From an uncultured Flavobacteriales bacterium (GTDB lineage: Bacteria > Bacteroidota > Bacteroidia > Flavobacteriales_E > Vicingaceae), in NCBI GenBank assembly GCA_905479995.1, contig CAJQON010000015.1, forward strand, positions 1-64,000: a stretch of 64,000 nucleotides of DNA. The letters run 5' to 3'. Both the position numbers and the translations under genes were made by a program. This document shows positions 1-64,000 of this stretch, piece by piece; positions within the stretch are counted from its first letter, which is position 1; the number at the start of each line of letters is the position of its first letter. Below the pieces are notes generated by a model, which had not been told where the DNA came from, did not search any database, and was given only the letters and a program-made list of their open reading frames with translations.

Positions 1-486
1 AGAAATGTTGTTAAAACCATATTCATTTTTGGCAATAGAGTAGGTGTCTTTTCCAACAATATTGGACAATTGATTGTTTAAGTAATTGATTTTATCTGAA
101 CACTCTTCTAAGAGTGTATTGTTGCTTGGAGTAAATAATTCTAAACCAAAATTATTTTGGTAATCCAGGTTTTCATCACCAACTAAGCTTCTTAAGTTTT
201 GCAATCCTTTCCATCTTTTTTCTACCAAGGTAAAAACTTCATTTTCAGAAAGTGATGCTATATCATCCAAGAGTTCACTAGGACTACCAAAACAGGCGAA
301 TCCAGCATTTTTTGTGCTAGCTCCATTGGGTAAAATCCCTCTTTCTAAAACAAGTATTTTGTGTTTTGGATGGTTTTTTTTGTATTCAATAGCAGCGTTT
401 AAGCCTACAATGCCAGCGCCAATAATAATTAAATCAAGGTTTTTAAAGTAGCTGTTGTTTTCCCAATAACTAAACGCGCTTTGCAT
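1..486 (-). CDS. FAD-dependent oxidoreductase (DAO family), 5' part only
   Basis: The first 162 codons of a gene that runs off the left edge. The reverse-strand reading starts at ATG 486 and has no stop within the window. Residues near 19-31 form an N-terminal dinucleotide-binding motif (IIGAGIVGLNAA), followed by a strand ending in an acidic residue (LVLERG), the usual FAD ADP-binding fold of the D-amino-acid oxidase/glycine oxidase superfamily. A GASTKNAG stretch after it is typical of the DAO family, where it contacts the flavin. Only one base separates this start from the stop of the upstream exonuclease gene, so the two are probably co-transcribed. The substrate cannot be told, because the substrate-binding half is missing. 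Confidence 0.8.
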   Translation of the reverse strand, partial: MQSAFSYWENNSYFKNLDLIIIGAGIVGLNAAIEYKKNHPKHKILVLERGILPNGASTKNAGFACFGSPSELLDDIASLSENEVFTLVEKRWKGLQNLRSLVGDENLDYQNNFGLELFTPSNNTLLEECSDKINYLNNQLSNIVGKDTYSIAKNEYGFNNIS

Positions 487-487
487 G

Positions 488-1252
488 CTACATTTTTGAT
501 TTTAATCGGATGGAAGTCAATATCTTTTTGGTGTACAAAGGGAAGTCTCCATTCATCATCCAATTATAGTATCCTGGTTCTCTTTCTAAGATTTCAACAA
601 CAGGTTTTCCTTTGTGTTTTCCAAAATTAAAAACCTCAATACCTTCTTTATTAAAAACAATGCGTCCTAATAAATCTGCATTTTTAGTCATTTGAGAAAA
701 TTCACTTAAAAATTTGGCATTGCCTTCTAATTCGGAGTATCTTCCAATTTGAGCTTCCAAGATTTCGTAAGTTGCAACAGTATCTGCTTCTGCACTATGT
801 GCATCTGTTAAGTCTTTGTCGCAATAAAATTTGTAAGCGGCAACCAAGGTTCTTTTCTCCATTTTGTGGAAAATGTTCTGGATGTCTACCAAGTTTCTTT
901 TTGAAACATCAAAATCTATATCCGCTCTTAAAAACTCTTCAGCCAAAAGAGGTATGTCAAAACGATTTGAATTAAATCCTGCTAAATCACAACCTTCAAT
1001 AAAACTATGTAGTTCTTGTGCAACTTCTTTGAAAGTTGCTTTATCCTTTAAGTCCTCGTCTTTAATTCCGTGTATTTCTGTAGATTCTTTAGAAATTGGA
1101 ATGGTAGGATTGATGTATTTGGTTTTAATTTCTTTGTCTCCATTGGGCATTATCTTTACAATAGAAATTTCAATTATTCTGTCTGTTGCAATATTTAAAC
1201 CGGTTGTTTCAAGGTCAAAAAATGCAAGGGGTTTCGAAAGCTTTAAGTTCAT
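488..1252 (-). CDS. DnaQ-like DEDDh 3'-5' exonuclease
   Basis: A 254-residue exonuclease of the DNA polymerase III epsilon/RNase T superfamily. Exo I carries D13 and E15 (FFDLETTG), Exo II includes D99 (FNSNRFDIPLL), and Exo III has H152 and D157 (AHSAEAD), so the DEDDh set is complete. Residues about 198-245 form a second small domain (FGKHKGKPV) like the C-terminal domain seen in some exodeoxyribonuclease X-like proteins (DUF3820-like). It probably trims 3' ends in repair or proofreading. A standalone enzyme of this kind need not be the replicative epsilon subunit. It lies 13 bp downstream of the last PorE-like gene and 1 bp upstream of the oxidoreductase. Confidence 0.88.
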   Translation of the reverse strand: MNLKLSKPLAFFDLETTGLNIATDRIIEISIVKIMPNGDKEIKTKYINPTIPISKESTEIHGIKDEDLKDKATFKEVAQELHSFIEGCDLAGFNSNRFDIPLLAEEFLRADIDFDVSKRNLVDIQNIFHKMEKRTLVAAYKFYCDKDLTDAHSAEADTVATYEILEAQIGRYSELEGNAKFLSEFSQMTKNADLLGRIVFNKEGIEVFNFGKHKGKPVVEILEREPGYYNWMMNGDFPLYTKKILTSIRLKSKM

Positions 1253-1265
1253 TAGAACAATTAAA

Positions 1266-2801
1266 TTATGGAGTTACTATAAATTCTTTTGAAGTAAAAG
1301 GCACAAAGTCACTTTTGCCTTTAACAATAATGTCAACACTTTTAGGTGCAAATCCAGGGGCATCAACTAAAATATTATAGCTACCAGGCTTTAATATAAT
1401 TACAAATCCGCCATTTTTAGGGTTTGGGGTATAATTACCAACTTCATCTTGTGTTCTATTGTCTATAATGCTAACAAAAGCATCGGTTATCGGTTCTGTA
1501 CTTCCTTCGGCTAATATTTTAGATTTAAAAATTGTTTGACGGGCATCAAGCTCATTAAAAGTTACTTTGTAGATGTCTTGAAAACCTTTACTGTCTTTTC
1601 TCCAAGTAGAAACATAAGCATGTCTTTGATCTTCTGTAAAAGAAATACAAATATTATCTAAAGGTGTGTTTAATGGATATCCTAAATTCTCTGCTTTAGA
1701 CCACGTGTTTTTTTCAGGATCCCAAGAACTTTTAAAATAGTCAAATCCACCAATACTATTGTGCCCTTTTGAAGAGAAGTAAAGGGTTGATCCATCGTAG
1801 AATAAATTTGGGAAATCTTCATCTTCAGGTGTATTAATGTTTTCTCCTAAGTTTTGTGGAAGCGCCCATTCACCATTTGGCAATTTTCGGGTCATGTAAA
1901 TGTCTTTACCTCCAAGGCCGCCTTCTTTTCGGCTGGCAAAAAATAAAACATTTCCATCGGCAGAAATAGTGGCAGAACTTTCAAACCCTTTTGAGTTGAC
2001 GTTTTCGCCCATTTTAATCTTTTTTCTAAACTTAAAATCTCTAATCTCAGCTTCGTAAATGTCACCAACATTTTTAATGTCGTCAAAATAGATGTATAAT
2101 TTATCTGCATTATAAGATAAGCCAACTGCTTGATCATCAAAAGTTGAGTTAACCATAGAGCTTCCTTTTTTAGAGGCTACAAATTCGCCATCTACAACTT
2201 TGCTATAGTATATAGCTGATGGGTAATATCCATCAAATTCTTTAAGTCCACTTTTTCTACGTGAAGTAAACACCATAAACGATTCGTTTGGTGTTACAAA
2301 AGGATAATAATCTGGGTAAGTTGTATTTATTAGTGGTCCTGCATTTTCAAACTCAATGTCAATTGGTGATCCAACTAGTTTAATAGCGTTCTTCACCATT
2401 TCAATTTGTCGAATAACCTCTTTTTGTTTGGTGCCAGAACCTGATGCTTTGTATTCATTAAAAAGCGTTATGGCGTCTTCAAATTTTAGGTTGTAGTGGT
2501 ATGCTTTTCCTAGGTAAAACTTCACATCAGGGTCAGCATCTTTATTATTTGCAGTTTCTAAATACTTTACTGCTTCAGATTTATCTCTTTCGGTTAAAAG
2601 GATACATAATCCAGCTTTATAATGATATTCTTTATTATCTGGCTCTTTAGCAATTAATACTTTATAAATTGGTAAAGCATCTATAAAATTTCCAAATTTA
2701 AAATGTTCATTAGCCGCACCTGGGTCAGGTCTTTGGCCATAACAATTGGTTACCAATAAAAGGGTAAGTACAACTAATATGTAGGACAAGGCTGTTTTCA
2801 A
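1266..2801 (-). CDS. PorE-like envelope protein lacking the OmpA domain (TPR, PD40 propeller, CRD)
   Basis: A 511-residue exported protein with an N-terminal signal peptide (about residues 1-22, ending CYGQ). TPR-like helices occupy about 30-140. A PD40/WD40-like beta-propeller spans about 170-400, with blades marked by SADGNVLFFASRKEGGLGGKD and YFSSKGHNSIGGFDYF. A carboxypeptidase-regulatory-like beta-sandwich ends the protein at about 425-511. The two upstream paralogues share this order but add a C-terminal OmpA-like domain that is absent here, so it is a natural short version or a truncated copy. It probably works at the periplasmic face of the outer membrane. A link to type IX secretion or gliding is inferred from PorE architecture only. 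Confidence 0.8.
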   Translation of the reverse strand: MKTALSYILVVLTLLLVTNCYGQRPDPGAANEHFKFGNFIDALPIYKVLIAKEPDNKEYHYKAGLCILLTERDKSEAVKYLETANNKDADPDVKFYLGKAYHYNLKFEDAITLFNEYKASGSGTKQKEVIRQIEMVKNAIKLVGSPIDIEFENAGPLINTTYPDYYPFVTPNESFMVFTSRRKSGLKEFDGYYPSAIYYSKVVDGEFVASKKGSSMVNSTFDDQAVGLSYNADKLYIYFDDIKNVGDIYEAEIRDFKFRKKIKMGENVNSKGFESSATISADGNVLFFASRKEGGLGGKDIYMTRKLPNGEWALPQNLGENINTPEDEDFPNLFYDGSTLYFSSKGHNSIGGFDYFKSSWDPEKNTWSKAENLGYPLNTPLDNICISFTEDQRHAYVSTWRKDSKGFQDIYKVTFNELDARQTIFKSKILAEGSTEPITDAFVSIIDNRTQDEVGNYTPNPKNGGFVIILKPGSYNILVDAPGFAPKSVDIIVKGKSDFVPFTSKEFIVTP

Positions 2802-2911
2802 ACAAAGTGGTTTTAGCTGGTAAACTGCAATATTAATACCAAAGTATAAAGGTATTAATTTTTACGAGAATCTAAAAGGATTTAGCTGTTACAGAATTAC
2901 CTTCAGACTCT

Positions 2912-5176
2912 TTATTTAATGCTAATTTTAACATATTGAAAAGCACTGTATTTAGCTGTGTTCTTATAGTCTCCAGTGTATTTAGGTCCACTAACAATTG
3001 AATTTATACCTTCAAATACAATGTTTTCTGAAGTAATTCCTTTGCTTTTTAATGCATCCATAATTATACTTTTTGCTTCATCACCTCTAATTGAAGAAAG
3101 CTTGATGTTAGACTTAAATGTTTTTGTTCTAACTCTAGAAGCACTTGATAAGATCTTAATTTTAATTTTACCATTGGCATTTACTTTGTTCGCTGCTTTT
3201 TGAATAAAGGCTTTAAATTCAGCACTAGTTACTTGGATGTCTTTGTTGTTGTATGAGAATAGTTCATGGTAATCAATTTGAGCAGTATCTGCAATAACTT
3301 TGTCCATTTTTATAGTGTCACTTGTAACAGTGTAGGCTAAGTTGGTGTTGGCTGTATCTATTGATCTTGTAAAAGCAATTAACTGTTTGTCGTTGTCAAA
3401 ACTAGAGTCATTTCCATTTTTTACAAAAGGCACTTGTTTGCCAATTTTTGAAGTGTCTATGCCACCATTTTGTTTCGCTTTATTAAGTTCTTCGGTTGCA
3501 TTGAAAAAAGAGTTTCTGATTGTAGCGACTTGGTAAGTTTGTTCTCCTTCTTCAAATTTTTGCAATGCAATTTCTGTAAATAATGGGTAAAATTCACATT
3601 GTTTAGGAATGTTAATGTTTACCGATTGTTTGTTGTATCCGGCTGCTTCAACATTTAACTTATAGCTTTTTTCTGGAGGGGCAACTAATAAAAATTTTCC
3701 ATTATCGGCTAATGATTTTGTTTGGTTGGTTGTGCTATTCGATTCAGAATCGATTAATGTTATGGTAGCTTGTAAGGGAGTTTGTAAGCTAATGTCATAT
3801 ACAATACCTTTAATCTCTGTGTTTTCTATGTTAGGACAAGATGCATTAAAGCTAAAAATGTCCATTCCACCTAAACCACCTTTTCTGTCTGAAGAAAAGA
3901 ATCCAGTCTCTCCTTTGTCGTCAATTATCAAGTAAATGTCATCAAATGCTGAATTTAAAGGTAATCCCATATTTATTGCAGCACTCGGTTTTCCATCTAT
4001 TATTTCACTTTTATAAAAGTCATAACCTCCAATACCTTTATGTCCTTTTGATGAAAAATAAAGCATTTTTCCATCTGTTGATAAAAATGGAGCATCTTCA
4101 TCTTGGTCTGTATTTATTTCAGGGCCTAATAATTCAGGAGTATTCCATTCTCCGTTACTCGATTTGCTAGATTTATAGATATCTTGACCACCAGTGCCTT
4201 CTTTTCTTGTAGCTACAAAAAACATAGTGTTTCCATCTTGCGTAATTGATACACTAGGTACATTAAATTTACTATCGTTTATGTTTTTAGCTAATTTTTT
4301 TAATTCTCCCCACTTACCGTCTTTAAATTCAGACAACCAAAGTATGTCTTTTTTATAGGTGTAAAGTCTAGATCCATCTGCTGAGTATATTATTCCTGCA
4401 TCATGACTTTTAGTGTTGTAATTGTTCGGTAAAAATTTACTAAGTTCTTTTTTGTCATCAACAATTTTCCAATTATCAGCGTCTAATCTTTTTGCAGCAT
4501 AAATGTCTTCATAAGGAAGAAGGTCGCTTGCATTTTTACCATCTCGTCTTGAAGTAAATAATATGACGCTATCTTGAGCTCTATAAACTGGAGCATACTC
4601 TCTATTAAGTGTATTAATTCCAGCCCCTAAATTTTTAACAATCATGTTTTTGTCTTCAGTTGACGAAAACTCCAATCCATTGTCGTTAAAAGCAATGTTT
4701 TTATTGGTTTCATTTAGAAGTGATCTTCCAGCTTTTTTATTTCTGTTTATGAATTTCGTAAAGTCGTTTAATGTCTTTTTTGATTTTTCATATTGACCAT
4801 CGAGGAGGTAAGCTTTTCCTAAATAATATTGCAATTCAGGAATAGTGTCATTGGTTGAGTTGTTTAATGCAGTTTCAAATAAAGGGATTGATTTTACTTG
4901 TTCAAAGTCTGAAAAATAATAACTTAATCCAGCTTCAAAATTATAAACATCTTTGGTAGGGTTAAGTTTTACTAAATCTAAGTAATTGGCTTTAGCTTTA
5001 GTGTATTTTTCTTTAGCTAAAAATTTTCTACTCTTTTTTAATAGCTTTTTTTCTTCTTTTGTAGGTTTTTGAGCAATTACGTTGCTACTAAAAAAAAAGA
5101 AGCAGCATAATATTGTAGTACTCTTAATAAGTACCTTTTTTGTTTGATAGGAAAACATATATCTCATGAGTTTCAA
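2912..5176 (-). CDS. PorE-like protein: TPR, PD40 propeller, CRD, OmpA-like C-terminus
   Basis: A 754-residue paralogue of both neighbours. A hydrophobic signal segment lies near residues 15-36; the start could be Met1, Met4 or Met7. TPR helices are followed by a PD40 propeller with blades such as SADGSRLYTY and FSSKGHKGIGGYDFYKS, then a carboxypeptidase-regulatory domain near 480-560. The C-terminus (about 640-754) is OmpA-like. The Arg of the peptidoglycan-binding motif is kept (SSIRGDEAK), but the position of the usual GHTDxxG Asp reads SSASRVR. It starts 5 bp after the preceding paralogue's stop, so the two form an operon. Peptidoglycan anchoring of a secretion or motility complex is an inference. 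Confidence 0.8.
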   Translation of the reverse strand: MKLMRYMFSYQTKKVLIKSTTILCCFFFFSSNVIAQKPTKEEKKLLKKSRKFLAKEKYTKAKANYLDLVKLNPTKDVYNFEAGLSYYFSDFEQVKSIPLFETALNNSTNDTIPELQYYLGKAYLLDGQYEKSKKTLNDFTKFINRNKKAGRSLLNETNKNIAFNDNGLEFSSTEDKNMIVKNLGAGINTLNREYAPVYRAQDSVILFTSRRDGKNASDLLPYEDIYAAKRLDADNWKIVDDKKELSKFLPNNYNTKSHDAGIIYSADGSRLYTYKKDILWLSEFKDGKWGELKKLAKNINDSKFNVPSVSITQDGNTMFFVATRKEGTGGQDIYKSSKSSNGEWNTPELLGPEINTDQDEDAPFLSTDGKMLYFSSKGHKGIGGYDFYKSEIIDGKPSAAINMGLPLNSAFDDIYLIIDDKGETGFFSSDRKGGLGGMDIFSFNASCPNIENTEIKGIVYDISLQTPLQATITLIDSESNSTTNQTKSLADNGKFLLVAPPEKSYKLNVEAAGYNKQSVNINIPKQCEFYPLFTEIALQKFEEGEQTYQVATIRNSFFNATEELNKAKQNGGIDTSKIGKQVPFVKNGNDSSFDNDKQLIAFTRSIDTANTNLAYTVTSDTIKMDKVIADTAQIDYHELFSYNNKDIQVTSAEFKAFIQKAANKVNANGKIKIKILSSASRVRTKTFKSNIKLSSIRGDEAKSIIMDALKSKGITSENIVFEGINSIVSGPKYTGDYKNTAKYSAFQYVKISIK

Positions 5177-5181
5177 AACTA

Positions 5182-7458
5182 TTATCTAATTTTTATAATA
5201 ACGTATTGGAATTTTTCATACAAGCCTGTTTGCTGAAAGTCTCCATTATATTGTGGTCCGTTTACATTCGAACTCACCTTATTTATGTTAATATTTTTTA
5301 AGTTAGCTCCTTTGGATTTAAGCGATTTTAAAATGGCTGCTTTTGCTGCTTGAGCACGAGTATAAGCCAATTTTGAATTTGAACCGAATGTTTTTGTAGG
5401 AACTTTTGAAGCACTTGATTCAATGTCAATAGTTACTTTGCCAGTTTTAGCTTTGTTTACAGCTTTAGCAATCATGTCTATGTATTTAGAGTCTTGTGTT
5501 TTTATACTTTTTACATTGTAATCAAAATATTCTTGGTAAGAAGCAATTATATCTTCACTAGGGGTATAGATTGTGTTTATGTTTTCAACTTTCTTTTTTG
5601 CCATAGCATCAAGTTGCTTTTTTAAATCATCAATTACAGATTCTAAAGCAACTATCTTTGCATCATTACCATCGTTTACAACAACTAGAGTTTCTTTTTT
5701 GCTTTTCTTCAATTGATCTTTTAAGTCTGCAATTTGAAGATTAAGTGTTGTTATTACAGCTTTCAATTTAGTCAATTCATCATTTTCTGAGAGATCTTTA
5801 ATAGGATCTTTTACCGTGTTCTTAGTCGGCTCTTGGGTAGTGTCTTTAATAGGTTCTTCGCCAAAGATAACATCTTGTAAATCTATACCTCTGTTAATTT
5901 CTTGGTATGCAGAAATAGGAGGGATATATAGATCTTCTTCTTGGGTAAATCCACCAGCAGAGTATTCTATGTGGTAATCTACTCCTGGATTTAGAATGAT
6001 ACTAAATTTACCATCTTTTTTACGTGGCTTGTAAATGTTTGGTCTATCTCCATTTTCATTATTTGTTACGGTTACCATTGCGTCATCAGGAAGTTCGTCT
6101 TGACCTAAAACCTTAATAAAACCAGTTAAGAGTGTTAATGGTTTCTCGGCAGCATCTTCTAAAGAAATCTGGTAGATGTCATATGATCCATAACCATCCT
6201 CTTTAAATGAGGAGAAGTATCCTCTCTTCCCATCAGCAGAAGTTACAAAAAATACATCATCATCAGTAGAATTTACAGGGTATCCCATGTTTATTGGTTT
6301 GGACCAAATTCCGGCATCATCAACTGTAGAGTAAAAAATATCGAATCCACCAATACTGTTGTGTCCTCTAGAACTAAAATACATGGTTTTTCCATCGGGG
6401 TGAACAAACACACCATCTTCATCATAAGGAGTGTTTAAAACTCCTCCCATGTTTTGAGCTTTTGCCCATTCACCGTTCGGTAGTCTTTTACAAACGTAAA
6501 TGTCTTGTCCGCCACTTCCACCTTTTCGATCACTAACAAAGTATAGAAAATCTCCTTTTGGAGAAATGTGAGCGTGTGTTTCTCTTGATTCTTTATTTAC
6601 ATCTGAACCAATTTTTTGAGGGAATGTCCAGTTTTCACCTTCCAATGAACTGGTGTAGATATTTCCATCACCGTCATCATCCTTATAAATAAATAAGGTC
6701 TGTCCATCTGCAGATAAGTTAACAGTCGCTTCGTGACCTTCAGTGTTAATTCCTACCAGTTTTGGTTCAGTCCATTTTCCGTCATATTTATGCGAAACAT
6801 AAATATCTTCAAAATGCTCTCCGTCAGAGATGTCTTTTACATAGTAGTTAGAACTGTCTGGTCTAATTCGTTTAGAGGTAAAATAAATTGTAGATTCATC
6901 TATAGAAAGAGCAGGACTGTAGTCTCCATCAGGAGAGTTTATTACATCACCCATGTTCTTAACTTTAATGTTTACTGGATTAGCAACAGCAATTTTAGCA
7001 TCTTTACATTGCTGAATGTGATGATCTACTTCATCAAAAAGATAGTGCTTTTTACCAATGTTTTCTTTAAAAGCATTGTACTTTAGCATAGCATTATCTA
7101 ATTCGTAATGAATGTGATAAGCTCTTGCTAAATAAAAATAAGATTCAACAGGCGATTTTTTTTCTGAGGTAGAATATGGATCGTAGTTTTTTGTTGTATT
7201 TTGAACTGCCTTTACCAAGTAAGTTAATGCTTTCGTTTTGTCATTGGTAGAATGGATGTAGCATAACCCTACTTTATAATTTACGTTAAAATTATCTGGT
7301 TGTTCATTGTGTAGGTCAAGCCAGATAGGTAAAGCAACATTAAATTGGTTCTCTTCAATTAGAGTATTTGCTTCTAAAAATTTTTGTCTAAATGATTCTT
7401 GAGCACTAACTGCAAACATTGTGCAGCAAAAGGCGAGTAGTAAAGTTAATTTTTTCAT
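5182..7458 (-). CDS. PorE-like protein: TPR, PD40 propeller, CRD, coiled coil, OmpA-like C-terminus
   Basis: First gene of the three-paralogue cluster, 758 residues. A clean signal peptide (residues 1-20, ending AVSAQ) precedes TPR repeats (about 20-150), a PD40 propeller (about 190-430, with DGKTMYFSSRGHNSIGGFD), a carboxypeptidase-regulatory domain (about 440-530), a Lys/Asp/Thr-rich linker and a coiled coil (about 570-640, LKAVITTLNLQIADLKDQL), then an OmpA-like domain (about 650-758). The OmpA motif keeps YTRAQAAK but has ESSASKVP where the diaminopimelate-binding Asp normally lies. This domain order matches the type IX secretion protein PorE of Porphyromonas. A strong promoter match lies just upstream at 7483-7514. 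Confidence 0.82.
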   Translation of the reverse strand: MKKLTLLLAFCCTMFAVSAQESFRQKFLEANTLIEENQFNVALPIWLDLHNEQPDNFNVNYKVGLCYIHSTNDKTKALTYLVKAVQNTTKNYDPYSTSEKKSPVESYFYLARAYHIHYELDNAMLKYNAFKENIGKKHYLFDEVDHHIQQCKDAKIAVANPVNIKVKNMGDVINSPDGDYSPALSIDESTIYFTSKRIRPDSSNYYVKDISDGEHFEDIYVSHKYDGKWTEPKLVGINTEGHEATVNLSADGQTLFIYKDDDGDGNIYTSSLEGENWTFPQKIGSDVNKESRETHAHISPKGDFLYFVSDRKGGSGGQDIYVCKRLPNGEWAKAQNMGGVLNTPYDEDGVFVHPDGKTMYFSSRGHNSIGGFDIFYSTVDDAGIWSKPINMGYPVNSTDDDVFFVTSADGKRGYFSSFKEDGYGSYDIYQISLEDAAEKPLTLLTGFIKVLGQDELPDDAMVTVTNNENGDRPNIYKPRKKDGKFSIILNPGVDYHIEYSAGGFTQEEDLYIPPISAYQEINRGIDLQDVIFGEEPIKDTTQEPTKNTVKDPIKDLSENDELTKLKAVITTLNLQIADLKDQLKKSKKETLVVVNDGNDAKIVALESVIDDLKKQLDAMAKKKVENINTIYTPSEDIIASYQEYFDYNVKSIKTQDSKYIDMIAKAVNKAKTGKVTIDIESSASKVPTKTFGSNSKLAYTRAQAAKAAILKSLKSKGANLKNININKVSSNVNGPQYNGDFQQTGLYEKFQYVIIKIR

Positions 7459-7482
7459 GTTTTAGGCTCTGTTCAATAAATA

Positions 7483-7514
7483 CAAATATATCTTAATTTG
7501 GTCTTCTTATCAAA
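7483..7514 (-). promoter_or_regulatory. Bacteroidota-type promoter for the PorE-like cluster
   Basis: On the minus strand TTTG (7514-7511) is followed after 20 bp by TATATTTG (7490-7483). This is an exact match to the Bacteroidota -33/-7 consensus TTTG...TAnnTTTG with normal spacing. The predicted transcript would start near 7477, about 18 nt before the ATG at 7458. Confidence 0.6.
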
Positions 7515-7545
7515 TTAATAGCTAGTTAAGGTTTCTATAAACGGC

Positions 7546-8880
7546 TTAAAATTCACGATTAACATCAAATTCTTCAAGATAATCAGCAACTTTTCTAACA
7601 AACATACCTCCTAGAGCTCCATCTACAACTCTATGATCGTAAGCGTGAGATAAGAACATTTTGTGTCTAATTGCTATAGCATCTCCATTTGGAGTTTCAA
7701 TAACTGCTGGTTTCTTTTGGATTGCTCCGACAGCCATAATTGCAACTTGAGGTTGGTTAATTATAGGTGTTCCCATTACGTTTCCAAAAGAGCCTACGTT
7801 AGTCATGGTGTATGTTCCGCCAGATATGTCATCTGGAGATAATTGATTGTTTCTTGCTCTATTAGCTAAATCGTTTACCGATTTTGTTAATCCAACTAAG
7901 TTTAATTGATCAGCATTTTTAATAACTGGAACAATTAAATTACCACTAGGTAAGGCTGTTGCCATTCCTAGGTTAATGCTTTTTCGTTTAATAATATTGT
8001 CTCCATCAACAGAAACATTAATCATTGGAAAATCTTTGATGGCTTTAATAATTGCTTCCATGATAATTGGCGTGAAGGTTATTTTTTCGTTCTCACGAGC
8101 CATAAATTCACCTTTCACTTTGTTTCTCCAATTTACAATGTTGGTCATGTCTGCTTCAACATAAGACGTTACGTGTGGAGAGGTTTGTTTGGACATTACC
8201 ATGTGATTGGCAATTAGCTTACGCATTCTGTCCATTTCAATAATCTCATCTCCAGCCATACTAGAAACAGCAGCTTTAGGTGCTTGAGTTTTAACTTCAG
8301 GAGCAGCAGGTGTTGAAGCTGCATTTCCATTGCTAGAAACTGGCGCAGCAGTTGCTACTTCAGCTGTTCTATTTGGTAAATAATCTAAAATATCTTTTTT
8401 GGTTACTCGACCATCTTTTCCAGAGCCAGTAATGCTTTCTAATTCAGTTACGGAAACACCCTCTTTAGCAGCAATGCTTCTTACTAGCGGAGAATAAAAT
8501 TTACCAGAATCTGATGTTTTGCCAATTTTTTCTGAGCTTGTTGATGCAGCAGGGGCAGCTTGTGCAACAGGAGCGCTTTCTGCTACTGGAGCAGGAGTTG
8601 ATTCTGCTACTGGAGTGGCAGGGGTAGCAGCTGCATCGCCTTCAGCACCAATTATTGCAATTGCTTGTCCAACTTGAACTACATCACCTTCGTTAAATAG
8701 TTTTTTAATTAATACACCTTCACTTGTTGAAGGAACTTCAGAATCTACTTTGTCTGTTGCAATTTCAACTACAGATTCATCTGCATCAATTGTATCACCT
8801 ACTTCTTTTAACCAGCTTGTAATTGTTGCCTCAGCAACACTTTCACCCATTTTAGGCATTATTAATTCCACCTGTGCCAT
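7546..8880 (-). CDS. 2-oxoacid dehydrogenase E2, dihydrolipoyl acyltransferase
   Basis: A 444-residue E2 core subunit that moves acyl groups from its lipoyl arm to CoA in a 2-oxoacid dehydrogenase complex. The N-terminal lipoyl domain carries the modified lysine K44 (EIATDKVDSEV). An Ala/Pro-rich linker follows, then a peripheral-subunit-binding domain (SPLVRSIAAKEGV to KKDILDYL), another linker, and the catalytic domain ending in DHRVVDG with His416 and Asp420. There is one lipoyl domain. No E1 or E3 gene is adjacent, so it could be a branched-chain, pyruvate or 2-oxoglutarate E2. The Bacteroidota branched-chain-like type is my best guess. It has its own promoter match at 8922-8956. Confidence 0.92.
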   Translation of the reverse strand: MAQVELIMPKMGESVAEATITSWLKEVGDTIDADESVVEIATDKVDSEVPSTSEGVLIKKLFNEGDVVQVGQAIAIIGAEGDAAATPATPVAESTPAPVAESAPVAQAAPAASTSSEKIGKTSDSGKFYSPLVRSIAAKEGVSVTELESITGSGKDGRVTKKDILDYLPNRTAEVATAAPVSSNGNAASTPAAPEVKTQAPKAAVSSMAGDEIIEMDRMRKLIANHMVMSKQTSPHVTSYVEADMTNIVNWRNKVKGEFMARENEKITFTPIIMEAIIKAIKDFPMINVSVDGDNIIKRKSINLGMATALPSGNLIVPVIKNADQLNLVGLTKSVNDLANRARNNQLSPDDISGGTYTMTNVGSFGNVMGTPIINQPQVAIMAVGAIQKKPAVIETPNGDAIAIRHKMFLSHAYDHRVVDGALGGMFVRKVADYLEEFDVNREF

Positions 8881-8921
8881 GCTTATGTTTCTCCTTAATT
8901 ATGGTTAATTTCTTAAAGGCA

Positions 8922-8956
8922 CAAAAATAGCTTAAAATTTCTATTTTTCATACCAA
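8922..8956 (-). promoter_or_regulatory. Promoter for the E2 acyltransferase gene
   Basis: On the minus strand TTGG (8956-8953) is followed after 23 bp by TATTTTTG (8929-8922), an exact TAnnTTTG match. The start codon at 8880 lies about 40 bp downstream. Confidence 0.5.
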
Positions 8957-9004
8957 TATTACAAGTATTTTAGCTCTTTGTTAACACTTTTTCAACGGTT
9001 TAAA

Positions 9005-9628
9005 ATGAGGGTTTTAATTTTGTTTTTTTTATTTTTTTTTGGCATTCACTCAATGGGGTTTTCCCAAACTGGCAAGTGGAAAAAATTCAGACAACTCAGT
9101 GCAGCTGAAAAATGTTGGGTGATGGTTCATCCTTTTGTTGCCAAAAAAGCATTAAAGGCAACCGAAGAAGCTAGGGCTATGACATTGCAAATTATAAAAA
9201 GGAAAGAGTTAAAAGGAGATGGAAATGGAGGTCAGGTAGATGCTTTTCGACATACTTTTTGGATGGCTAGACTAACAAAAGAAATTGGTGCTAAAAGAGC
9301 AAAGAGCTTAGGTAATGCGCATGAAAAAGGCAATTATAAGGATTATAAGAAGAGAAGATTGGAAGATGGAGTAGTGCCTGATGAGATAAGTTCGGAGATG
9401 GATTATTTTAACAATGCTATTGGTATAGATATTGGCTTAATGACAAGTGATAATGATTTGAAAAACATTGTGGTTACCGCTGTTAGGTCGGGAAAATGTA
9501 AAATTATTAAGCGAAATAAAAAAGGAATTTTTTTAGACATTGAAGGCAAGCTTATCCGAGAAGAAGATTTAAAAGGAAAATGGGAGAATGAGAGATGTTT
9601 GGTTTGGAGTTCTGCTATTGTTGATTGA
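9005..9628 (+). CDS. Secreted DUF6973-like protein of unknown function
   Basis: I chose ATG 9005 (207 residues) over the TTG at 8978, because the residues right after it make a textbook signal peptide (MRVLILFFLFFFG to GFSQ). The mature part holds a block around NGGQVDAFRHTFWMARLTKEIG, then NAHEKGNY and MDYFNNAIGIDIG. The conserved His, Asp and Glu pattern (DAFRHxxW, AHE, D-N) resembles the DUF6973 family, which has no established activity. Residues of this kind could bind a metal, but that is inference. It stands alone between the E2 gene (divergent) and the small membrane protein (convergent, 7 bp apart). Confidence 0.65.
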   Translation: MRVLILFFLFFFGIHSMGFSQTGKWKKFRQLSAAEKCWVMVHPFVAKKALKATEEARAMTLQIIKRKELKGDGNGGQVDAFRHTFWMARLTKEIGAKRAKSLGNAHEKGNYKDYKKRRLEDGVVPDEISSEMDYFNNAIGIDIGLMTSDNDLKNIVVTAVRSGKCKIIKRNKKGIFLDIEGKLIREEDLKGKWENERCLVWSSAIVD

Positions 9629-9635
9629 GATTGTT

Positions 9636-9911
9636 TTAGAAAAAAGTGAATTTTAGAGCGAAAATAATTCCAGCAATTAATACAATAGTGATAATAAGGG
9701 TGAGGATAATCTTGATGGGAGCATTTTCTTTTTCTCTAACTTTTTTTTGCTTTAAAATTTGAGTGATTTCTTTTTTAGAAAGTTGATTAAAATCTTTAGA
9801 TTTTATTGGATAAGAATGTTCATTTTCTTTAATTTTTTCAAATGGGATATGCGCTCGTTTTCTTCGACTATTGTTTTTTAATGAACTAATCATTTGATCT
9901 GCAAATCCCAT
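9636..9911 (-). CDS. Small single-pass membrane protein
   Basis: A 91-residue protein with a basic, lysine/arginine-rich N-terminal two-thirds and one C-terminal hydrophobic helix (about residues 67-90, IILTLIITIVLIAGIIFALKF). It has no signal peptide, so it is predicted to be a tail-anchored cytoplasmic-facing protein. It begins 1 bp after the stop of the THUMP-like methyltransferase gene, which argues for translation from the same mRNA. I do not recognise a function. Confidence 0.65.
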   Translation of the reverse strand: MGFADQMISSLKNNSRRKRAHIPFEKIKENEHSYPIKSKDFNQLSKKEITQILKQKKVREKENAPIKIILTLIITIVLIAGIIFALKFTFF

Positions 9912-9912
9912 A

Positions 9913-11067
9913 CTATGTTTTTACGCAAACAATTAAAATAGGTTTGTTGTTTTGGTCGGTAGTTGCAAAAATATAGCAATCACCACCATCTTTAATTTTG
10001 AGCTTCTTTTTTAGGTTTTCTACGCTTATTTTAAAATTCCGTGTGCTTAAATTGGCTTGGGATATCTTTAACTTTTTAAATGCTGATGGTTGATAAGGGA
10101 TTACTTGTGTTATGCTAAAGCTTCTTCCGGGAAATTTTTCTACTAAATTTTCTGAAGTATATAAATGAGTGTTTGGAGCAAGTTTTTTTAGTCCAAATTT
10201 AGCGCAAATACTATTAAAAGCTCCTGCTTTCAAAATAGATACGTTTGGTTCGTATAAGTAGTTTTGTGGAGATGAGTGCATTGCAATTACAGTACTTTCT
10301 TCTTGGTAGTCGAACTCAAATGTTTGATTGGATTTTGTGAGGTTGATTGCTTGTATTTTTGTTTCTTTAAAACAACCTTTCTCCATTAAGTAAATTACTT
10401 CCTTGCAATCGTTGTCTACCGAAACCACCCAAACGTGAGTGACATTTTTCAACTCTTTTAGTGTTTGTTTAATATCTAGTAATGGTGCAGTTTTTACTAG
10501 GATTTTATCCGAAATATTGAATATTTCTGGTACCAATTCAACAATGTTCGGAGTACATTCCTCTAGTTTAAAAACGCGTTGGTTTTCATTTCTCCTGCTC
10601 GGGTCAATGTAAATAAGGTCCGCTTTTTTGATGGTGCTTTTTAGAAATTCTTCAGCTGTTGCGTTCACTAAATTAATGTTATTGGCATTCAGTTTTTCGA
10701 AATTGCTTTTAACCACTTCAAATAATTCATTGTTTTGTTCTATATATGTGACTTGCTTGAATTGTTGTGCAAAATAAAAGCTGTCAATTCCAAAGCCACC
10801 GGTTAAATCAATTAGGTGATTGCCATCAATCAATTTACTTTTAAAAACACCTGTTTTTTCTGAGGAACATTGTTCCATGGATAATTTGGTAGGGTAGATG
10901 ATGTTGGGAGTATTGAAAAACTGAGGCAGTTTGTTTTTTGCTTTTTGTATTCCATTTATTTGAGCCAAAATAAAAGCCGAATCGAGTTCAGGTTTTTTGC
11001 TTAACACTAATGCTAACTTAGCAACTGGTTCATGTTTGTTTTGTTCAATAAAATCGGCTTCGTTCAT
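9913..11067 (-). CDS. THUMP-like domain class I SAM-dependent methyltransferase
   Basis: A 384-residue Rossmann methyltransferase. Motif I lies at about 84-93 (HLIDLTGGFG), the acidic strand-2 end follows (VTYIEQNNEL), and the catalytic loop reads IDPSRR (D155-R159), similar to the DPPRR/NPPY loops of RNA or amino-group methyltransferases. The C-terminal part (SFSITQVIPYQPSAFKKL and after) matches the THUMP-like domain found at the end of this Bacteroidota family. The substrate is unknown; a role in RNA modification is likely from the domain pairing. It precedes the small membrane protein and follows DUF4159 by 30 bp. Confidence 0.75.
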   Translation of the reverse strand: MNEADFIEQNKHEPVAKLALVLSKKPELDSAFILAQINGIQKAKNKLPQFFNTPNIIYPTKLSMEQCSSEKTGVFKSKLIDGNHLIDLTGGFGIDSFYFAQQFKQVTYIEQNNELFEVVKSNFEKLNANNINLVNATAEEFLKSTIKKADLIYIDPSRRNENQRVFKLEECTPNIVELVPEIFNISDKILVKTAPLLDIKQTLKELKNVTHVWVVSVDNDCKEVIYLMEKGCFKETKIQAINLTKSNQTFEFDYQEESTVIAMHSSPQNYLYEPNVSILKAGAFNSICAKFGLKKLAPNTHLYTSENLVEKFPGRSFSITQVIPYQPSAFKKLKISQANLSTRNFKISVENLKKKLKIKDGGDCYIFATTDQNNKPILIVCVKT

Positions 11068-11084
11068 AACGATGTTGTTCTTTT

Positions 11085-11096
11085 TCGCAATGACGA
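11085..11096. repeat. Possible remnant of a CGTCATTGCGA-type interspersed repeat
   Basis: The intergenic bases read TCGCAATGACGA, the reverse complement of the CGTCATTGCGA core that recurs as short intergenic repeats in many bacterial genomes, including Bacteroidota. Only one copy is visible, so this rests on recognition, not on repetition in the window. Confidence 0.3.
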
Positions 11097-11097
11097 A

Positions 11098-11760
11098 TTA
11101 TTGGGTAAATGCATATTGAATAATGTTAGCGCCCATTTTTAGTGCTTTGGTCCTGTTTTCTTCAGAATCGTTGTGAACTGCTTGGTCTTCCCAGCCATCT
11201 CCTAAATCACATTCTACATCATAAAAACAAACTAAGCGGTCTTCAAAATATAAACCGAAACCTTGAGGTGATTTATCATCGTGTTCATGAATTTTAGGAA
11301 GCCCATTATTAAAATCATATTTCTGGTGGTAAATAGGATGGGAAAAGGGTAATTCTACGAAATCGGATTCAGGAAAAATAAGCTTCATTTGTGGACGAAT
11401 AAATTGATCAAAACCATAGTTGTCGGAAATGTGCATGAATCCACCTCCCATTAAATATTTTCGCAAGTTTTCTGCTTCTTGCGGGTTAAAAATAACGTTT
11501 CCGTGCCCTGTTATATGAATGAGTGGGTAATTGAAAATTTCGCTGCTTGCAGCTTCAACAATTGCCTGCTCAGGATTGATGTTGGTGTTTAGGTTTTTAT
11601 TGCAAAATTGAATAAGGTTGGGCAAAGAGGTTTCTAGATTGGCATACCAATCACCACCGCCATTGTATTTAAGCAAAGCTATTTTGTAATCGGTGTTTTG
11701 ACCGAATGAAAGTCCAGCCGAAAAAGCACACAATAATATGGTAGTAATAATTTTACTCAT
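11098..11760 (-). CDS. DUF4159 domain exported protein
   Basis: A 220-residue protein with a signal peptide (about residues 1-20, ending LSFGQ). The remainder is a DUF4159 domain: KYNGGGDWYANLETS near the start, then IHITGHGNVIF and LRKYLMGGGFMHISDNYG, and a late ELPFSHPIYH stretch. The fold resembles class I glutamine amidotransferase-like proteins, and these proteins are typically periplasmic in Bacteroidota. No catalytic role is known. Its start overlaps the end of rsmE by 8 bp (11753-11760), so the two are translationally coupled. Confidence 0.75.
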   Translation of the reverse strand: MSKIITTILLCAFSAGLSFGQNTDYKIALLKYNGGGDWYANLETSLPNLIQFCNKNLNTNINPEQAIVEAASSEIFNYPLIHITGHGNVIFNPQEAENLRKYLMGGGFMHISDNYGFDQFIRPQMKLIFPESDFVELPFSHPIYHQKYDFNNGLPKIHEHDDKSPQGFGLYFEDRLVCFYDVECDLGDGWEDQAVHNDSEENRTKALKMGANIIQYAFTQ

Positions 11761-12454
11761 TCAATAAATTAAAAGCATTACAACTGTAAAGTCCAGCTGT
11801 TTCCGAGCGCAACCTACTGGTTCCAAAACTTATAGGAGAAATGTTATTTGCTAAAGCTAAGTTAATTTCATTTTTGCTAAAATCTCCTTCAGGGCCAATT
11901 AAAATTAAACAATCCTTTCCTTTTGTGTAGGCGTTTTTAAAATGTTGCTGGTTTTCTTCGTAACAATGCGCTATAAATTTTTCTGCTGAACTTGGTTTTT
12001 CTATTAATTTAGAAAGACTTATGGCTTCATTTATAGTAGGAAGTTTAGCCTTTAAAGATTGCTTCATGGCAGAAATAGCTCTTTTCTGAAGTCGATCTGT
12101 CTTAATAACTTTCCGTTCGGAATGATCGCATAGAATTGGTGTTATTTCTGTAATTCCCAATTCAGTGGCTTTTTCAATGAACCATTCCAATCTGTCGTTA
12201 TTTTTTGTGGGAGCAATGGCAATGTGCAATTTCGGCTTAGTGTTTACCTGTTGATGCTGGTTGACAATACTTACTTCACATTTTTTGTGGTGAGCTACAG
12301 TAATTTTAGCATCAAAATAATTTCCCTTTCCATCTACCAATACAATTGTATCGTTCATTTCTAATCGCAACACTTTTATTGCGTGTTTCGATTCTGTTTC
12401 GTTTAAAGTGTATGTACTCTTTTCAGTAATGTCTGGAGTGTAAAATATTTTCAT
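11753..12454 (-). CDS. rsmE: 16S rRNA m3U1498 methyltransferase RsmE
   Basis: A 233-residue SPOUT-class enzyme that methylates N3 of U1498 in 16S rRNA. I place the start at ATG 12454 (MKIFYTPDI), not at the further upstream ATG 12481, because family members begin with this strand. The N-terminal PUA-like part contains HAIKVLRLEMND and the SPOUT part contains the trefoil-knot motifs LIGPEGDFSKNE and ISFGTSRLRSETA, the latter carrying the family's LGxRILRxETA-like signature. The next gene overlaps its end by 8 bp. TACCTTCG on the minus strand just upstream (12471-12464) is a near match to a -7 box, implying a very short leader. Confidence 0.92.
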   Translation of the reverse strand: MKIFYTPDITEKSTYTLNETESKHAIKVLRLEMNDTIVLVDGKGNYFDAKITVAHHKKCEVSIVNQHQQVNTKPKLHIAIAPTKNNDRLEWFIEKATELGITEITPILCDHSERKVIKTDRLQKRAISAMKQSLKAKLPTINEAISLSKLIEKPSSAEKFIAHCYEENQQHFKNAYTKGKDCLILIGPEGDFSKNEINLALANNISPISFGTSRLRSETAGLYSCNAFNLLNE

Positions 12455-12463
12455 AAGCAGAAG

Positions 12464-12471
12464 CGAAGGTA
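12464..12471 (-). promoter_or_regulatory. Possible -7 box of rsmE promoter
   Basis: Minus-strand TACCTTCG matches TAnnTTTG at 7 of 8 positions and ends 10 bp before the rsmE ATG. A TTTG lies 26 bp upstream, inside the sppA terminator loop, which is longer than normal spacing, so the upstream element is doubtful. Confidence 0.35.
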
Positions 12472-12485
12472 AACATTTCACATAA

Positions 12486-12520
12486 AAAAAGGAGTTCCAA
12501 ATTGTTTGGAACTCCTTTTT
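12486..12520 (-). terminator. Rho-independent terminator after sppA
   Basis: A perfect 15-bp inverted repeat (12486-12500 with 12506-12520, loop of 5 nt) whose outer arms are A/T tracts and whose core is GGAGTTCCAA. It begins about 20 bp beyond the sppA stop on the minus strand and separates it from rsmE. Confidence 0.85.
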
Positions 12521-12539
12521 ACTAAATTACATGTGCTAT

Positions 12540-14333
12540 TTAGTGCATTTCAATTTCAAATGGCATTTGCATCATTACACCAGATTGTTGTGTTACACTT
12601 TTTAATTTTTGGTAATATTTTTGTTCGCTACCAAGTACTTCTGTAAGTACTTTTGCTTTCATGTTTGCAGTAAACTCTTCCATAAAAGCCTCAAAAGGAT
12701 CCGTTCTCTTTGGGTAGTTAGAGATTTTGTAAGTATCTAATTCAGCTAACTCTTTTGCAGTTTCAATGGCTTTTTCTAGGCCACCAATTTCATCAACTAA
12801 TCCGATTTTTAACGCATCTTTAGCCATCCATACCCTTCCTTGTCCAATGGAGTCAACAGCAGCTTTGGTCATTCCTCTACCATCGGCAACTTTAGTTATA
12901 AAATCGTCATAAATTTTTTCTACACCAATTTGAATAATGTCTCTTTCTTGAGCTGTAAGTGGTTTAAAAACTGACATTAAATCAGCATGCTTGTTGGTTT
13001 TAACCCTGTCGAATGTAATGCCCAATTTATTGTTCATTAACCCTTTTGCATTAGGTACTACTCCAAAAACTCCAATAGATCCTGTAATGGTTTTTTCATC
13101 AGCCAAAATTTTGTCTGCAGCACAAGCAATGTAATAACCGCCACTAGCAGCAACATTTCCCATTGAAACTACAACTGGTTTTGCTTCTTTAGCCAATACC
13201 ATTTCTCTCCACATTATGTCTGAAGCTAAAGCACTTCCTCCTGGAGAATTTACCCTTAAAATAATTGCTTTCACATCGTCATCTAATCGAGCTGTTCTAA
13301 TAGCTTTAGAAATTGTTTCAGAACCCATTGTTCCATCTTTACTTTTTCCGCTTACAATGCTTCCGTTTGCATATATTACAGCAATTTCATTTTTAGATTT
13401 AACTTTTTTGCTCGGCTTATGTGTTTTTGCATATTTACTTAAAGAAACAGTATTAATATCTTCATCTTCATCAATGTTTAACTTTGTTCTTAATTCAGCC
13501 AATAACTCATCTTTAAAGTATATGTCATCTACTAGGCCATGCTTTTTTGCCAATTTAGCATCTTGTATAACCATGCCATCGGCAAGTTCATTTAGTTTCT
13601 TTACAGTAATGCCTCTACTTTTTGCAACATCTTTAGTAATGCTTCCCCAAGCAGTATTTAATATTAGTTGGTATTGCTCTCTATTGGCATCACTCATTTT
13701 TTCTAGCATGTAAGGTTCAACAGCACTTTTAAATTTACCATGACGAATAACTTGCATTTCAACATCCATCTTTTCAAAGGCATTTTTATAAAACATTAAT
13801 TCTGCAGAAAGTCCTCTGTGTTCAACAATCCCGGCTGGATTTAAATAAACTTTATCTGAAACAGATGCAATGTAATAAGCGCTTTGTGTATATACTTCTG
13901 AATAGCTAATGATCCATTTTCCAGATTTTTTAAAATCTAATAATGCAGCTCTAATTTCTTCGAGTGTTGCCATTCCAGATGGAATTACTGATAGGTCTAA
14001 ATAGATGCCTTCAATCTTGTCATCCGTTTTAGCATTTTCAAGCACCTTTAATATTTTGTTTAAGCCTAAGCTTTGGTTAGACTGCATTGATCCAAAATCG
14101 AAACTCTCAAATGGGTTATCACTGGCTCTATCCTTAATAGGGTTATTTAATTTTACGTGGAGTACAGAGTTGTCTTTTATTTTGGCAACCTTTTTAGAAG
14201 ATCCTTCTGAAGCAGCGTCTATTAAAGATCCTAACATTCCAAAAAATATTACCATAGAAATTACGCTGGCGAGCATTATTGTTATAAATGTGCCCAACAT
14301 GCTGGCAAACATAAATTTAAAAAATTGTTTCAT
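12540..14333 (-). CDS. sppA: Signal peptide peptidase SppA, 67K type
   Basis: A 597-residue membrane-anchored serine protease that degrades cleaved signal peptides. One N-terminal membrane helix lies at about 15-36. The protein has two tandem S49 domains as in the Escherichia coli long form. The general-base lysine is K202 (GKFKSAVEPY) and the nucleophile is S397 (NVAASGGYYIA), matching E. coli K209 and S409. The oxyanion loop region SPGGSA is at about 363-368. It stands as a single-gene unit: a TACATTTG -7 box upstream (14375-14368) and a strong terminator downstream. Confidence 0.95.
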   Translation of the reverse strand: MKQFFKFMFASMLGTFITIMLASVISMVIFFGMLGSLIDAASEGSSKKVAKIKDNSVLHVKLNNPIKDRASDNPFESFDFGSMQSNQSLGLNKILKVLENAKTDDKIEGIYLDLSVIPSGMATLEEIRAALLDFKKSGKWIISYSEVYTQSAYYIASVSDKVYLNPAGIVEHRGLSAELMFYKNAFEKMDVEMQVIRHGKFKSAVEPYMLEKMSDANREQYQLILNTAWGSITKDVAKSRGITVKKLNELADGMVIQDAKLAKKHGLVDDIYFKDELLAELRTKLNIDEDEDINTVSLSKYAKTHKPSKKVKSKNEIAVIYANGSIVSGKSKDGTMGSETISKAIRTARLDDDVKAIILRVNSPGGSALASDIMWREMVLAKEAKPVVVSMGNVAASGGYYIACAADKILADEKTITGSIGVFGVVPNAKGLMNNKLGITFDRVKTNKHADLMSVFKPLTAQERDIIQIGVEKIYDDFITKVADGRGMTKAAVDSIGQGRVWMAKDALKIGLVDEIGGLEKAIETAKELAELDTYKISNYPKRTDPFEAFMEEFTANMKAKVLTEVLGSEQKYYQKLKSVTQQSGVMMQMPFEIEMH

Positions 14334-14367
14334 CGTTTTAATTTTAATAGTGTTAATTTGTATTGAG

Positions 14368-14375
14368 CAAATGTA
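14368..14375 (-). promoter_or_regulatory. -7 box of sppA promoter
   Basis: Minus-strand TACATTTG is an exact TAnnTTTG match, 34 bp upstream of the sppA ATG. I see no clear TTTG at the -33 position. Confidence 0.45.
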
Positions 14376-14441
14376 GGATTAGGTTTAGAATTTTATAGGT
14401 ATTAATACATTAGTGGCAGTAGAATAGGATAAGCGGAAATT

Positions 14442-14930
14442 ATGGTTAATAAAGTAGTTTTAGGATTGGGTGGAAACCTTGGTAACGTTATTGAAAGTCT
14501 AGAGTTGGCACATCAGAAAATTGAGGCTCAAATTGGTAAGGTTCTTTTAAAATCAGCTTACTATAAAACTAAGGCATGGGGCGTTGAAGACCAACCAGAC
14601 TTTATTAATCAAGTCATCATTTGTTCTTCTGATTTGCCAGCAGAAGAAGTGTTACGTATTTGTTTAGAAATTGAAAAAGACTTGGGAAGGGATAGGCTGA
14701 ATGGTGAAAAATGGAGGGAGCGTTTAATAGATATCGACATTCTTTTTTATAATAATTTAGTTGTTTCGAGTGAAAAATTAACAATTCCTCACCCATACCT
14801 ACATGAGCGAAACTTTGTGCTTGTTCCGTTGGCGGAAGTACTCCCTAATATGATTCATCCAATATTGCAAGAGTCTATGAATCAATTAAAAGAAAAGAGT
14901 AGTGATAAATTAGAGGTGACCCCTGTTTAA
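14442..14930 (+). CDS. folK: 2-amino-4-hydroxy-6-hydroxymethyldihydropteridine diphosphokinase FolK
   Basis: A 162-residue HPPK that transfers pyrophosphate from ATP to 6-hydroxymethyl-dihydropterin in folate synthesis. The N-terminus has GLGGNLGN, the middle LGRDR followed by WRERLIDIDILFY with the two metal-binding Asp residues, and then IPHPYLHERNFVLVPLAE. Length and motif order are normal for a single-domain FolK. It diverges from sppA with 108 bp between the starts. No other folate gene is nearby. Confidence 0.95.
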   Translation: MVNKVVLGLGGNLGNVIESLELAHQKIEAQIGKVLLKSAYYKTKAWGVEDQPDFINQVIICSSDLPAEEVLRICLEIEKDLGRDRLNGEKWRERLIDIDILFYNNLVVSSEKLTIPHPYLHERNFVLVPLAEVLPNMIHPILQESMNQLKEKSSDKLEVTPV

Positions 14931-15035
14931 TCAAAACAAATATTTCGAATACTTCTTCAAAATGTAAAAAGTATTAACTATAATTGCAGATAATAATTTA
15001 ACTAAGAATTACCTTTTAATAGAATAACCTCAGAA

Positions 15036-16760
15036 ATGATGAAAAATCAAAACATAAAATTAATGGCTGTAGCAGCAATTACAGCTACTGCATTTATTGC
15101 CTGTAACCCTTTAAATAAAATGGTTAAGAGACAAGGCGAAGTAAATTTCGAAATGACTCCTAACCCAGTTGAAATGCATGGAGATAGTATTTCCATTGAT
15201 TTAACAGGAAGCTTTCCTGAGAAATATTTTAACAAAAAAGTTTCTGGAACAGTTACTCCTGTAATTGTTTATGGTGAAAACTCAGAAAACTTTGAAGTAC
15301 TAAAATTAAAAGGTGAAGTTTCTGAAGCTGAAGGAACAACAATCAATTATGAAAAAGGTGGAAGCTTTTCTCATTCTTCAGTTATACCTTATAAAGAAGG
15401 AATGGAAACTGCAATTGTTGAATTGAGAGTTGCTGGTGAATATAAAGGAAAAACAAAAGACTTAGATCCAAGAAAAGTTGCTGATGGAACAATGATTACC
15501 TCTAAATTGGTAATGTCTTCTGATAAAGGAATTGTTGGAGCTGATAAATTCCAAAAATTTACTTTAGAAGATAATAACGTTGAAGTTCATTATTTAGTAA
15601 GTAGTTCTTCTGTTAGAGGAAGTGAAATGTCTGACGCTGATATTAAAGAATTAAAAGCTAAGTTAAAAGGATGGAATGAAGATGTGAAGATGGAGTTTAA
15701 TAACTTATCTATTAGCGCTTATGCTTCTCCAGAAGGTGAACTAAGTAAAAATGAAAACTTAGCGAACGAAAGAGCTGAATCTGCTGGTAAAGCAATTGAG
15801 TCTTTATTAAAAAGAGCTAGAGTTGAATTGCCAGAAACAGGATTTACTACTGCTTCAGGTAAAGGTGAAGATTGGAATGGATTTAAATCTATGATGCAAG
15901 CATCTGAGATTAAAGACAAAGATTTAATCATTAGAGTTTTGGAAACTTACCAAGATGGTGCTAAAAGAGAAGAAGAAATTAAAAACTTAGCAGCTACTTA
16001 TACTCAAGTTCAAAAGAAAGTTCTTCCTGAATTAAGAAGAGCACAATGTAACTTAGTAATGAAGCACAACAACTTAACTGATGATGAAATTAAAGCATTA
16101 GTTGATACAAAGATTGATTCTTTAGATGTTGAGCAAATGTTATATGCTGCAACGTTATATTCAGATGTTGCTAAAAAAGAATCTATTTACAAAAGCGCTG
16201 AGTCAATTCATGCTGCTGATTGGAGAGGAGCTAACAATGTTGGATTCATCTACTTGTCTCAAAATAAATTAACTGAAGCAAAAGCTCAATTTGATAAAGC
16301 AAATGGTTTATCTGCTAACAATCCTATCGTTCAAAATAACTTAGGTGTTATTGAAAGATTAAACGGAAACTTAGATGCTGCCATGGAATTTTACAACAAT
16401 GCATCAGGTGCTGGAGCTGAGGTTGCTCAAAACAAAGGAATCATTAACATCATTAAAGGAGATTACCAAGATGCTGTTTCTAACTACTCTGGAGCAAAAT
16501 CTTTTAACGCTGCATTAGCTAAGTTAATGAACGGTGACAACGCAGTTGGAGCAGTAATTGATGGTTCTGATGATAAAGATGAAGCTTTATCTTATTATTT
16601 AAAAGCTGTTGCTGGTGCAAGAAGTGGAGATAAAGATATGTTGATTAACAATTTAAAATCTGCTACTTCTAAAGATGCTGCTTTAAAAGCAAAAGCAAAA
16701 GGAGATGTTGAGTTTATTAAATCTAGAGAAGATGCTGCTTTTCAAGCGGTAGTTAACTAG
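15036..16760 (+). CDS. TPR lipoprotein with OmpA-like middle region
   Basis: A 574-residue lipoprotein. The signal sequence ends in a lipobox with Cys23 (AFIAC). A beta-rich N-terminal region (about 30-190) is followed by an OmpA-like stretch (about 220-290, SISAYASPEGELSKNENLANERA), resembling the YASPEG motif seen in Bacteroidota OmpA-like/fimbrial accessory proteins, and by TPR repeats at about 395-520 (NNLGVIERLNGNLDAAMEF). Codon choice is strongly skewed to a few codons (GCT, GAA, TTA, AAC), unlike neighbours, which suggests high expression. It has its own strong terminator. It is probably an abundant periplasmic outer-membrane-anchored structural protein; its exact role is unknown. Confidence 0.75.
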   Translation: MMKNQNIKLMAVAAITATAFIACNPLNKMVKRQGEVNFEMTPNPVEMHGDSISIDLTGSFPEKYFNKKVSGTVTPVIVYGENSENFEVLKLKGEVSEAEGTTINYEKGGSFSHSSVIPYKEGMETAIVELRVAGEYKGKTKDLDPRKVADGTMITSKLVMSSDKGIVGADKFQKFTLEDNNVEVHYLVSSSSVRGSEMSDADIKELKAKLKGWNEDVKMEFNNLSISAYASPEGELSKNENLANERAESAGKAIESLLKRARVELPETGFTTASGKGEDWNGFKSMMQASEIKDKDLIIRVLETYQDGAKREEEIKNLAATYTQVQKKVLPELRRAQCNLVMKHNNLTDDEIKALVDTKIDSLDVEQMLYAATLYSDVAKKESIYKSAESIHAADWRGANNVGFIYLSQNKLTEAKAQFDKANGLSANNPIVQNNLGVIERLNGNLDAAMEFYNNASGAGAEVAQNKGIINIIKGDYQDAVSNYSGAKSFNAALAKLMNGDNAVGAVIDGSDDKDEALSYYLKAVAGARSGDKDMLINNLKSATSKDAALKAKAKGDVEFIKSREDAAFQAVVN

Positions 16761-16773
16761 TCTAAAACATAAA

Positions 16774-16814
16774 TACCAAAAAAAGCCTCACAATTTGTGA
16801 GGCTTTTTTTTGGT
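16774..16814 (+). terminator. Terminator after the TPR/OmpA-like lipoprotein gene
   Basis: A long hairpin with stem AAAAAAAGCCTCAC paired to GTGAGGCTTTTTTT, short loop and T tract, starting about 14 bp after the stop codon. The flanking ACC/GGT bases extend the stem further. Confidence 0.88.
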
Positions 16815-16913
16815 ATATTAATTGCATATTATATTTTTTATCAAAAAGCTTTGAGGATATTATAATAATACACTATCTTGCGCCTTGTAAATTATTAACT
16901 AAAAAGAATTGTT

Positions 16914-17135
16914 ATGAAAAAAGTATTATTATTTGCTATCGTTTTAGGTGGCGCAGTAGCTTTTACTTCTTGTGGATCTGATGAGTGCGAATGTACTGTT
17001 GGTGGACAAACTTCTTCATTTACTGAAGATGATGCAAGTGATGCTGGAGTAGACGATTTCAAAGCATTTTGTGAAGGTTTTGATGCTCTTTACAAAATTG
17101 GTGGATCAACTACTGATGGATGTGAAATGAAATAA
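16914..17135 (+). CDS. Small cysteine-containing lipoprotein
   Basis: A 73-residue lipoprotein with a lipobox at Cys20 (AFTSC). The mature 54 residues are acidic and hold four more cysteines (DECEC, AFCEG, DGCEM), enough for two disulfides in the periplasm. No family is recognised. It sits between two terminators (16774-16814 and 17155-17183) and has a TATCTTGC sequence (16874-16881), one base short of the -7 consensus, 33 bp upstream, so it is a stand-alone transcription unit. Confidence 0.75.
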   Translation: MKKVLLFAIVLGGAVAFTSCGSDECECTVGGQTSSFTEDDASDAGVDDFKAFCEGFDALYKIGGSTTDGCEMK

Positions 17136-17154
17136 TTTTCATTTAGACGAAATT

Positions 17155-17183
17155 AAAAAGCTACCTTTGGGTAGCTTTTTTTT
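17155..17183 (+). terminator. Terminator after the small lipoprotein, with a -7 box in its loop
   Basis: Stem AAAAAGCTACC pairs with GGTAGCTTTTT around a TTTG-containing loop, followed by T residues. The top of the stem and the loop spell TACCTTTG (17162-17169), an exact TAnnTTTG match, and the next gene's ATG is at 17187, only 3 bp after the T tract. Confidence 0.85.
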
Positions 17184-17186
17184 TAC

Positions 17187-18086
17187 ATGAAATTTTTAAA
17201 CCATATCATACGAGTCCTTATCGGATTAGTCTTTATCTTTTCTGGACTAAGCAAGCTGTTTCCTATAGAACCTTTCGAGATTGTTTTTGTGGACTTAGGT
17301 GTTGCAGATTGGATATGGGCACCTTTTATTGCCAGGTTTATCATTGCCTTTGAAATAACCTTGGGACTTTGTATCGTGTTCAATATTTGGCTTAAGAGTA
17401 TTATATATAAAGTTACTCAAGGCTCCTTAATTGTTTTTACAGCTTATTTAATCTTTATACTTATTACTAAAGGAAACGATGAGGATTGTGGTTGCTTTGG
17501 TAGTTTTATTGTTTTAACGCCAATAGAGTCTATTATTAAGAATGTTATTTTAATGTTGCTGCTTCTTGTGGTAAAACGCAGACATTATACCTTAGGAGTT
17601 GTTAATTGGATGATTATTCCTTTTTTAGCTATGGCTTTTACGTCAACTTTTCTTTTAAATAGAGTGGGATTACAGAATGCTGCTGGAATTGAATTGAATG
17701 AAGCCATTGATTATACGGAATTACCTGCCTTGTACAATACTGGAGAGAAAGTGGATTTTTCTAAAGGGAAAATTATTGTAGCTTACTTAAGTTACTCTTG
17801 TTCTCATTGTGAGAGTGCAGCTCATAAATTGCACTTTTTGGAAACCAAATATGAGATAGATAACCTTTATGTTGTTTTGGGGTCTAAGCACGAAAAAAAC
17901 ATTCAAGTATTTTTAGACAAGACCAAAATTGAATATCCGTTTATTTGGATGGATGGAGATGAGTTTTTTAAATACAGTGGTGGTGGCTTACCTGCCTTTG
18001 TTTACTTGGAAGATGGTGTGTTAAAGAAAAAGTGGATAGGAGAATTCTTTAAGGTAGAAGAAATAGAGGCAATTATTAAGCCTTAA
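17187..18086 (+). CDS. BT_3928-like protein: DoxX/MauE membrane domain fused to a thioredoxin-like domain
   Basis: A 299-residue membrane protein. The first half has four hydrophobic helices (about 5-25, 45-65, 70-92, 105-125) of DoxX/MauE type (LIGLVFIFSGLSKLFPIEPF), then a fifth helix near 145-155. The second half is thioredoxin-like with a redox CSHC motif (SYSCSHCESAAHK, about 204-216) and GGGLPAFVYLEDG, where the Pro is the cis-proline position. Such proteins probably pass electrons or cysteine-reducing power across the membrane. A cytochrome-maturation or disulfide role is inferred. The start lies immediately after a terminator, and the 3' end overlaps the convergent SpoU gene by 11 bp. 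Confidence 0.8.
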   Translation: MKFLNHIIRVLIGLVFIFSGLSKLFPIEPFEIVFVDLGVADWIWAPFIARFIIAFEITLGLCIVFNIWLKSIIYKVTQGSLIVFTAYLIFILITKGNDEDCGCFGSFIVLTPIESIIKNVILMLLLLVVKRRHYTLGVVNWMIIPFLAMAFTSTFLLNRVGLQNAAGIELNEAIDYTELPALYNTGEKVDFSKGKIIVAYLSYSCSHCESAAHKLHFLETKYEIDNLYVVLGSKHEKNIQVFLDKTKIEYPFIWMDGDEFFKYSGGGLPAFVYLEDGVLKKKWIGEFFKVEEIEAIIKP

Positions 18087-18609
18087 GTTTATTAAACAAA
18101 TCCCACACTACCACACCCGTTGTTACAGATATGTTTAAAGAGTGCTTTGTTCCAAATTGCGGTATCTCTAGCACCAAATCACTTTCATCAATTACCGTTT
18201 GATCAACCCCTTTTACTTCGTTTCCTAAAATGATAGCTAGTGCTTCACTTTTTTCTGGAGTAAACTCATTTAGCATTGTGCTATTTTCTGTTTGTTCAAT
18301 AGATACAACTTTGTAGTTGGCTTCTTTCAAAGATTGAACTGCTTCTAATGTGTTTTCAAAATATTTCCATGCAACAGATTCTGTTGCTCCTAAAGCAGTT
18401 TTTTGAATGTCTCTGTGAGGAGGCTGAGCAGTAATCCCGCATAAATATACCGCTTCAACTAAAAAAGCATCTGCAGTACGAAATACAGATCCAATGTTGT
18501 TTAGGCTTCTTATGTTGTCTAAAACGATAACAATAGGCGTTTTAGCTGCTGTCTTAAATGCATCTATCGATATTCTGTCTAAGGCTTCGTTGGCTAGTTT
18601 TTTGTCCAT
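18076..18609 (-). CDS. SpoU/TrmH-family RNA 2'-O-methyltransferase
   Basis: A 177-residue SPOUT methyltransferase consisting only of the catalytic domain. Motif 1 is DNIRSLNNIGSVFRTADAF (about 31-49) with the catalytic Arg, motif 2 is ALAIILGNEVKGVD (about 123-136) and motif 3 is LEIPQFGTKHSLNISVTTG, forming the knot and SAM site. The size fits the short TrmH-like class that methylates tRNA ribose, but the target nucleotide cannot be read from sequence. It is convergent with the DoxX/thioredoxin gene, overlapping by 11 bp. Confidence 0.88.
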   Translation of the reverse strand: MDKKLANEALDRISIDAFKTAAKTPIVIVLDNIRSLNNIGSVFRTADAFLVEAVYLCGITAQPPHRDIQKTALGATESVAWKYFENTLEAVQSLKEANYKVVSIEQTENSTMLNEFTPEKSEALAIILGNEVKGVDQTVIDESDLVLEIPQFGTKHSLNISVTTGVVVWDLFNKLKA

Positions 18610-18719
18610 GGTTTTTCAATTGCTTCGAAATTAATAAAATTTATATCAACAATAAGGCAGAATCTGTTTATAACTAATCTTCAATAAAAGGGTGTATTTA
18701 TTTTTTCATAGCCTTAAGT

Positions 18720-21359
18720 TTGTGTGAGACAATAAACACGAATATTTTGGCTAAGGATCCCGAGAAAGTAACCCCGTTAATGAAACAATACAATACCATT
18801 AAGGCGAAATACCCTGATGCGATGTTGTTGTTTAGGGTAGGCGATTTTTATGAAACTTTTGGACAGGATGCCATAAAAGCTTCTGGTATATTGGGAATTG
18901 TACTAACTGCCAGAAATAATGGTGGTTCTAAATTGGAGTTGGCAGGTTTCCCGCATCATTCTTTAAATACCTACTTGCCTAAATTGGTAAGGTCTGGGTT
19001 GCGAGTGGCCATTTGCAACCAATTGGAAGCGCCAAGTAAAGAAAAGAAAATTGTAAAAAGAGGTGTAACCGAATTGGTTACTCCTGGTGTAAATTTACAC
19101 GATCAAATTCTCGACCATAAAAAGAATAATTTTTTAGCCGCAGTTCATTTCGATAAAAAGAAATGTGGCGTTGCTTTTTTAGATGTTTCTACCGGAGAGT
19201 TTTTGGTTGCTGAAGGAAGCTTTGAGTACATTGATAAATTATTGCATGGCTTTAAGCCAACAGAAGTTCTTTATCAGCGAAACAAAAAGAAACAATTTGT
19301 AGAAACTTTTGGAGATCAGTTTTATACGTTTTGTCTGGAAGATTGGGCATTTACCGAAGATTTTGGAAATGAAACTCTACAAAAGCAATTTGAAACAAGC
19401 AGCTTAAAAGGTTTTGGTATTGAAGAAATGTCTTATGCAATAAGCGCTGCTGGAGCAGCATTGCATTACTTGTCGGATACTCAACACAACAAAACTAAGC
19501 ACATAACAACTATTGCAAGAATTGAGGAAGATACTCATGTTTGGTTAGATCGATTTACGATTAGAAATCTAGAGTTAATTTATTCGACTAACGAAAATGC
19601 AAAAACATTAATTGATGTTTTAGATCAAACCATTTCTCCAATGGGAGCGAGGCTGCTAAGAAGATGGGTTGCTTTGCCTTTAAAAGAGATTCAACCTATA
19701 AATGACCGATTAAATGTTGTAGAAGAATTAACAAAAAACGATGATCTTTTTGATAGTTTATCGAAAGATGTTCATGAAATAGGAGATTTAGAACGCTTGA
19801 TTTCTAAAGTTGCTACTGCAAGAATTAGTCCTAGAGAAGTAGTGCAGTTAAAAAGAGCATTAACCGTTTTAGAGCCTATTAAAAAGAGTTGTTCTACTTC
19901 CAAAAACGCATCTTTAAAAAAGATTGCTGATCGTATAAATCCTTGTACTGTAATTAAAGAAAAAATTCTTTATACCATTCAGGATGATGCTCCGGTTGCA
20001 GTGCAAAAAGGAAATGTAATTAAAGAAGGAGTTTCTGAGGAGTTGGATGAGTTAAGAGCGATTTTAAATTCGGGTAAAGATGCGTTAACAGCAATTCAGG
20101 AAAGAGAAATAGAAAATACAGGAATACCAAGTCTTAAAATTGCGTTTAACAATGTTTTTGGATATTACATTGAAGTTAGAAATGCACACAAAGACAAAGT
20201 GCCTGAAGATTGGCATAGAAAACAAACGCTTACTCAAGCCGAACGATACATTACGGAAGAGTTGAAAGAATATGAGTCTAAAATTTTAGGAGCAGACGAA
20301 AAAATATTGCAGCTAGAAACTCAGTTGTTCAATAATTTAGTGCTGGAATTGATGGATTACATTGTTCCTATACAACTTAATGCTCACCTTATTGCACAAT
20401 TGGATTGCTTGATGTCGTTTGCCAAAATTGCAACCGATTACCATTATACCAAGCCGTCAATTAACGAAACAAAAGCGATAGAGATTAAGGAAGGAAGACA
20501 TCCGGTTATTGAACAACAACTTCCGGTTGGGGAAGAGTATGTTTCTAACGACATTTATTTGGATGACAATTCTCAGCAAATTATGATGATTACTGGTCCT
20601 AATATGAGTGGTAAGTCTGCATTGTTGAGACAGACGGCACTAATTACATTAATGGCTCAAATTGGTTGTTTTGTTCCTGCTAAAAGTGCTCAAATTGGGT
20701 TGGTAGATAAGATTTTTACTAGAGTTGGAGCTTCTGATAATATCTCTCAAGGAGAATCTACTTTTATGGTAGAAATGAATGAAACCGCCAGTATTTTAAA
20801 TAACCTATCGGATAGAAGTTTGATATTGTTAGATGAAATAGGGAGAGGAACAAGTACTTATGATGGAATTTCTATTGCATGGAGTATTGCAGAGTATTTG
20901 CATGAACATCCTAAGTTTAAGGCCAAAACACTCTTTGCTACACATTATCATGAGTTAAATGACATGACCAATGTTTTTAAGCGAATTAAAAACTTTAATG
21001 TTTCGGTTAAAGAAATTAAAAACAAAATAATTTTCTTACGAAAGTTAGCGCAAGGTGGTAGTAATCATAGCTTTGGAATACACGTTGCAAAAATGGCTGG
21101 AATGCCTAATAAAATGATAAGTAGAGCTAATGATGTGTTAAAACAATTGGAAAACTCTCATGTTGGCAATGGAAAAACAAAGGCTAAAAAAGTAAAAACC
21201 GAAATTAATACCGATGAGATGCAGTTGAGCTTTTTTCAATTGGATGATCCTGTTTTAGAACAAATAAAAGAAGAATTAATTAGCATTGACATCAATACCC
21301 TAACTCCTGTTGAGGCTTTAATGAAACTCAATGAAATTAAGAAGGCAGTAGGAGGTTAG
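18720..21359 (+). CDS. mutS: DNA mismatch repair protein MutS
   Basis: An 879-residue mismatch-recognition ATPase. Near the N-terminus [14 protein letters not shown] carries the Phe-x-Glu mismatch-reading motif. Connector, lever and clamp regions follow. The ATPase has Walker A GPNMSGKS (626-633) and Walker [17 protein letters not shown] (D705, E706). The start is TTG 18720: no ATG lies between the upstream in-frame stop and the conserved TPLMKQYN segment, so a non-ATG start is needed to keep the family N-terminus. ATG 18780 would cut into it. A conserved C-terminal MutS tail is present. It ends 4 bp before the convergent tsaD. Confidence 0.96.
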
Positions 21360-21363
21360 TTCC

Positions 21364-22377
21364 TTAAATCTTCATTCGTGCATTGGGCACCAATTGTTGG
21401 GTTGCAAAATCGTTTTCTAAATACTTGTAATAACCTGTTATTGCTATCATTGCAGCATTGTCAGTGCAATATTCAAACTTAGGAATGTAGGTGGTACAAC
21501 CTTCTTCAGTAAGGGATAGAATTTGCTTACGAAGCTCAGAATTGGCAGAAACACCTCCAGCAACAGCAATATGTTTTATTCCAGTTGCAGTAATGGCGCC
21601 TTTCAACTTTTTAATCAAAATGGCTACTATCGTTTTTTGAACCGAAGCACAAATGTCGTTTCTATTCTCGGCAATAAAATTCTCGTTTTTGGCAATTTCT
21701 CTTTTCAAAAAATATAAAACAGAAGTTTTAAATCCGCTAAAGCTAAAATGATGCTCTTTAACTTTAGGATGAGGAAATTCAAATATAGGATTTCCCAGTT
21801 GAGCATATTGATCTAATATAGGTCCGCCAGGGTAAGGTAAACCTAACATTTTTGCTACTTTATCAAAAGCTTCTCCTGCTGCATCATCGATCGTTTCGCC
21901 AATTATTTCAAAATTAAAGTAATCCGTTACTTTTACAATTTGGGTATGTCCACCACTAACGGTTAAACACAATAATGGAAAAGGAGGGAGTTCATTCTCA
22001 TCTTCAATAAAATGAGCTAAGATGTGGCCATGCATGTGGTTAACCTCAATTATTGGAATGTTTAATCCCATAGCAAAAGCTTTTGCAAAACTACTGCCCA
22101 CTAATAAAGAACCTAATAGTCCGGGACCATTAGTAAAGGCAACCGCATCAATATCTTCTTTGCTAATTCCAGCTTGTTTTATAGCTTCATTTACAACAGG
22201 TACTATGTTTTGTTGATGGGCCCGAGAGGCTAGTTCTGGTACAACACCGCCATATTTTTCGTGTACTGATTGATTGGCTACAATGTTGGCAAGAACTTTG
22301 CCGTTCTTAATTATTGCAGCAGCGGTATCATCACAGCTTGATTCAATGCCTAAAATTATTGCTGAGCTTTGTTGCAT
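21364..22377 (-). CDS. tsaD: tRNA N6-adenosine threonylcarbamoyltransferase TsaD
   Basis: A 337-residue ASKHA-fold enzyme that transfers the threonylcarbamoyl group to A37 of ANN-decoding tRNAs, with TsaB and TsaE. The N-terminus has GIESSCDDTAAAI, the metal site is NHMHGH (H114, H118), and the later motifs VSGGHTQ, AAGEAFDKVAKMLGLPYPGG and AVAGGVSANSELR are all present. The final DNAAMIA block holds the last metal-binding Asp. It is divergent from tamB with only 22 bp between the two start codons. Confidence 0.96.
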   Translation of the reverse strand: MQQSSAIILGIESSCDDTAAAIIKNGKVLANIVANQSVHEKYGGVVPELASRAHQQNIVPVVNEAIKQAGISKEDIDAVAFTNGPGLLGSLLVGSSFAKAFAMGLNIPIIEVNHMHGHILAHFIEDENELPPFPLLCLTVSGGHTQIVKVTDYFNFEIIGETIDDAAGEAFDKVAKMLGLPYPGGPILDQYAQLGNPIFEFPHPKVKEHHFSFSGFKTSVLYFLKREIAKNENFIAENRNDICASVQKTIVAILIKKLKGAITATGIKHIAVAGGVSANSELRKQILSLTEEGCTTYIPKFEYCTDNAAMIAITGYYKYLENDFATQQLVPNARMKI

Positions 22378-22399
22378 TAAATGTATCTTTACCGGTTAA

Positions 22400-25300
22400 T
22401 TGTTAAGGGACAAAGCTATTAAAAAAAGAAAGAAAATATTAATCATTCTCATTACCATTCTGCTAATTATAGTAGGACTGGCTTCTTTGTTGAGTTATAG
22501 TTCTTCTTTCCAAACTTTTGCGGTTAATACTTATTTGAATTCTTTGGCAAAAAAAACAAAGACTAAAATTACCGTAGGCTCTGTTGATGTTGAGTTGTTT
22601 AAAACAGTATCGCTAAATAATATATACGTTGAAGACCTTCATCAAGACACCTTATTGTTCGCTGAAAATATTTTAGTTGATATTGAGGAGTTTTCAATTG
22701 GTGATAAACGAATAAAGCTAGAACAAGCAGTTGTTTCAAATACTTATTTTAATTTAAAAAAATACAGTACAGACAATGTGTCTAACCTTCAGTTTATTAT
22801 TGACCATTTTAAAACTAGCGATACAACAAAAGGCAAATGGTTGTTTGCTATTAACAGTGTTCAGCTAGAGAATGTGCGTTTTAATTATAATAATGAACAT
22901 CTTGTAATTAAGGAGCAAGGGATTGATTTTAATCACATAGGTTTAACGAATGTAAACGCTAAACTGGATGACATTGAGTTGATTGAAAAAGGAGTTGATT
23001 GCGATATTTTACAACTCAGTTTAATGGATAGAAGTGGTTTTGTGGTGGACAGTTTAGTTTCAAAAGCTCAAGTTTCTCCTTTAGGTATTTTCACTCCAAA
23101 TTTAAAGATAATTACACCAAATTCTACTATTAATGGGGATGTTGCCTTTACTACAGAGAGCTATAAAAGTCATGCAAACTTTGTGGAGGACGTAAAAATT
23201 CAATCCACCTTTAAGGGAAGTAAAGTTAATTTTAAGGACATCGCCTATTTTGCTCCAAGCCTAGACGGAATGGAGAAGTGGTTGGATTTTGAGGGTGAAA
23301 TTAAAGGTACGATTGATAACTTGAAGGCAAGGAACTTTTCTTTTGTATCAGATGATGGTAGTCGTTTTGCAGGAAAAGTGGATTTATCTGGCTTGCCAAA
23401 AGTTAATGATATGTTTATGCATATTGACATAAAAGAATTGGTAACCACCAAAGAGAAGATGGAGACAATTCCATTATTTCCGTTTACAGCTAATAAGTTT
23501 CTTAAAATACCTGCTAATTTCCGGCACTTAGGAGCAATTCGATTTAAAGGGAGTTTTACTGGGTTTTACCATGATTTTGTGGCTTATGGTAAGGTGAAAA
23601 CTAACTTAGGAAATGTTTCAACTGATTTATCTTTAAAGTTAAACAATGGTAATCCTCATTATAAAGGAAAGCTGAAAACCACTCACTTCAATTTAGGTCG
23701 ATTTTTTGATGCCTCAAAAGAAATCGGAGATATTACCATGAATGTGAATATTGAAGGAGAGGGCTTTACCAAAAAGGAATTAGACATTGATTTGTCTGGA
23801 AATATTGATCAAATAGTAATTAAAGATTACGAGTACAATAATGTTGATTTGAAAGGTGAGTTTAAGGAGGAAATTTTTAGTGGAAAATTAGCCGTTGAAG
23901 ATGAAAATGTTTCTTTTGATTTTGATGGTAATATTAACTTGTCGAATAAAATACCAGAATTTCAGTTTGTATCAAATGTAGAAAATGCAAAATTGGGTAA
24001 ATTGAACTTGGTAAAGAGTAAGCAGAAATTAAAAACACGACTTTCTACTCAAATAGTAGTGGATTTAGTAGGCAATAACATTGATAATTTGGTTGGTGGA
24101 ATTTCTTTTTTGAATACGCACTACAATGATAAATTAGATTCGATAAAAGTGGAAGAAATTGCACTTATGACAGCTGTTGATGATAAGGTTAAAACAATTA
24201 AAGTGACTTCAGATTTGTTGGATGCTAGGTTAAATGGAGAGTTTTATGTGAATGAAATCGTTGATTATGTTGATCAGTTTTTTGTTCGTTACATTACTTC
24301 TCAAAAAGATGAAGAGCATCGGGTAGTTAATCTATCTCATGATGTTGATTTTGATGTTGAATTACACAATAGTGCGCTATTGTCTAAAGTGCTTTTTAAA
24401 GGAGTTAAAATGAGCGATCATACTGTTTTACAAGGGAAGTATGATTCTGATAATCATAACTTAACAATAGATGTAAGTGCGCCTTTTATAAATGCGAACG
24501 GTGTTAAATTAGATAACTTTACATTTAATGCTAGTGCAGAAGAGAAAGTATTGGATTTAACGGTGGATGCTTCTAAAATTAAACTCAACGATTCGTTGTA
24601 CATTGAAAACTTTAACATTGTGAGCGTAGTTGAAAATGACTCGGCATTAACAAGGTTAAATTGGCAAAATTACTCTAGCAAAACCAAAAATGAAGGTTAT
24701 TTTTTGGTGAATACCATTTTTGAAGGATACAGCAAATCAAGTCATTATGTGCTTAACTCTTACGCTTATATAGCAGATAGTTTATGGGAAGTTAATTCGA
24801 GTAGTTTTATTGAGGTTGACACCAACTTAATTGCATTTAAAGCATTTAAAGTAAGCACTAAAAATCAGAAGCTTTTAATAGATGGAAAATTAACTAATGA
24901 TTCACAAGATCAGTTGGATTTTTTACTGCAGAATTTTGATTTATTCAACGTGAGTAAACTTATTCCTGATGACATTATTAACTTATCTGGAATTCTGGAT
25001 GGTGTTGCTTCTGTAAGAAAGCAAAGTGGGGAACTTTTGTTTACTTCAGATTTAAAATTTGATCAATTTAGAATTAATGAGAGTTTAATTGGAAAAGGAA
25101 GTTTGGAGGCGCTTTGGAATACAAAAAGTAACTCGTTAAAGTTGGATGGGAAATTTTATAGAGATCATACACCAAGCATTATTTTTGGTGGTAATTATTA
25201 CCCCAATAAATTAGACAGTGCTTTGGATATTAATTTAGTTTTAAATAGGGCTGACCTTGAAATGGTAAACACTTATACCAAAGACTTTATAAGCGATTTA

Positions 25301-26881
25301 AAAGGAGTTGCAGATGCAAACATTAGTTTAAAAGGTAATTTTAAAAAGCCACAATTAAGTGGAAGAATTTCTTTGGTAAATGCCGGGTTTAAAGTTAATT
25401 ACTTAAATACTTATTATGAAACCAAGAAATTTGACATCAATGTTTATCCTGATATGATAGCTTTTGATAACGTTATTTTCACCGATGAAAACTTCTCTGG
25501 AGCAGGTGTTACAGGAACTATAAATCATGAGTGGTTTTCTGATGTGAGTGTTGATATAGGAATTGATGCTAAGAAAAATTTTATGGCGTTAAATACAACA
25601 GAGTTGGACAATAGCCTTTATTATGGGAAAGCATTTATAAATGGATATGTGGATATAGATATTTACGAGAAAAAAACACGAATTGATGTTGCTATTCAAA
25701 CTGATAAAAACACGGTAATTAACATTCCGCTTAATGACAATGAAAGTGTTTCTGAAAATAATTTTATTGAGTTTGTATCGCATGATACAGTTAATTTATT
25801 TGCAGCCAATAAGCAAGATATTGATTTGGCAAACATTGAAATGAATTTTGATCTTGATATAACTAAAGATGCAGAAGTTAGATTGATTTTTGATGATCAA
25901 ATTGGTGATGTGATGAGGAGTACAGGATCTGGAAATTTGAAATTGAAGATTAGTAATGATGGTGACTTAAATATGTTTGGGAACTATGTTATTTCTGATG
26001 GAGATTATTTGTTTACTCTTCAGAATGTAATTAATAAACGATTCGATCTAGAGGAAGGAGGATCTATTTCTTGGAACGGAAACCCTTATGAAGCATTGAT
26101 AGATATTACTGCTGTTTATAGGTTGAGAGCTAGGTTGTATGATTTGCTAGTGAACGTTGATACTAGCGATATATATAAAAAGCGTATTCCAGTTGATTTA
26201 AAGCTAAACATGAAAAATGAAATGATTAATCCAGACATTAGTTTTGATATAACATTGCCAACAGCTGATGAAGAAACACGAAATAAAGTAAAGAGTGTGC
26301 TTTATGTTAGCGACAATGAGGAGAATACGCAGGAATTGAATAAACAAGTATTTTCATTGTTGGTATTAAATACATTTTTGCCACCTCCAGGTGGCGATGC
26401 TTCATACGATAGGGCAAATGTTGGAAGTACAACATCTAGTGAGTTGCTTTCCAATCAATTAAGCAATTGGCTGTCTAAAATTAGTAGCGATTTTGACATT
26501 GGAGTAAATTACCGACCAGGAGATGAGTTGTCTAGTCAGGAATTAGAGTTAGCCCTTTCTACACAGTTATTTAATGATAGATTAATATTAGATGGAAATT
26601 TTGGGATATCTGAAAATCAGAATGTATCTAGTGAAACACAAAACACAAATAATTTAATAGGTGATATTTCTATTGAATACAAAATTACCAAAGATGGAAA
26701 ATTAAGAGCTAAAGCATTTAATAACTCCAATCAGTTTTCATTACAAAATGAAAATAGTCCATATACTCAAGGAATAGGACTATCTTATAAAGAAGAATAT
26801 GATACAGGAAAGCAGTTTTGGCAATTGTTTTTTGACCGTTTTCGAAAAGAAGAAAATAAAAAAGCAAAACTAGAAGATTAA
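22400..26881 (+). CDS. tamB: TamB-like translocation/assembly module protein
   Basis: A 1493-residue AsmA/TamB-family protein. A single N-terminal membrane helix (about 13-33) anchors a very long beta-rich periplasmic body, and the C-terminus (about 1050-1450) is the TamB (DUF490) domain, with the typical PYEALIDITAVYRLRARL and FSLLVLNTFLPP stretches. In Bacteroidota such proteins bridge inner and outer membranes for lipid or outer-membrane-protein transport. The start is TTG 22400: a stop codon lies directly before it in frame and the membrane helix follows at once. TATCTTTA (22384-22391) resembles a -7 box, so the mRNA would be almost leaderless. The gene symbol reflects the family, not proven function. 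Confidence 0.88.
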   Translation: MLRDKAIKKRKKILIILITILLIIVGLASLLSYSSSFQTFAVNTYLNSLAKKTKTKITVGSVDVELFKTVSLNNIYVEDLHQDTLLFAENILVDIEEFSIGDKRIKLEQAVVSNTYFNLKKYSTDNVSNLQFIIDHFKTSDTTKGKWLFAINSVQLENVRFNYNNEHLVIKEQGIDFNHIGLTNVNAKLDDIELIEKGVDCDILQLSLMDRSGFVVDSLVSKAQVSPLGIFTPNLKIITPNSTINGDVAFTTESYKSHANFVEDVKIQSTFKGSKVNFKDIAYFAPSLDGMEKWLDFEGEIKGTIDNLKARNFSFVSDDGSRFAGKVDLSGLPKVNDMFMHIDIKELVTTKEKMETIPLFPFTANKFLKIPANFRHLGAIRFKGSFTGFYHDFVAYGKVKTNLGNVSTDLSLKLNNGNPHYKGKLKTTHFNLGRFFDASKEIGDITMNVNIEGEGFTKKELDIDLSGNIDQIVIKDYEYNNVDLKGEFKEEIFSGKLAVEDENVSFDFDGNINLSNKIPEFQFVSNVENAKLGKLNLVKSKQKLKTRLSTQIVVDLVGNNIDNLVGGISFLNTHYNDKLDSIKVEEIALMTAVDDKVKTIKVTSDLLDARLNGEFYVNEIVDYVDQFFVRYITSQKDEEHRVVNLSHDVDFDVELHNSALLSKVLFKGVKMSDHTVLQGKYDSDNHNLTIDVSAPFINANGVKLDNFTFNASAEEKVLDLTVDASKIKLNDSLYIENFNIVSVVENDSALTRLNWQNYSSKTKNEGYFLVNTIFEGYSKSSHYVLNSYAYIADSLWEVNSSSFIEVDTNLIAFKAFKVSTKNQKLLIDGKLTNDSQDQLDFLLQNFDLFNVSKLIPDDIINLSGILDGVASVRKQSGELLFTSDLKFDQFRINESLIGKGSLEALWNTKSNSLKLDGKFYRDHTPSIIFGGNYYPNKLDSALDINLVLNRADLEMVNTYTKDFISDLKGVADANISLKGNFKKPQLSGRISLVNAGFKVNYLNTYYETKKFDINVYPDMIAFDNVIFTDENFSGAGVTGTINHEWFSDVSVDIGIDAKKNFMALNTTELDNSLYYGKAFINGYVDIDIYEKKTRIDVAIQTDKNTVINIPLNDNESVSENNFIEFVSHDTVNLFAANKQDIDLANIEMNFDLDITKDAEVRLIFDDQIGDVMRSTGSGNLKLKISNDGDLNMFGNYVISDGDYLFTLQNVINKRFDLEEGGSISWNGNPYEALIDITAVYRLRARLYDLLVNVDTSDIYKKRIPVDLKLNMKNEMINPDISFDITLPTADEETRNKVKSVLYVSDNEENTQELNKQVFSLLVLNTFLPPPGGDASYDRANVGSTTSSELLSNQLSNWLSKISSDFDIGVNYRPGDELSSQELELALSTQLFNDRLILDGNFGISENQNVSSETQNTNNLIGDISIEYKITKDGKLRAKAFNNSNQFSLQNENSPYTQGIGLSYKEEYDTGKQFWQLFFDRFRKEENKKAKLED

Positions 26882-27050
26882 CTAGTTTTTTTGTGTCGTA
26901 TGATTTTTCCTTTCCCTAAACCTACATGAATGTTTTATAATCGGCTATTTATCAATGATAATCGGTAGCACATTAATAAAATTGAATCACTACATTTGTT
27001 TCATATTTCAAGTTATAATTTTATAACTTCGCACGCTTAAGATTTATAAG

Positions 27051-29402
27051 ATGAATAGAATTTTTATTAAAAGCTCAATATTAATATTACTAACACTAAT
27101 TGTAGGTGCTGGAGTATATGCACAAGGAACCGTTAGAGGATTTGTTTACAATGATAAATCGGGAGAGGTAGAAATTGGAGCTACAGTTTATCTTAAAGGG
27201 ACTACAATGGGAGCGGCAACAGATGTAAATGGATTTTACTCCATTACTAAGATACCTGCAGGATCATATACTTTAATGGTAACATCATTAGGTTTTGATA
27301 CACTTCAAATGGATGTTGCAGTTAAGGATAAACAAATTACTCAAAAAAACCACAATTTAGTAGAGGCATCAACAATGATGCAAACCTTTACTATTGATGC
27401 TGAGGCACAAGAAGCCAAAACACACGTTAAAATTTCGGTCGCTAAAATTACACCTAAAGACATTAAAACAATGCCATCAATTGGTGATCCTGATTTAGCA
27501 CAATATTTACAGGTTTTACCAGGTGTTACTTTTACTGGAGATCAAGGTGGGCAACTTTACATTAGAGGTGGTTCACCTGTTCAAAACAAAGTATTAATGG
27601 ATGGAATGATAATATATAATCCATTTCACTCTATTGGATTGTTTTCTGTTTTTGATACAGATATTATGAGAAGCGCAGATATTTATACTGGTGGATTTAA
27701 CGCTGAGTATGGAGGAAGAGTTTCCTCTATTATGGATATTACAACTCGAGATGGAGACAGAAAAAGATTGAGAGGGAAATTTTCAGCAAGTACATTTAGC
27801 TCTAAAATTATGTTGGAAGGACCGTTAAGTAAGCCAAAAGAAGGAAATGGAGGAATATCTTTTGTAGCATCTGCTAAACATTCCTACTTGGAGCAATCAT
27901 CAGAATTATATAAACCATTTTTTGAAGGACTAAGTTCTGATAATGCAAGAGGTGTAGATACAGCAGGTTTACCTTATGGATTTACTGATTTGTATGGTAA
28001 AATGACTTTTCATTCTGGTAATGGGAGTAAGGTTAGTGTATTTGGGTTTAACTTTAGAGACAATGTAAACTATCCAAACATATCTACACTAAAATGGAAC
28101 TCTGGCGGAGGTGGTTTAAACTTTGTGTTGGTTCCAGCAACATCTAAAACATTAATAGAAGGAGTAGTTGCAGTGTCAAATTATAGAATTGAGCTAGTAG
28201 AAGCAGATAGCTTGCCTAGGTATAGTTCTATTAATGGTTTTAATGCAGGAATGGATTTTACTACTTTTTCAGGTGATAATGAGTTTAAATACGGGTTTGA
28301 AATGTTAGGCTTTAAAACAGATTACACTTTTGTAAACTCTGTAGGAACAAGAATTGAGCAAATTGAAAACACGACCGAAATGTCTGGGTTTTTTATGTAT
28401 AGAATTAATACAGGTAAAATGGTAATTGAGCCAAGTGTAAGATTACAGTATTATTCATCGCTATCAACTTTTTCACCAGAACCGAGGTTAGGATTTAAAT
28501 ACAACGCAACGAAAAGATTTAGAATAAAAGCTGCAGCTGGAATGTATTCTCAAAACTTAATTAGTGCCAATTCTGATAGAGATATTGTAAACTTATTTTA
28601 TGGCTTTTTATCTGGACCAGATAACTTACAAGAAGAAATTACAGAACAAGATGGAACAGTTAGAGAGGTGACACATGCTTTGCAAAAAGCAAACCATGCT
28701 ATACTTGGATTTGAATACGATTTAAGTAACTCATTAAACTTAAATATTGAAGGCTACTATAAGGCATTTACGCAATTAACCAATACCAATAGAAATCAAA
28801 TATTTGATGAGACAGACCCAGCTGCTGAAGATAAGGCTGACGAACTAAAGAAAGAGTTTATTGTAGAAACAGGAGATGCTTACGGTGTTGATGTAGCTCT
28901 TAAATATACTTCAACCCATATTAATGTTTGGACCGTTTATTCTTTAGGTAAAGTAACTCGTTGGGATGGTCTTGTTGAGTATAGTCCAGTATTTGATAGA
29001 AGACACAATGTAAACGTTGTAGTTGCTTACATTTTTGGAAAAGACTTAAACTGGGAATTTAATACGCGTTGGAACTTAGCATCAGGCTTTCCATTTACAC
29101 AAACACAAGGGTTTTATGAAGGAGTTGACTTTTCATCAATAGATCAGGCGTATACTTCTACAAACGGAGAGCTAAACATAGAATATGCCGAAATTAATAA
29201 AGGAAGATTACCTTACTATCATAGGTTAGATATTAACTTAAAAAGGAAATTTGAATTAGGAAAAAACTCAACTTTAGAAGCTAATATTGGTGCTACCAAT
29301 GCTTATAATAGAGACAACATATTCTTTATAGATAGAGTAACAGCAGAAAAAGTTTATCAATTACCGTTAATGCCGAGTTTCGGTTTTAGCTTAACTTTTT
29401 AA
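27051..29402 (+). CDS. TonB-dependent receptor with carboxypeptidase-regulatory N-terminal domain
   Basis: A 783-residue outer-membrane receptor. A signal peptide (about 1-24, ending GVYAQ) is followed by a carboxypeptidase D regulatory-like sandwich (about 27-110, GTVRGFVYNDKSGEVEIGA), then the plug (about 125-240) with LPGVTFTGDQGGQLYIRGG, DGMIIYNPFH and GGFNAEYGGRVSSIMDI. The rest is beta-barrel, closing with an aromatic C-terminus (PSFGFSLTF) recognised by the BAM machinery. No SusD-like partner lies next to it, so a polysaccharide role is not supported. The cargo is unknown; siderophores, vitamins or peptides are possible. It is flanked by 169 bp of upstream non-coding DNA. Confidence 0.9.
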   Translation: MNRIFIKSSILILLTLIVGAGVYAQGTVRGFVYNDKSGEVEIGATVYLKGTTMGAATDVNGFYSITKIPAGSYTLMVTSLGFDTLQMDVAVKDKQITQKNHNLVEASTMMQTFTIDAEAQEAKTHVKISVAKITPKDIKTMPSIGDPDLAQYLQVLPGVTFTGDQGGQLYIRGGSPVQNKVLMDGMIIYNPFHSIGLFSVFDTDIMRSADIYTGGFNAEYGGRVSSIMDITTRDGDRKRLRGKFSASTFSSKIMLEGPLSKPKEGNGGISFVASAKHSYLEQSSELYKPFFEGLSSDNARGVDTAGLPYGFTDLYGKMTFHSGNGSKVSVFGFNFRDNVNYPNISTLKWNSGGGGLNFVLVPATSKTLIEGVVAVSNYRIELVEADSLPRYSSINGFNAGMDFTTFSGDNEFKYGFEMLGFKTDYTFVNSVGTRIEQIENTTEMSGFFMYRINTGKMVIEPSVRLQYYSSLSTFSPEPRLGFKYNATKRFRIKAAAGMYSQNLISANSDRDIVNLFYGFLSGPDNLQEEITEQDGTVREVTHALQKANHAILGFEYDLSNSLNLNIEGYYKAFTQLTNTNRNQIFDETDPAAEDKADELKKEFIVETGDAYGVDVALKYTSTHINVWTVYSLGKVTRWDGLVEYSPVFDRRHNVNVVVAYIFGKDLNWEFNTRWNLASGFPFTQTQGFYEGVDFSSIDQAYTSTNGELNIEYAEINKGRLPYYHRLDINLKRKFELGKNSTLEANIGATNAYNRDNIFFIDRVTAEKVYQLPLMPSFGFSLTF

Positions 29403-29421
29403 TAAAAAAAAAATAAAACGG

Positions 29422-29450
29422 TTGGTTTAAGAAATAAATAATTATTTTTG
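29422..29450 (+). promoter_or_regulatory. Promoter of rplU-rpmA
   Basis: TTGG at 29422-29425 and TATTTTTG at 29443-29450 are separated by 17 bp. The second is an exact TAnnTTTG match. The rplU ATG lies about 31 bp downstream. Confidence 0.55.
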
Positions 29451-29481
29451 CAGCCGTTTTAAAAACCAAAATCAATATAAA

Positions 29482-29976
29482 ATGTACGCAATAGTTGAAA
29501 TAGCAGGGCAGCAATTTAAAGTTGAAAAAGACCAACAACTTTTTGTACATCGTTTAGAAGGAAAAGAAGGGAGTAAAATTACTTTCGATAACGTTCTTTT
29601 AATCGATAACAAAGGAAAAGTTAATGTTGGCGCCCCAGTTATCAAAGGTGCATCAGTTTCTGCAAAAGTAATTGAACACCTTAAAGGCGATAAAGTAATC
29701 GTGTTTAAAAAGAAAAGAAGAAAAGGATATAAAGTTAAAAACGGACATCGTCAGTATTTAACTCAAATCCAAATTGAAGGAATTTCTGAAAAAGGTGGTG
29801 CAGCAAAGCCAGCTGAGAAGAAAGCAGAACCTAAAGCAAAAGCGGAAGCTGCGCCAAAGGCAGAAGCTAAAGCTCCAGCAGCTAAAAAACCTGCAGCTAA
29901 GAAGCCTGCAGCAGCAAAAAAACCAGCAGCTAAGAAACCTGCAGCAAAAAAAGCTGACGATTCAGCTAAAAAATAA
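29482..29976 (+). CDS. rplU: 50S ribosomal protein L21 with Ala/Lys/Pro-rich tail
   Basis: A 164-residue L21. Residues 1-100 are the normal ribosomal core ([32 protein letters not shown]). Residues about 105-164 are an added low-complexity tail built from Ala, Lys and Pro, with repeats of AAKKP. L21 in most bacteria is near 100-105 residues, so the tail is an extension, as also seen in other Bacteroidota. It resembles histone-H1-like tails and is presumably exposed and flexible. rpmA follows after 39 bp, the usual L21-L27 pair. Confidence 0.96.
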
Positions 29977-30015
29977 TAACATTACTCCATATTTAGGAGC
30001 TTAAATTATAATATT

Positions 30016-30279
30016 ATGGCACATAAGAAAGGAGCCGGTAGTTCAAAAAACGGTAGAGAATCAGAATCGAAACGATTAGGTGTAAAAATCTTTGGTGGAC
30101 AAGCTGCAATAGCTGGAAACATTATCGTTCGTCAAAGAGGTACAAAACACCGTCCAGGAGTAAATGTAGGTATTGGTAAAGACCATACTTTATTTGCTTT
30201 AGTTGATGGAGTGGTTAGCTTTAGAAAAAAGAGAGACAATAAATCTTATGTTTCGGTTGATCCGTTAACAGAAGCATAG
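30016..30279 (+). CDS. rpmA: 50S ribosomal protein L27
   Basis: An 87-residue L27. It starts [16 protein letters not shown], giving the N-terminal arm that reaches the peptidyl-transferase centre directly, without the cleavable extension of Firmicutes. The conserved [10 protein letters not shown] and [20 protein letters not shown] blocks follow. It is co-transcribed with rplU and ended by the terminator at 30298-30340. Confidence 0.97.
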
Positions 30280-30297
30280 TTTATTTATAAATAATTT

Positions 30298-30340
30298 AAA
30301 ACTCCTGTTTCTATTTTTAATAGATGCAGGAGTTTTTTTG
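30298..30340 (+). terminator. Terminator after rpmA
   Basis: Stem AAAACTCCTG pairs with CAGGAGTTTT around a 19-nt AT-rich loop (itself able to form CTATT/AATAG), followed by a T tract that ends in TTTG (30337-30340). That TTTG is also the likely -33 element for serS. Confidence 0.82.
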
Positions 30341-30370
30341 TTTATATCCATCGCTTATTTACTAAATTTG
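30337..30370 (+). promoter_or_regulatory. serS promoter overlapping the rpmA terminator
   Basis: TTTG at 30337-30340, the end of the terminator T tract, and TAAATTTG at 30363-30370 match the -33/-7 consensus with 22 bp between. The serS ATG is 24 bp downstream of the -7 box. Confidence 0.5.
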
Positions 30371-30393
30371 TTTATTAAATAATATTAGCATAA

Positions 30394-31182
30394 ATGTTAC
30401 AAACACCTTTTATTAGAGCACATAAAGACCTAGTCATTGAAAGGCTAAAAACAAGAAACTTTGACGGAACTGAAATCATCAATCAAATATTGGTTTTAGA
30501 TGACGACCGAAAAGTAACGCAACAAAAACTAGATAACTTGCTATCAGAAAGCAATCAAATAGCCAAACAAATTGGTGAGTTGTTTAAATCTGGAAAGCAA
30601 GCTGAAGCTGTTGAGTTTAAGCAAAAAGCAGCTGAACTTAAAGAGCAGTCAGCAAGTTTGAAGGAAAGTCAAAATAAAATTGCAGAAGATCTTCAACAGC
30701 TATTGTATCAAGTGCCTAATGTTCCCAATGAAATTGTTCCTCCAGGAAAAAGCGATGAAGACAATGAAATTATATTAGAACAAGGTTTAATACCTAATTT
30801 GTATGATGGCGCTAAACCACATTGGGATTTGGCCAAAGACTTTAACTTAATCGATTTTGAATTAGGTGTTAAAATTACAGGTGCAGGTTTTCCAATCTAC
30901 AAAGGTAAAGGAGCTAAATTACAACGTGCATTAATTAATTTCTTTTTAGATGAAGCTGATCAGAGTGGGTATGAAGAAGTAATCCCCCCATTAATGGTTA
31001 ACGAAGCTTCTGGCTTCGGAACTGGTCAATTGCCAGATAAGGAAGGTCAGATGTATTATATGCCCGCTGATGACCTCTATATGATTCCTACAGCTGAGGT
31101 TCCAATTACTAATATTTACAGAGACGTAATTTTAAAAGAAGAAGACTTTCCTATAAAAAATGTAGGTTACACACCTTGTTAG
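30394..31182 (+). CDS. serS: Seryl-tRNA synthetase, N-terminal part (reading frame broken)
   Basis: These 262 codons hold the N-terminal tRNA-binding coiled-coil arm (about 30-105, many Lys/Glu/Gln heptads) and the first part of the class II catalytic core up to motif 2. The frame ends at TAG 31180-31182 directly after VGYTPC. In the +1 frame the sequence continues [14 protein letters not shown] from 31181. Family members read TPCFRREAGS, so one Phe codon has shrunk to a single T, a loss of two bases. The enzyme charges tRNA-Ser and is normally essential. I consider a sequencing or assembly error most likely. Confidence 0.93.
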
Positions 31183-31663
31183 AAGAGAAGCCGGATCTTA
31201 TGGGAAAGATGTACGTGGATTAAATCGCTTGCATCAATTTGATAAAGTAGAAATAGTACAAATACAACATCCAGAAAAATCTTATGAAACATTAGATGTA
31301 ATGGTGGAGCATGTAAAAAGTTTATTGACTAAGCTAGGCTTGCCTTATAGAGTTGCTAAACTTTGTGGTGGTGATTTAGGATTTACTGCTGCTTTAACCT
31401 TCGATTTAGAAGTATATTCTGCTGCGCAAGAAAAATGGTTGGAGGTTAGTTCAATTTCTAATTTTGAATCGTTTCAGGCCAATAGGTTGAAATGTAGGTA
31501 TAAAGACAGTGACGGAAAAACCCAATTGGTACACACACTAAATGGAAGTGCCTTAGCGTTACCTAGAATAATGGCGGCATTACTAGAGAATAATCAAACA
31601 GCAGAAGGAATAAAAATTCCTGAAGCTTTAGTGAAATATACAGGATTTGACATCATACAATAA
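31181..31663 (+). CDS. serS: Seryl-tRNA synthetase, C-terminal part (continuation after frameshift)
   Basis: The remainder of the same synthetase in the next frame, about 160 codons. It starts inside motif 2 ([20 protein letters not shown]) and runs through the serine-site segment to motif 3 ([22 protein letters not shown]). A possible independent start is TTG 31229, but it would begin after motif 2 and cannot make an active enzyme alone. Together the parts give about 423 residues, the normal SerRS length, with no other damage, as expected for a recent or artefactual frameshift. Confidence 0.9.
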
Positions 31664-31667
31664 AAAG

Positions 31668-32219
31668 ATGAAAAAATATTTAGTAGGAATTATAGTTGTA
31701 TCATTAGTGCTTGGAGCTTGCACACAGGTTAATGAAAAGGAAATTGGCGAAGTTGATGGCCTAATTAATATTTTAGGAGAAACAGAAAAAACATTACTTT
31801 CTGTAGATACTTCGAGGGCATTTTCGGCAAAGCGACAGATTGCACAAGATTTGATGCTTATTGAAAGTACAACTGATACATTGGATAAAGAAACGGCCTT
31901 TAAGTTAGGTGATTATTATGCAGGAAAAAAAAGGCTTATCCGTTTTTCTTTTAATTATGCCAGCTTTATTTCAACCATTAATGTTAGAAAAAATCAACTA
32001 GCAAATTTAAAGCAAGATTTAACCAATGGATTGATTACCAAAGAAAAATTTCCAAGCTATTACCAAGAGGAACAAGCTGCGGTATTGGAATTAAATACTA
32101 AAGTAAATAAATCAGTAGGTGGTATAGAAGTTGCAATACAAAAGATGGAGTTAGATCGTGATGAGATTTTACAGATTTTTGAAGCATTAAAGAAAGATTC
32201 ACCTCAGAATGGAGAATGA
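31668..32219 (+). CDS. Predicted lipoprotein, helical, unknown function
   Basis: A 183-residue lipoprotein. I start it at ATG 31668 (MKKYLVGII), 4 bp after the serS stop, because the signal peptide and lipobox (LGAC, Cys18) follow directly. An in-frame extension to 31647 would add seven residues inside serS. The mature protein is charged and mostly helical with coiled-coil character (KNQLANLKQDLTNGLI, VNKSVGGIEVAIQKMELD). No family is recognised. The stop overlaps the next start (ATGA, 4 bp), so it is coupled to the TPR protein and may work with it at the membrane. Confidence 0.75.
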   Translation: MKKYLVGIIVVSLVLGACTQVNEKEIGEVDGLINILGETEKTLLSVDTSRAFSAKRQIAQDLMLIESTTDTLDKETAFKLGDYYAGKKRLIRFSFNYASFISTINVRKNQLANLKQDLTNGLITKEKFPSYYQEEQAAVLELNTKVNKSVGGIEVAIQKMELDRDEILQIFEALKKDSPQNGE

Positions 32220-34261
32220 AAAAATACCTTAAAATATTCCTGGTTTCACTAATTGCATTAAGTTGTTTGAGTAATAGTTTTGCTCAAAATACTACAGATG
32301 ATAGATTGGCAGATCAGTACTTTAACAATAAAGAATATGGTAAGGCAGTAATTTATTACGAAAAGCTATTCAATCGCTCTGACCTTCCAGTTCACTACCT
32401 TCGATTACTCAATTGTTTTTTAAATTTAGAAGAATACAAAAATGCTGAAAAACTAACCAAAAGGCAGGTTAAAAAGAAGCCTTTTAGGTTAGATTTTTTG
32501 GTCGATTTAGGTAATGTTTATGAAGTTTCTGGAGCTTCCTTAAAAGCTGGGCAATCGTATGATAAAGCCCTTAAGTTGCTCTCTCCAGACAATACTCAAA
32601 TTATGAGTTTAGCCAACGCATTTTTGAAATATAAAAAAACCGATTATACGATAAAAACCTATCAAAAAGGACGGAAATTATTAAAAGGAAGTTACCCTTT
32701 TAATTTTGAATTGGCTCAAGTATATAGTCAAATTGGAGAAACAGATCAGATGTTTAATGAATATTTAAACCTGTTAGAATATCAATCATCCTATATTCAA
32801 AGCATTCAAAATGCCTTACAAACAAGTTTAAATCCAGATGAAGGAGGTAAAAACAAAGCCTTGTTAAAAACATTGCTAATTAAGCGAATTCAAAAAAGTG
32901 GTGATACCAAAATTTATCCAGAAATGTTGATTTGGTTGTACATTCAAGATAAGAATTTTACAGGGGCGTTCATTCAAGCTAAAGCAATGGATAAGCGTTA
33001 TAAAGAAACGGGTAAACGAATTGATCAGTTAGCGAAATTGAGTGCCGCTAATAAGGATTATGAAAACGCTATAGCTTGTTATGAGTATTTAATTTTAAAA
33101 GGTGATGAGAGTTATTATTACCTTACTTCAAAAATGGAGTTAGTAGAAGTGTATAACACTAAAATTATTACTTCAGGAAACTATACGCAAGAAGATCTTG
33201 TTAATCTTGAAAGTAATTATAATTCAACAATCAATGAATTAGGAAGAAATGCTTCAACATCATCTTTGTTGAGAGGATTGGCGCATTTGCAAGCTTTCTA
33301 TTTACACAATACAGATGATGCCATAATCTTATTGAATGAGATTCTTAAAATTCCTAGATTAAAACCTCACGATGCTGCAAAGGCAAAACTAGAACTAGCA
33401 GATATTTATGTTTTTACCGATGATATTTGGGAGGCTTCATTACTTTATTCTCAAGTAGAAAAAGCCTATAAGTACGATCAGTTAGGAGAGCAGGCCAAGT
33501 TTAAAAACGCTAAAATTTCTTTTTATACAGGAGATTTTGGTTGGGCTAAAACACAATTAAATGTATTAAAAGCCTCTACATCAAAACTTATAGCAAATGA
33601 CGCTATGCAATTGTCTATTTTAATTACCGATAACATTGGTATAGATACTACTGAAGCGCCATTGTTAATGTTTGCCAAAGCAGATTTGTTGGCTTTTCAA
33701 AATAAAAATGAAGAAGCAATGCTGATGTTGGATATGTTAAAAAAGGAATATCCGGCACATACTATTATGGATGATATTTTGTACAAGCGTTTTCAAATTA
33801 ATTATAAGCAGCAAATGTTTGAAGCAGCAGCTAACAACCTTATTGAAATAGTAGATAATTACAGTTTTGATATTCTAGCAGACGATGCCATTTACAATTT
33901 AGCTTTGTTAAACGATTATCAATTTAATAAAAAAGAAAAGGCATCTTACTACTATAAAAAGCTATTATTCGACTTTCAAAGCAGTGTTTATGTTGTAGAT
34001 TCTCGTAAACGATATAGAGAAATTAATAATGAAGTAAAGATTCTTGATATTGATGAAGATAATTTAACGATTGGGACCTTTAATGGAAGTGGAAAACACA
34101 CAATTTACAATCAAAATAAACAAATCTCTAAAGAGGGATTTTTTGAAAATTATCGTTTAATGGATGGTAAATGGTATCGTTATGATGACGATGGGAAGTT
34201 GATTAAGATAGAGCTTTACAAAAAAGGGGAATATTTAAAAGATGAAGATTTAAAAAATTAA
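32216..34261 (+). CDS. Periplasmic TPR-repeat protein
   Basis: A 681-residue protein with a signal peptide (about 1-24, SNSFAQ). Most of the chain is TPR-type helical repeats (for example DQYFNNKEYGKAVIYYEKL and LGNVYEVSGASLKAGQSY). The last 60 residues (YNQNKQISKEGFFENYRLMD, then DGKWYRYDDDGKLIKIELYK) resemble MORN-like beta-hairpins. It overlaps the lipoprotein gene upstream by 4 bp and the DUF2752 gene downstream by 1 bp, so all are one operon. It is probably a scaffold in the periplasm; partner and pathway are unknown. Confidence 0.78.
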   Translation: MKKYLKIFLVSLIALSCLSNSFAQNTTDDRLADQYFNNKEYGKAVIYYEKLFNRSDLPVHYLRLLNCFLNLEEYKNAEKLTKRQVKKKPFRLDFLVDLGNVYEVSGASLKAGQSYDKALKLLSPDNTQIMSLANAFLKYKKTDYTIKTYQKGRKLLKGSYPFNFELAQVYSQIGETDQMFNEYLNLLEYQSSYIQSIQNALQTSLNPDEGGKNKALLKTLLIKRIQKSGDTKIYPEMLIWLYIQDKNFTGAFIQAKAMDKRYKETGKRIDQLAKLSAANKDYENAIACYEYLILKGDESYYYLTSKMELVEVYNTKIITSGNYTQEDLVNLESNYNSTINELGRNASTSSLLRGLAHLQAFYLHNTDDAIILLNEILKIPRLKPHDAAKAKLELADIYVFTDDIWEASLLYSQVEKAYKYDQLGEQAKFKNAKISFYTGDFGWAKTQLNVLKASTSKLIANDAMQLSILITDNIGIDTTEAPLLMFAKADLLAFQNKNEEAMLMLDMLKKEYPAHTIMDDILYKRFQINYKQQMFEAAANNLIEIVDNYSFDILADDAIYNLALLNDYQFNKKEKASYYYKKLLFDFQSSVYVVDSRKRYREINNEVKILDIDEDNLTIGTFNGSGKHTIYNQNKQISKEGFFENYRLMDGKWYRYDDDGKLIKIELYKKGEYLKDEDLKN

Positions 34262-34563
34262 TGGGACTAATTACTTGGCTAGAAAATAACCTCTTGGCTT
34301 GTCCTTACAAAAAATACTTTGGTATGGATTGTTTGGGTTGTGGTATGCAGCGTTCTTTTGTAGCTCTTCTAAAGGGCGATTTTGCGAGTAGCTTTTATCT
34401 GTATCCAGCATTAATACCGCTAATTGGTCTCTTTCTATTTTTAATTGTACACCTTATTTTTAAATTTAGGAAAGGAGGTATTTGGTTAAAATACCTTTTC
34501 ATTTTTACGGTGTCTATTGTTGTTGTTAACTTTATACTTAAAGAATTTGTTAAATGGGTATAG
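34261..34563 (+). CDS. DUF2752 membrane protein
   Basis: A 100-residue inner-membrane protein. The N-terminal region carries the DUF2752 pattern of paired cysteines (LACPYKKYFGMDCLGCGMQRS, giving C-x8-9-C-x2-C) followed by two membrane helices (about 42-65 and 75-93). The family is common in Bacteroidota and has no known activity; the cysteines may bind metal. Its ATG shares the A of the preceding stop (TAATG), so translation is coupled to the TPR gene. Confidence 0.8.
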   Translation: MGLITWLENNLLACPYKKYFGMDCLGCGMQRSFVALLKGDFASSFYLYPALIPLIGLFLFLIVHLIFKFRKGGIWLKYLFIFTVSIVVVNFILKEFVKWV

Positions 34564-34606
34564 AATAATATCTATCCATTAATTTCAATAGAAAAATGTA
34601 AATTGT

Positions 34607-34614
34607 TACATTTG
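34607..34614 (+). promoter_or_regulatory. -7 box upstream of the DUF5606 gene
   Basis: TACATTTG matches TAnnTTTG exactly and lies 20 bp before the ATG at 34634. No convincing -33 element is visible. Confidence 0.45.
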
Positions 34615-34633
34615 TTTTCCTTAAAAATAATAT

Positions 34634-35185
34634 ATGAGTTTAGAATCAATCATTTCGATTACAGGTAAACCAGGTTTGTACAAGATTATTTCCCAAATTA
34701 AAAATGGATTAATCGTAGAATCAATTACCGATAAAAAAAGAATGCCAGTTTATGCATCAGAAAAAGTAAGTGCCTTAACGGATATTAGTATTTATACCCT
34801 TACAGGTGATATTCCTTTAGAAGAGATTTACGAAAAGCTAACTGCTAAAACAAGTGGTAAAGCTGCTGTTGATCATAAGGCAAGTCCTGATGAATTAAGA
34901 GCTGCTTTAAAAGAAGTAATCGAAGACTTTGATCAAGATAGAGTGTATCACTCAGATTTAAAGAAATTATTTCAATGGTTTAATATACTGGTAAACAATG
35001 GAATTGAATTAGGAAAAAAGAAAGAGACGAAAGCTAAAAAAGAAGATGGCGACAAAAAGACATCAGCTAAAAAAGCTCCAGCTAAAAAAGCAGTTAAAAA
35101 GCCAGTAGCAAAAAAACCTACTCCAAAAACTTCAGCTGCTAAAGGTGGTGGTAAAACAGCTACGCCATCTAAAAAAGGAAAGTAA
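34634..35185 (+). CDS. DUF5606 domain protein with Lys/Ala/Pro-rich tail
   Basis: A 183-residue cytoplasmic protein. Residues 1-125 are a DUF5606 domain (LESIISITGKPGLYKIISQ, YTLTGDIPLEEIYEKL, FDQDRVYHSDLKKLFQWFN). Residues about 128-183 are a basic tail with SAKKAPAKKAVKKP-type repeats, similar in composition to the tail on L21 in this window. The core function is unknown; the tail suggests contact with nucleic acid or the ribosome. It has its own -7 box and a terminator after it. Confidence 0.8.
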   Translation: MSLESIISITGKPGLYKIISQIKNGLIVESITDKKRMPVYASEKVSALTDISIYTLTGDIPLEEIYEKLTAKTSGKAAVDHKASPDELRAALKEVIEDFDQDRVYHSDLKKLFQWFNILVNNGIELGKKKETKAKKEDGDKKTSAKKAPAKKAVKKPVAKKPTPKTSAAKGGGKTATPSKKGK

Positions 35186-35205
35186 CAATACATTCAACAA
35201 TATAT

Positions 35206-35234
35206 ATCCGAGACAGTTTTGTCTCGGATTTTTT
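35206..35234 (+). terminator. Terminator after the DUF5606 gene
   Basis: Perfect stem ATCCGAGAC with GTCTCGGAT, 6-nt loop, then a T tract. The loop region reads CAGTTTTG (35214-35221), 7 of 8 matches to a -7 box, and an ATG at 35235 follows at once. Confidence 0.88.
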
Positions 35235-35246
35235 ATGCTCAAAAAT

Positions 35247-36971
35247 ATGCTACAAGAAAAATTACAGATACCAACTAAGAAGGATAGAGTTTTGTTGCCT
35301 AACAATTTTGTTATAGACAGCTGGAGTAAGCTACAACCTTATTTTGAAGACTTAAAATCAAGGACTATTAATAATGTAAATGAATTGGAAAATTGGTTGG
35401 TTGAGCGAAGTGAGCTAGAAGCTGTTTTGGAAGAGGATATGGCATGGCGATACATTAGAATGAACATTGATACTACCGACAAAAATCTAGCGGAAGAATT
35501 TCATTTTTTTATTACTGAAATTGAACCTAAAATAGCGCCTTATATCAACGATTTTAACAAGAAGTTGGTAAGTTCTAACTTTATAAATGAATTAAAAGGA
35601 GAGGGTTATGGACCCTATTTGAGAAGAATAAAAAAAGAAATTGAAATTTTTAGAGAAGAGAATATCCCATTGTTAACTAAGTTGCAAGCAGACCAACAGA
35701 AATATGGCTCTATTGCAGCAAAAATGTTGGTGACTATTAATGGTGAAGAGCAAACAATGCAACAAGCAGCGAAGCATTTAAAAGACATTGATAGAAACGT
35801 AAGAAAAGATGTGTATAACATTGTTAATGCTCGAAGGCTGCAAGATTCCGATGAACTAAATGTTTTATACTCAGAATTAATTGAGGATAGAAACAAGATT
35901 GCTGGAATTGCAGGTTTTGATAATTATAGAGATTACATGTTTGCTGCAATGGGTAGGTTTGATTATACTCCTAGTGATTGCTTCGATTTTCATAATGCTA
36001 TTCAACAAGAAATAGTTCCAATTATCAATGGGTTTTCATCAGAAAGAAAAATTCAACTGGGTGTTGATGATTTAAAACCATGGGATACAGATGTCGATCC
36101 TTTAGGGAAAGAACCATTAAAACCATTTAATAATGGTGACGAATTATTGGAAAAAACCATACAGTGTTTTAATAGAATTAACCCTTATTTTGGAGAGCGT
36201 TTAGCTATAATGCGTGAAATGAAACAGTTAGATTTATCTTCTAAACCTGGTAAAGCACCAGGAGGATTTAACTACCCATTACACGAAATTGGCGTTCCTT
36301 TTATTTACATGAATTCTGTAGGGTCGCAAAGAGATTTGGTAACAATGGTTCATGAAGGTGGTCATGCCATTCATTCTTTTTTAACGATGGATTTAAAATT
36401 AACAGGTTTTAAAGAAATAACTTCTGAAGTAGCTGAGTTGGCTTCAATGAGTATGGAGCTTATTTCTATGGATAGTTGGGATGAATTTTATACGGATGAA
36501 ACTGAGTTGAAAAGAGCAAAAAAAGATCAATTGCAAGGTGCTTTGGCAACTTTGCCATGGGTAGCTGCTATCGATAAGTTTCAACATTGGGTGTATGAAA
36601 ATCCAACGCATAATGTTGCTCAAAGAGAAGAGAAGTGGACTAAATTAATGCAAGAGTTTTCGAGCAATGTGGTAGATTGGACTGGAAATGAAACAGTTTT
36701 AGCAAACCTATGGCAAAAGCAATTACATCTTTTTGAAGTGCCATTTTATTACATAGAATATGGAATGGCGCAATTAGGGGCTATTGCTGTTTGGAGAAAT
36801 TATAAGCAAAACCCTACTAAAGCAATAGAGCAATATATGGCTGCTTTGGAGTTAGGTTACACTAAAACCATTGGTGAAATTTATGAAGCAGCAGGAATAG
36901 AGTTTAGTTTTTCTCAGCAATACGTTAAAGAATTAGCCGATTTTATTAAAAATGAATTAGCGAAGCTATAA
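35247..36971 (+). CDS. M3 family oligoendopeptidase
   Basis: A 574-residue zinc metallopeptidase of the thimet oligopeptidase/oligoendopeptidase F family. The zinc motif HEGGH is at 369-373, followed by the distal Glu in TSEVAELAS and the substrate-loop segment HLFEVPFYYIEYGMAQLGA, typical of pepF-like enzymes. No signal peptide is seen, so it probably degrades peptides in the cytoplasm. I use ATG 35247 (MLQEKLQIPTKKDR); ATG 35235 is also possible, but it abuts the terminator T tract of the previous gene, and further upstream starts would run through the hairpin. The stop directly touches the convergent next gene's stop. Confidence 0.9.
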   Translation: MLQEKLQIPTKKDRVLLPNNFVIDSWSKLQPYFEDLKSRTINNVNELENWLVERSELEAVLEEDMAWRYIRMNIDTTDKNLAEEFHFFITEIEPKIAPYINDFNKKLVSSNFINELKGEGYGPYLRRIKKEIEIFREENIPLLTKLQADQQKYGSIAAKMLVTINGEEQTMQQAAKHLKDIDRNVRKDVYNIVNARRLQDSDELNVLYSELIEDRNKIAGIAGFDNYRDYMFAAMGRFDYTPSDCFDFHNAIQQEIVPIINGFSSERKIQLGVDDLKPWDTDVDPLGKEPLKPFNNGDELLEKTIQCFNRINPYFGERLAIMREMKQLDLSSKPGKAPGGFNYPLHEIGVPFIYMNSVGSQRDLVTMVHEGGHAIHSFLTMDLKLTGFKEITSEVAELASMSMELISMDSWDEFYTDETELKRAKKDQLQGALATLPWVAAIDKFQHWVYENPTHNVAQREEKWTKLMQEFSSNVVDWTGNETVLANLWQKQLHLFEVPFYYIEYGMAQLGAIAVWRNYKQNPTKAIEQYMAALELGYTKTIGEIYEAAGIEFSFSQQYVKELADFIKNELAKL

Positions 36972-37823
36972 TTATTTAGTTGGATCAACCCACATGTTAT
37001 CTTTAATGTTTCTGTCCAACTCTATTTTGGTATCTTCTTCATAAAGCCATTTTCCTTTATCTAAATTAAAGGCGTCAAACCTATTTAAGGCAGGACCATA
37101 GTATTCCCAAACCCCTTTTAGCTTTGAGCTAGAAGGCACAAGAAAGTCAAAAATTATCTTTTCCATTTCAGGATGATATTTTACAGACATCACAGCATTT
37201 TCAGAATACTCAAAAATAACCCTACGCTTCACCTTTTTTTTGGTTTTAAAAATAGGTAGGCCAAACTTTATTATACCATTATCTGCAATACTTACCGACT
37301 CTATTATTTTTTTGTTGGTTAACTTATTGTTGCCATCCCAACCAAGTAAAGTGTAGGTATTGCTACCTATTTTTTTGTTGTATATTATTTTATAATACAA
37401 CGCGCCATACCAGTTTTTTGCAGTAAGAGTTTTACTTTCTGGCGTTTTTATACTTTCCGATTTGTCGATTAATTGTTGAATATGAATTTCGTTTTTTGAA
37501 TTTTTAAATTGTAAAAAAGCAAAATACTCAAAAGAGCCATCTTGCAAAGGAATGGTCCAATTGTATATTTTTAATTGATGTGCTTTAAGAATACTAATGG
37601 ATTTTAACGAATCAAAACTATACTCAAAAGAAGCGTTATTGCTCAGCAGTTCTTTAAGGGTGCTTTCAAACTTGCTGTTAGCCACATGTTTTTCCTCGTT
37701 TGTAGTCGAAGAAATGATTGCTTTACCCAGTGCATTCAATTCTTTAATTTGAGCATCAAAATTCTGAGCAAAAATAAATTGACAGTTTAATAGGAGTATG
37801 GCTATGTATGCTATTTTTTTCAC
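36972..37823 (-). CDS. Exported protein of unknown function
   Basis: A secreted protein of about 283 residues. I prefer the GTG at 37823, since the codons after it give a good signal peptide (KKIAYIAILLLNC to FIFAQ). The longer start, ATG 37853, sits in the loop of the ferredoxin terminator and adds ten residues that do not belong to a signal sequence. The mature part has no motif I know; notable stretches are KNWYGALYYKIIYN, YTLLGWDGNN and LKGVWEYYGPALNRFDAF. Similar proteins are widespread in Bacteroidota, but I cannot name a family. Its stop abuts that of the M3 peptidase gene. Confidence 0.7.
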   Translation of the reverse strand: MKKIAYIAILLLNCQFIFAQNFDAQIKELNALGKAIISSTTNEEKHVANSKFESTLKELLSNNASFEYSFDSLKSISILKAHQLKIYNWTIPLQDGSFEYFAFLQFKNSKNEIHIQQLIDKSESIKTPESKTLTAKNWYGALYYKIIYNKKIGSNTYTLLGWDGNNKLTNKKIIESVSIADNGIIKFGLPIFKTKKKVKRRVIFEYSENAVMSVKYHPEMEKIIFDFLVPSSSKLKGVWEYYGPALNRFDAFNLDKGKWLYEEDTKIELDRNIKDNMWVDPTK

Positions 37824-37838
37824 TTTGGTATTATTCAA

Positions 37839-37866
37839 AAAAAAACCGTGCATTAATACACGGTTT
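37839..37866 (-). terminator. Terminator after the ferredoxin gene
   Basis: CGGTTT/AAACCG hairpin: AAAAAAACCGTG pairs with CACGGTTTTTT around an 8-nt loop. On the minus strand it lies 27 bp after the ferredoxin stop and contains the alternative ATG of the next gene in its loop. Confidence 0.8.
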
Positions 37867-37892
37867 TTTATATCTATTATTGTACCACACTT

Positions 37893-38243
37893 TTAATTTA
37901 AGTGCAACCTGTCTTTTTTAGCTAGTAATTCTTCATCAGATTCTCTAACATCTTCATCATCCACACAGCAATCTACTGGGCAAACCGCAGCACATTGTGG
38001 CTCATCATGAAATCCTTTACACTCCGTACATTTATCTGCAGAAATATAATAATAATCCATACTTATTGGTTCTATTGTTGCGTCAGCATCTATGGTAGTT
38101 CCATTCATCAAAGCATAATCTCCTTTCACTTCAGTACCATCACTCACTCTCCACTCATCACCACCTTCGTAAATTGCATTGTTTGGGCACTCTGGCTCAC
38201 ATGCTCCACAATTTATACATTCATCTGTTATTATAATTGCCAT
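37893..38243 (-). CDS. Ferredoxin with two [4Fe-4S] clusters
   Basis: A 116-residue ferredoxin. Cluster I ligands are [12 protein letters not shown] (C-x2-C-x2-C-x3-CP). Cluster II ligands are CTEC then a longer loop and CAAVCPVDC, the C-x2-C-x8-C-x3-C arrangement of Allochromatium-type 2[4Fe-4S] ferredoxins. An acidic insert of about 40 residues separates the halves ([17 protein letters not shown]), longer than in simple clostridial ferredoxins. It is an electron carrier; the partner is unknown. It is divergent from the acyl-CoA reductase gene with 45 bp between the starts and has an exact TATCTTTG -7 box (38282-38275). Confidence 0.93.
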
Positions 38244-38264
38244 TGCTTAACTGTTTAATGTTAG

Positions 38265-38282
38265 TAATTTCGCACAAAGATA
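38265..38282. promoter_or_regulatory. Face-to-face -7 boxes of two divergent genes
   Basis: Plus strand TAATTTCG (38265-38272, 7 of 8 to TAnnTTTG) points to the acyl-CoA reductase at 38289. Minus strand TATCTTTG (38282-38275, exact) points to the ferredoxin at 38243. The predicted start sites cross, so RNA polymerases could interfere. Confidence 0.4.
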
Positions 38283-38288
38283 AATAAA

Positions 38289-39347
38289 ATGAATTTAGAA
38301 AAAAGAATAAACGCCTTTGTAAAACTTGGATTATTTTTAAAACAATTTAAAAATGAGCTTAAGAATACCGATGTAGATGATTTGAATGCTCAATTCTACG
38401 ATGATTTTGAAGAGCTGATACTTCGTCAGAAATCGTTAAATGGATGGTTTGTAAAGGAAAACATTATCTTATCTGTTGATGAAATTGCCAATTCTTTAAA
38501 GAAAGAAAATCTTTTAAATTGGATGGACGATTATGATATTCCTAGCGAATTAGATAGAACGGTTGGTGTTATTATGGCCGGAAATATTCCAATGGTTGGA
38601 TTTCATGATTTTTTAAGTGTATTAATTGTTGGTCATAGTATTAAAGCAAAACTATCTTCAGAAGACAATACGCTTCTTAGGTTTATTGGAAAGGTATTAA
38701 TTTCGATAGAACCTGAATTTGAGTCAAAAATAAATTTTGTTGAAAAATTAGAAAATTTTGATGCCGTTATCGCAACTGGAAGTAATAATAGTGCACGATA
38801 TTTTGAACAATATTTCTCAAAATACCCAAACATCATTAGAAAACACAGAAACTCTATTGGAATCGTAAACGTTAATGATGGGATTAAAGAGTTGGAGCTA
38901 TTAGGGCAAGATGTTTTTCAATATTATGGTTTGGGATGTAGAAGCGTATCAAAGATTTATATTCCTGAGGGTTATCGTTTAGATACCATTTTTGAAGCGT
39001 TTTATGCTTACAAGCATGTTACTGACAATAATAAATATGCCAATAATTACGACTACAATAAAGCTGTTTACTTGTTGGGAAATAATGCCTTGTTAGACAA
39101 TAATTTTTTACTCCTAAAAGAAGATACTAGTTTGTCGGCTCCGGTTGGAGTGCTGCATTACGAATACTATAACAATATCAATACATTGAAAATACATTTA
39201 AAAGAACAGGGAAATGCCATTCAATGTATTGTGTCTAGTAGTAATACAACTATTAATACTGTTGAGTTTGGAAGAGCGCAATGTCCTAAATTAGATGACT
39301 ATGCCGATGATGAGGATACTATTGGTTTCCTATTAAATTTGGGGTAA
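38289..39347 (+). CDS. LuxC-like acyl-CoA reductase
   Basis: A 352-residue member of the LuxC/acyl-CoA reductase family, which reduces fatty acyl-CoA or acyl-protein to aldehyde with NADPH. GVIMAGNIPMVGFHDFLSVL is the nucleotide-binding-type segment, AVIATGSNNSARYFEQYF follows, and the likely thioester cysteine is in YYGLGCRSVSKIY. The length is shorter than bioluminescent LuxC (about 480 residues), as is typical of the Bacteroidota form. No other lux genes are nearby, so bioluminescence is not implied. The real acyl substrate is unknown. Confidence 0.8.
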   Translation: MNLEKRINAFVKLGLFLKQFKNELKNTDVDDLNAQFYDDFEELILRQKSLNGWFVKENIILSVDEIANSLKKENLLNWMDDYDIPSELDRTVGVIMAGNIPMVGFHDFLSVLIVGHSIKAKLSSEDNTLLRFIGKVLISIEPEFESKINFVEKLENFDAVIATGSNNSARYFEQYFSKYPNIIRKHRNSIGIVNVNDGIKELELLGQDVFQYYGLGCRSVSKIYIPEGYRLDTIFEAFYAYKHVTDNNKYANNYDYNKAVYLLGNNALLDNNFLLLKEDTSLSAPVGVLHYEYYNNINTLKIHLKEQGNAIQCIVSSSNTTINTVEFGRAQCPKLDDYADDEDTIGFLLNLG

Positions 39348-39545
39348 AAAAAGCTAGTATTTTTTTCTTTTTTTAAGCAACTTTTCTATTATATTAGACG
39401 ACTAGAGGAAAGAGTTAATATTGACTTTGTGTTGTTGTTTAGAAACTGATGCTTAAAATATGTTGTAAAAAGGACCAACTACTAACCCTTTTTAAATCGA
39501 ATTATTTTAAACCATCGTTTTAATTTTAGTTTATTTAAAAAGAAA

Positions 39546-42500
39546 ATGAAAACCTTCCTATCATTGGCTACGCTACTGGCCTCTTTAAGTTTGTTTGCTC
39601 AGCAAACTAAAACTCCTTCTTCTAGCTATGAAGAATGTGGTTTTGACGCCATTCATAAAAACTTATTATTAACTGACCCTAGTTACAAGCAAAAAGCTGA
39701 AGATTTTGAATTGCTAGTTAAAAAAGGCTTACAAAACTCAAAAGCTGGACCTCCTTACAAAGTTCCTGTCGTAGTCCATGTAATGCACAAAGGAGAAGCT
39801 GTTGGTGCTGGAAGTAACATTAGTGAAGCAGCCATAAATCAAGGTATTAGAGAGCTTAATGACCGATTTAGAAAAGTGCCTGGAAGTTTAGGTGATGGAA
39901 ATGGTGTGGATGTTGAAATGGAATTTGCGTTAGCAGTTAGAGATCCTAATGGAAATTGTACCAATGGTATTGTTCGTTTTGACATGACTGCGCATAACAA
40001 TTACATGAACAATGGATTAAATAGAAATAACATCAATGGAATGGATGAGGCTACACTAAAAGCCTTGAGTCGTTGGACTGCTACAGAATACTACAACATT
40101 TACTTAGTTTCAGAAATAGACAATAACAATTGTGGTAGTGGAATTCAAGGATTTGCATATTTTGCTTCTGCTCATGGTAGTGCTGTGGATGGAATGGTTC
40201 AGTTGGGATGTAAATTTGCTCTAAGTGGAAACACAACTTTGACACATGAAATAGGACATGCTATGAACCTCTACCATACTTTTGAAGGAGATGGAGGAGG
40301 AGGTAATTGCCCGGCTAATACTGCTTGTGCAACAACGGGCGATAGGTGTTGTGATACTCCTCGTCATAGAAGAAGTACAAGTAACTGTAATACAGGAGCA
40401 ACCAATGCCTGTACTGGAGGTTTAAATGATTTGCACGTTCATAATTATATGGATTACTCTTCTGATTTATGTCAAAGTGAATTTACAGCCGATCAAAAAA
40501 CAAGAGCAACTTTAGCATTAACAGTTACAAGAGCTTCGTTTTTAGAAGATAATGGTAACTTAAGTTTAGTGCCTCCCGGAGCTGCTGTTGTCGATTTTAC
40601 AGCAAGTTCTACTGCAGTTTGTTTGGGAACTCCAATTTCGTTTTATGACGAATCGTTTTGTATTCCTAATACTGGTTTAAATGGTGGTTGGTTAGGAATG
40701 ACCTTTAGTTGGACTTTTGACAATGGTGTTAATCCACCCGTGCTATCTACCAATCAAAACCCGACTATTAATTTTGCTAATCCAGGAACTTATTCGGTAA
40801 CATTAACCATAACAGATCCTTTTGGAACGAACACGATTACAAAACCAGCCTATGTTTTTATAGCGTCAGGTTCTCCTTCAGTTGCTTGTGTTAATGGAAT
40901 ACAAAATGTAGGTAATTTTGGTTATGGTTTAACCAATGTAGATTTTAATACCATTAGTAATAGTACTAGTCCAAGTAACAATGGATATTCTGATTTTTCT
41001 TGTACTGATATTACTATTGTAGATGTTGGAATGAATTATACCCTTTCAGTTGATCTTTCAGCAGGAGGAAGTCAGCAAGGATTTTATGAAGCATACATTG
41101 ATTACGATGATGATGGCGCTTTTGCAGCAGCAGAACAGATTATGTCAGGTGTATTGCCAGGTGGAAGTGCAAATACCGTTACTGCAAATGTGTTAATTCC
41201 TGGAACTGCTGTCACCAACAAGTTGTTAAGAATGCGGGTTATTTATGATCAGTTTTCTCTTTCAGGACCATGTAAAGCAAACTTGTTTACTGGAGAATCG
41301 GAGGATTATGGAGTTTACATTAACCCAAATAGTCCACCAGTAGCAGATTTTAATACTAATCTTACCACCTTATGTGAAGGAGACTCCATTAATTTTACTG
41401 ATTTAAGTACTAATGCTCCAACACAATGGGCTTGGAATTTTACTGGAGGAACGCCTGCGACTTCTGTTTTACAGAATCCAACCAATGTTATTTATGCAAC
41501 GGCTGGAACATATCAGGTTCAATTAATTGCTACCAATGCTTTTGGCAGCGATACGATGGTTAAAGTAGCATACATAACGGTAAATTCTTGTGCAATACCA
41601 CCAGTTGCTGACTTTAGTGCAAGTGATACTACGTTGTGTGTTGGAGACTCGATCAACTTTACAGACTTAAGTACAATAAACCCAACACAATGGGCATGGT
41701 CATTTGCTGGAGGAACTCCAGCAGTTTCAACAATTCAAAATCCTACTAACATTATTTATCCTACAATAGGAACTTATCAAGTACAATTAATAGCAACGAA
41801 TGCTTTTGGAAGCGATACTATTGTTAAACTGACTCACATTGATGTAGCTTCTTGTGCTTTCCCTCCTGTTGCTGATTTTGTTGCCGATACAGTTACCGTT
41901 TGTGAAGGTGATTCTGTGAATTATACTGATTTGAGTACAAACAATCCAACACAATGGGCTTGGGCATTTGCTGGAGGAACTCCAGCAGTTTCAACAGTTC
42001 AAAATCCAATGAGCATCTTTTACAATACGGCCGGAACTTTTCAAACTGAATTAATTGCAACAAATGGTTTTGGATTAGATACGGTAGTTAAAGCAGCTTA
42101 TATTAATGTAACAGTTTGTGCTTTTCCTCCAGTGGCAGATTTTACTGCTGTTAATACTACATTGTGTGAAGGTGACGCTACGAGTTTTACAGATTTGAGT
42201 ACAAATGCTCCAACCCAATGGGCTTGGTCGTTTGTTGGAGGAACACCTGCGACATCTACTGCTCAAAACCCAACTAACATTGCTTATGCAGCAGCAGGGA
42301 ATTATCAAGTGCAATTAATTGCAACCAATGGTTTTGGGGTTGATACCATTGTTAAAGTGGCTTACATTACTGTAAACACGTGTGTAACCGCTCCTGTAGC
42401 AAACTTTTCGTTCACTACTGACACCATTTGTGAAGGTGACCTAATAACATTTACAGATTTAAGTATAAACTCACCAAGTCAATGGAATTGGACATTTGCT

Positions 42501-43700
42501 GGAGGTACTCCTGCAACATCAAACGCACAAAACCCACCAAATATAGCTTATGCAACTGCAGGTGTATATCAAGTTAATTTAATTGCTTCAAATGCTTTTG
42601 GGAACGATGCGCATACTATTTATGTTACGGTTAATGATTGTAGCCCACCAGTGGCAGACTTTACCCCAACCAACTTGGTTCTTTGTGAAGGCGACTCTAT
42701 CAGTTTTACAGACTTAACTAGTAAAACACCAACTCAGTGGAATTGGACATTTGCAGGAGGACTTCCTTCAACATCAGTACTTCAAAACCCTACTAATATT
42801 GTTTATGCAACTGCCGGAACATATCAGGCTCAATTAACAGCTACAAATGCTTATGGTACTCATGCTAAAACAATTGTAATTACGGTTAATTCATGTCCGC
42901 CACCAATAGCAACCATTATTATGGATGACGTTGATGGTGAGATTTGCGTAAATGGCTGCATAGATTTTAGTTATGATACGTTGATTGGTGGACCACCAAC
43001 TACAGTTAATTGGACATTCCCTGGAGGAACACCAAGTACTTCTACAAGTTTAAATCCAGGTGTTGTTTGTTGGAATGATACGACAGGAACATTTAGTGTG
43101 TCTGTAGTAGTTACAAATGATTATGGAGTTTCTAATGCTTCTGTAACAGTTGTAGTACACGAAATGCCAGTTTTAGATGCAGGGCGAGATGTTACAATTA
43201 GTATAGGTAGAGATACTATTATTAATGCGCAAGCAACTGACACAGCCGGTAATTACTTGGTAGGAGGATCATATGAATGGTCACCATTAGACTTGTTGAC
43301 CTGTCCTTATTGTCCTAGTACGGGAGTTACACAACCTTTAGAAAAAGAATTGTACACAGTTGTTTATACTGATGAGTGGGGCTGTGTTGTGTCAGATGAC
43401 GTTTGGTTGGATGTTGAAATGAATCACAACATTGGAGTTCCTAGCGCATTTTCACCAAATGGAGATGGAAGTAATGATGTACTGTATGTAAAAGGTAAAG
43501 TAATTATTGAATCATTAAACTTTATTGTTTACAACCGCTATGGTCAACAAGTGTTTTCAACAACCAATAAAGAGAGGGGTTGGAATGGGCAGCACAATGG
43601 CCAAGATTTAAATCCTGGGGTATTTGTTTATTCAGTTTACGTAACGTTTATTGACGGTACAGAAGGTAAATTAAAAGGCAATGTAACTTTAGTTAGATAG
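39546..43700 (+). CDS. Secreted M43 metalloprotease with PKD repeats, GEVED domain and type IX sorting domain
   Basis: A 1384-residue secreted protein. After a signal peptide (about 1-19, LFAQQ) comes a pappalysin-like M43 zinc protease domain (about 60-335) with HEIGHAMNLYH (H234, E235, H238, H244), the Met-turn NYMDYS and several cysteines. A first PKD domain (about 350-440) precedes a GEVED domain (about 450-600, with YDDDGAFAAAEQ). Six similar PKD repeats of 85-88 residues (about 597-1117) and a divergent seventh follow. The last ~85 residues (PSAFSPNGDGSNDVLYVKG, FIVYNRYGQQVF) are a gliding-motility-associated type B sorting domain for type IX secretion. The next gene encodes its probable PorP/SprF partner. 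Confidence 0.9.
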   Translation: MKTFLSLATLLASLSLFAQQTKTPSSSYEECGFDAIHKNLLLTDPSYKQKAEDFELLVKKGLQNSKAGPPYKVPVVVHVMHKGEAVGAGSNISEAAINQGIRELNDRFRKVPGSLGDGNGVDVEMEFALAVRDPNGNCTNGIVRFDMTAHNNYMNNGLNRNNINGMDEATLKALSRWTATEYYNIYLVSEIDNNNCGSGIQGFAYFASAHGSAVDGMVQLGCKFALSGNTTLTHEIGHAMNLYHTFEGDGGGGNCPANTACATTGDRCCDTPRHRRSTSNCNTGATNACTGGLNDLHVHNYMDYSSDLCQSEFTADQKTRATLALTVTRASFLEDNGNLSLVPPGAAVVDFTASSTAVCLGTPISFYDESFCIPNTGLNGGWLGMTFSWTFDNGVNPPVLSTNQNPTINFANPGTYSVTLTITDPFGTNTITKPAYVFIASGSPSVACVNGIQNVGNFGYGLTNVDFNTISNSTSPSNNGYSDFSCTDITIVDVGMNYTLSVDLSAGGSQQGFYEAYIDYDDDGAFAAAEQIMSGVLPGGSANTVTANVLIPGTAVTNKLLRMRVIYDQFSLSGPCKANLFTGESEDYGVYINPNSPPVADFNTNLTTLCEGDSINFTDLSTNAPTQWAWNFTGGTPATSVLQNPTNVIYATAGTYQVQLIATNAFGSDTMVKVAYITVNSCAIPPVADFSASDTTLCVGDSINFTDLSTINPTQWAWSFAGGTPAVSTIQNPTNIIYPTIGTYQVQLIATNAFGSDTIVKLTHIDVASCAFPPVADFVADTVTVCEGDSVNYTDLSTNNPTQWAWAFAGGTPAVSTVQNPMSIFYNTAGTFQTELIATNGFGLDTVVKAAYINVTVCAFPPVADFTAVNTTLCEGDATSFTDLSTNAPTQWAWSFVGGTPATSTAQNPTNIAYAAAGNYQVQLIATNGFGVDTIVKVAYITVNTCVTAPVANFSFTTDTICEGDLITFTDLSINSPSQWNWTFAGGTPATSNAQNPPNIAYATAGVYQVNLIASNAFGNDAHTIYVTVNDCSPPVADFTPTNLVLCEGDSISFTDLTSKTPTQWNWTFAGGLPSTSVLQNPTNIVYATAGTYQAQLTATNAYGTHAKTIVITVNSCPPPIATIIMDDVDGEICVNGCIDFSYDTLIGGPPTTVNWTFPGGTPSTSTSLNPGVVCWNDTTGTFSVSVVVTNDYGVSNASVTVVVHEMPVLDAGRDVTISIGRDTIINAQATDTAGNYLVGGSYEWSPLDLLTCPYCPSTGVTQPLEKELYTVVYTDEWGCVVSDDVWLDVEMNHNIGVPSAFSPNGDGSNDVLYVKGKVIIESLNFIVYNRYGQQVFSTTNKERGWNGQHNGQDLNPGVFVYSVYVTFIDGTEGKLKGNVTLVR
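41334..42899 (+). repeat. Six tandem PKD-encoding repeats, about 264 bp each
   Basis: Units begin at 41334, 41598, 41862, 42126, 42390 and 42645, each with codons for PPVADF (or APVANF in the fifth). The first four spacings are exactly 264 bp and the last two units are 255 bp. Protein identity is high while many synonymous sites differ, so most duplications are not recent. Units two and three share a near-identical block around GGAACTCCAGCAGTTTCAAC. Confidence 0.9.
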
Positions 43701-43702
43701 AA

Positions 43703-44722
43703 ATGTTAAAGAAGCAATATATCATTGTATTTATGTTGTTGGCTAGTTTTGGCTTGCAAGCGCAGCAGGATGTTCATTTTTCACAATTTTTCTCTTCTCC
43801 ATTAACTCTAAATCCGGCTAGTGCAGGAATGTTTTCAGGAGATTTAAGAGGAATATTAAATTATAGACATCAATGGGCTTCAGTAACTACACCTTATACT
43901 ACTATGGCTGCCTCTGTAGATGCACCAGTGTTACAAAATTTTGGTGGAGGGAAGTTTGGTCTTGGTTTAAATTTTTTCAAAGATAATGCAGGAGATTCGA
44001 AGCTATCTACCTTAAATGCTAACTTGTCTTTGGCCTATCATTTAGATATAGGAGATGGAGATGGCTCTAATTATTTGTCGGTTGGTTTTCAAGGAGGAAT
44101 GCATCAAAGAAGTATGGCTTATGGAGCTTTAACTTGGGATGAACAATGGAATGGCGATACTTTTGATCAGAAAATTAATACAGTAGATAACATTGGAGGA
44201 ACTTCTTTGAGTGCTTTTGATATGTCTACAGGAGTTCATTGGAACTATACTCCGTCAAATAAGACTAGAATTTCTTCTGGAGCTTCCCTTTATCACTTAA
44301 ATTCTCCAAATGTTGGGTTTAATGAAGCTTCAGCTCTTCGTAAAAAACTAACGGTTCATGGAAGTGGCGACTTTACCTTGAGCAATTCAACAATGGGTAT
44401 AATGCCAAATTTTGTATTTGTAAAACAAGGTCCTAATCAATACATAGATTTTGGAGGAGAATTGAAGTTTATTTTGCAAGAGGCTACTCGTTTTACCAAT
44501 TATAAGGATGAGATGTATTTTACAATAGGACCTTATTTAAGATGGGGAGATGCTACTTATGTTGTTAGTCGATTTAATCGTAAAGGAATGACATTGGCAT
44601 TGAGCTATGATATTAATTTGTCAGAATTAACCGCAGCATCTAGTCGTAATGGAGGGTTTGAAATAATGTTAGGGTATAAAATGGATTTAGCTACAACTAC
44701 TCGAGCATTTAAATTTAGGTAA
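43703..44722 (+). CDS. PorP/SprF family type IX secretion membrane protein
   Basis: A 339-residue outer-membrane beta-barrel protein. Signal peptide about 1-21 (LASFGLQAQQ), then the family N-terminus DVHFSQFFSSPLTLNPASAGMF and NYRHQWASVTTPYTTMAASVD. The barrel continues to the end (EIMLGYKMDLATTTRAFKFR). Members pair with secreted or surface proteins carrying type B sorting domains and anchor or help translocate them, as SprF does for SprB. It starts 2 bp after the M43/PKD gene stop, so the pair is co-transcribed and the partner is inferred to be that protein. Confidence 0.92.
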   Translation: MLKKQYIIVFMLLASFGLQAQQDVHFSQFFSSPLTLNPASAGMFSGDLRGILNYRHQWASVTTPYTTMAASVDAPVLQNFGGGKFGLGLNFFKDNAGDSKLSTLNANLSLAYHLDIGDGDGSNYLSVGFQGGMHQRSMAYGALTWDEQWNGDTFDQKINTVDNIGGTSLSAFDMSTGVHWNYTPSNKTRISSGASLYHLNSPNVGFNEASALRKKLTVHGSGDFTLSNSTMGIMPNFVFVKQGPNQYIDFGGELKFILQEATRFTNYKDEMYFTIGPYLRWGDATYVVSRFNRKGMTLALSYDINLSELTAASSRNGGFEIMLGYKMDLATTTRAFKFR

Positions 44723-44724
44723 GC

Positions 44725-46179
44725 TTATTTTTCATAAGCACCTAAGTCTGGTGGGTTGTTTCTTGATACTCCATCTTTATCTAATACAACTCCAGAAGCA
44801 AATCCAGCGTTAATAGCAGATGACCCATTTTTTAAGTGAAAATCGTGTAAGGTAATATCTATAAAAGTAGTGTTGGTACCAGGGTTAGAAATAACATTGG
44901 TGTAATTTGAACCAGCAACACTGTTAGTTGTTTTTACAATACAGTTATTGTGTTTAAAGTTAATTGCTCCTGGAGCTAAAACGTCAGTATCAAATTCAAC
45001 ATCAACATTTCCATCTATAATACAATTGTAAAAGTTAGATGAATCAATGTTTCTAACCTGTGTTGTGTTATTAATATCAACATAATAGTTTTGCAACAAT
45101 ACAGAAGGAGTAGTTCTCGTTCCTGTGTTCCAATAGTTGGCAAAAGTGGTATGGTTAAACTGGTATTCGCCACCACCTCTAACCAATAAATTATATTGCC
45201 CAGAATTACTAATTACAGAGTTTGTGTCTGTTATTTGATAGTTGGTTGCTAAAATTCCAACACCAGTATTATTATGTATTTCGCAATTGTTTAAACGTAA
45301 TTTGTTGGTGCTTTTTGGCGATAAAGGATTAAAGGGTAATGTTTCTGCCTGAATGCCAATAAAGCCATTTTTAATAATGGCATAGTTAAATACATTGTCG
45401 GCAGTTCCTTCATTTATCCAAATTCTATCCCATTGTCCTGGCACATCTTGCCAAGCATATTCTAATCGTGTACCTTGAAAAATTACCGGATCGCTTTGTG
45501 TTCCATTAACCACAATATTAGCATCTTTATATACCCATATTCCGGCATTGTTGTGAATGTGAACTCTAACTCCAGCTTCAATGGTTAGTTTGTCATTCCC
45601 ATCTAAAGTTAAGTAACCACCATAAATAACATAAGGTTTGTCATTCGTCCAAGTTGAGTCTAGTGCCCCAGCAGAAGTATCTCTATCTAAATAAACTACA
45701 GGAATATTACCTGCAGATCTATTAGCAACATAGTAATGAGCATTTTGTCCCCATGCGGCTAACTGAACTTCTTGTTGGTTTCCATTGGTAATAAAGTGAA
45801 CGGCATCCTCTACAACAAAAGGTGCTAAAACATTGTTGGGGTCTATGGTAACTTCTAAAAATACAAACAAGCTATCCTTGCCTCCAATTAAAACGTTTTT
45901 GTGTGAATTTCCGGGCACTCCATCTACATTAATTCTAAATTGAGAAGCAGCACCTTTACCCATAAATATGTCTGATATAATAATATCGTTGCTGTTGTTG
46001 TTGTAAATTTTAAATCGTTTGGTTGTAGAGCCAAAAGTGGTAAATACGGTATCAAACAATAATGTATCGATAGAAAAATTTAAATCATGAGATGAGTCAG
46101 AGCTTATGCTATCTTTTCTACATGAAAATAAAAAGACAATAAGAATTGTAAAAAATATGGAACTTAAAAGTTTGTTCAT
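44725..46179 (-). CDS. Lipoprotein with right-handed beta-helix
   Basis: A 484-residue lipoprotein with lipobox Cys20 (FLFSC). Residues about 35-135 look like an immunoglobulin-type beta domain (FDTVFTTFGSTTKRFKIYNNNS). The rest has the short strand/turn periodicity and Asn/Gly-rich turns of a parallel beta-helix (LTIEAGVRVHIHNNAGIWVYKDANIVVNG, LRLNNCEIHNNTGVGILATN). It ends in VLDKDGVSRNNPPDLGAYE, typical of beta-helix surface proteins. Carbohydrate binding or adhesion is plausible but unproven. It is convergent with the PorP/SprF gene, with 2 bp between stops. Confidence 0.78.
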   Translation of the reverse strand: MNKLLSSIFFTILIVFLFSCRKDSISSDSSHDLNFSIDTLLFDTVFTTFGSTTKRFKIYNNNSNDIIISDIFMGKGAASQFRINVDGVPGNSHKNVLIGGKDSLFVFLEVTIDPNNVLAPFVVEDAVHFITNGNQQEVQLAAWGQNAHYYVANRSAGNIPVVYLDRDTSAGALDSTWTNDKPYVIYGGYLTLDGNDKLTIEAGVRVHIHNNAGIWVYKDANIVVNGTQSDPVIFQGTRLEYAWQDVPGQWDRIWINEGTADNVFNYAIIKNGFIGIQAETLPFNPLSPKSTNKLRLNNCEIHNNTGVGILATNYQITDTNSVISNSGQYNLLVRGGGEYQFNHTTFANYWNTGTRTTPSVLLQNYYVDINNTTQVRNIDSSNFYNCIIDGNVDVEFDTDVLAPGAINFKHNNCIVKTTNSVAGSNYTNVISNPGTNTTFIDITLHDFHLKNGSSAINAGFASGVVLDKDGVSRNNPPDLGAYEK

Positions 46180-46212
46180 TTAGGGTAAAATTAACTATTC
46201 CTTTACGTTTAA

Positions 46213-47985
46213 TTATGAATTATATTGTGTTTCGTTTTTATCTTTAAATTGATAATCATATAGTTTTTTATAGAAACCATTCATTTTAAGCAATTGACTA
46301 TGGCTGCCTTCTTCCACAATTGAACCTTTGTCAATAACCATTATTTTATCAGCATTTTTAATAGTTGATAAGCGATGGGCAACAATAATAGAAGTTCTGT
46401 CTTTAGTTAAAACACTGGTGGCATGTTTAATTAGTTCTTCCGATTCACTGTCAATAGAAGAAGTGGCTTCATCTAAAATTAAAATTTCGGGCTGGTGTAC
46501 GTAAGCTCTTATAAATGAGATTAATTGTCGCTGTCCCACAGATAACATGGTTCCTCGTTCTTTTACATCATAATTGTAACCTCCAGGAAGTTTTGTAATA
46601 AACTCGTGTGCGCCAATTTCTTTTGCTGCGCTAATTACTTCTTCTTCAGAAATGGACTCATTAAATAAGGTGATGTTGTTCATTATGCTATCCGAAAATA
46701 GAAATACATCTTGGAGAACTACTGACATAAACTTCCTTAAGCTCTTTAATTCAAAGTCTTTTACATTGATATTATCAATAAAAATTTCGCCTTTATTTAT
46801 TTCATAATAACGTCCAAGTAAATTTATAATGGAAGATTTTCCAGCTCCAGTAGCACCTATTATAGCTAAACTTTGCCCTTTTTTAATTTCAAAATTAAGG
46901 TCTTTTAAAACCCAGTCTTCATCATTGTAGGCAAACCAAACATCTTTAAACTGTATGTTGCCATTAAGGTTGTCGGTAGTTTGTTTTCCAGTATTTTTAA
47001 TAGATGAATCAGTGTCTAAAATTTTAAAAACACGTTGAGAGCTTACCATGCCAAGCTGTAGCGTGTTAAAGCGATCTGCCAATTGACGAATTGGCCGGTA
47101 GAGCATATATATAAATAAGGTGTATGCAAATATTTCTCCTGGTTCAGCGTGACCTTGAGCAACTTCTCCAAACCCGTACCAAACTAGTAATGCAATAGAG
47201 CTAGCAGATAAAATTTCTACCACAGGAAAAAAGATGGAATAGGCCCAAACTGTTTTAATGTGCGCTTTTCTATGTTTTTTATTAATGGCGCTAAAAGTTT
47301 CCATTTCAACAGCTTCTCTATTAAAAATTTGAACGACCGACATTCCTGTGATATGCTCTTGAACAAATGTGTTTAATTTTGAAACCTGATCTCTAACTTC
47401 TTGAAAAGCTTTTTTGATTACTTTTTTAAAGATAGAAGTGGCAAGAAATAGTATTGGTATGGGAATTAATGTAATTAGTGCTAAATCCCAATTAGTGTAA
47501 AACATGTAAACCAATACAGATAAAATTTTCAGTAAATCTCCTATAATTACCAATATTCCACCAGAAAACATTTCGGCAATTGTTTCAATGTCTGAAACCG
47601 TTCTTGTTACGAGTTGACCAATAGGTGTAGTGTCAAAATACTTTAATTTAAATTTTATAACATGAGTAAACGTCTCGTTTCTTAGGTCTTTAATTACATT
47701 TTGGCCTAGTAGGTTTCCCAATAAGGTGTAAAAGTAAGTTAGAATAGATTCAAATACTAAAACACCAACAAGAGCCATCGCCATCATCCAAAGGCCTTTA
47801 TAGTCTTTTCCAATAATATAGTCATCAATGGTAATTTGAATTAATATCGGTCGGCCAAGTGCCAGAATTGCTAAAAAAATGCTTAAAAAAGCAGTAAAGT
47901 AAAACATGCCTTGGTAGGGTTTTACATACTGCATTACTCTTTTAAATAGTGAGTAATCAAAGGCCTTTCCAGTTACGTTAGACAT
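46213..47985 (-). CDS. ABC exporter, fused permease and ATPase (MsbA/MDR-like)
   Basis: A 590-residue half-transporter. The N-terminal ~325 residues hold six membrane helices of the ABC exporter type I fold. The ATPase follows with Walker A GATGAGKSS (near residue 378), Q-loop VVLQDVFLFSDS, signature LSVGQRQLIS, Walker B ILILDEATSSID and switch histidine IVAHRLSTI. As a homodimer or heterodimer it would export lipids, drugs or peptides; the cargo cannot be determined. Its start overlaps the end of truA by 8 bp, so the two are coupled in an operon. Confidence 0.92.
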   Translation of the reverse strand: MSNVTGKAFDYSLFKRVMQYVKPYQGMFYFTAFLSIFLAILALGRPILIQITIDDYIIGKDYKGLWMMAMALVGVLVFESILTYFYTLLGNLLGQNVIKDLRNETFTHVIKFKLKYFDTTPIGQLVTRTVSDIETIAEMFSGGILVIIGDLLKILSVLVYMFYTNWDLALITLIPIPILFLATSIFKKVIKKAFQEVRDQVSKLNTFVQEHITGMSVVQIFNREAVEMETFSAINKKHRKAHIKTVWAYSIFFPVVEILSASSIALLVWYGFGEVAQGHAEPGEIFAYTLFIYMLYRPIRQLADRFNTLQLGMVSSQRVFKILDTDSSIKNTGKQTTDNLNGNIQFKDVWFAYNDEDWVLKDLNFEIKKGQSLAIIGATGAGKSSIINLLGRYYEINKGEIFIDNINVKDFELKSLRKFMSVVLQDVFLFSDSIMNNITLFNESISEEEVISAAKEIGAHEFITKLPGGYNYDVKERGTMLSVGQRQLISFIRAYVHQPEILILDEATSSIDSESEELIKHATSVLTKDRTSIIVAHRLSTIKNADKIMVIDKGSIVEEGSHSQLLKMNGFYKKLYDYQFKDKNETQYNS

Positions 47986-48727
47986 TATAAACCTCCTTTG
48001 GATAATTTATTTCGGTTAAATATAATCCATGTGCTGGAGCAGAAGTTCCAGCATTTCCCCTGTCTTTGGATAGGATGATTTGCTTAAAATCTTCTAAATT
48101 TATTTTTTCAATTCCTATTTCCAATAAAGTACCAACTATGGCTCTTACCATGTTTCTTAAAAATCGGTCAGCAGTAATCGTAAAGACAATAAAGTCTGCT
48201 TCTTGTTTCCATTCGGCAAAGGTAATGTTGCAATTGTTGGTGTGTGTGTCGGTATTACTTTTGCTAAAACAAGAAAAGTCGGTGTAATTTTTTAATTCTG
48301 AAGCAGCTTCATTCATTAAAGCGATATTTAATGTTTTTGGTAATAAGTAAGCTTTATTAATGGTAAATGGATTTTTGTTTGTGGTAATGTGGTATTGGTA
48401 AGTTCTATAAGTTGGGCTAAATCTAGCATGAGCTTCAGCATTAACTTTAGCTATTGAAGTACATGAAATATCTGTAGGCAAAATACTATTTAACTTAAAA
48501 TGTACTTGGTTGAGGTCGAATTGTTGCTCAATATCAAAATGAGCAAAAAGTTGCTTGGCATGCACTCCAGTGTCAGTTCTTCCAGCACCTGCAACTAAAA
48601 TTTCGGATTGAAATATGGTTGATAGCGCTTCATTAATTTTTTGTTGAACAGAACTAGCGTTTTGTTGAACTTGCCAACCGTGGTAATTTGTACCATCATA
48701 TTTTAGCTCTAAAAAATACCTGCTCAT
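47978..48727 (-). CDS. truA: tRNA pseudouridine(38-40) synthase TruA
   Basis: A 249-residue pseudouridine synthase acting on positions 38-40 of the tRNA anticodon arm. The catalytic Asp is D52 in GAGRTDTGVHAKQ. LELKYDGTNYHGWQVQ opens the protein and RFLRNMVRAIVGTLLEIG follows near the end, both family hallmarks. The ABC exporter gene overlaps its 3' end by 8 bp. Confidence 0.95.
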   Translation of the reverse strand: MSRYFLELKYDGTNYHGWQVQQNASSVQQKINEALSTIFQSEILVAGAGRTDTGVHAKQLFAHFDIEQQFDLNQVHFKLNSILPTDISCTSIAKVNAEAHARFSPTYRTYQYHITTNKNPFTINKAYLLPKTLNIALMNEAASELKNYTDFSCFSKSNTDTHTNNCNITFAEWKQEADFIVFTITADRFLRNMVRAIVGTLLEIGIEKINLEDFKQIILSKDRGNAGTSAPAHGLYLTEINYPKEVYNV

Positions 48728-48768
48728 AAGGCAGGTAAAAGTAATGATTATAAGAAGTAAAAGTGGTG

Positions 48769-49419
48769 TTAATCTCTTCCTTTTTCTTTTAAAAGAGGTA
48801 CAAATCTAAAAACACCTAAATCTTCTGTTTCATAATTATTCTCACCGGTCTTCACAATTTTTTTCATCATTTGGTCGGCACCTTCTCCAACAGGAATAAT
48901 CATAATTCCGCCAATTTTTAGCTGAACCAACAAGTCTTCAGGAATATATGGTGCACCAGCAGTAACAATTATTTTGTCAAAAGGAGCAAAAGAAGGCAGC
49001 CCTTTGTAGCCATCGCCATAAAATAGCTTAGTGTTGTAGCCCAGTTTTGGCAACAACAATTTTGTTCGGTCAAATAATGCTTTCTGCCGCTCTATTGAAA
49101 AAACTTTTGCTCCAACTTCTAATAATACAGCAGTTTGATAGCCAGATCCAGTTCCAATTTCCAATACCTTTTCTCTCTTTTTTATTTGTAGTAATTCTGT
49201 TTGAAATGCTACAGTATAAGGTTGAGAAATTGTTTGATTAGAACCAATAGGAAAAGGTTTGTCTTCATAAGCAAATTTATGCAAGGCATTATCAGGAATA
49301 AATAAATGTCTTGGAATTGATTCTATTGCTAATAATACCGCATTATCTTGTATTCCCTTTTCGGCAACTACAGCAGCCAATTGCTTGCGGAGTCCCTTAT
49401 GTCTGTATGTGTCTATCAT
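48769..49419 (-). CDS. pcm: Protein-L-isoaspartate O-methyltransferase
   Basis: A 216-residue enzyme that methylates L-isoaspartyl residues to start repair of aged proteins. I start it at ATG 49419 (MIDTYRHKGLRKQL) because the extra ten residues from 49449 are not family-like. The SAM site is VLEIGTGSGYQTAVL, the substrate-side loop is QTISQPYTVAFQTELL, and the post-motif IVTAGAPYIPEDLL is present. It lies 41 bp upstream of truA on the same strand. Confidence 0.93.
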   Translation of the reverse strand: MIDTYRHKGLRKQLAAVVAEKGIQDNAVLLAIESIPRHLFIPDNALHKFAYEDKPFPIGSNQTISQPYTVAFQTELLQIKKREKVLEIGTGSGYQTAVLLEVGAKVFSIERQKALFDRTKLLLPKLGYNTKLFYGDGYKGLPSFAPFDKIIVTAGAPYIPEDLLVQLKIGGIMIIPVGEGADQMMKKIVKTGENNYETEDLGVFRFVPLLKEKGRD

Positions 49420-49545
49420 AATATTTAATCTCTGCAAAATAAGTAACAATCTAGTAGTTATTTACTAGGCTTGTAGTTGTTATTATTAAAGATAGAGTGT
49501 TAATAAGAATATAATTCGATACTAAAGCGAAAAGTACATTCGGCT

Positions 49546-49553
49546 ATTTTTGT
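49546..49553 (+). promoter_or_regulatory. -7 box upstream of the Gfo/Idh gene
   Basis: TATTTTTG is an exact TAnnTTTG match, 14 bp before the ATG at 49568, implying a very short 5' leader. The -33 element is not evident at normal spacing. Confidence 0.45.
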
Positions 49554-49567
49554 AGCAGATTTTAAAC

Positions 49568-50512
49568 ATGGAAATGCTAAAGATTGGTGTAATAGGTGCA
49601 GGAAGGTTAGGTAAAATTCACATTGCTTTATTGAAAGAAATAAAGGAATTTGAATTGGTGGGTTTTTTCGATACTGATGAATCCTTTAGGGTGGATGTTG
49701 CCAAAGAATTAAACGTTAAATCGTTTAGTAATGTTGATGAATTAATTGATTTAGTTGATGCCGTAGATATTGTTAAACCTACCATTTCTCATTTTGATTT
49801 TGCAGTTAAAGCCATCAGGCAGTCCAAACATGTGTTTATTGAAAAGCCAGTTACTAATACCGTAGAGGAAGCCAAACAATTATTAGAATTGGCTGAAGAA
49901 GCGAATGTTAAAGTTCAGGTTGGACATATAGAACGGTTTAACCCAGCCTTTAAAGCAGCCTTACCATACATCTCCAACCCAAGGTTTATTGAAACACATC
50001 GGATGATTGAATTTGATGCCAAAAAAGTAAGTATTCCTGTAGTGATGGACTTAATGAGTCATGATTTAGATATTATACTCAGTATTGTAAAGTCAAACAT
50101 TAAAAAAATTAGCGCAAGCGGAGTAGAGGTAATTGGTAGTTCGCCAGATATAGTAAACGCTGTTGTTGAATTTGATAATGGTTGTGTGGCAAATCTTACA
50201 GCGAGCAGAGTTTCACTTAAAAATGAACGAGTTTCTAAATTTTATCAGAAAGATGCACATATAATTATTGATTACTTTAAGCAAGAAACAAATCTTTATG
50301 CTTTAAAAACCAATGGTAAAACAGAAATTTTCACCAAAAAACTAGATATCGTAAAACAAAACCCTGTTCAAACCGAACTAAAAGAATTTGCTCAGTCAAT
50401 TCAAAACGATACTGCACCACAAGTTGGAATATTAGATGGTAGTGTTATGTTAGATGCTGCCCTTAAAATTGCAGAAAAAATAAAAAAAACTACCTCATTA
50501 ATCGAAGATTAA
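49568..50512 (+). CDS. Gfo/Idh/MocA family NAD(P)-dependent oxidoreductase
   Basis: A 314-residue oxidoreductase. The Rossmann motif is GVIGAGRLGKIHI, the EKP motif typical of the family is in VFIEKPVTNTVEEAK, and the catalytic-side helix is VMDLMSHDLDIILSIV with its His. The start could be ATG 49568 or ATG 49574 (MLKIGVIG). Members interconvert sugars, inositols or related substrates. It stands 49 bp upstream of the lipoprotein and sugar-transferase genes, so it may act in a cell-surface sugar pathway, but this is only an inference from position. Confidence 0.88.
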   Translation: MEMLKIGVIGAGRLGKIHIALLKEIKEFELVGFFDTDESFRVDVAKELNVKSFSNVDELIDLVDAVDIVKPTISHFDFAVKAIRQSKHVFIEKPVTNTVEEAKQLLELAEEANVKVQVGHIERFNPAFKAALPYISNPRFIETHRMIEFDAKKVSIPVVMDLMSHDLDIILSIVKSNIKKISASGVEVIGSSPDIVNAVVEFDNGCVANLTASRVSLKNERVSKFYQKDAHIIIDYFKQETNLYALKTNGKTEIFTKKLDIVKQNPVQTELKEFAQSIQNDTAPQVGILDGSVMLDAALKIAEKIKKTTSLIED

Positions 50513-50561
50513 TAACTTTACACAATAAATTTTAAATCCTGTCGTTTAGCGGGAACTATAT

Positions 50562-51428
50562 ATGAATTTACGCAACGTTAAAAATTATATTTTATTACTA
50601 GCTATCATTATTTTTTTTCTTGGCTGTTCCAAGGATAAATTTGAGGCAACAGTTCCTGCCTATATCTCTATAGACGATATTTTGTTTTCTACCGATTATG
50701 CTACTGAAGGATCTGCTTCCAGTAATATTACTGATGCTTGGGTTTATATTGATGATAATTTGGTTGGTGTTTATGAGCTTCCTGCTACATTTCCAGTATT
50801 AAAAGAAGGAAATGTAGAGGTTAAAATTTATGCAGGAATTAAAGATAATGGAATAACGGCCTCTAGAGCACGATACTTGTTGTATGATCCCCATATTCAA
50901 ACGATTAACCTTGTTCCTGAAGAAACAATTAAAATTATCCCAACGGTAGGTTATAATCCTGATGTAAAGTTTACTTGGTTAGAAGATTTTGAAACCGCAA
51001 GCCTTTCTTTTTTATACCACACCAGGAGTGATACCATCATAATGAAGCAGAATAATGATGTTAAGGAAGGTAATTTTTCTGGTCATGTATATTTAGAATC
51101 TAATATGGACTTTTTTGAGGCTACTTCTATTGAGTACGGAAATGTTCCCAAAAATGGTTCTCCTGTTTATTTAGAGATAGACTTTAAAACCAATGAACCT
51201 GTTTTAATAGGGGTTTATCATAATGGAATACAAGGAGGAAGCTCTTACTTAGCAAAAACGGATGGAGAATGGAAAAAGATTTATGTAAATTTAACTTCAC
51301 TGTCAGGTGCAGTTCAAAGTTCTACTGCATTAAAAGTATTTCTTGGTATGCAAGAGTTTCCTAACGCTCCATTTACAGTTACTAATCCTGAAGTTTTTAT
51401 TGATAATATTAAATTAGTGCATTACTAA
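50562..51428 (+). CDS. Lipoprotein with beta-sandwich (carbohydrate-binding-like) domain
   Basis: A 288-residue lipoprotein with lipobox Cys22 (FFLGC). The N-terminal half has an Ig-like or CRD-like beta domain (AWVYIDDNLVGVYELPATFP). The C-terminal half resembles a jelly-roll carbohydrate-binding module (GNFSGHVYLES, YLEIDFKTNEPVLIGVY, FIDNIKLVHY). No enzyme motif is seen. Its stop overlaps the sugar-transferase start by one base (TAATG), so the two are coupled, which suggests a role in surface polysaccharide handling. Confidence 0.75.
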   Translation: MNLRNVKNYILLLAIIIFFLGCSKDKFEATVPAYISIDDILFSTDYATEGSASSNITDAWVYIDDNLVGVYELPATFPVLKEGNVEVKIYAGIKDNGITASRARYLLYDPHIQTINLVPEETIKIIPTVGYNPDVKFTWLEDFETASLSFLYHTRSDTIIMKQNNDVKEGNFSGHVYLESNMDFFEATSIEYGNVPKNGSPVYLEIDFKTNEPVLIGVYHNGIQGGSSYLAKTDGEWKKIYVNLTSLSGAVQSSTALKVFLGMQEFPNAPFTVTNPEVFIDNIKLVHY

Positions 51429-52843
51429 TGAATAAAGGGATTCAGGTTTTAAAATACATCTTTTTTGATTTAGTTTCAGCAGCTTTAGCATGGACACTTT
51501 TTTTTATTTTTAGAAAGAAATATTTAGAAGCTCAAAAGTTTGGGTATGAAGTCCCTTTAGATTTTGATAGTAATTTTTATTACGCCTTATTACTTGTTCC
51601 AATTTATTGGATATTTATGTATTTTGTAATAGGAACCTACAAAAACATTTACCGAAAATCACGTTTAAAAGAATTCGGTCAAACCTTACTTATTTCCTTA
51701 ATAGGAACCTTGATTCTGTTTTTTGTTTTGCTGTTAGACGATGAGATTTCTTCTTATAAGCAGTATTATAGATCTTATTTAACCCTCTTTTTATTGCATT
51801 TTGTATTGACTGAATTTTTCAGACTAATACTTACAACCTATACCGGAAAATGTATTAAAAAGAGAAAAATTGGATTTAACACCTTAATAATAGGGTCTAA
51901 TCAAAAGGCAATTGAATTGTTCCAAGAACTAGAAGGTCAAAAATTCTCCTCAGGAAATAGATTAGTAGGTTTTACCCATGTGGTGAAAGACGACAAGTAT
52001 TTGTTGGAAGAGTATTTGCAACATGTTGGCAACTGCGTTGACTTAAGGGCAACCATAGAAAAACACGAAATTGAAGAGGTTATTATTGCTGTAGAATCTT
52101 CTGAGCATGATAGTTTAGGGAACATAATTACAGAATTAGAAGGGTTGGATGTGTTAATTAAAATTATTCCAGACATGTACGATATTCTATCTGGGTCGGT
52201 AAAAATGAGTTCTATTTTTGGTACACCCCTTATTGTTATAACAAAAGATATTATGCCTTCTTGGCAACAGTCCGTAAAAAGAATAATAGATGTTTTTACT
52301 TCAATTTTTGTACTGATATTATTCTCTCCGGGCTATTTAATAACAGCATTAGTGGTAATGTTAACTTCAAAAGGACCAGCATTCTTTTTTCAAGAGCGTA
52401 TAGGTATTCATGGTAAACCGTTTAATATCTATAAGTTTCGTTCAATGCGTACTGATGCAGAAAAAGATGGCCCTGCTTTATCAAGCGAGCATGATAGTAG
52501 AATTACACCTTTCGGTAAATTTATGCGTAAAGTAAGGTTAGATGAAATGCCTCAGTTTTATAACGTATTAATTGGTGATATGAGTTTGGTAGGGCCACGA
52601 CCTGAACGACAATTTTTTATTGATAAGATAGTAGAAACAGCTCCTCACTACAACCATTTACTTAAGGTTAGACCCGGAATTACTTCTTGGGGACAAGTAA
52701 AATATGGGTATGCAGAAAATGTAGATCAGATGGTAGAACGCTTAAAATTTGACATCATTTACATTGAAAATATGTCACTATTGGTAGATTTTAAAATTTT
52801 AATTTATACCGTAATGATTGTAATAAAAGGCAGTGGTAAATAA
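51428..52843 (+). CDS. Polyprenyl-phosphate sugar-1-phosphate transferase (exopolysaccharide initiation)
   Basis: A 471-residue membrane enzyme of the WbaP/CpsE type. Four membrane helices lie in the first ~150 residues, then a Rossmann-like cytoplasmic domain (NTLIIGSNQKAIELFQEL), one more hydrophobic segment (about 285-308), and the catalytic bacterial sugar-transferase domain (FFQERIGIHGKPFNIYKFRSM, KVRLDEMPQFYNVLIGDMSL, VGPRPERQFF) with the Asp-Glu pair (DE) that forms the active site. It attaches the first sugar phosphate to undecaprenyl phosphate for a surface polysaccharide. No glycosyltransferases or flippase follow in this window, so it is an isolated initiator. Confidence 0.92.
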   Translation: MNKGIQVLKYIFFDLVSAALAWTLFFIFRKKYLEAQKFGYEVPLDFDSNFYYALLLVPIYWIFMYFVIGTYKNIYRKSRLKEFGQTLLISLIGTLILFFVLLLDDEISSYKQYYRSYLTLFLLHFVLTEFFRLILTTYTGKCIKKRKIGFNTLIIGSNQKAIELFQELEGQKFSSGNRLVGFTHVVKDDKYLLEEYLQHVGNCVDLRATIEKHEIEEVIIAVESSEHDSLGNIITELEGLDVLIKIIPDMYDILSGSVKMSSIFGTPLIVITKDIMPSWQQSVKRIIDVFTSIFVLILFSPGYLITALVVMLTSKGPAFFFQERIGIHGKPFNIYKFRSMRTDAEKDGPALSSEHDSRITPFGKFMRKVRLDEMPQFYNVLIGDMSLVGPRPERQFFIDKIVETAPHYNHLLKVRPGITSWGQVKYGYAENVDQMVERLKFDIIYIENMSLLVDFKILIYTVMIVIKGSGK

Positions 52844-52854
52844 ATGATTTTTAC

Positions 52855-53292
52855 ATGAAAACCTTATGCCTAATATTCTTAACCATTGTTTTGATTTCTT
52901 GTGGTGGAAATAATGAAGTAGGTCGATTTGATTTGTTAAAACAAAACCATGCTGAATTTAAAATAACATTAGATGCTGAAGAAGAAGTATTGTTGTTTGC
53001 TGATATAGATATTACTTATAAAGAAAAACCACCACTTGTTTTTAACTGCGATTTTTATAGAAATGGGGAGTATTTATTTGGGGGAGGAACAGATCCATTG
53101 ATGACCACAGAGAATAGTAATGATACCAAAACAATAAATGATGGAATTACCCATTGGAAGTTTTATGGGAAATTAGAGGGTTCTTTAACTGCAACAGAAA
53201 AAGGAAATTATAGGATTATTACTACACTTTTAAAAAATAAACAAGTGGATTTAAAAATTAATAAAGCCGAAATTGTTTTTGTAAAGCAATAA
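52855..53292 (+). CDS. Small lipoprotein, unknown function
   Basis: A 145-residue lipoprotein with lipobox Cys16 (VLISC) and a beta-rich mature part (EFKITLDAEEEVLLFADIDI, HWKFYGKLEGSLTATEKGNYRIITTLL). It resembles no family I can name; the second half suggests an immunoglobulin-like sandwich. It begins 11 bp after the sugar-transferase stop, so it is likely part of that operon and may serve the same envelope pathway. Confidence 0.7.
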   Translation: MKTLCLIFLTIVLISCGGNNEVGRFDLLKQNHAEFKITLDAEEEVLLFADIDITYKEKPPLVFNCDFYRNGEYLFGGGTDPLMTTENSNDTKTINDGITHWKFYGKLEGSLTATEKGNYRIITTLLKNKQVDLKINKAEIVFVKQ

Positions 53293-53307
53293 TTGAACAG
53301 AGTTACT

Positions 53308-53315
53308 TAATTTTG
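53308..53315 (+). promoter_or_regulatory. -7 box upstream of mtaB
   Basis: TAATTTTG is an exact TAnnTTTG match, 7 bp before the mtaB ATG at 53323. A transcript from here would be nearly leaderless. Confidence 0.4.
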
Positions 53316-53322
53316 CATCCTT

Positions 53323-54636
53323 ATGAGTCCCAATAAAAAAGTAGCATTATATACCTTAGGTTGTAAACTGAATTTTTCAGAATCATCATCAATTGCTCGA
53401 ATGTTTGAAGCTGAAGGCTATGCACGTGTAGATTTTAACGACACACCAGATGTGTATGTTATAAATACTTGTTCTGTTACTGAAAACGCAGATAAAAAAT
53501 GCAAGCAGTTGGTTAAGAAAGCGTTGAAGATAAATGCCAATGCTTTTGTTGCTATAATTGGTTGCTATGCTCAGTTAAAACCAGAAGAAATTGCCCAAAT
53601 TTATGGAGTAGATATGGTGTTGGGTGCCTCAGAAAAATTCAAAATTATTGAGCACATCAATGACTTAGAGAAGTTAGAAGAAACTCAAGTCATTGCCTCA
53701 AAAATTAAAGAAGTAAATAGTTTTGTTCCATCTTATTCCAAAGGAGATAGAACCCGATCATTCTTAAAAATTCAAGATGGTTGCGATTATTTTTGTACGT
53801 TTTGTACCATTCCATTGGCCAGAGGTAAAAGTAGAAATCACTCTATTGCAGAAACCCTTAAAGTGGCAAATGAGGTTGCTCTATCGGAAGCTAAAGAGGT
53901 CGTATTAACGGGAGTTAATATTGGTGATTTTGGACAAGGCGATGACGAGAACTTTTATGGATTAATAAAAGAATTAGATACCATTGATGGCATCGAGCGA
54001 TTTAGAATTAGTTCTATTGAGCCCAATCTATTGTCAAAAGAAATTATTGAATTTGTTGCAGCATCAAACAAGTTTATGCCGCACTTTCACATTCCTTTGC
54101 AATCTGGATCCAATACTATTTTAAAAGCGATGAGAAGGAAATACCTCAAAGAGTTGTATGTGGATAGAGTAGATACCATTAAAAAAGAAATGCCTAATGC
54201 TTGTATTGGTGTTGATGTTATTGTTGGTTTTCCGGGAGAAACTGAGGAAGAATTTTTGAAAACCTACAACTTTTTAAATGAGTTAGACGTTTCTTACTTG
54301 CACGTATTTACCTATTCTGAAAGGCAGAATACAACTGCTATTAAAATGGATGGAGTAGTGCCTAAAGAAGAAAGAAGCAAACGAAGTAAAATGCTTCACA
54401 TCTTATCAGATAAAAAGCGAAGACATTTTTACGAGCAACAGCTCGGAAAAACGTTTGATGTGTTGTTTGAATCTGAACAACATGATGATTATTTGAATGG
54501 TTTTACCAGTAACTATGTTAAAGTAAAAGTGCCTTACGCTAAAGTATTAGAAAATAACATTCTTAAAGTAGAATTAAATAATATCGATATCGATGGGGCG
54601 GTAAATGTAACCGTTTTAGAACCTGTAAATACATAA
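53323..54636 (+). CDS. mtaB: tRNA (N6-L-threonylcarbamoyladenosine(37)-C2)-methylthiotransferase MtaB
   Basis: A 437-residue radical-SAM enzyme that turns t6A37 into ms2t6A37. The N-terminal UPF0004 domain binds an auxiliary [4Fe-4S] cluster through C14, C50 and C81 (TLGCKLN, INTCSVTE, IIGCYAQ). The radical-SAM motif is C154-x3-C158-x2-C161 (GCDYFCTFCTIPLARG). A C-terminal TRAM domain lies at about 375-435. TsaD, encoded elsewhere in this window, makes its substrate. MiaB is the close relative, but the GCKLN start and t6A context favour MtaB. Confidence 0.92.
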   Translation: MSPNKKVALYTLGCKLNFSESSSIARMFEAEGYARVDFNDTPDVYVINTCSVTENADKKCKQLVKKALKINANAFVAIIGCYAQLKPEEIAQIYGVDMVLGASEKFKIIEHINDLEKLEETQVIASKIKEVNSFVPSYSKGDRTRSFLKIQDGCDYFCTFCTIPLARGKSRNHSIAETLKVANEVALSEAKEVVLTGVNIGDFGQGDDENFYGLIKELDTIDGIERFRISSIEPNLLSKEIIEFVAASNKFMPHFHIPLQSGSNTILKAMRRKYLKELYVDRVDTIKKEMPNACIGVDVIVGFPGETEEEFLKTYNFLNELDVSYLHVFTYSERQNTTAIKMDGVVPKEERSKRSKMLHILSDKKRRHFYEQQLGKTFDVLFESEQHDDYLNGFTSNYVKVKVPYAKVLENNILKVELNNIDIDGAVNVTVLEPVNT

Positions 54637-54639
54637 AAT

Positions 54640-55818
54640 ATGTTTCCTTACCTCTCTGACTTAACCAACTACCTTTTTGGATTTACCTTTTCGTTTCCCT
54701 TACCTATGTTTGGGTTTATGGTGGCCATTGCTTTTATAGTGGGTAATAATGTTTGGGTAAGAGAAATGAAGCGCAAAGAGGCTGATGGATTATTAACTTT
54801 TACCTTAGTGAAGGTAATGAAAGGCGCAAAAGCTAGTGTAAACGATTTAATTGGAAACGGAATTTTTGGTTTTGCTATAGGATATAAAATACTGGGAGTA
54901 GTCTTAAACTATTCAGAAATTACCAATGCAAAAGAAGGATTACCCGACTACATCTTGTCTTTAGAAGGTAGTTTTATTGGAGGAATAATTTTAGCTGCTA
55001 TAATGGTATATTTAAAATACCGAGAAGCAGAAAAACAACGCTTACCAAATCCAGTAGAGGTAGAAGAAAAAGTGCATCCTTATCAATTGGTAGGAACCAT
55101 GACTTTTATTGCTGCTATAGGTGGAATAATTGGTGCAAAGCTATTCGATGCAATAGAGCACATGGATCGATTAATTGAGGCTCCTATTGAAACGCTTTTC
55201 TCAGGTTCGGGATTAAGTATTTATGGTGGTTTAATAATTGGAGGTGGATCGGTTGTTTATTATGCTTATCTTAAAAAGATTAAAATTGTTCACGTTATCG
55301 ATTCTTGTGCACCTTGTTTAATGTTGGCTTATGGAATTGGTAGAATTGGTTGTCAGCTTTCTGGTGATGGTGATTGGGGAATGCCCAATGAATTACCAAT
55401 GCCAGATGTATTGAGCTTTTTGCCCGATTGGATGTGGAGCATGGATTATTTAGGAAATATTAATGGTGCCGATTTAGGTGCTCCAGGAAGACCAGTAGAA
55501 GTGATAGAAAGTGGAGTTGCATACATTTATGAAGGAAATGCTTGGCCAACCCCTTTTTATGAAACCATTATGGCATTCATCATTTTTGCAGGATTGTGGG
55601 CTTATCGTAAAAAAATAAAAATTGCTGGAGTCATGTTTTCCATCTATTTAATATTTAACGGAATAGAACGTTTTTTTATCGAGAAAATTAGAATCAACTC
55701 TAACTACGACTTATTTGGTTTAGAAGCTACCCAAGCTGAAATTATTGCCGTGCTGTTGTTTTTTGCTGGAATAGGAGGTATTATCTATTCCGTAAAATCG
55801 GCCAAGAAAAAAAAGTAG
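54640..55818 (+). CDS. lgt: Prolipoprotein diacylglyceryl transferase Lgt, Bacteroidota type
   Basis: A 392-residue inner-membrane enzyme with seven or more helices that adds diacylglycerol to the lipobox cysteine, the first step of lipoprotein maturation. The Lgt signature appears as YGIGRIGCQLSGDGDWG with the essential Arg, and there are conserved PTPFYE and NGIERFFIEKIR segments near the C-terminus. It is longer than E. coli Lgt (291 residues), with an insertion of polar residues around 130-145 and a long loop near 245-290. It starts 3 bp after the mtaB stop. The window encodes many lipoproteins that would be its substrates. Confidence 0.9.
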   Translation: MFPYLSDLTNYLFGFTFSFPLPMFGFMVAIAFIVGNNVWVREMKRKEADGLLTFTLVKVMKGAKASVNDLIGNGIFGFAIGYKILGVVLNYSEITNAKEGLPDYILSLEGSFIGGIILAAIMVYLKYREAEKQRLPNPVEVEEKVHPYQLVGTMTFIAAIGGIIGAKLFDAIEHMDRLIEAPIETLFSGSGLSIYGGLIIGGGSVVYYAYLKKIKIVHVIDSCAPCLMLAYGIGRIGCQLSGDGDWGMPNELPMPDVLSFLPDWMWSMDYLGNINGADLGAPGRPVEVIESGVAYIYEGNAWPTPFYETIMAFIIFAGLWAYRKKIKIAGVMFSIYLIFNGIERFFIEKIRINSNYDLFGLEATQAEIIAVLLFFAGIGGIIYSVKSAKKKK

Positions 55819-55893
55819 TATATTTATACCTATAAACATTATGGATCTGTATTGATCCGTAATGACCAATTTACTTAATTAACCAATTTCCCA

Positions 55894-56148
55894 ATGCTCA
55901 AAATCACCCTAATTGTGGTGTGTTCCACTATTCTAATTGCTTGTACAAAAAATGATACTAGCGTTTTACCAAAAAACAAAGAATTAAAAATTCCTGAAAC
56001 AGATTGTCCTCAGGCAGTTCCAGATTCAACTTGCTCTTGTAGTACTGTTGTTGATTTTGTATGTGGTTGCAATCAGCTGACCTATATAAATAGTTGCGAA
56101 GCTGAATGCAATGGAATTATCAAATACACTCAAGGACCTTGTAAATAA
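55894..56148 (+). CDS. Kazal-like lipoprotein 1
   Basis: An 84-residue lipoprotein with lipobox Cys17 (LIAC). The mature part carries a cysteine spacing like a Kazal serine-protease inhibitor domain (STVVDFVCGCNQLTYINSCE, then AECNGIIKYTQGPC), with the TY-x-N-x-C core. It lacks the usual GSDG before TY (here GCNQL). It lies 30 bp before a second Kazal-like lipoprotein gene. Protease inhibition at the cell surface is inferred from the fold. Confidence 0.75.
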   Translation: MLKITLIVVCSTILIACTKNDTSVLPKNKELKIPETDCPQAVPDSTCSCSTVVDFVCGCNQLTYINSCEAECNGIIKYTQGPCK

Positions 56149-56178
56149 ATAGTTATATAACAAATTAATATCCCAATT

Positions 56179-56397
56179 ATGAAAACGATTATCCCAATCT
56201 TATTTTTCACCTTTTTAATTATTTCCTGTAGTAAAGATGATTGTTCATCTATTGCAGAGCCAGGACATTCAACGTGTTTGTGTGCTGAAGACAATAGTCC
56301 CGTATGCGGAAGTGATGGAAAAACCTACTTAAATAGCTGTCAAGCCAATTGCTATGGTATTACCGCATATACTTCAGGAAAATGCGATTGTGATTAG
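56179..56397 (+). CDS. Kazal-type lipoprotein 2
   Basis: A 72-residue lipoprotein with lipobox Cys17 (IISC). The mature part is a nearly canonical Kazal domain: CLCAEDNSPVCGSDGKTYLN then SCQANCYGITAYTSGKC, with the PVCGSDGKTY-x-N-x-C hallmark. Kazal domains inhibit serine proteases with a reactive loop near the second or third cysteine. In bacteria they are uncommon, and a membrane-anchored single domain would protect the cell surface. The gene is tandem to the previous one and probably arose by duplication, although the two differ widely outside the cysteines. Confidence 0.82.
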   Translation: MKTIIPILFFTFLIISCSKDDCSSIAEPGHSTCLCAEDNSPVCGSDGKTYLNSCQANCYGITAYTSGKCDCD

Positions 56398-56491
56398 CTG
56401 ACAACTCTTTATTTTTGTTGATAAAATCCTTTAAAAATTAGGCACTGGTTTACCTAAAATGAGAAACTTTGTACTTCATTAAACTAGAAGT

Positions 56492-56959
56492 ATGTTCCAC
56501 CTTAAAGAAGGCGATAAAGCCCCAGATTTTAACATTACCGATCAAAACGGTAAAGTGCATCACATTGCAGATTATTCAGGAAAAAAACTCATCCTTTACT
56601 TTTATCCTAAAGACAATACTCCTGGATGTACCGTTCAATCGTGTAACTTAAGTTCCAATTATGAAACACTACAAAAAGAAGGTTTTGAAGTGTTAGGTGT
56701 AAGTGCAGATACAGAGAAAAAACACCAAGGTTTTATCAATAAATTTAACTTAGCGTTTAATTTATTAGCCGACACCGAACGAGAAGTTTTAACAAAATAT
56801 GGTGTTTGGGGAGAGAAGAAATTTATGGGGAAAACGTATGATGGAATTCATCGAACAACTTTTGTGATTGATGAAAATGGAATCATTGTTAAGATCATAA
56901 ATAAGGTAAAAACAAAAGACCATACACAACAAATTTTAGATTCTTTAGAGTTAGCTTAA
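56492..56959 (+). CDS. bcp: Thiol peroxidase Bcp (peroxiredoxin)
   Basis: A 155-residue peroxiredoxin of the Bcp/PrxQ class that reduces peroxides with thioredoxin. The peroxidatic cysteine is C46 (PKDNTPGCTVQSC) and the resolving cysteine is C51, giving the atypical 2-Cys helix form. The N-terminal GDKAPDFNITDQNG and the later GVWGEKKFMGKTYDGIHRTTFVID are typical. It lies upstream of recA, with a weak hairpin and T-rich run just after its stop. Confidence 0.94.
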   Translation: MFHLKEGDKAPDFNITDQNGKVHHIADYSGKKLILYFYPKDNTPGCTVQSCNLSSNYETLQKEGFEVLGVSADTEKKHQGFINKFNLAFNLLADTEREVLTKYGVWGEKKFMGKTYDGIHRTTFVIDENGIIVKIINKVKTKDHTQQILDSLELA

Positions 56960-57043
56960 AAAAAAAGAGCCTCTTAAAGGTTTGTTTTTATTGGGTTTTG
57001 AGAATTATTTTTCAAAAAACTACAAATTGTAGATTTTTTGACC

Positions 57044-57051
57044 TATGTTTG
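57044..57051 (+). promoter_or_regulatory. -7 box of recA promoter
   Basis: TATGTTTG matches TAnnTTTG exactly, 39 bp before the recA ATG. I see no LexA-type palindrome between it and the start that I can support. Confidence 0.45.
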
Positions 57052-57090
57052 TAGTGTTGAAAATAACATACAAAACAAAAGAGAAATATC

Positions 57091-58089
57091 ATGGCAGAAG
57101 TTAACGCAGAAAAATTAAAAGCACTTCAACTTACAATGGATAGGTTGGAAAAATCTTACGGTAAAGGAACAATTATGAAATTGGGAGATTCTGCTGTTCA
57201 AGATGTAGATGTAATTCCAACAGGATCTTTAACATTAGATTTAGCATTAGGAATTAAAGGATATCCAAAAGGAAGAGTTGTAGAAATTTATGGACCAGAA
57301 TCTTCTGGTAAAACTACCTTAACCATTCATGCAATTGCCGAATGTCAGAAGCAAGGTGGAATAGCTGCTTTTATAGATGCTGAACACGCTTTTGACCCAA
57401 CTTATGCAGCTGCATTAGGTGTAGATATAGATAACCTTATTATTTCTCAACCAGATAATGGTGAACAAGCATTGGAAATTGCAGATAACTTAATTCGTTC
57501 AGGAGCCATCGATTTATTAGTAGTAGATTCCGTTGCAGCCTTAACTCCAAAAGCTGAGATAGAAGGCGAAATGGGTGATTCTCAAATGGGATTACAAGCA
57601 CGATTAATGTCTAAAGCATTAAGAAAATTAACTGGTTCAATTAAAAAAGCAAATTGCTGTACTATTTTTATTAACCAATTAAGAGAGAAAATTGGCGTAA
57701 TGTTCGGTAATCCTGAAACAACATCTGGAGGGAATGCGCTTAAGTTTTATGCTTCTGTAAGAATAGACATTAGAAGATCTTCTCAAATTAAAAATGGAGA
57801 AGATGTTATTGGAAACAGAACTAGAGTAAAAGTGGTGAAAAACAAAGTGGCTGCACCTTTCCGTAAGGCAGAGTTTGATATTATGTATGGTCAAGGTGTT
57901 TCTAAAGTAGGAGAGATTATTGATATAGGTGTAGACAATGATGTAATTAAAAAAGCAGGAAGCTGGTTTAGTTATGGAGATACAAAATTGGGTCAAGGAA
58001 GAGATGCTGTAAAACAATTGTTGTTAGATAACCCTGAATTAATGGAAGAATTAGAACAGAAAATTGTTGCCGTTTTAAAAGGCGAATAA
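57091..58089 (+). CDS. recA: Recombinase RecA
   Basis: A 332-residue RecA, the strand-exchange ATPase of homologous recombination. Walker A is GPESSGKT (68-75), Walker B is in [17 protein letters not shown], and loops L1 ([17 protein letters not shown]) and L2 ([22 protein letters not shown]) are intact. The C-terminal tail is short, so the protein is a little smaller than E. coli RecA (353 residues). It ends in a strong terminator at 58113-58147. Confidence 0.97.
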
Positions 58090-58104
58090 TCCCTTATAAA
58101 TAGT

Positions 58105-58112
58105 TAACTTTG
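58105..58112 (+). promoter_or_regulatory. -7 box next to the recA terminator
   Basis: TAACTTTG is an exact TAnnTTTG match directly before the recA terminator stem. A transcript for the TPR lipoprotein (ATG 58155) would start inside the hairpin. Confidence 0.4.
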
Positions 58113-58147
58113 AGTCCTTTCAAAATAATTTGAAAGGACTTTTTTTG
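58113..58147 (+). terminator. recA terminator
   Basis: A 12-bp perfect stem (AGTCCTTTCAAA with TTTGAAAGGACT), 4-nt loop and seven T residues, 23 bp after the recA stop. Confidence 0.9.
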
Positions 58148-58154
58148 TGCTATT

Positions 58155-59177
58155 ATGAGATTTTTTTTAGTATTATCAATCCTATCGTTGTTGAGTTATT
58201 CTTGTGGTTCGAATAGCTCGGATGAATCGACTGGAAATCCATCGGCAGTTTCAGACTCAACTGAAACCCCTCAAATTAAAGAGTTTAGAGAAGTTAATAC
58301 GCAGCTTAAAGCTAATATTAATAACCCTTCACTTTATTTGAAAAGAGCTAAACTTTATGTGAAATATAACGATTTAGGAATGGCTATTGCTGATGTGGAT
58401 AGAGCTCTAAAACTAGATTCATTATCGCCTGAGTATTATTTGTTAAAAGCAGATTTATACAAAAAACAAGATAACTTAAAAGCGAGTAAAGAGGCATTGG
58501 ATGCTTGTATGATTGTTGATAATAATAACATTACAGCAAGAATTGAATTGGCATGGTTAGCATTAATTACACGAGATTATAAGCAAGCAATAAAATATGC
58601 TGATGCTGTTTTAAAAAGAGACCTTCATAATGCTGATGCTTATTATTTAAAAGGGATGGTTTTTGAAGAGCAGAAAGATACTGTTTTGGCTATTTCAACT
58701 TTTAGCACTTGTGTTGAACAAGAAAACGATTATTATGATGCTTATGTTCACTTAGGGTTATTAAATTTTGATAAAGACTTATCATTGGCAAAAGGGTATT
58801 TTAAAAATGCATTAAGAATACAGCCAAAGAGCATGGAAGCGCTTTATGCTTACGCTTTAGCTTGTCAAGAAAATGGTGATTATAATGAATCGATAGAAAC
58901 CTATTATGCTATTTTAGACATTGAACAATACAGAGAACCTTATTTTAATTTAGGATTTATCCATCAAGAATATTTAAAGGTTTATGATGTAGCAGTTGAT
59001 CATTATACCAAAGCAATTGAAGTAGAGCCTAAGTATCTAGAGGCGTATTATAATAGAGGGCTTTGTTACGAAAAAATGGACCAGAAAGCTAAAGCAGAAA
59101 CGGACTATAGGTACACTTTGAAACTAAATCCTCAATATACTTCTGCAGCTATTGCACTTGAACGAGTACTTAATTAA
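58155..59177 (+). CDS. TPR lipoprotein
   Basis: A 340-residue lipoprotein with lipobox Cys17 (SYSC). A Ser/Thr-rich spacer is followed by about eight TPR repeats from residue 50 to the end (YVKYNDLGMAIADVDRAL, YYLKGMVFEEQKDT, AYYNRGLCYEKMDQKAKA). It is likely a periplasmic protein-interaction scaffold on the inner face of the outer membrane. Its stop overlaps by one base the start of the TPR/SpoIIE phosphatase gene, so the two proteins probably act together. The start is only 8 bp from the recA terminator. Confidence 0.8.
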   Translation: MRFFLVLSILSLLSYSCGSNSSDESTGNPSAVSDSTETPQIKEFREVNTQLKANINNPSLYLKRAKLYVKYNDLGMAIADVDRALKLDSLSPEYYLLKADLYKKQDNLKASKEALDACMIVDNNNITARIELAWLALITRDYKQAIKYADAVLKRDLHNADAYYLKGMVFEEQKDTVLAISTFSTCVEQENDYYDAYVHLGLLNFDKDLSLAKGYFKNALRIQPKSMEALYAYALACQENGDYNESIETYYAILDIEQYREPYFNLGFIHQEYLKVYDVAVDHYTKAIEVEPKYLEAYYNRGLCYEKMDQKAKAETDYRYTLKLNPQYTSAAIALERVLN

Positions 59178-61165
59178 TGAAACATTTTATTCTATCCATA
59201 ACTGTTTTAATTGTGTTTTTTACTTTAAGAGTAAAGGCAAACAGTCATGAGGTAGACTCATTAATAAACTTAACTAATTTAGAGAAAAACGATTCTATTT
59301 TATTAAATACATACAATGAAATAGGGCATTCAGTCTTTAAACAGGACCAGCAACTAGGTAAGAAGTATTGGCAAAAAGCATACTTTTTGGCAGAAAAGTT
59401 TATTGAAAAAGATACAGCCGAAAGCTATAAAGTTCAATACGCTGAAGCTAGTAATGGAATGGGAATTATTTCTAGAAGAGAAGGCAATTATGCTTTGGCG
59501 CTAGAATATTATCACAAGTGCTTAAACATAGAAAAGGAGATTAGAGCAGAAAGAGGAGGTAATACGCTAATGAATATTGGAGTGATTTACCGTGAAATGG
59601 AGAACTATGAGAAAGCTTTGGAGTATGTAGGTAAAGGTTTAGCTATTGCTAAAGAAATGAAAGACTCTGTAAATTATGCTGCAAACAATAATGTTTTAGG
59701 GATGGTTTATAGACGAATGAAAGACTATGACAAAGCTTTAGAGTGTTATAATGAGAGTCTAGAAATGTCTATTTTAATTAACGATAAAGATAATATAGCT
59801 CAATCATATAATAATATTGGTGCAGTTTATTACCGCCAAAATAAAGTAGAAGAAGCTCTAGTTTATTTAAAAAAGGCGTTTCAAATACATTTGGAAACCA
59901 ACAATCAGGATGGAATTGTTCGGCATCATCAAAATCTAATTTCTATTTACAATAAACTTGGGGATACTCGAAATGCTTTAAAAGAAGCTAGAATTGCTTA
60001 TAAGAGTTATACAGAGATGGGAAGAAATGTGGAGCTTTCTCAAGTAGCTCGTCACTTAAGTAGGCTATATGCTAAAACGAATAATTATGAAAAAGCATAT
60101 TTTCATTATAAAGAATACATTACCTTAAAAGACAGTGTTTTTAACGAAAAAGCAACGAGAGAGGTGACCCAAAAAGAAATGCAATTTGCCTTTGATAAAC
60201 AGTTAATGGCAGACAGTTTGGCAAGAGCTGAAAAGGAGCGTTTAGTAGAAATGGAGCATAAACAAGAAATACATCAACAGAATACCTTAATGTTTGGTGG
60301 AGGGATTATATTGTTGTTAGTCGTAATCTTTTCAATAATTATTTTTAATAGATTAAAGTTGACAAGGCGTCAAAAGTCTATTATTGTTGATCAGAAAATG
60401 GTTGTAGATCAGAAGAACAAAGAGATAACCGATAGTATTAATTATGCTCAAAGAATACAGTCTGCTATCTTACCTTCTATTAAGAATATTAAAACATCTT
60501 TTCCCAATTCATTTGTATTGTATAAACCAAAAGATATTGTGGCTGGAGATTTTTATTGGCATAAGGAAATTGGTGACTGCATACTAATAGCTGTTGCAGA
60601 TTGTACAGGACATGGTGTTCCTGGAGCAATGGTGTCTGTGGTTTGTAACAATGCATTGAATAGATCGGTTCGTGATTTTAACTTAACAGAACCAGCTAAA
60701 ATTCTAGATAAAACTGCCGAATTAGTTATTGGAGCATTTAAAAAGCACAGCGAAAATGTAAAAGACGGGATGGACATTGCCTTGTGCAGTTTTAATAAAA
60801 AAACCAATAAATTAGAATATGCTGGAGCCATTAACTCTATGTTTCATGTATCCGAAAATGAGTTGATTGAAGTAAAGGGAGATAAACAGCCAATTGGGCA
60901 ATACGCAAATATAAAACCTTTTACAAACCATATCATTGACTTGGTTAAAGGAGATACTATTTATTTGTTTTCAGATGGTTATCCCGATCAGTTTGGAGGA
61001 GAAAAAGGGAAGAAATATATGTATAAAAGATTTAGAGAATTACTTTTAGATTTAAGTAAAATTGAGTTTTCTAAACAAAAAAACAAGTTAGACACTGAAT
61101 TTAATACCTGGAAAGGGGATTTGGAGCAGTTAGACGATGTTTGTGTTGTAGGCGTTAGGCTATAA
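59177..61165 (+). CDS. TPR sensor with SpoIIE-type PP2C phosphatase domain
   Basis: A 662-residue membrane protein. A signal sequence (about 1-21) precedes an N-terminal periplasmic block of TPR repeats (about 30-330, YALALEYYHKCLNIEKE, DKALECYNESLEMS). A coiled region and one membrane helix (about 373-393, MFGGGIILLLVVIFSIIIFN) follow, then a cytoplasmic SpoIIE/RsbU-like PP2C domain (about 425-662) with metal-binding Asp residues in DIVAGDFYW, ADCTGHGVPGAMV, KDGMDIALCSF and YLFSDGYPDQFGG. It should dephosphorylate a serine/threonine-phosphorylated protein such as an anti-sigma-factor antagonist. No such partner lies in the window. Confidence 0.9.
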   Translation: MKHFILSITVLIVFFTLRVKANSHEVDSLINLTNLEKNDSILLNTYNEIGHSVFKQDQQLGKKYWQKAYFLAEKFIEKDTAESYKVQYAEASNGMGIISRREGNYALALEYYHKCLNIEKEIRAERGGNTLMNIGVIYREMENYEKALEYVGKGLAIAKEMKDSVNYAANNNVLGMVYRRMKDYDKALECYNESLEMSILINDKDNIAQSYNNIGAVYYRQNKVEEALVYLKKAFQIHLETNNQDGIVRHHQNLISIYNKLGDTRNALKEARIAYKSYTEMGRNVELSQVARHLSRLYAKTNNYEKAYFHYKEYITLKDSVFNEKATREVTQKEMQFAFDKQLMADSLARAEKERLVEMEHKQEIHQQNTLMFGGGIILLLVVIFSIIIFNRLKLTRRQKSIIVDQKMVVDQKNKEITDSINYAQRIQSAILPSIKNIKTSFPNSFVLYKPKDIVAGDFYWHKEIGDCILIAVADCTGHGVPGAMVSVVCNNALNRSVRDFNLTEPAKILDKTAELVIGAFKKHSENVKDGMDIALCSFNKKTNKLEYAGAINSMFHVSENELIEVKGDKQPIGQYANIKPFTNHIIDLVKGDTIYLFSDGYPDQFGGEKGKKYMYKRFRELLLDLSKIEFSKQKNKLDTEFNTWKGDLEQLDDVCVVGVRL

Positions 61166-61175
61166 TACAAAAGGG

Positions 61176-61205
61176 TCGCTTGTCCTGAGTTTGTCGAAAG
61201 GATGT
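61176..61205. repeat. REP-like intergenic element, CCTGAG-TTTGTCGAAAGG type
   Basis: The bases around 61183-61201 read TCCTGAGTTTGTCGAAAGG, matching a short motif (reverse CTTTCGACAAACTCAGGA) known as a dispersed intergenic repeat in many Bacteroidota and other bacterial genomes. It can fold weakly through TCCT/AGGA. It sits in the 66-bp gap between the phosphatase and ABC-F genes; only one copy is visible. Confidence 0.5.
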
Positions 61206-61231
61206 TTGTGTAATAGGATTAAAAATTTAGT

Positions 61232-63115
61232 ATGAATTATTTATCGGTAGAAAATTTAACAAAATCTTACGGGATTAGAGTACTCTTTAATGAGATTACT
61301 TTTGGAATAGATCAAGGTCAGAAAGTGGCTTTTATTGCCAAAAACGGAACAGGTAAATCTACCTTTCTTAAAATATTGCACGGTGTAGAAGGGTATGACT
61401 CTGGAAATGTTGTTTTTCGTAATGGAATAAAAACAGGATTTTTAATTCAATCCCCAGAATTTCCACCTGAAAAGACCATTTCAGAAATTGTATTTAATTC
61501 TGAATCAGAACAAATTCAGGCTGTATTGGCTTATGAAAAAGCCTTAGAAAATCCAGATGATCATGATGGTATGCAAGTCGCTTTTGATAAAATGGATTCT
61601 CTAGATGCATGGAATTATGAATCTCAAATTAAACAAATATTAGGACAGCTTAACATTCATGATTTGGAGCAAAAAGCGGCAGTTCTTTCTGGTGGACAAC
61701 AAAAAAGGATAGCCTTAGCCCAAGTTTTAATTGAAGAACCCGATTTTTTAATATTAGATGAACCTACCAATCATTTAGATATTGAAATGATTGAGTGGTT
61801 GGAGAGTTATCTTTCTAAAGAAAATATTACGCTTTTAATGGTTACCCACGATAGGTATTTTTTAGAGCGTGTTTGTAATGAAATTATAGAGTTAGACGAT
61901 GAAACTTTATACCGTTATAGAGGAAATTACAGTTATTTCTTAGAGAAAAAGCAAGAACGAGAAGAGGTGTTTGAAGCTAATGTTAGTAAGGCTCAAAACC
62001 TTTTTAAGAAAGAGTTGGAGTGGATGAGACGTCAACCAAAAGCAAGAGGGACAAAGGCAAAATCTCGTGAAGACGCCTTTCATGTAACTAAAGAAATTGC
62101 GCATCAGAAGAAGGATAAAAGTAAAGTAGCACTCGAAATAAACATGAGTAGGCTAGGGAGTAAAATTTTGGAAATTCACCATGCCAACAAAGCATTTGGT
62201 GATTTACAAATATTAGATGATTTCAATTACATTTTTAAGACAAGAGAACGCGTTGGAATAGTTGGTAAAAACGGAGTAGGTAAAACTACGTTTTTAGATA
62301 TTGTAATGGGAATGCAAGAGGTTGATTCGGGGAAAGTGGTGCAAGGTGAGACTGTTGTATTTGGTTATTATACCCAAAGCGGTATGAAGTTAAAAGATGA
62401 CAAAAAAGTGATTGAAACAGTAAAGGACATTGCTGAAGTTATTCCGTTAAATAAAGGCAAGAAAATAACTGCAGCCCAATTGTTAGAGCGGTTTTTATTT
62501 CCAAAACACATGCACTATAACTTAGTAGAAAAGCTGAGTGGAGGAGAGAAAAGAAGGCTGTATTTGTTGACCATTTTAATGAAAAACCCTAATTTTTTAA
62601 TACTAGATGAGCCTACCAACGATTTGGATATTATTACCTTAAATGTATTGGAAGAATTTTTAGAGGAATTTCCAGGTTGTTTAATGATAGTAACACACGA
62701 TAGGTATTTTATGGATAAATTGGTTGACCATTTGTTTGTGTTTGAAGGCGATGGGAAAATCAAAGATTATTTAGGGAAGTATAACGATTACCGCCTTGAA
62801 CTTAAAGCCAAAAGTAATGCTAAAAATACTGCGCCTAAAAAAGAGGTAAAGGTAGTGAAGGAAGTTGCAGTTCAAAATCCTGGAAAAGATACTGCTCCAA
62901 AAATTAAGCTATCGTACAAAGAAAAAGTAGAGTTTGAAGCTTTAGAATACGATTTAGAACAATTGGAAATCAAGAAAAAAGAGTTGTCAGATAGGCTGAA
63001 TAATGCCACAACTGAGCATGAAGAAATTATGGAGATTACCACAGAATTTGGAACGGTAACAAAGGCTTTGGAAGAAAAAACAGACCGTTGGTTAGTACTT
63101 TCTGAATTTGCGTAA
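61232..63115 (+). CDS. ABC-F family ATPase (Uup-like)
   Basis: A 627-residue soluble protein with two ABC ATPase domains and no membrane segment. Domain 1 has KNGTGKSTFLK, LSGGQQKRIALAQ and FLILDEPTNHLD. The interdomain linker (about 245-305) is lysine/arginine-rich (WMRRQPKARGTKAKSRED). Domain 2 has KNGVGKTTFLD, LSGGEKRRLYL and FLILDEPTNDLD. A C-terminal coiled coil (about 560-615) matches the Uup subgroup, which in other bacteria aids ribosome function or transposon-excision control. ABC-F proteins act on the ribosome E site. Its stop touches the convergent cupin gene's stop. Confidence 0.93.
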   Translation: MNYLSVENLTKSYGIRVLFNEITFGIDQGQKVAFIAKNGTGKSTFLKILHGVEGYDSGNVVFRNGIKTGFLIQSPEFPPEKTISEIVFNSESEQIQAVLAYEKALENPDDHDGMQVAFDKMDSLDAWNYESQIKQILGQLNIHDLEQKAAVLSGGQQKRIALAQVLIEEPDFLILDEPTNHLDIEMIEWLESYLSKENITLLMVTHDRYFLERVCNEIIELDDETLYRYRGNYSYFLEKKQEREEVFEANVSKAQNLFKKELEWMRRQPKARGTKAKSREDAFHVTKEIAHQKKDKSKVALEINMSRLGSKILEIHHANKAFGDLQILDDFNYIFKTRERVGIVGKNGVGKTTFLDIVMGMQEVDSGKVVQGETVVFGYYTQSGMKLKDDKKVIETVKDIAEVIPLNKGKKITAAQLLERFLFPKHMHYNLVEKLSGGEKRRLYLLTILMKNPNFLILDEPTNDLDIITLNVLEEFLEEFPGCLMIVTHDRYFMDKLVDHLFVFEGDGKIKDYLGKYNDYRLELKAKSNAKNTAPKKEVKVVKEVAVQNPGKDTAPKIKLSYKEKVEFEALEYDLEQLEIKKKELSDRLNNATTEHEEIMEITTEFGTVTKALEEKTDRWLVLSEFA

Positions 63116-63619
63116 TTAAGATCGCGTTAATTGCTTTATTATGTTTTTGTGTTGCGGATAGCTTTGAGTTAATTCATCTCTTTTAGCTAGTTCAAAATCT
63201 TCAAAATCAAAACCAGGAGCTACAGTACAGCCAACAAAGGAATAGGAATCTTCTGTTTCAACATTAGAGGCAAACCAGCAATTTGCAGGAACAGTTAGCT
63301 GAGGAAAATGTCCTTTTTCAAGGTCCATTCCAACCGTATGTTTAATGTATTTGCCATCTGGATAAATTACATGAACCGATAAGGAAGATCCACTATAAAA
63401 GTGCCAAATTTCATCTTGTTTAATTCTATGGAAACCAGAAAAATTACTAGAAGTCAATAAGAAATAAATGCTGGTACAATAATTTCTATCGCCATTAAAT
63501 CCAGTAAGGTTAGATTGAGGTAAAATTCCTTTACTTCGATATTCCTCTTTGTAAAACCCTCCTTCTGGATGTTCTATTAGGTTTAATTTGTTGACTATAC
63601 TTGAATAGTTTGTTGACAT
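63116..63619 (-). CDS. Cupin DUF985 family protein
   Basis: A 167-residue single-domain cupin of the DUF985 (cupin_5) family. The opening LIEHPEGGFYKEEYRS is the family hallmark, followed by CTSIYFLLTSSNFSGFHRIKQDEIWHFYSG with the His and Glu positions of the first cupin motif, and by GCTVAPGFDFEDFELAKRDEL at the end. Such proteins bind a metal or sugar nucleotide-like ligand; no activity is established for this subgroup. It is 9 bp downstream of the partial TIGR02757 gene on the same strand. Confidence 0.88.
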   Translation of the reverse strand: MSTNYSSIVNKLNLIEHPEGGFYKEEYRSKGILPQSNLTGFNGDRNYCTSIYFLLTSSNFSGFHRIKQDEIWHFYSGSSLSVHVIYPDGKYIKHTVGMDLEKGHFPQLTVPANCWFASNVETEDSYSFVGCTVAPGFDFEDFELAKRDELTQSYPQHKNIIKQLTRS

Positions 63620-63628
63620 AATATGTAG

Positions 63629-64000
63629 TTAAAATTTTTCAAAAACGCCCAATCCAAATAGGCTGAAATCATATTTTACAGGATCATTAACATCCATTTT
63701 TCGTAAGCTTTCGGTTAGTTCAATCACTGCTTTCCAGTCGTTTTGGGTACGCTTTAATAACCCAAGCTTCCGTGCTACATTTCCAGAATGAACATCCAAG
63801 GGACACATTAGGTTTTGTGTTGGAATGTTTTTCCAAATACCAAAATCTACTCCACGATTATCTTTTCTTACCATCCACCTCAAAAACATATTTATTCGTT
63901 TAGCAGATGAATTTTTTAAAGGATCAGAAACGTGTTTTGTGGTTCTACTAGGATGATCGATAGAGAAAAATGTTTTTTTAAAATTCCCAATCCCCAATTG
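63629..64000 (-). CDS. TIGR02757 (DUF2400) family protein, 3' part only
   Basis: The last 124 codons of a gene that continues beyond the right edge. The frame is open through position 64000 (Q-L-G-I-G...), so the apparent start at 63997 is only an internal codon. The segments KRINMFLRWMVRKDNRGVDFGIW and QNLMCPLDVHSGNVARKLGL are typical of the TIGR02757 family, helix-rich proteins resembling DNA glycosylases of the HhH-GPD type. Function is not established. Full-length members have about 250 residues, so half is missing. Confidence 0.85.
   Translation of the reverse strand, partial: QLGIGNFKKTFFSIDHPSRTTKHVSDPLKNSSAKRINMFLRWMVRKDNRGVDFGIWKNIPTQNLMCPLDVHSGNVARKLGLLKRTQNDWKAVIELTESLRKMDVNDPVKYDFSLFGLGVFEKF

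Follow-up and report, generated by a model that had tools for sequence, protein, structure and literature searches.

Kazal inhibitors have been studied mostly in animals and oomycetes. Among those described, the closest to the two bacterial proteins reported here, kaz1 and kaz2, is LDTI (2kmo, 1an1, 1ldt), a non-classical group II Kazal inhibitor that has the cysteine spacing and the helix at C4-x3-C5 in common with them, although at the position of the extra Cys59 of kaz1 it carries Ser. It is an animal protein, secreted and without a lipid anchor, with Lys at P1, whereas kaz1 and kaz2 are lipid-anchored. Domain 2 of CrSPI-1 from the horseshoe crab, as described in PMC3082530, is a subtilisin inhibitor with P1 Glu as in kaz2, but with P2' Tyr where kaz2 has Asn. 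The Kazal domains of EPI1 from Phytophthora also inhibit subtilisin; the 3-6 disulfide is missing from EPI1a, in contrast to kaz1 with its additional cysteine pair (EPI1 as described in PMC1236909). Both CrSPI-1 and EPI1 are eukaryotic two-domain proteins, in contrast to the bacterial, single-domain kaz1 and kaz2. The bacterial protein ecotin has a fold unrelated to Kazal and no lipid anchor. It is an envelope protein thought to shield the cell from serine proteases, like the role proposed here for the kaz proteins, but is described as periplasmic (PMC9904509), whereas an outer-membrane location is predicted for kaz1 and kaz2. Closer at hand, Bacteroidota relatives in Algoriphagus (L151), Runella (L165), Hymenobacter (L174) and Allomuricauda (L163) have a lipobox, a single domain and the form with an N-terminal Cys and the motif VCGC, but lack C1 and C5, both of which are present in kaz1 and kaz2.

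A prokaryotic Kazal protein has already been named in Nitrosomonas europaea (PMC1236909), and the description in PMC6697440 includes an annotated Kazal protein in a sponge-associated thaumarchaeon; "Kazal" in PMC11317156 proved to be an author's name and not a protein. Judged from titles and the beginnings of abstracts, the open-licence literature held nothing on bacterial Kazal lipoproteins; the motif VCGCDG was not found in the open-licence papers ranked highest for it or for Kazal, nor, in the papers searched, was any earlier description of a bacterial Kazal subtype with an extra coupled cysteine pair. The kaz proteins are a known fold in a less-studied setting, that of accessory, lipid-anchored, single-domain Kazal-type proteins, and offer a simple system for studying against what threats bacteria carry protease inhibitors on their surface.

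Fold and cysteine layout of kaz1 and kaz2

The preliminary description of two adjacent Kazal-type lipoprotein genes was borne out: two ORFs, 30 bases apart and both on the plus strand, lie between lgt and a bcp-type gene that is followed by recA (Table 1), and both encode a lipobox Cys17 and the spacing C-x-C-x7-C-x10-C-x3-C-x10-C, with the six cysteines in Kazal order. The signal peptides, read by eye, end in the lipoboxes ILIAC (kaz1) and LIISC (kaz2). The domain cysteines are C47, C49, C57, C59 (the extra one), C68, C72 and C83 in kaz1 and C33, C35, C43, C54, C58 and C69 in kaz2.

Table 1. Features of the kaz locus, in positions of the window (the whole stretch of 64,000 nucleotides that was analysed)
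Feature	Position	Strand	Basis or remark
lgt, prolipoprotein diacylglyceryl transferase, left slot flank	54640..55818	+	Pfam LGT 1.2e-34
kaz1	55894..56148	+	ORF, 84-aa lipoprotein, one short Kazal-type domain
kaz1 lipobox Cys17, predicted lipid attachment	55942..55944	+	sequence; next residues T-K-N-D, partial export signal
kaz1 extra N-terminal Cys38, predicted partner Cys59	56005..56007	+	column coupling in 97 relatives listed
kaz1 Kazal domain, residues 47-83	56032..56142	+	HMM alignment; Foldseek and VIA matches to LDTI
kaz1 predicted P1 Thr51	56044..56046	+	position C2+2, inferred from alignment with Kazal inhibitors
kaz2	56179..56397	+	ORF, 72-aa lipoprotein, one short Kazal-type domain
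kaz2 lipobox Cys17	56227..56229	+	sequence; next residues S-K-D-D match surface export signal C-X-K-(D/E)2
kaz2 extra N-terminal Cys22	56242..56244	+	usual partner column occupied by Ser45
kaz2 Kazal domain, residues 33-69	56275..56385	+	HMM alignment; Foldseek and VIA matches to LDTI
kaz2 predicted P1 Glu37	56287..56289	+	position C2+2; subtilisin precedent as described in PMC3082530
kaz2 extra C-terminal Cys71 (CDCD end)	56389..56391	+	sequence
bcp-type thioredoxin-dependent thiol peroxidase, right slot flank	56492..56959	+	NCBIfam NF006960 above cut-off; synteny

In the Pfam search kaz2 scored above the cut-offs of both Kazal_2 (30.1 bits, cut-off 22.8) and Kazal_1 (26.8 bits, cut-off 21), while kaz1 stayed below that of Kazal_2 (14.7 against 22.8 bits, E 0.034). 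By this test kaz1 is not a member; it is Kazal-type by its fold, its cysteine pattern and its sequence match in the PDB, where phmmer returned LDTI as the best match in an ungapped alignment (7.4e-6). For kaz2 the same search gave LDTI at 9.4e-9 and, better still, three-domain ovomucoid at 1.4e-10. Designed "Cake" repeats with high PDB scores for kaz2 were set aside as repeat artefacts without the cysteines, and an OAT match of kaz1 in NCBIfam, presumably caused by the Kazal-like loop of the OAT family, lay far below the family cut-off. A 42-row profile, with both proteins among its rows, found both in the genome (1.9e-22 and 1.9e-17), and the Pfam, PDB and profile matches together indicate that neither protein is a chance match.

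Structure prediction agreed with this assignment, in that the AlphaFold2 models of both proteins have the Kazal fold with LDTI as the top fold match. Mean confidence over blocks of the domain was 87-96 in kaz1 and 82-91 in kaz2, the remainder being weak. Foldseek placed LDTI first for both models with probability 1.00 (E 3.7e-3 and 9.9e-3), with no match for either at E <= 0.001; the chains are very short. VIA-align superposed 40 residues of each model on LDTI 1an1, with Z 6.0 and rmsd 1.6 for kaz1 and Z 5.3 and rmsd 1.1 for kaz2, values too low to carry the case for the fold by themselves, and tied LDTI with another Kazal inhibitor, Galleria silk inhibitor 2 (4hgu). With predicted models and sequence matches taken together, the Kazal fold of kaz1 and kaz2 can be regarded as safe, as can their lipid anchor. 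In the non-classical group II inhibitors LDTI and rhodniin the helix spans Cys-x3-Cys and is cross-linked by two disulfides, as described in PMC3082530; helices at residues 67-72 of the kaz1 model (CEAEC) and 53-58 of the kaz2 model (CQANC) fit this layout, with the cross-links only presumed.

The cysteines were compared across relatives. From 259 domain matches in 190 ORFs, 163 ORFs were single-domain, of which 121 were short with a lipobox called by a pattern of our own, and 107 of these were distinct; the 97 with model positions 13, 22 and 37 filled were kept, kaz1 and kaz2 included. The loci are not a random sample: one search kept the best 80 of 476 confirmed matches (79 loci), and its pattern accepted no residue but Cys or Ser at the key position, while the kaz2 search contributed 30 loci and 60 regions picked down the list among the matches listed. 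Of the 97 relatives listed, 89 have both the N-terminal Cys and the Cys two residues after Cys3 (the second of VCGC), 5 have neither, 2 have only the latter and 1 has only the former, so that the two are coupled in 94 of 97 (p 2e-6); C1 and C5 are both present in 41, both absent from 49, and found singly in 3 (C1) and 4 (C5) (p 5e-19), both p-values overstating the evidence because the relatives were found by similarity and are interrelated. For C2 and C4 no mixed case was seen in the same 97 (both 89, neither 8), nor for C3 and C6 among 239 domains listed (both 228, neither 11), and the number of mature cysteines minus that of the lipobox is even in 93 of 97. This pairwise loss fits, at the level of sequence, the pattern expected of the Kazal disulfides (1-5, 2-4 and 3-6) plus one more. 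A fourth, family-wide disulfide from the N-terminal Cys to the Cys after Cys3 is likely. The extra cysteines lie in low-confidence blocks of the models (means of 67 at kaz1 Cys38, 61 at kaz2 Cys22 and 62 at Cys71), so the models neither support nor refute it.

All eight cysteines of the family form are found in kaz1, including the N-terminal Cys and VCGC pair. Among the 97 relatives listed, kaz2 is the only one that has the N-terminal Cys and lacks the VCGC Cys, and it carries the extra C-terminal Cys71; it seems to have moved one partner to the C terminus, with Cys22-Cys71 as a possible pairing. The other two exceptions to the coupling (L015 and L021) look like secreted proteins in which the first Cys was mistaken for that of a lipobox. 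The two proteins set the common extra cysteine pair beside one that has apparently moved, a natural contrast within a family whose cysteine pairs, readable from joint loss, offer a system for following the stepwise rewiring of a disulfide fold. A further 136 domain rows were listed, 8 of them with a domain already counted in the 97 (that of kaz2 is one). Each of the 86 rows that carry the VCGC Cys also has a Cys at most 25 residues upstream; an upstream Cys is also found in 34 of the 50 without it, 28 of these 34 in multi-domain ORFs, so in these rows the pair rule is one-sided and not strict.

A truncated Kazal-like branch was also noted, with eleven members (L088, L069, L108, L084, L109, L097, L112, L116, L102, L100 and L087) that lack Cys3, Cys6 and the last strand. 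Domain positions 7 and 19 hold a new Cys pair in ten of the eleven; in L087 only position 19 was aligned. In three loci (L063, L085 and L095) the old pair is present beside the new one, and these look like intermediates.

Distribution of relatives and the lgt-bcp slot

Kazal inhibitors had been called uncommon in bacteria in the preliminary description, which does not hold for this class: the profile matched 162 of 395 genomes, about two fifths of those sampled, and kaz2 alone 128 of 395 (own genome counted in both), with many of the proteins small, single-domain and lipid-anchored. Widespread as they are in the class, their occurrence in closer relatives is patchy, with matches in 7 of 46 genomes of the family by the profile (5 of 46 with kaz1 as query; own genome counted) and in only 2 of 14 of the genus. 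This makes the function an accessory one: most of the genomes searched in the genus and family have no match to the profile. Among 11 genomes of the phylum searched with Pfam Kazal_2, the own genome alone was matched, and 14 named control genomes contained no Kazal matches. In alignment A2 both Kazal_1 and Kazal_2 match 41 of the 42 rows at E <= 0.01, the exception being kaz1, so most relatives can already be recognised as Kazal from sequence.

In 9 of the 13 other genomes of the genus, lgt and bcp share a contig. In 7 of these 9 the gap is 51-160 bases long and without a Kazal gene, with two genomes (G406 and G412) counted among the seven in which bcp is interrupted by the contig end with its start present. 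The gap of G402 measures 643 bases and holds a single Kazal gene, and in G405, a genome without any Kazal match, about 2.8 kb separate lgt from bcp, as judged from coordinates. Among the gaps read, Kazal genes were located between lgt and bcp only in the own genome and G402. An lgt tree of 18 rows, in which 8 of the 15 inner branches are open, joins G402 to a genome with an empty gap, G379 (support 99), and places both inside a group of seven rows (97) that excludes the window genome, so that G402 is not its sister. From this grouping of G402 with an empty-gap genome, apart from the window genome, we infer that the slot either received genes on more than one occasion or lost them several times. 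In the wider family, the gaps of G276 and G360 hold other DNA; in the G276 slot (L225) an open frame of about 200 codons without Kazal similarity lies on the opposite strand.

A recent tandem duplication is not indicated, since kaz1 and kaz2 are identical at only 18 of 37 domain positions, whereas each agrees at 24 of 37 with its own closest full-length relative domain among the matches listed. Mobile insertion into the gap was also considered and set aside: only short repeats were found (<=18 bases, at 83%), and base composition shows no clear shift. A sigma-70 promoter scan at the locus gave 6 sites against 4.6 in shuffles (sd 2.0), about the shuffle level. TAnnTTTG, a Bacteroidota promoter motif, was not found between lgt and kaz1 in a motif scan of the window; it occurs at 56410, upstream of bcp, where it carries little weight because it has 54 occurrences on the same strand of the window. 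Co-transcription of the kaz genes with lgt is possible, as a candidate only. Three terminator-like sites, against 0.5 from shuffles, were seen at 55843-56311 of the window, all on the minus strand and spanning the kaz pair.

Reactive loops, anchoring and proposed function

In the numbering described in PMC1236909 the loop has P3 at Cys2, which places P1 at Cys2+2, and P3 Cys and P15' Asn are given there as conserved Kazal contact residues; both are present in kaz1 and kaz2. The relatives listed keep a canonical loop, with Thr at P2 in 47 of 94, Tyr at P2' in 81 of 97, Pro at P4' in 91 of 97 and Asn at P15' in 96 of 97. Only three of the 37 columns vary more than P1 (3.18 bits). The commonest P1 residues in 96 relatives listed were Met (21), Glu (17), Gln (16), Lys (9), Ala (9), Thr (7) and Leu (6), with Lys and Arg together in 10 of 96. 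Such a spectrum would fit inhibitors directed mainly against subtilisin- or elastase-like, not trypsin-like, enzymes. The loop of kaz1 deviates at P2' (Val) and at P4', where Phe replaces Pro as the sole case in the 97 relatives listed, and that of kaz2 at P2' (Asn). Kazal domains with P1 Glu inhibit subtilisin, and the P2' Tyr of CrSPI-1 stacks on it, as described in PMC3082530, so loops without P2' Tyr may bind weakly; the departures argue for a predicted binding that is weaker or different.

The optimal surface export signal of Capnocytophaga is described in PMC5080379 as C-X-K-(D/E)2-X, and signals differ between species. The sequence C-S-K-D-D-C of kaz2 is an exact match, of which there are 11 among the 97 relatives listed (44 of 97 have Lys at +3), whereas C-T-K-N-D of kaz1, with one acidic residue only, does not match. 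The suggestion of a surface-anchored pair therefore holds for both proteins as to the lipobox and for kaz2 alone as to the export signal. With signals that vary between species the surface location of kaz2 is a prediction, and it is probably surface-exposed.

Five subtilase matches in the own genome fall in four ORFs, one of which holds two of them, and there is one Trypsin_2 match. Three of the four ORFs share the 199-kb contig with the kaz genes. Two subtilase genes stand in a row at 74176-79489 of contig C15 (L241), about 18-23 kb from the kaz genes, and their tails both look to us like type IX sorting tails. A link to these two genes (74-79.5 kb on the contig) was dropped: all 14 genomes of the genus have subtilases, whose presence does not account for the patchy occurrence of the Kazal genes. 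A linked protease as a guide to the target was likewise rejected after the flanks of 79 relatives (817,154 bases) had been scanned. In the flanks of these 79 loci (best of 476) no narrow subtilase or trypsin motif was found, and a broader motif in ORFs of at least 100 codons gave one subtilase and no trypsin; the HExxH zinc motif, in 20 ORFs, is too unspecific to count.

The explanation that we favour, with some confidence, is that kaz1 and kaz2 are outer-membrane-anchored canonical serine-protease inhibitors, with kaz2 probably exposed on the surface and aimed at subtilases. Lgt would add the lipid, and the proteins would go to the outer membrane, kaz2 probably to its outside. The rigid Cys2-Cys3 loop would mimic a substrate and occupy the active site of a serine protease. 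It is probable that kaz2 is an inhibitor of a serine protease, and its P1 Glu, by analogy, makes a subtilase the likely target; kaz1, with P1 Thr, would have a target different from that of kaz2. The pair would shield the cell surface from proteases that come from competitors, predators or hosts, or from subtilases that the cell itself secretes.

Alternatively, the Kazal fold may have been kept and inhibition lost, leaving small structural or binding modules on the surface like the Kazal-like domains of follistatin or OATP. Such modules would accord with two loops that are off consensus at P2', that of kaz1 also at P4', with the presence of follistatin and OATP transporter Kazal-like domains among the fold matches, and with the failure to find a linked protease in the scanned loci (best 80 of 476). 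We nevertheless consider this unlikely, if not negligible, since the relatives keep P2' Tyr, P4' Pro, P15' Asn and, in half, P2 Thr, with P1 varying as in inhibitors, and since the best fold matches by Foldseek and VIA (LDTI, Galleria silk inhibitor 2 and infestin 1) are true inhibitors.

As a special case of the inhibitor explanation, the proteins might serve self-protection only, shielding the envelope from the cell's own secreted subtilases. The four subtilase ORFs, three of them on the kaz contig and two in a row nearby, speak for this, as does a P1 Glu that suits subtilases as described in PMC3082530. Subtilases, however, occur in 14 of 14 genomes of the genus against 2 of 14 for the Kazal profile, and G407 and G409 have a subtilase on the lgt contig with the slot empty, so nearness is not tied to Kazal genes, and we think it rather improbable that self-protection is the whole role. 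It is more doubtful still that kaz1 is a decaying copy and kaz2 alone works: kaz1 does fall below the Pfam cut-off, and its P4' Phe, unique in the 97 relatives listed, and P2' Val could be signs of decay, but its eight family cysteines are intact, its domain is modelled with block means of 87-96, and the gene has no frameshift or stop.

For the Bacteroidota as a whole we put forward, tentatively and as a possibility that may well prove wrong, that their lipid-tethered Kazal inhibitors make up a large set, patchy in occurrence and quick to change, which has its own disulfide layout and arms the cell surface in a race against subtilases from the environment. In this layout the fourth bridge would run from the N terminus to the loop, often where the classical 1-5 bridge has been lost. 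This bridge would have shifted in kaz2, and in another branch 3-6 would have given way to a new pair, with the last strand lost.

Kazal domains with Ser at the position of the extra Cys were also seen in four loci (L121, L183, L123 and L130) on contigs labelled Woesearchaeota, Micrarchaeota, Halobacteriovoraceae and Peribacteraceae, labels that may be binning errors. Three very large Bacteroidota ORFs of 2547 (L120), 1048 (L153) and 1045 codons (L172) contain 13, 9 and 9 Kazal domains, with the VCGC Cys in 0 of 13, 3 of 9 and 3 of 9 domains, respectively.
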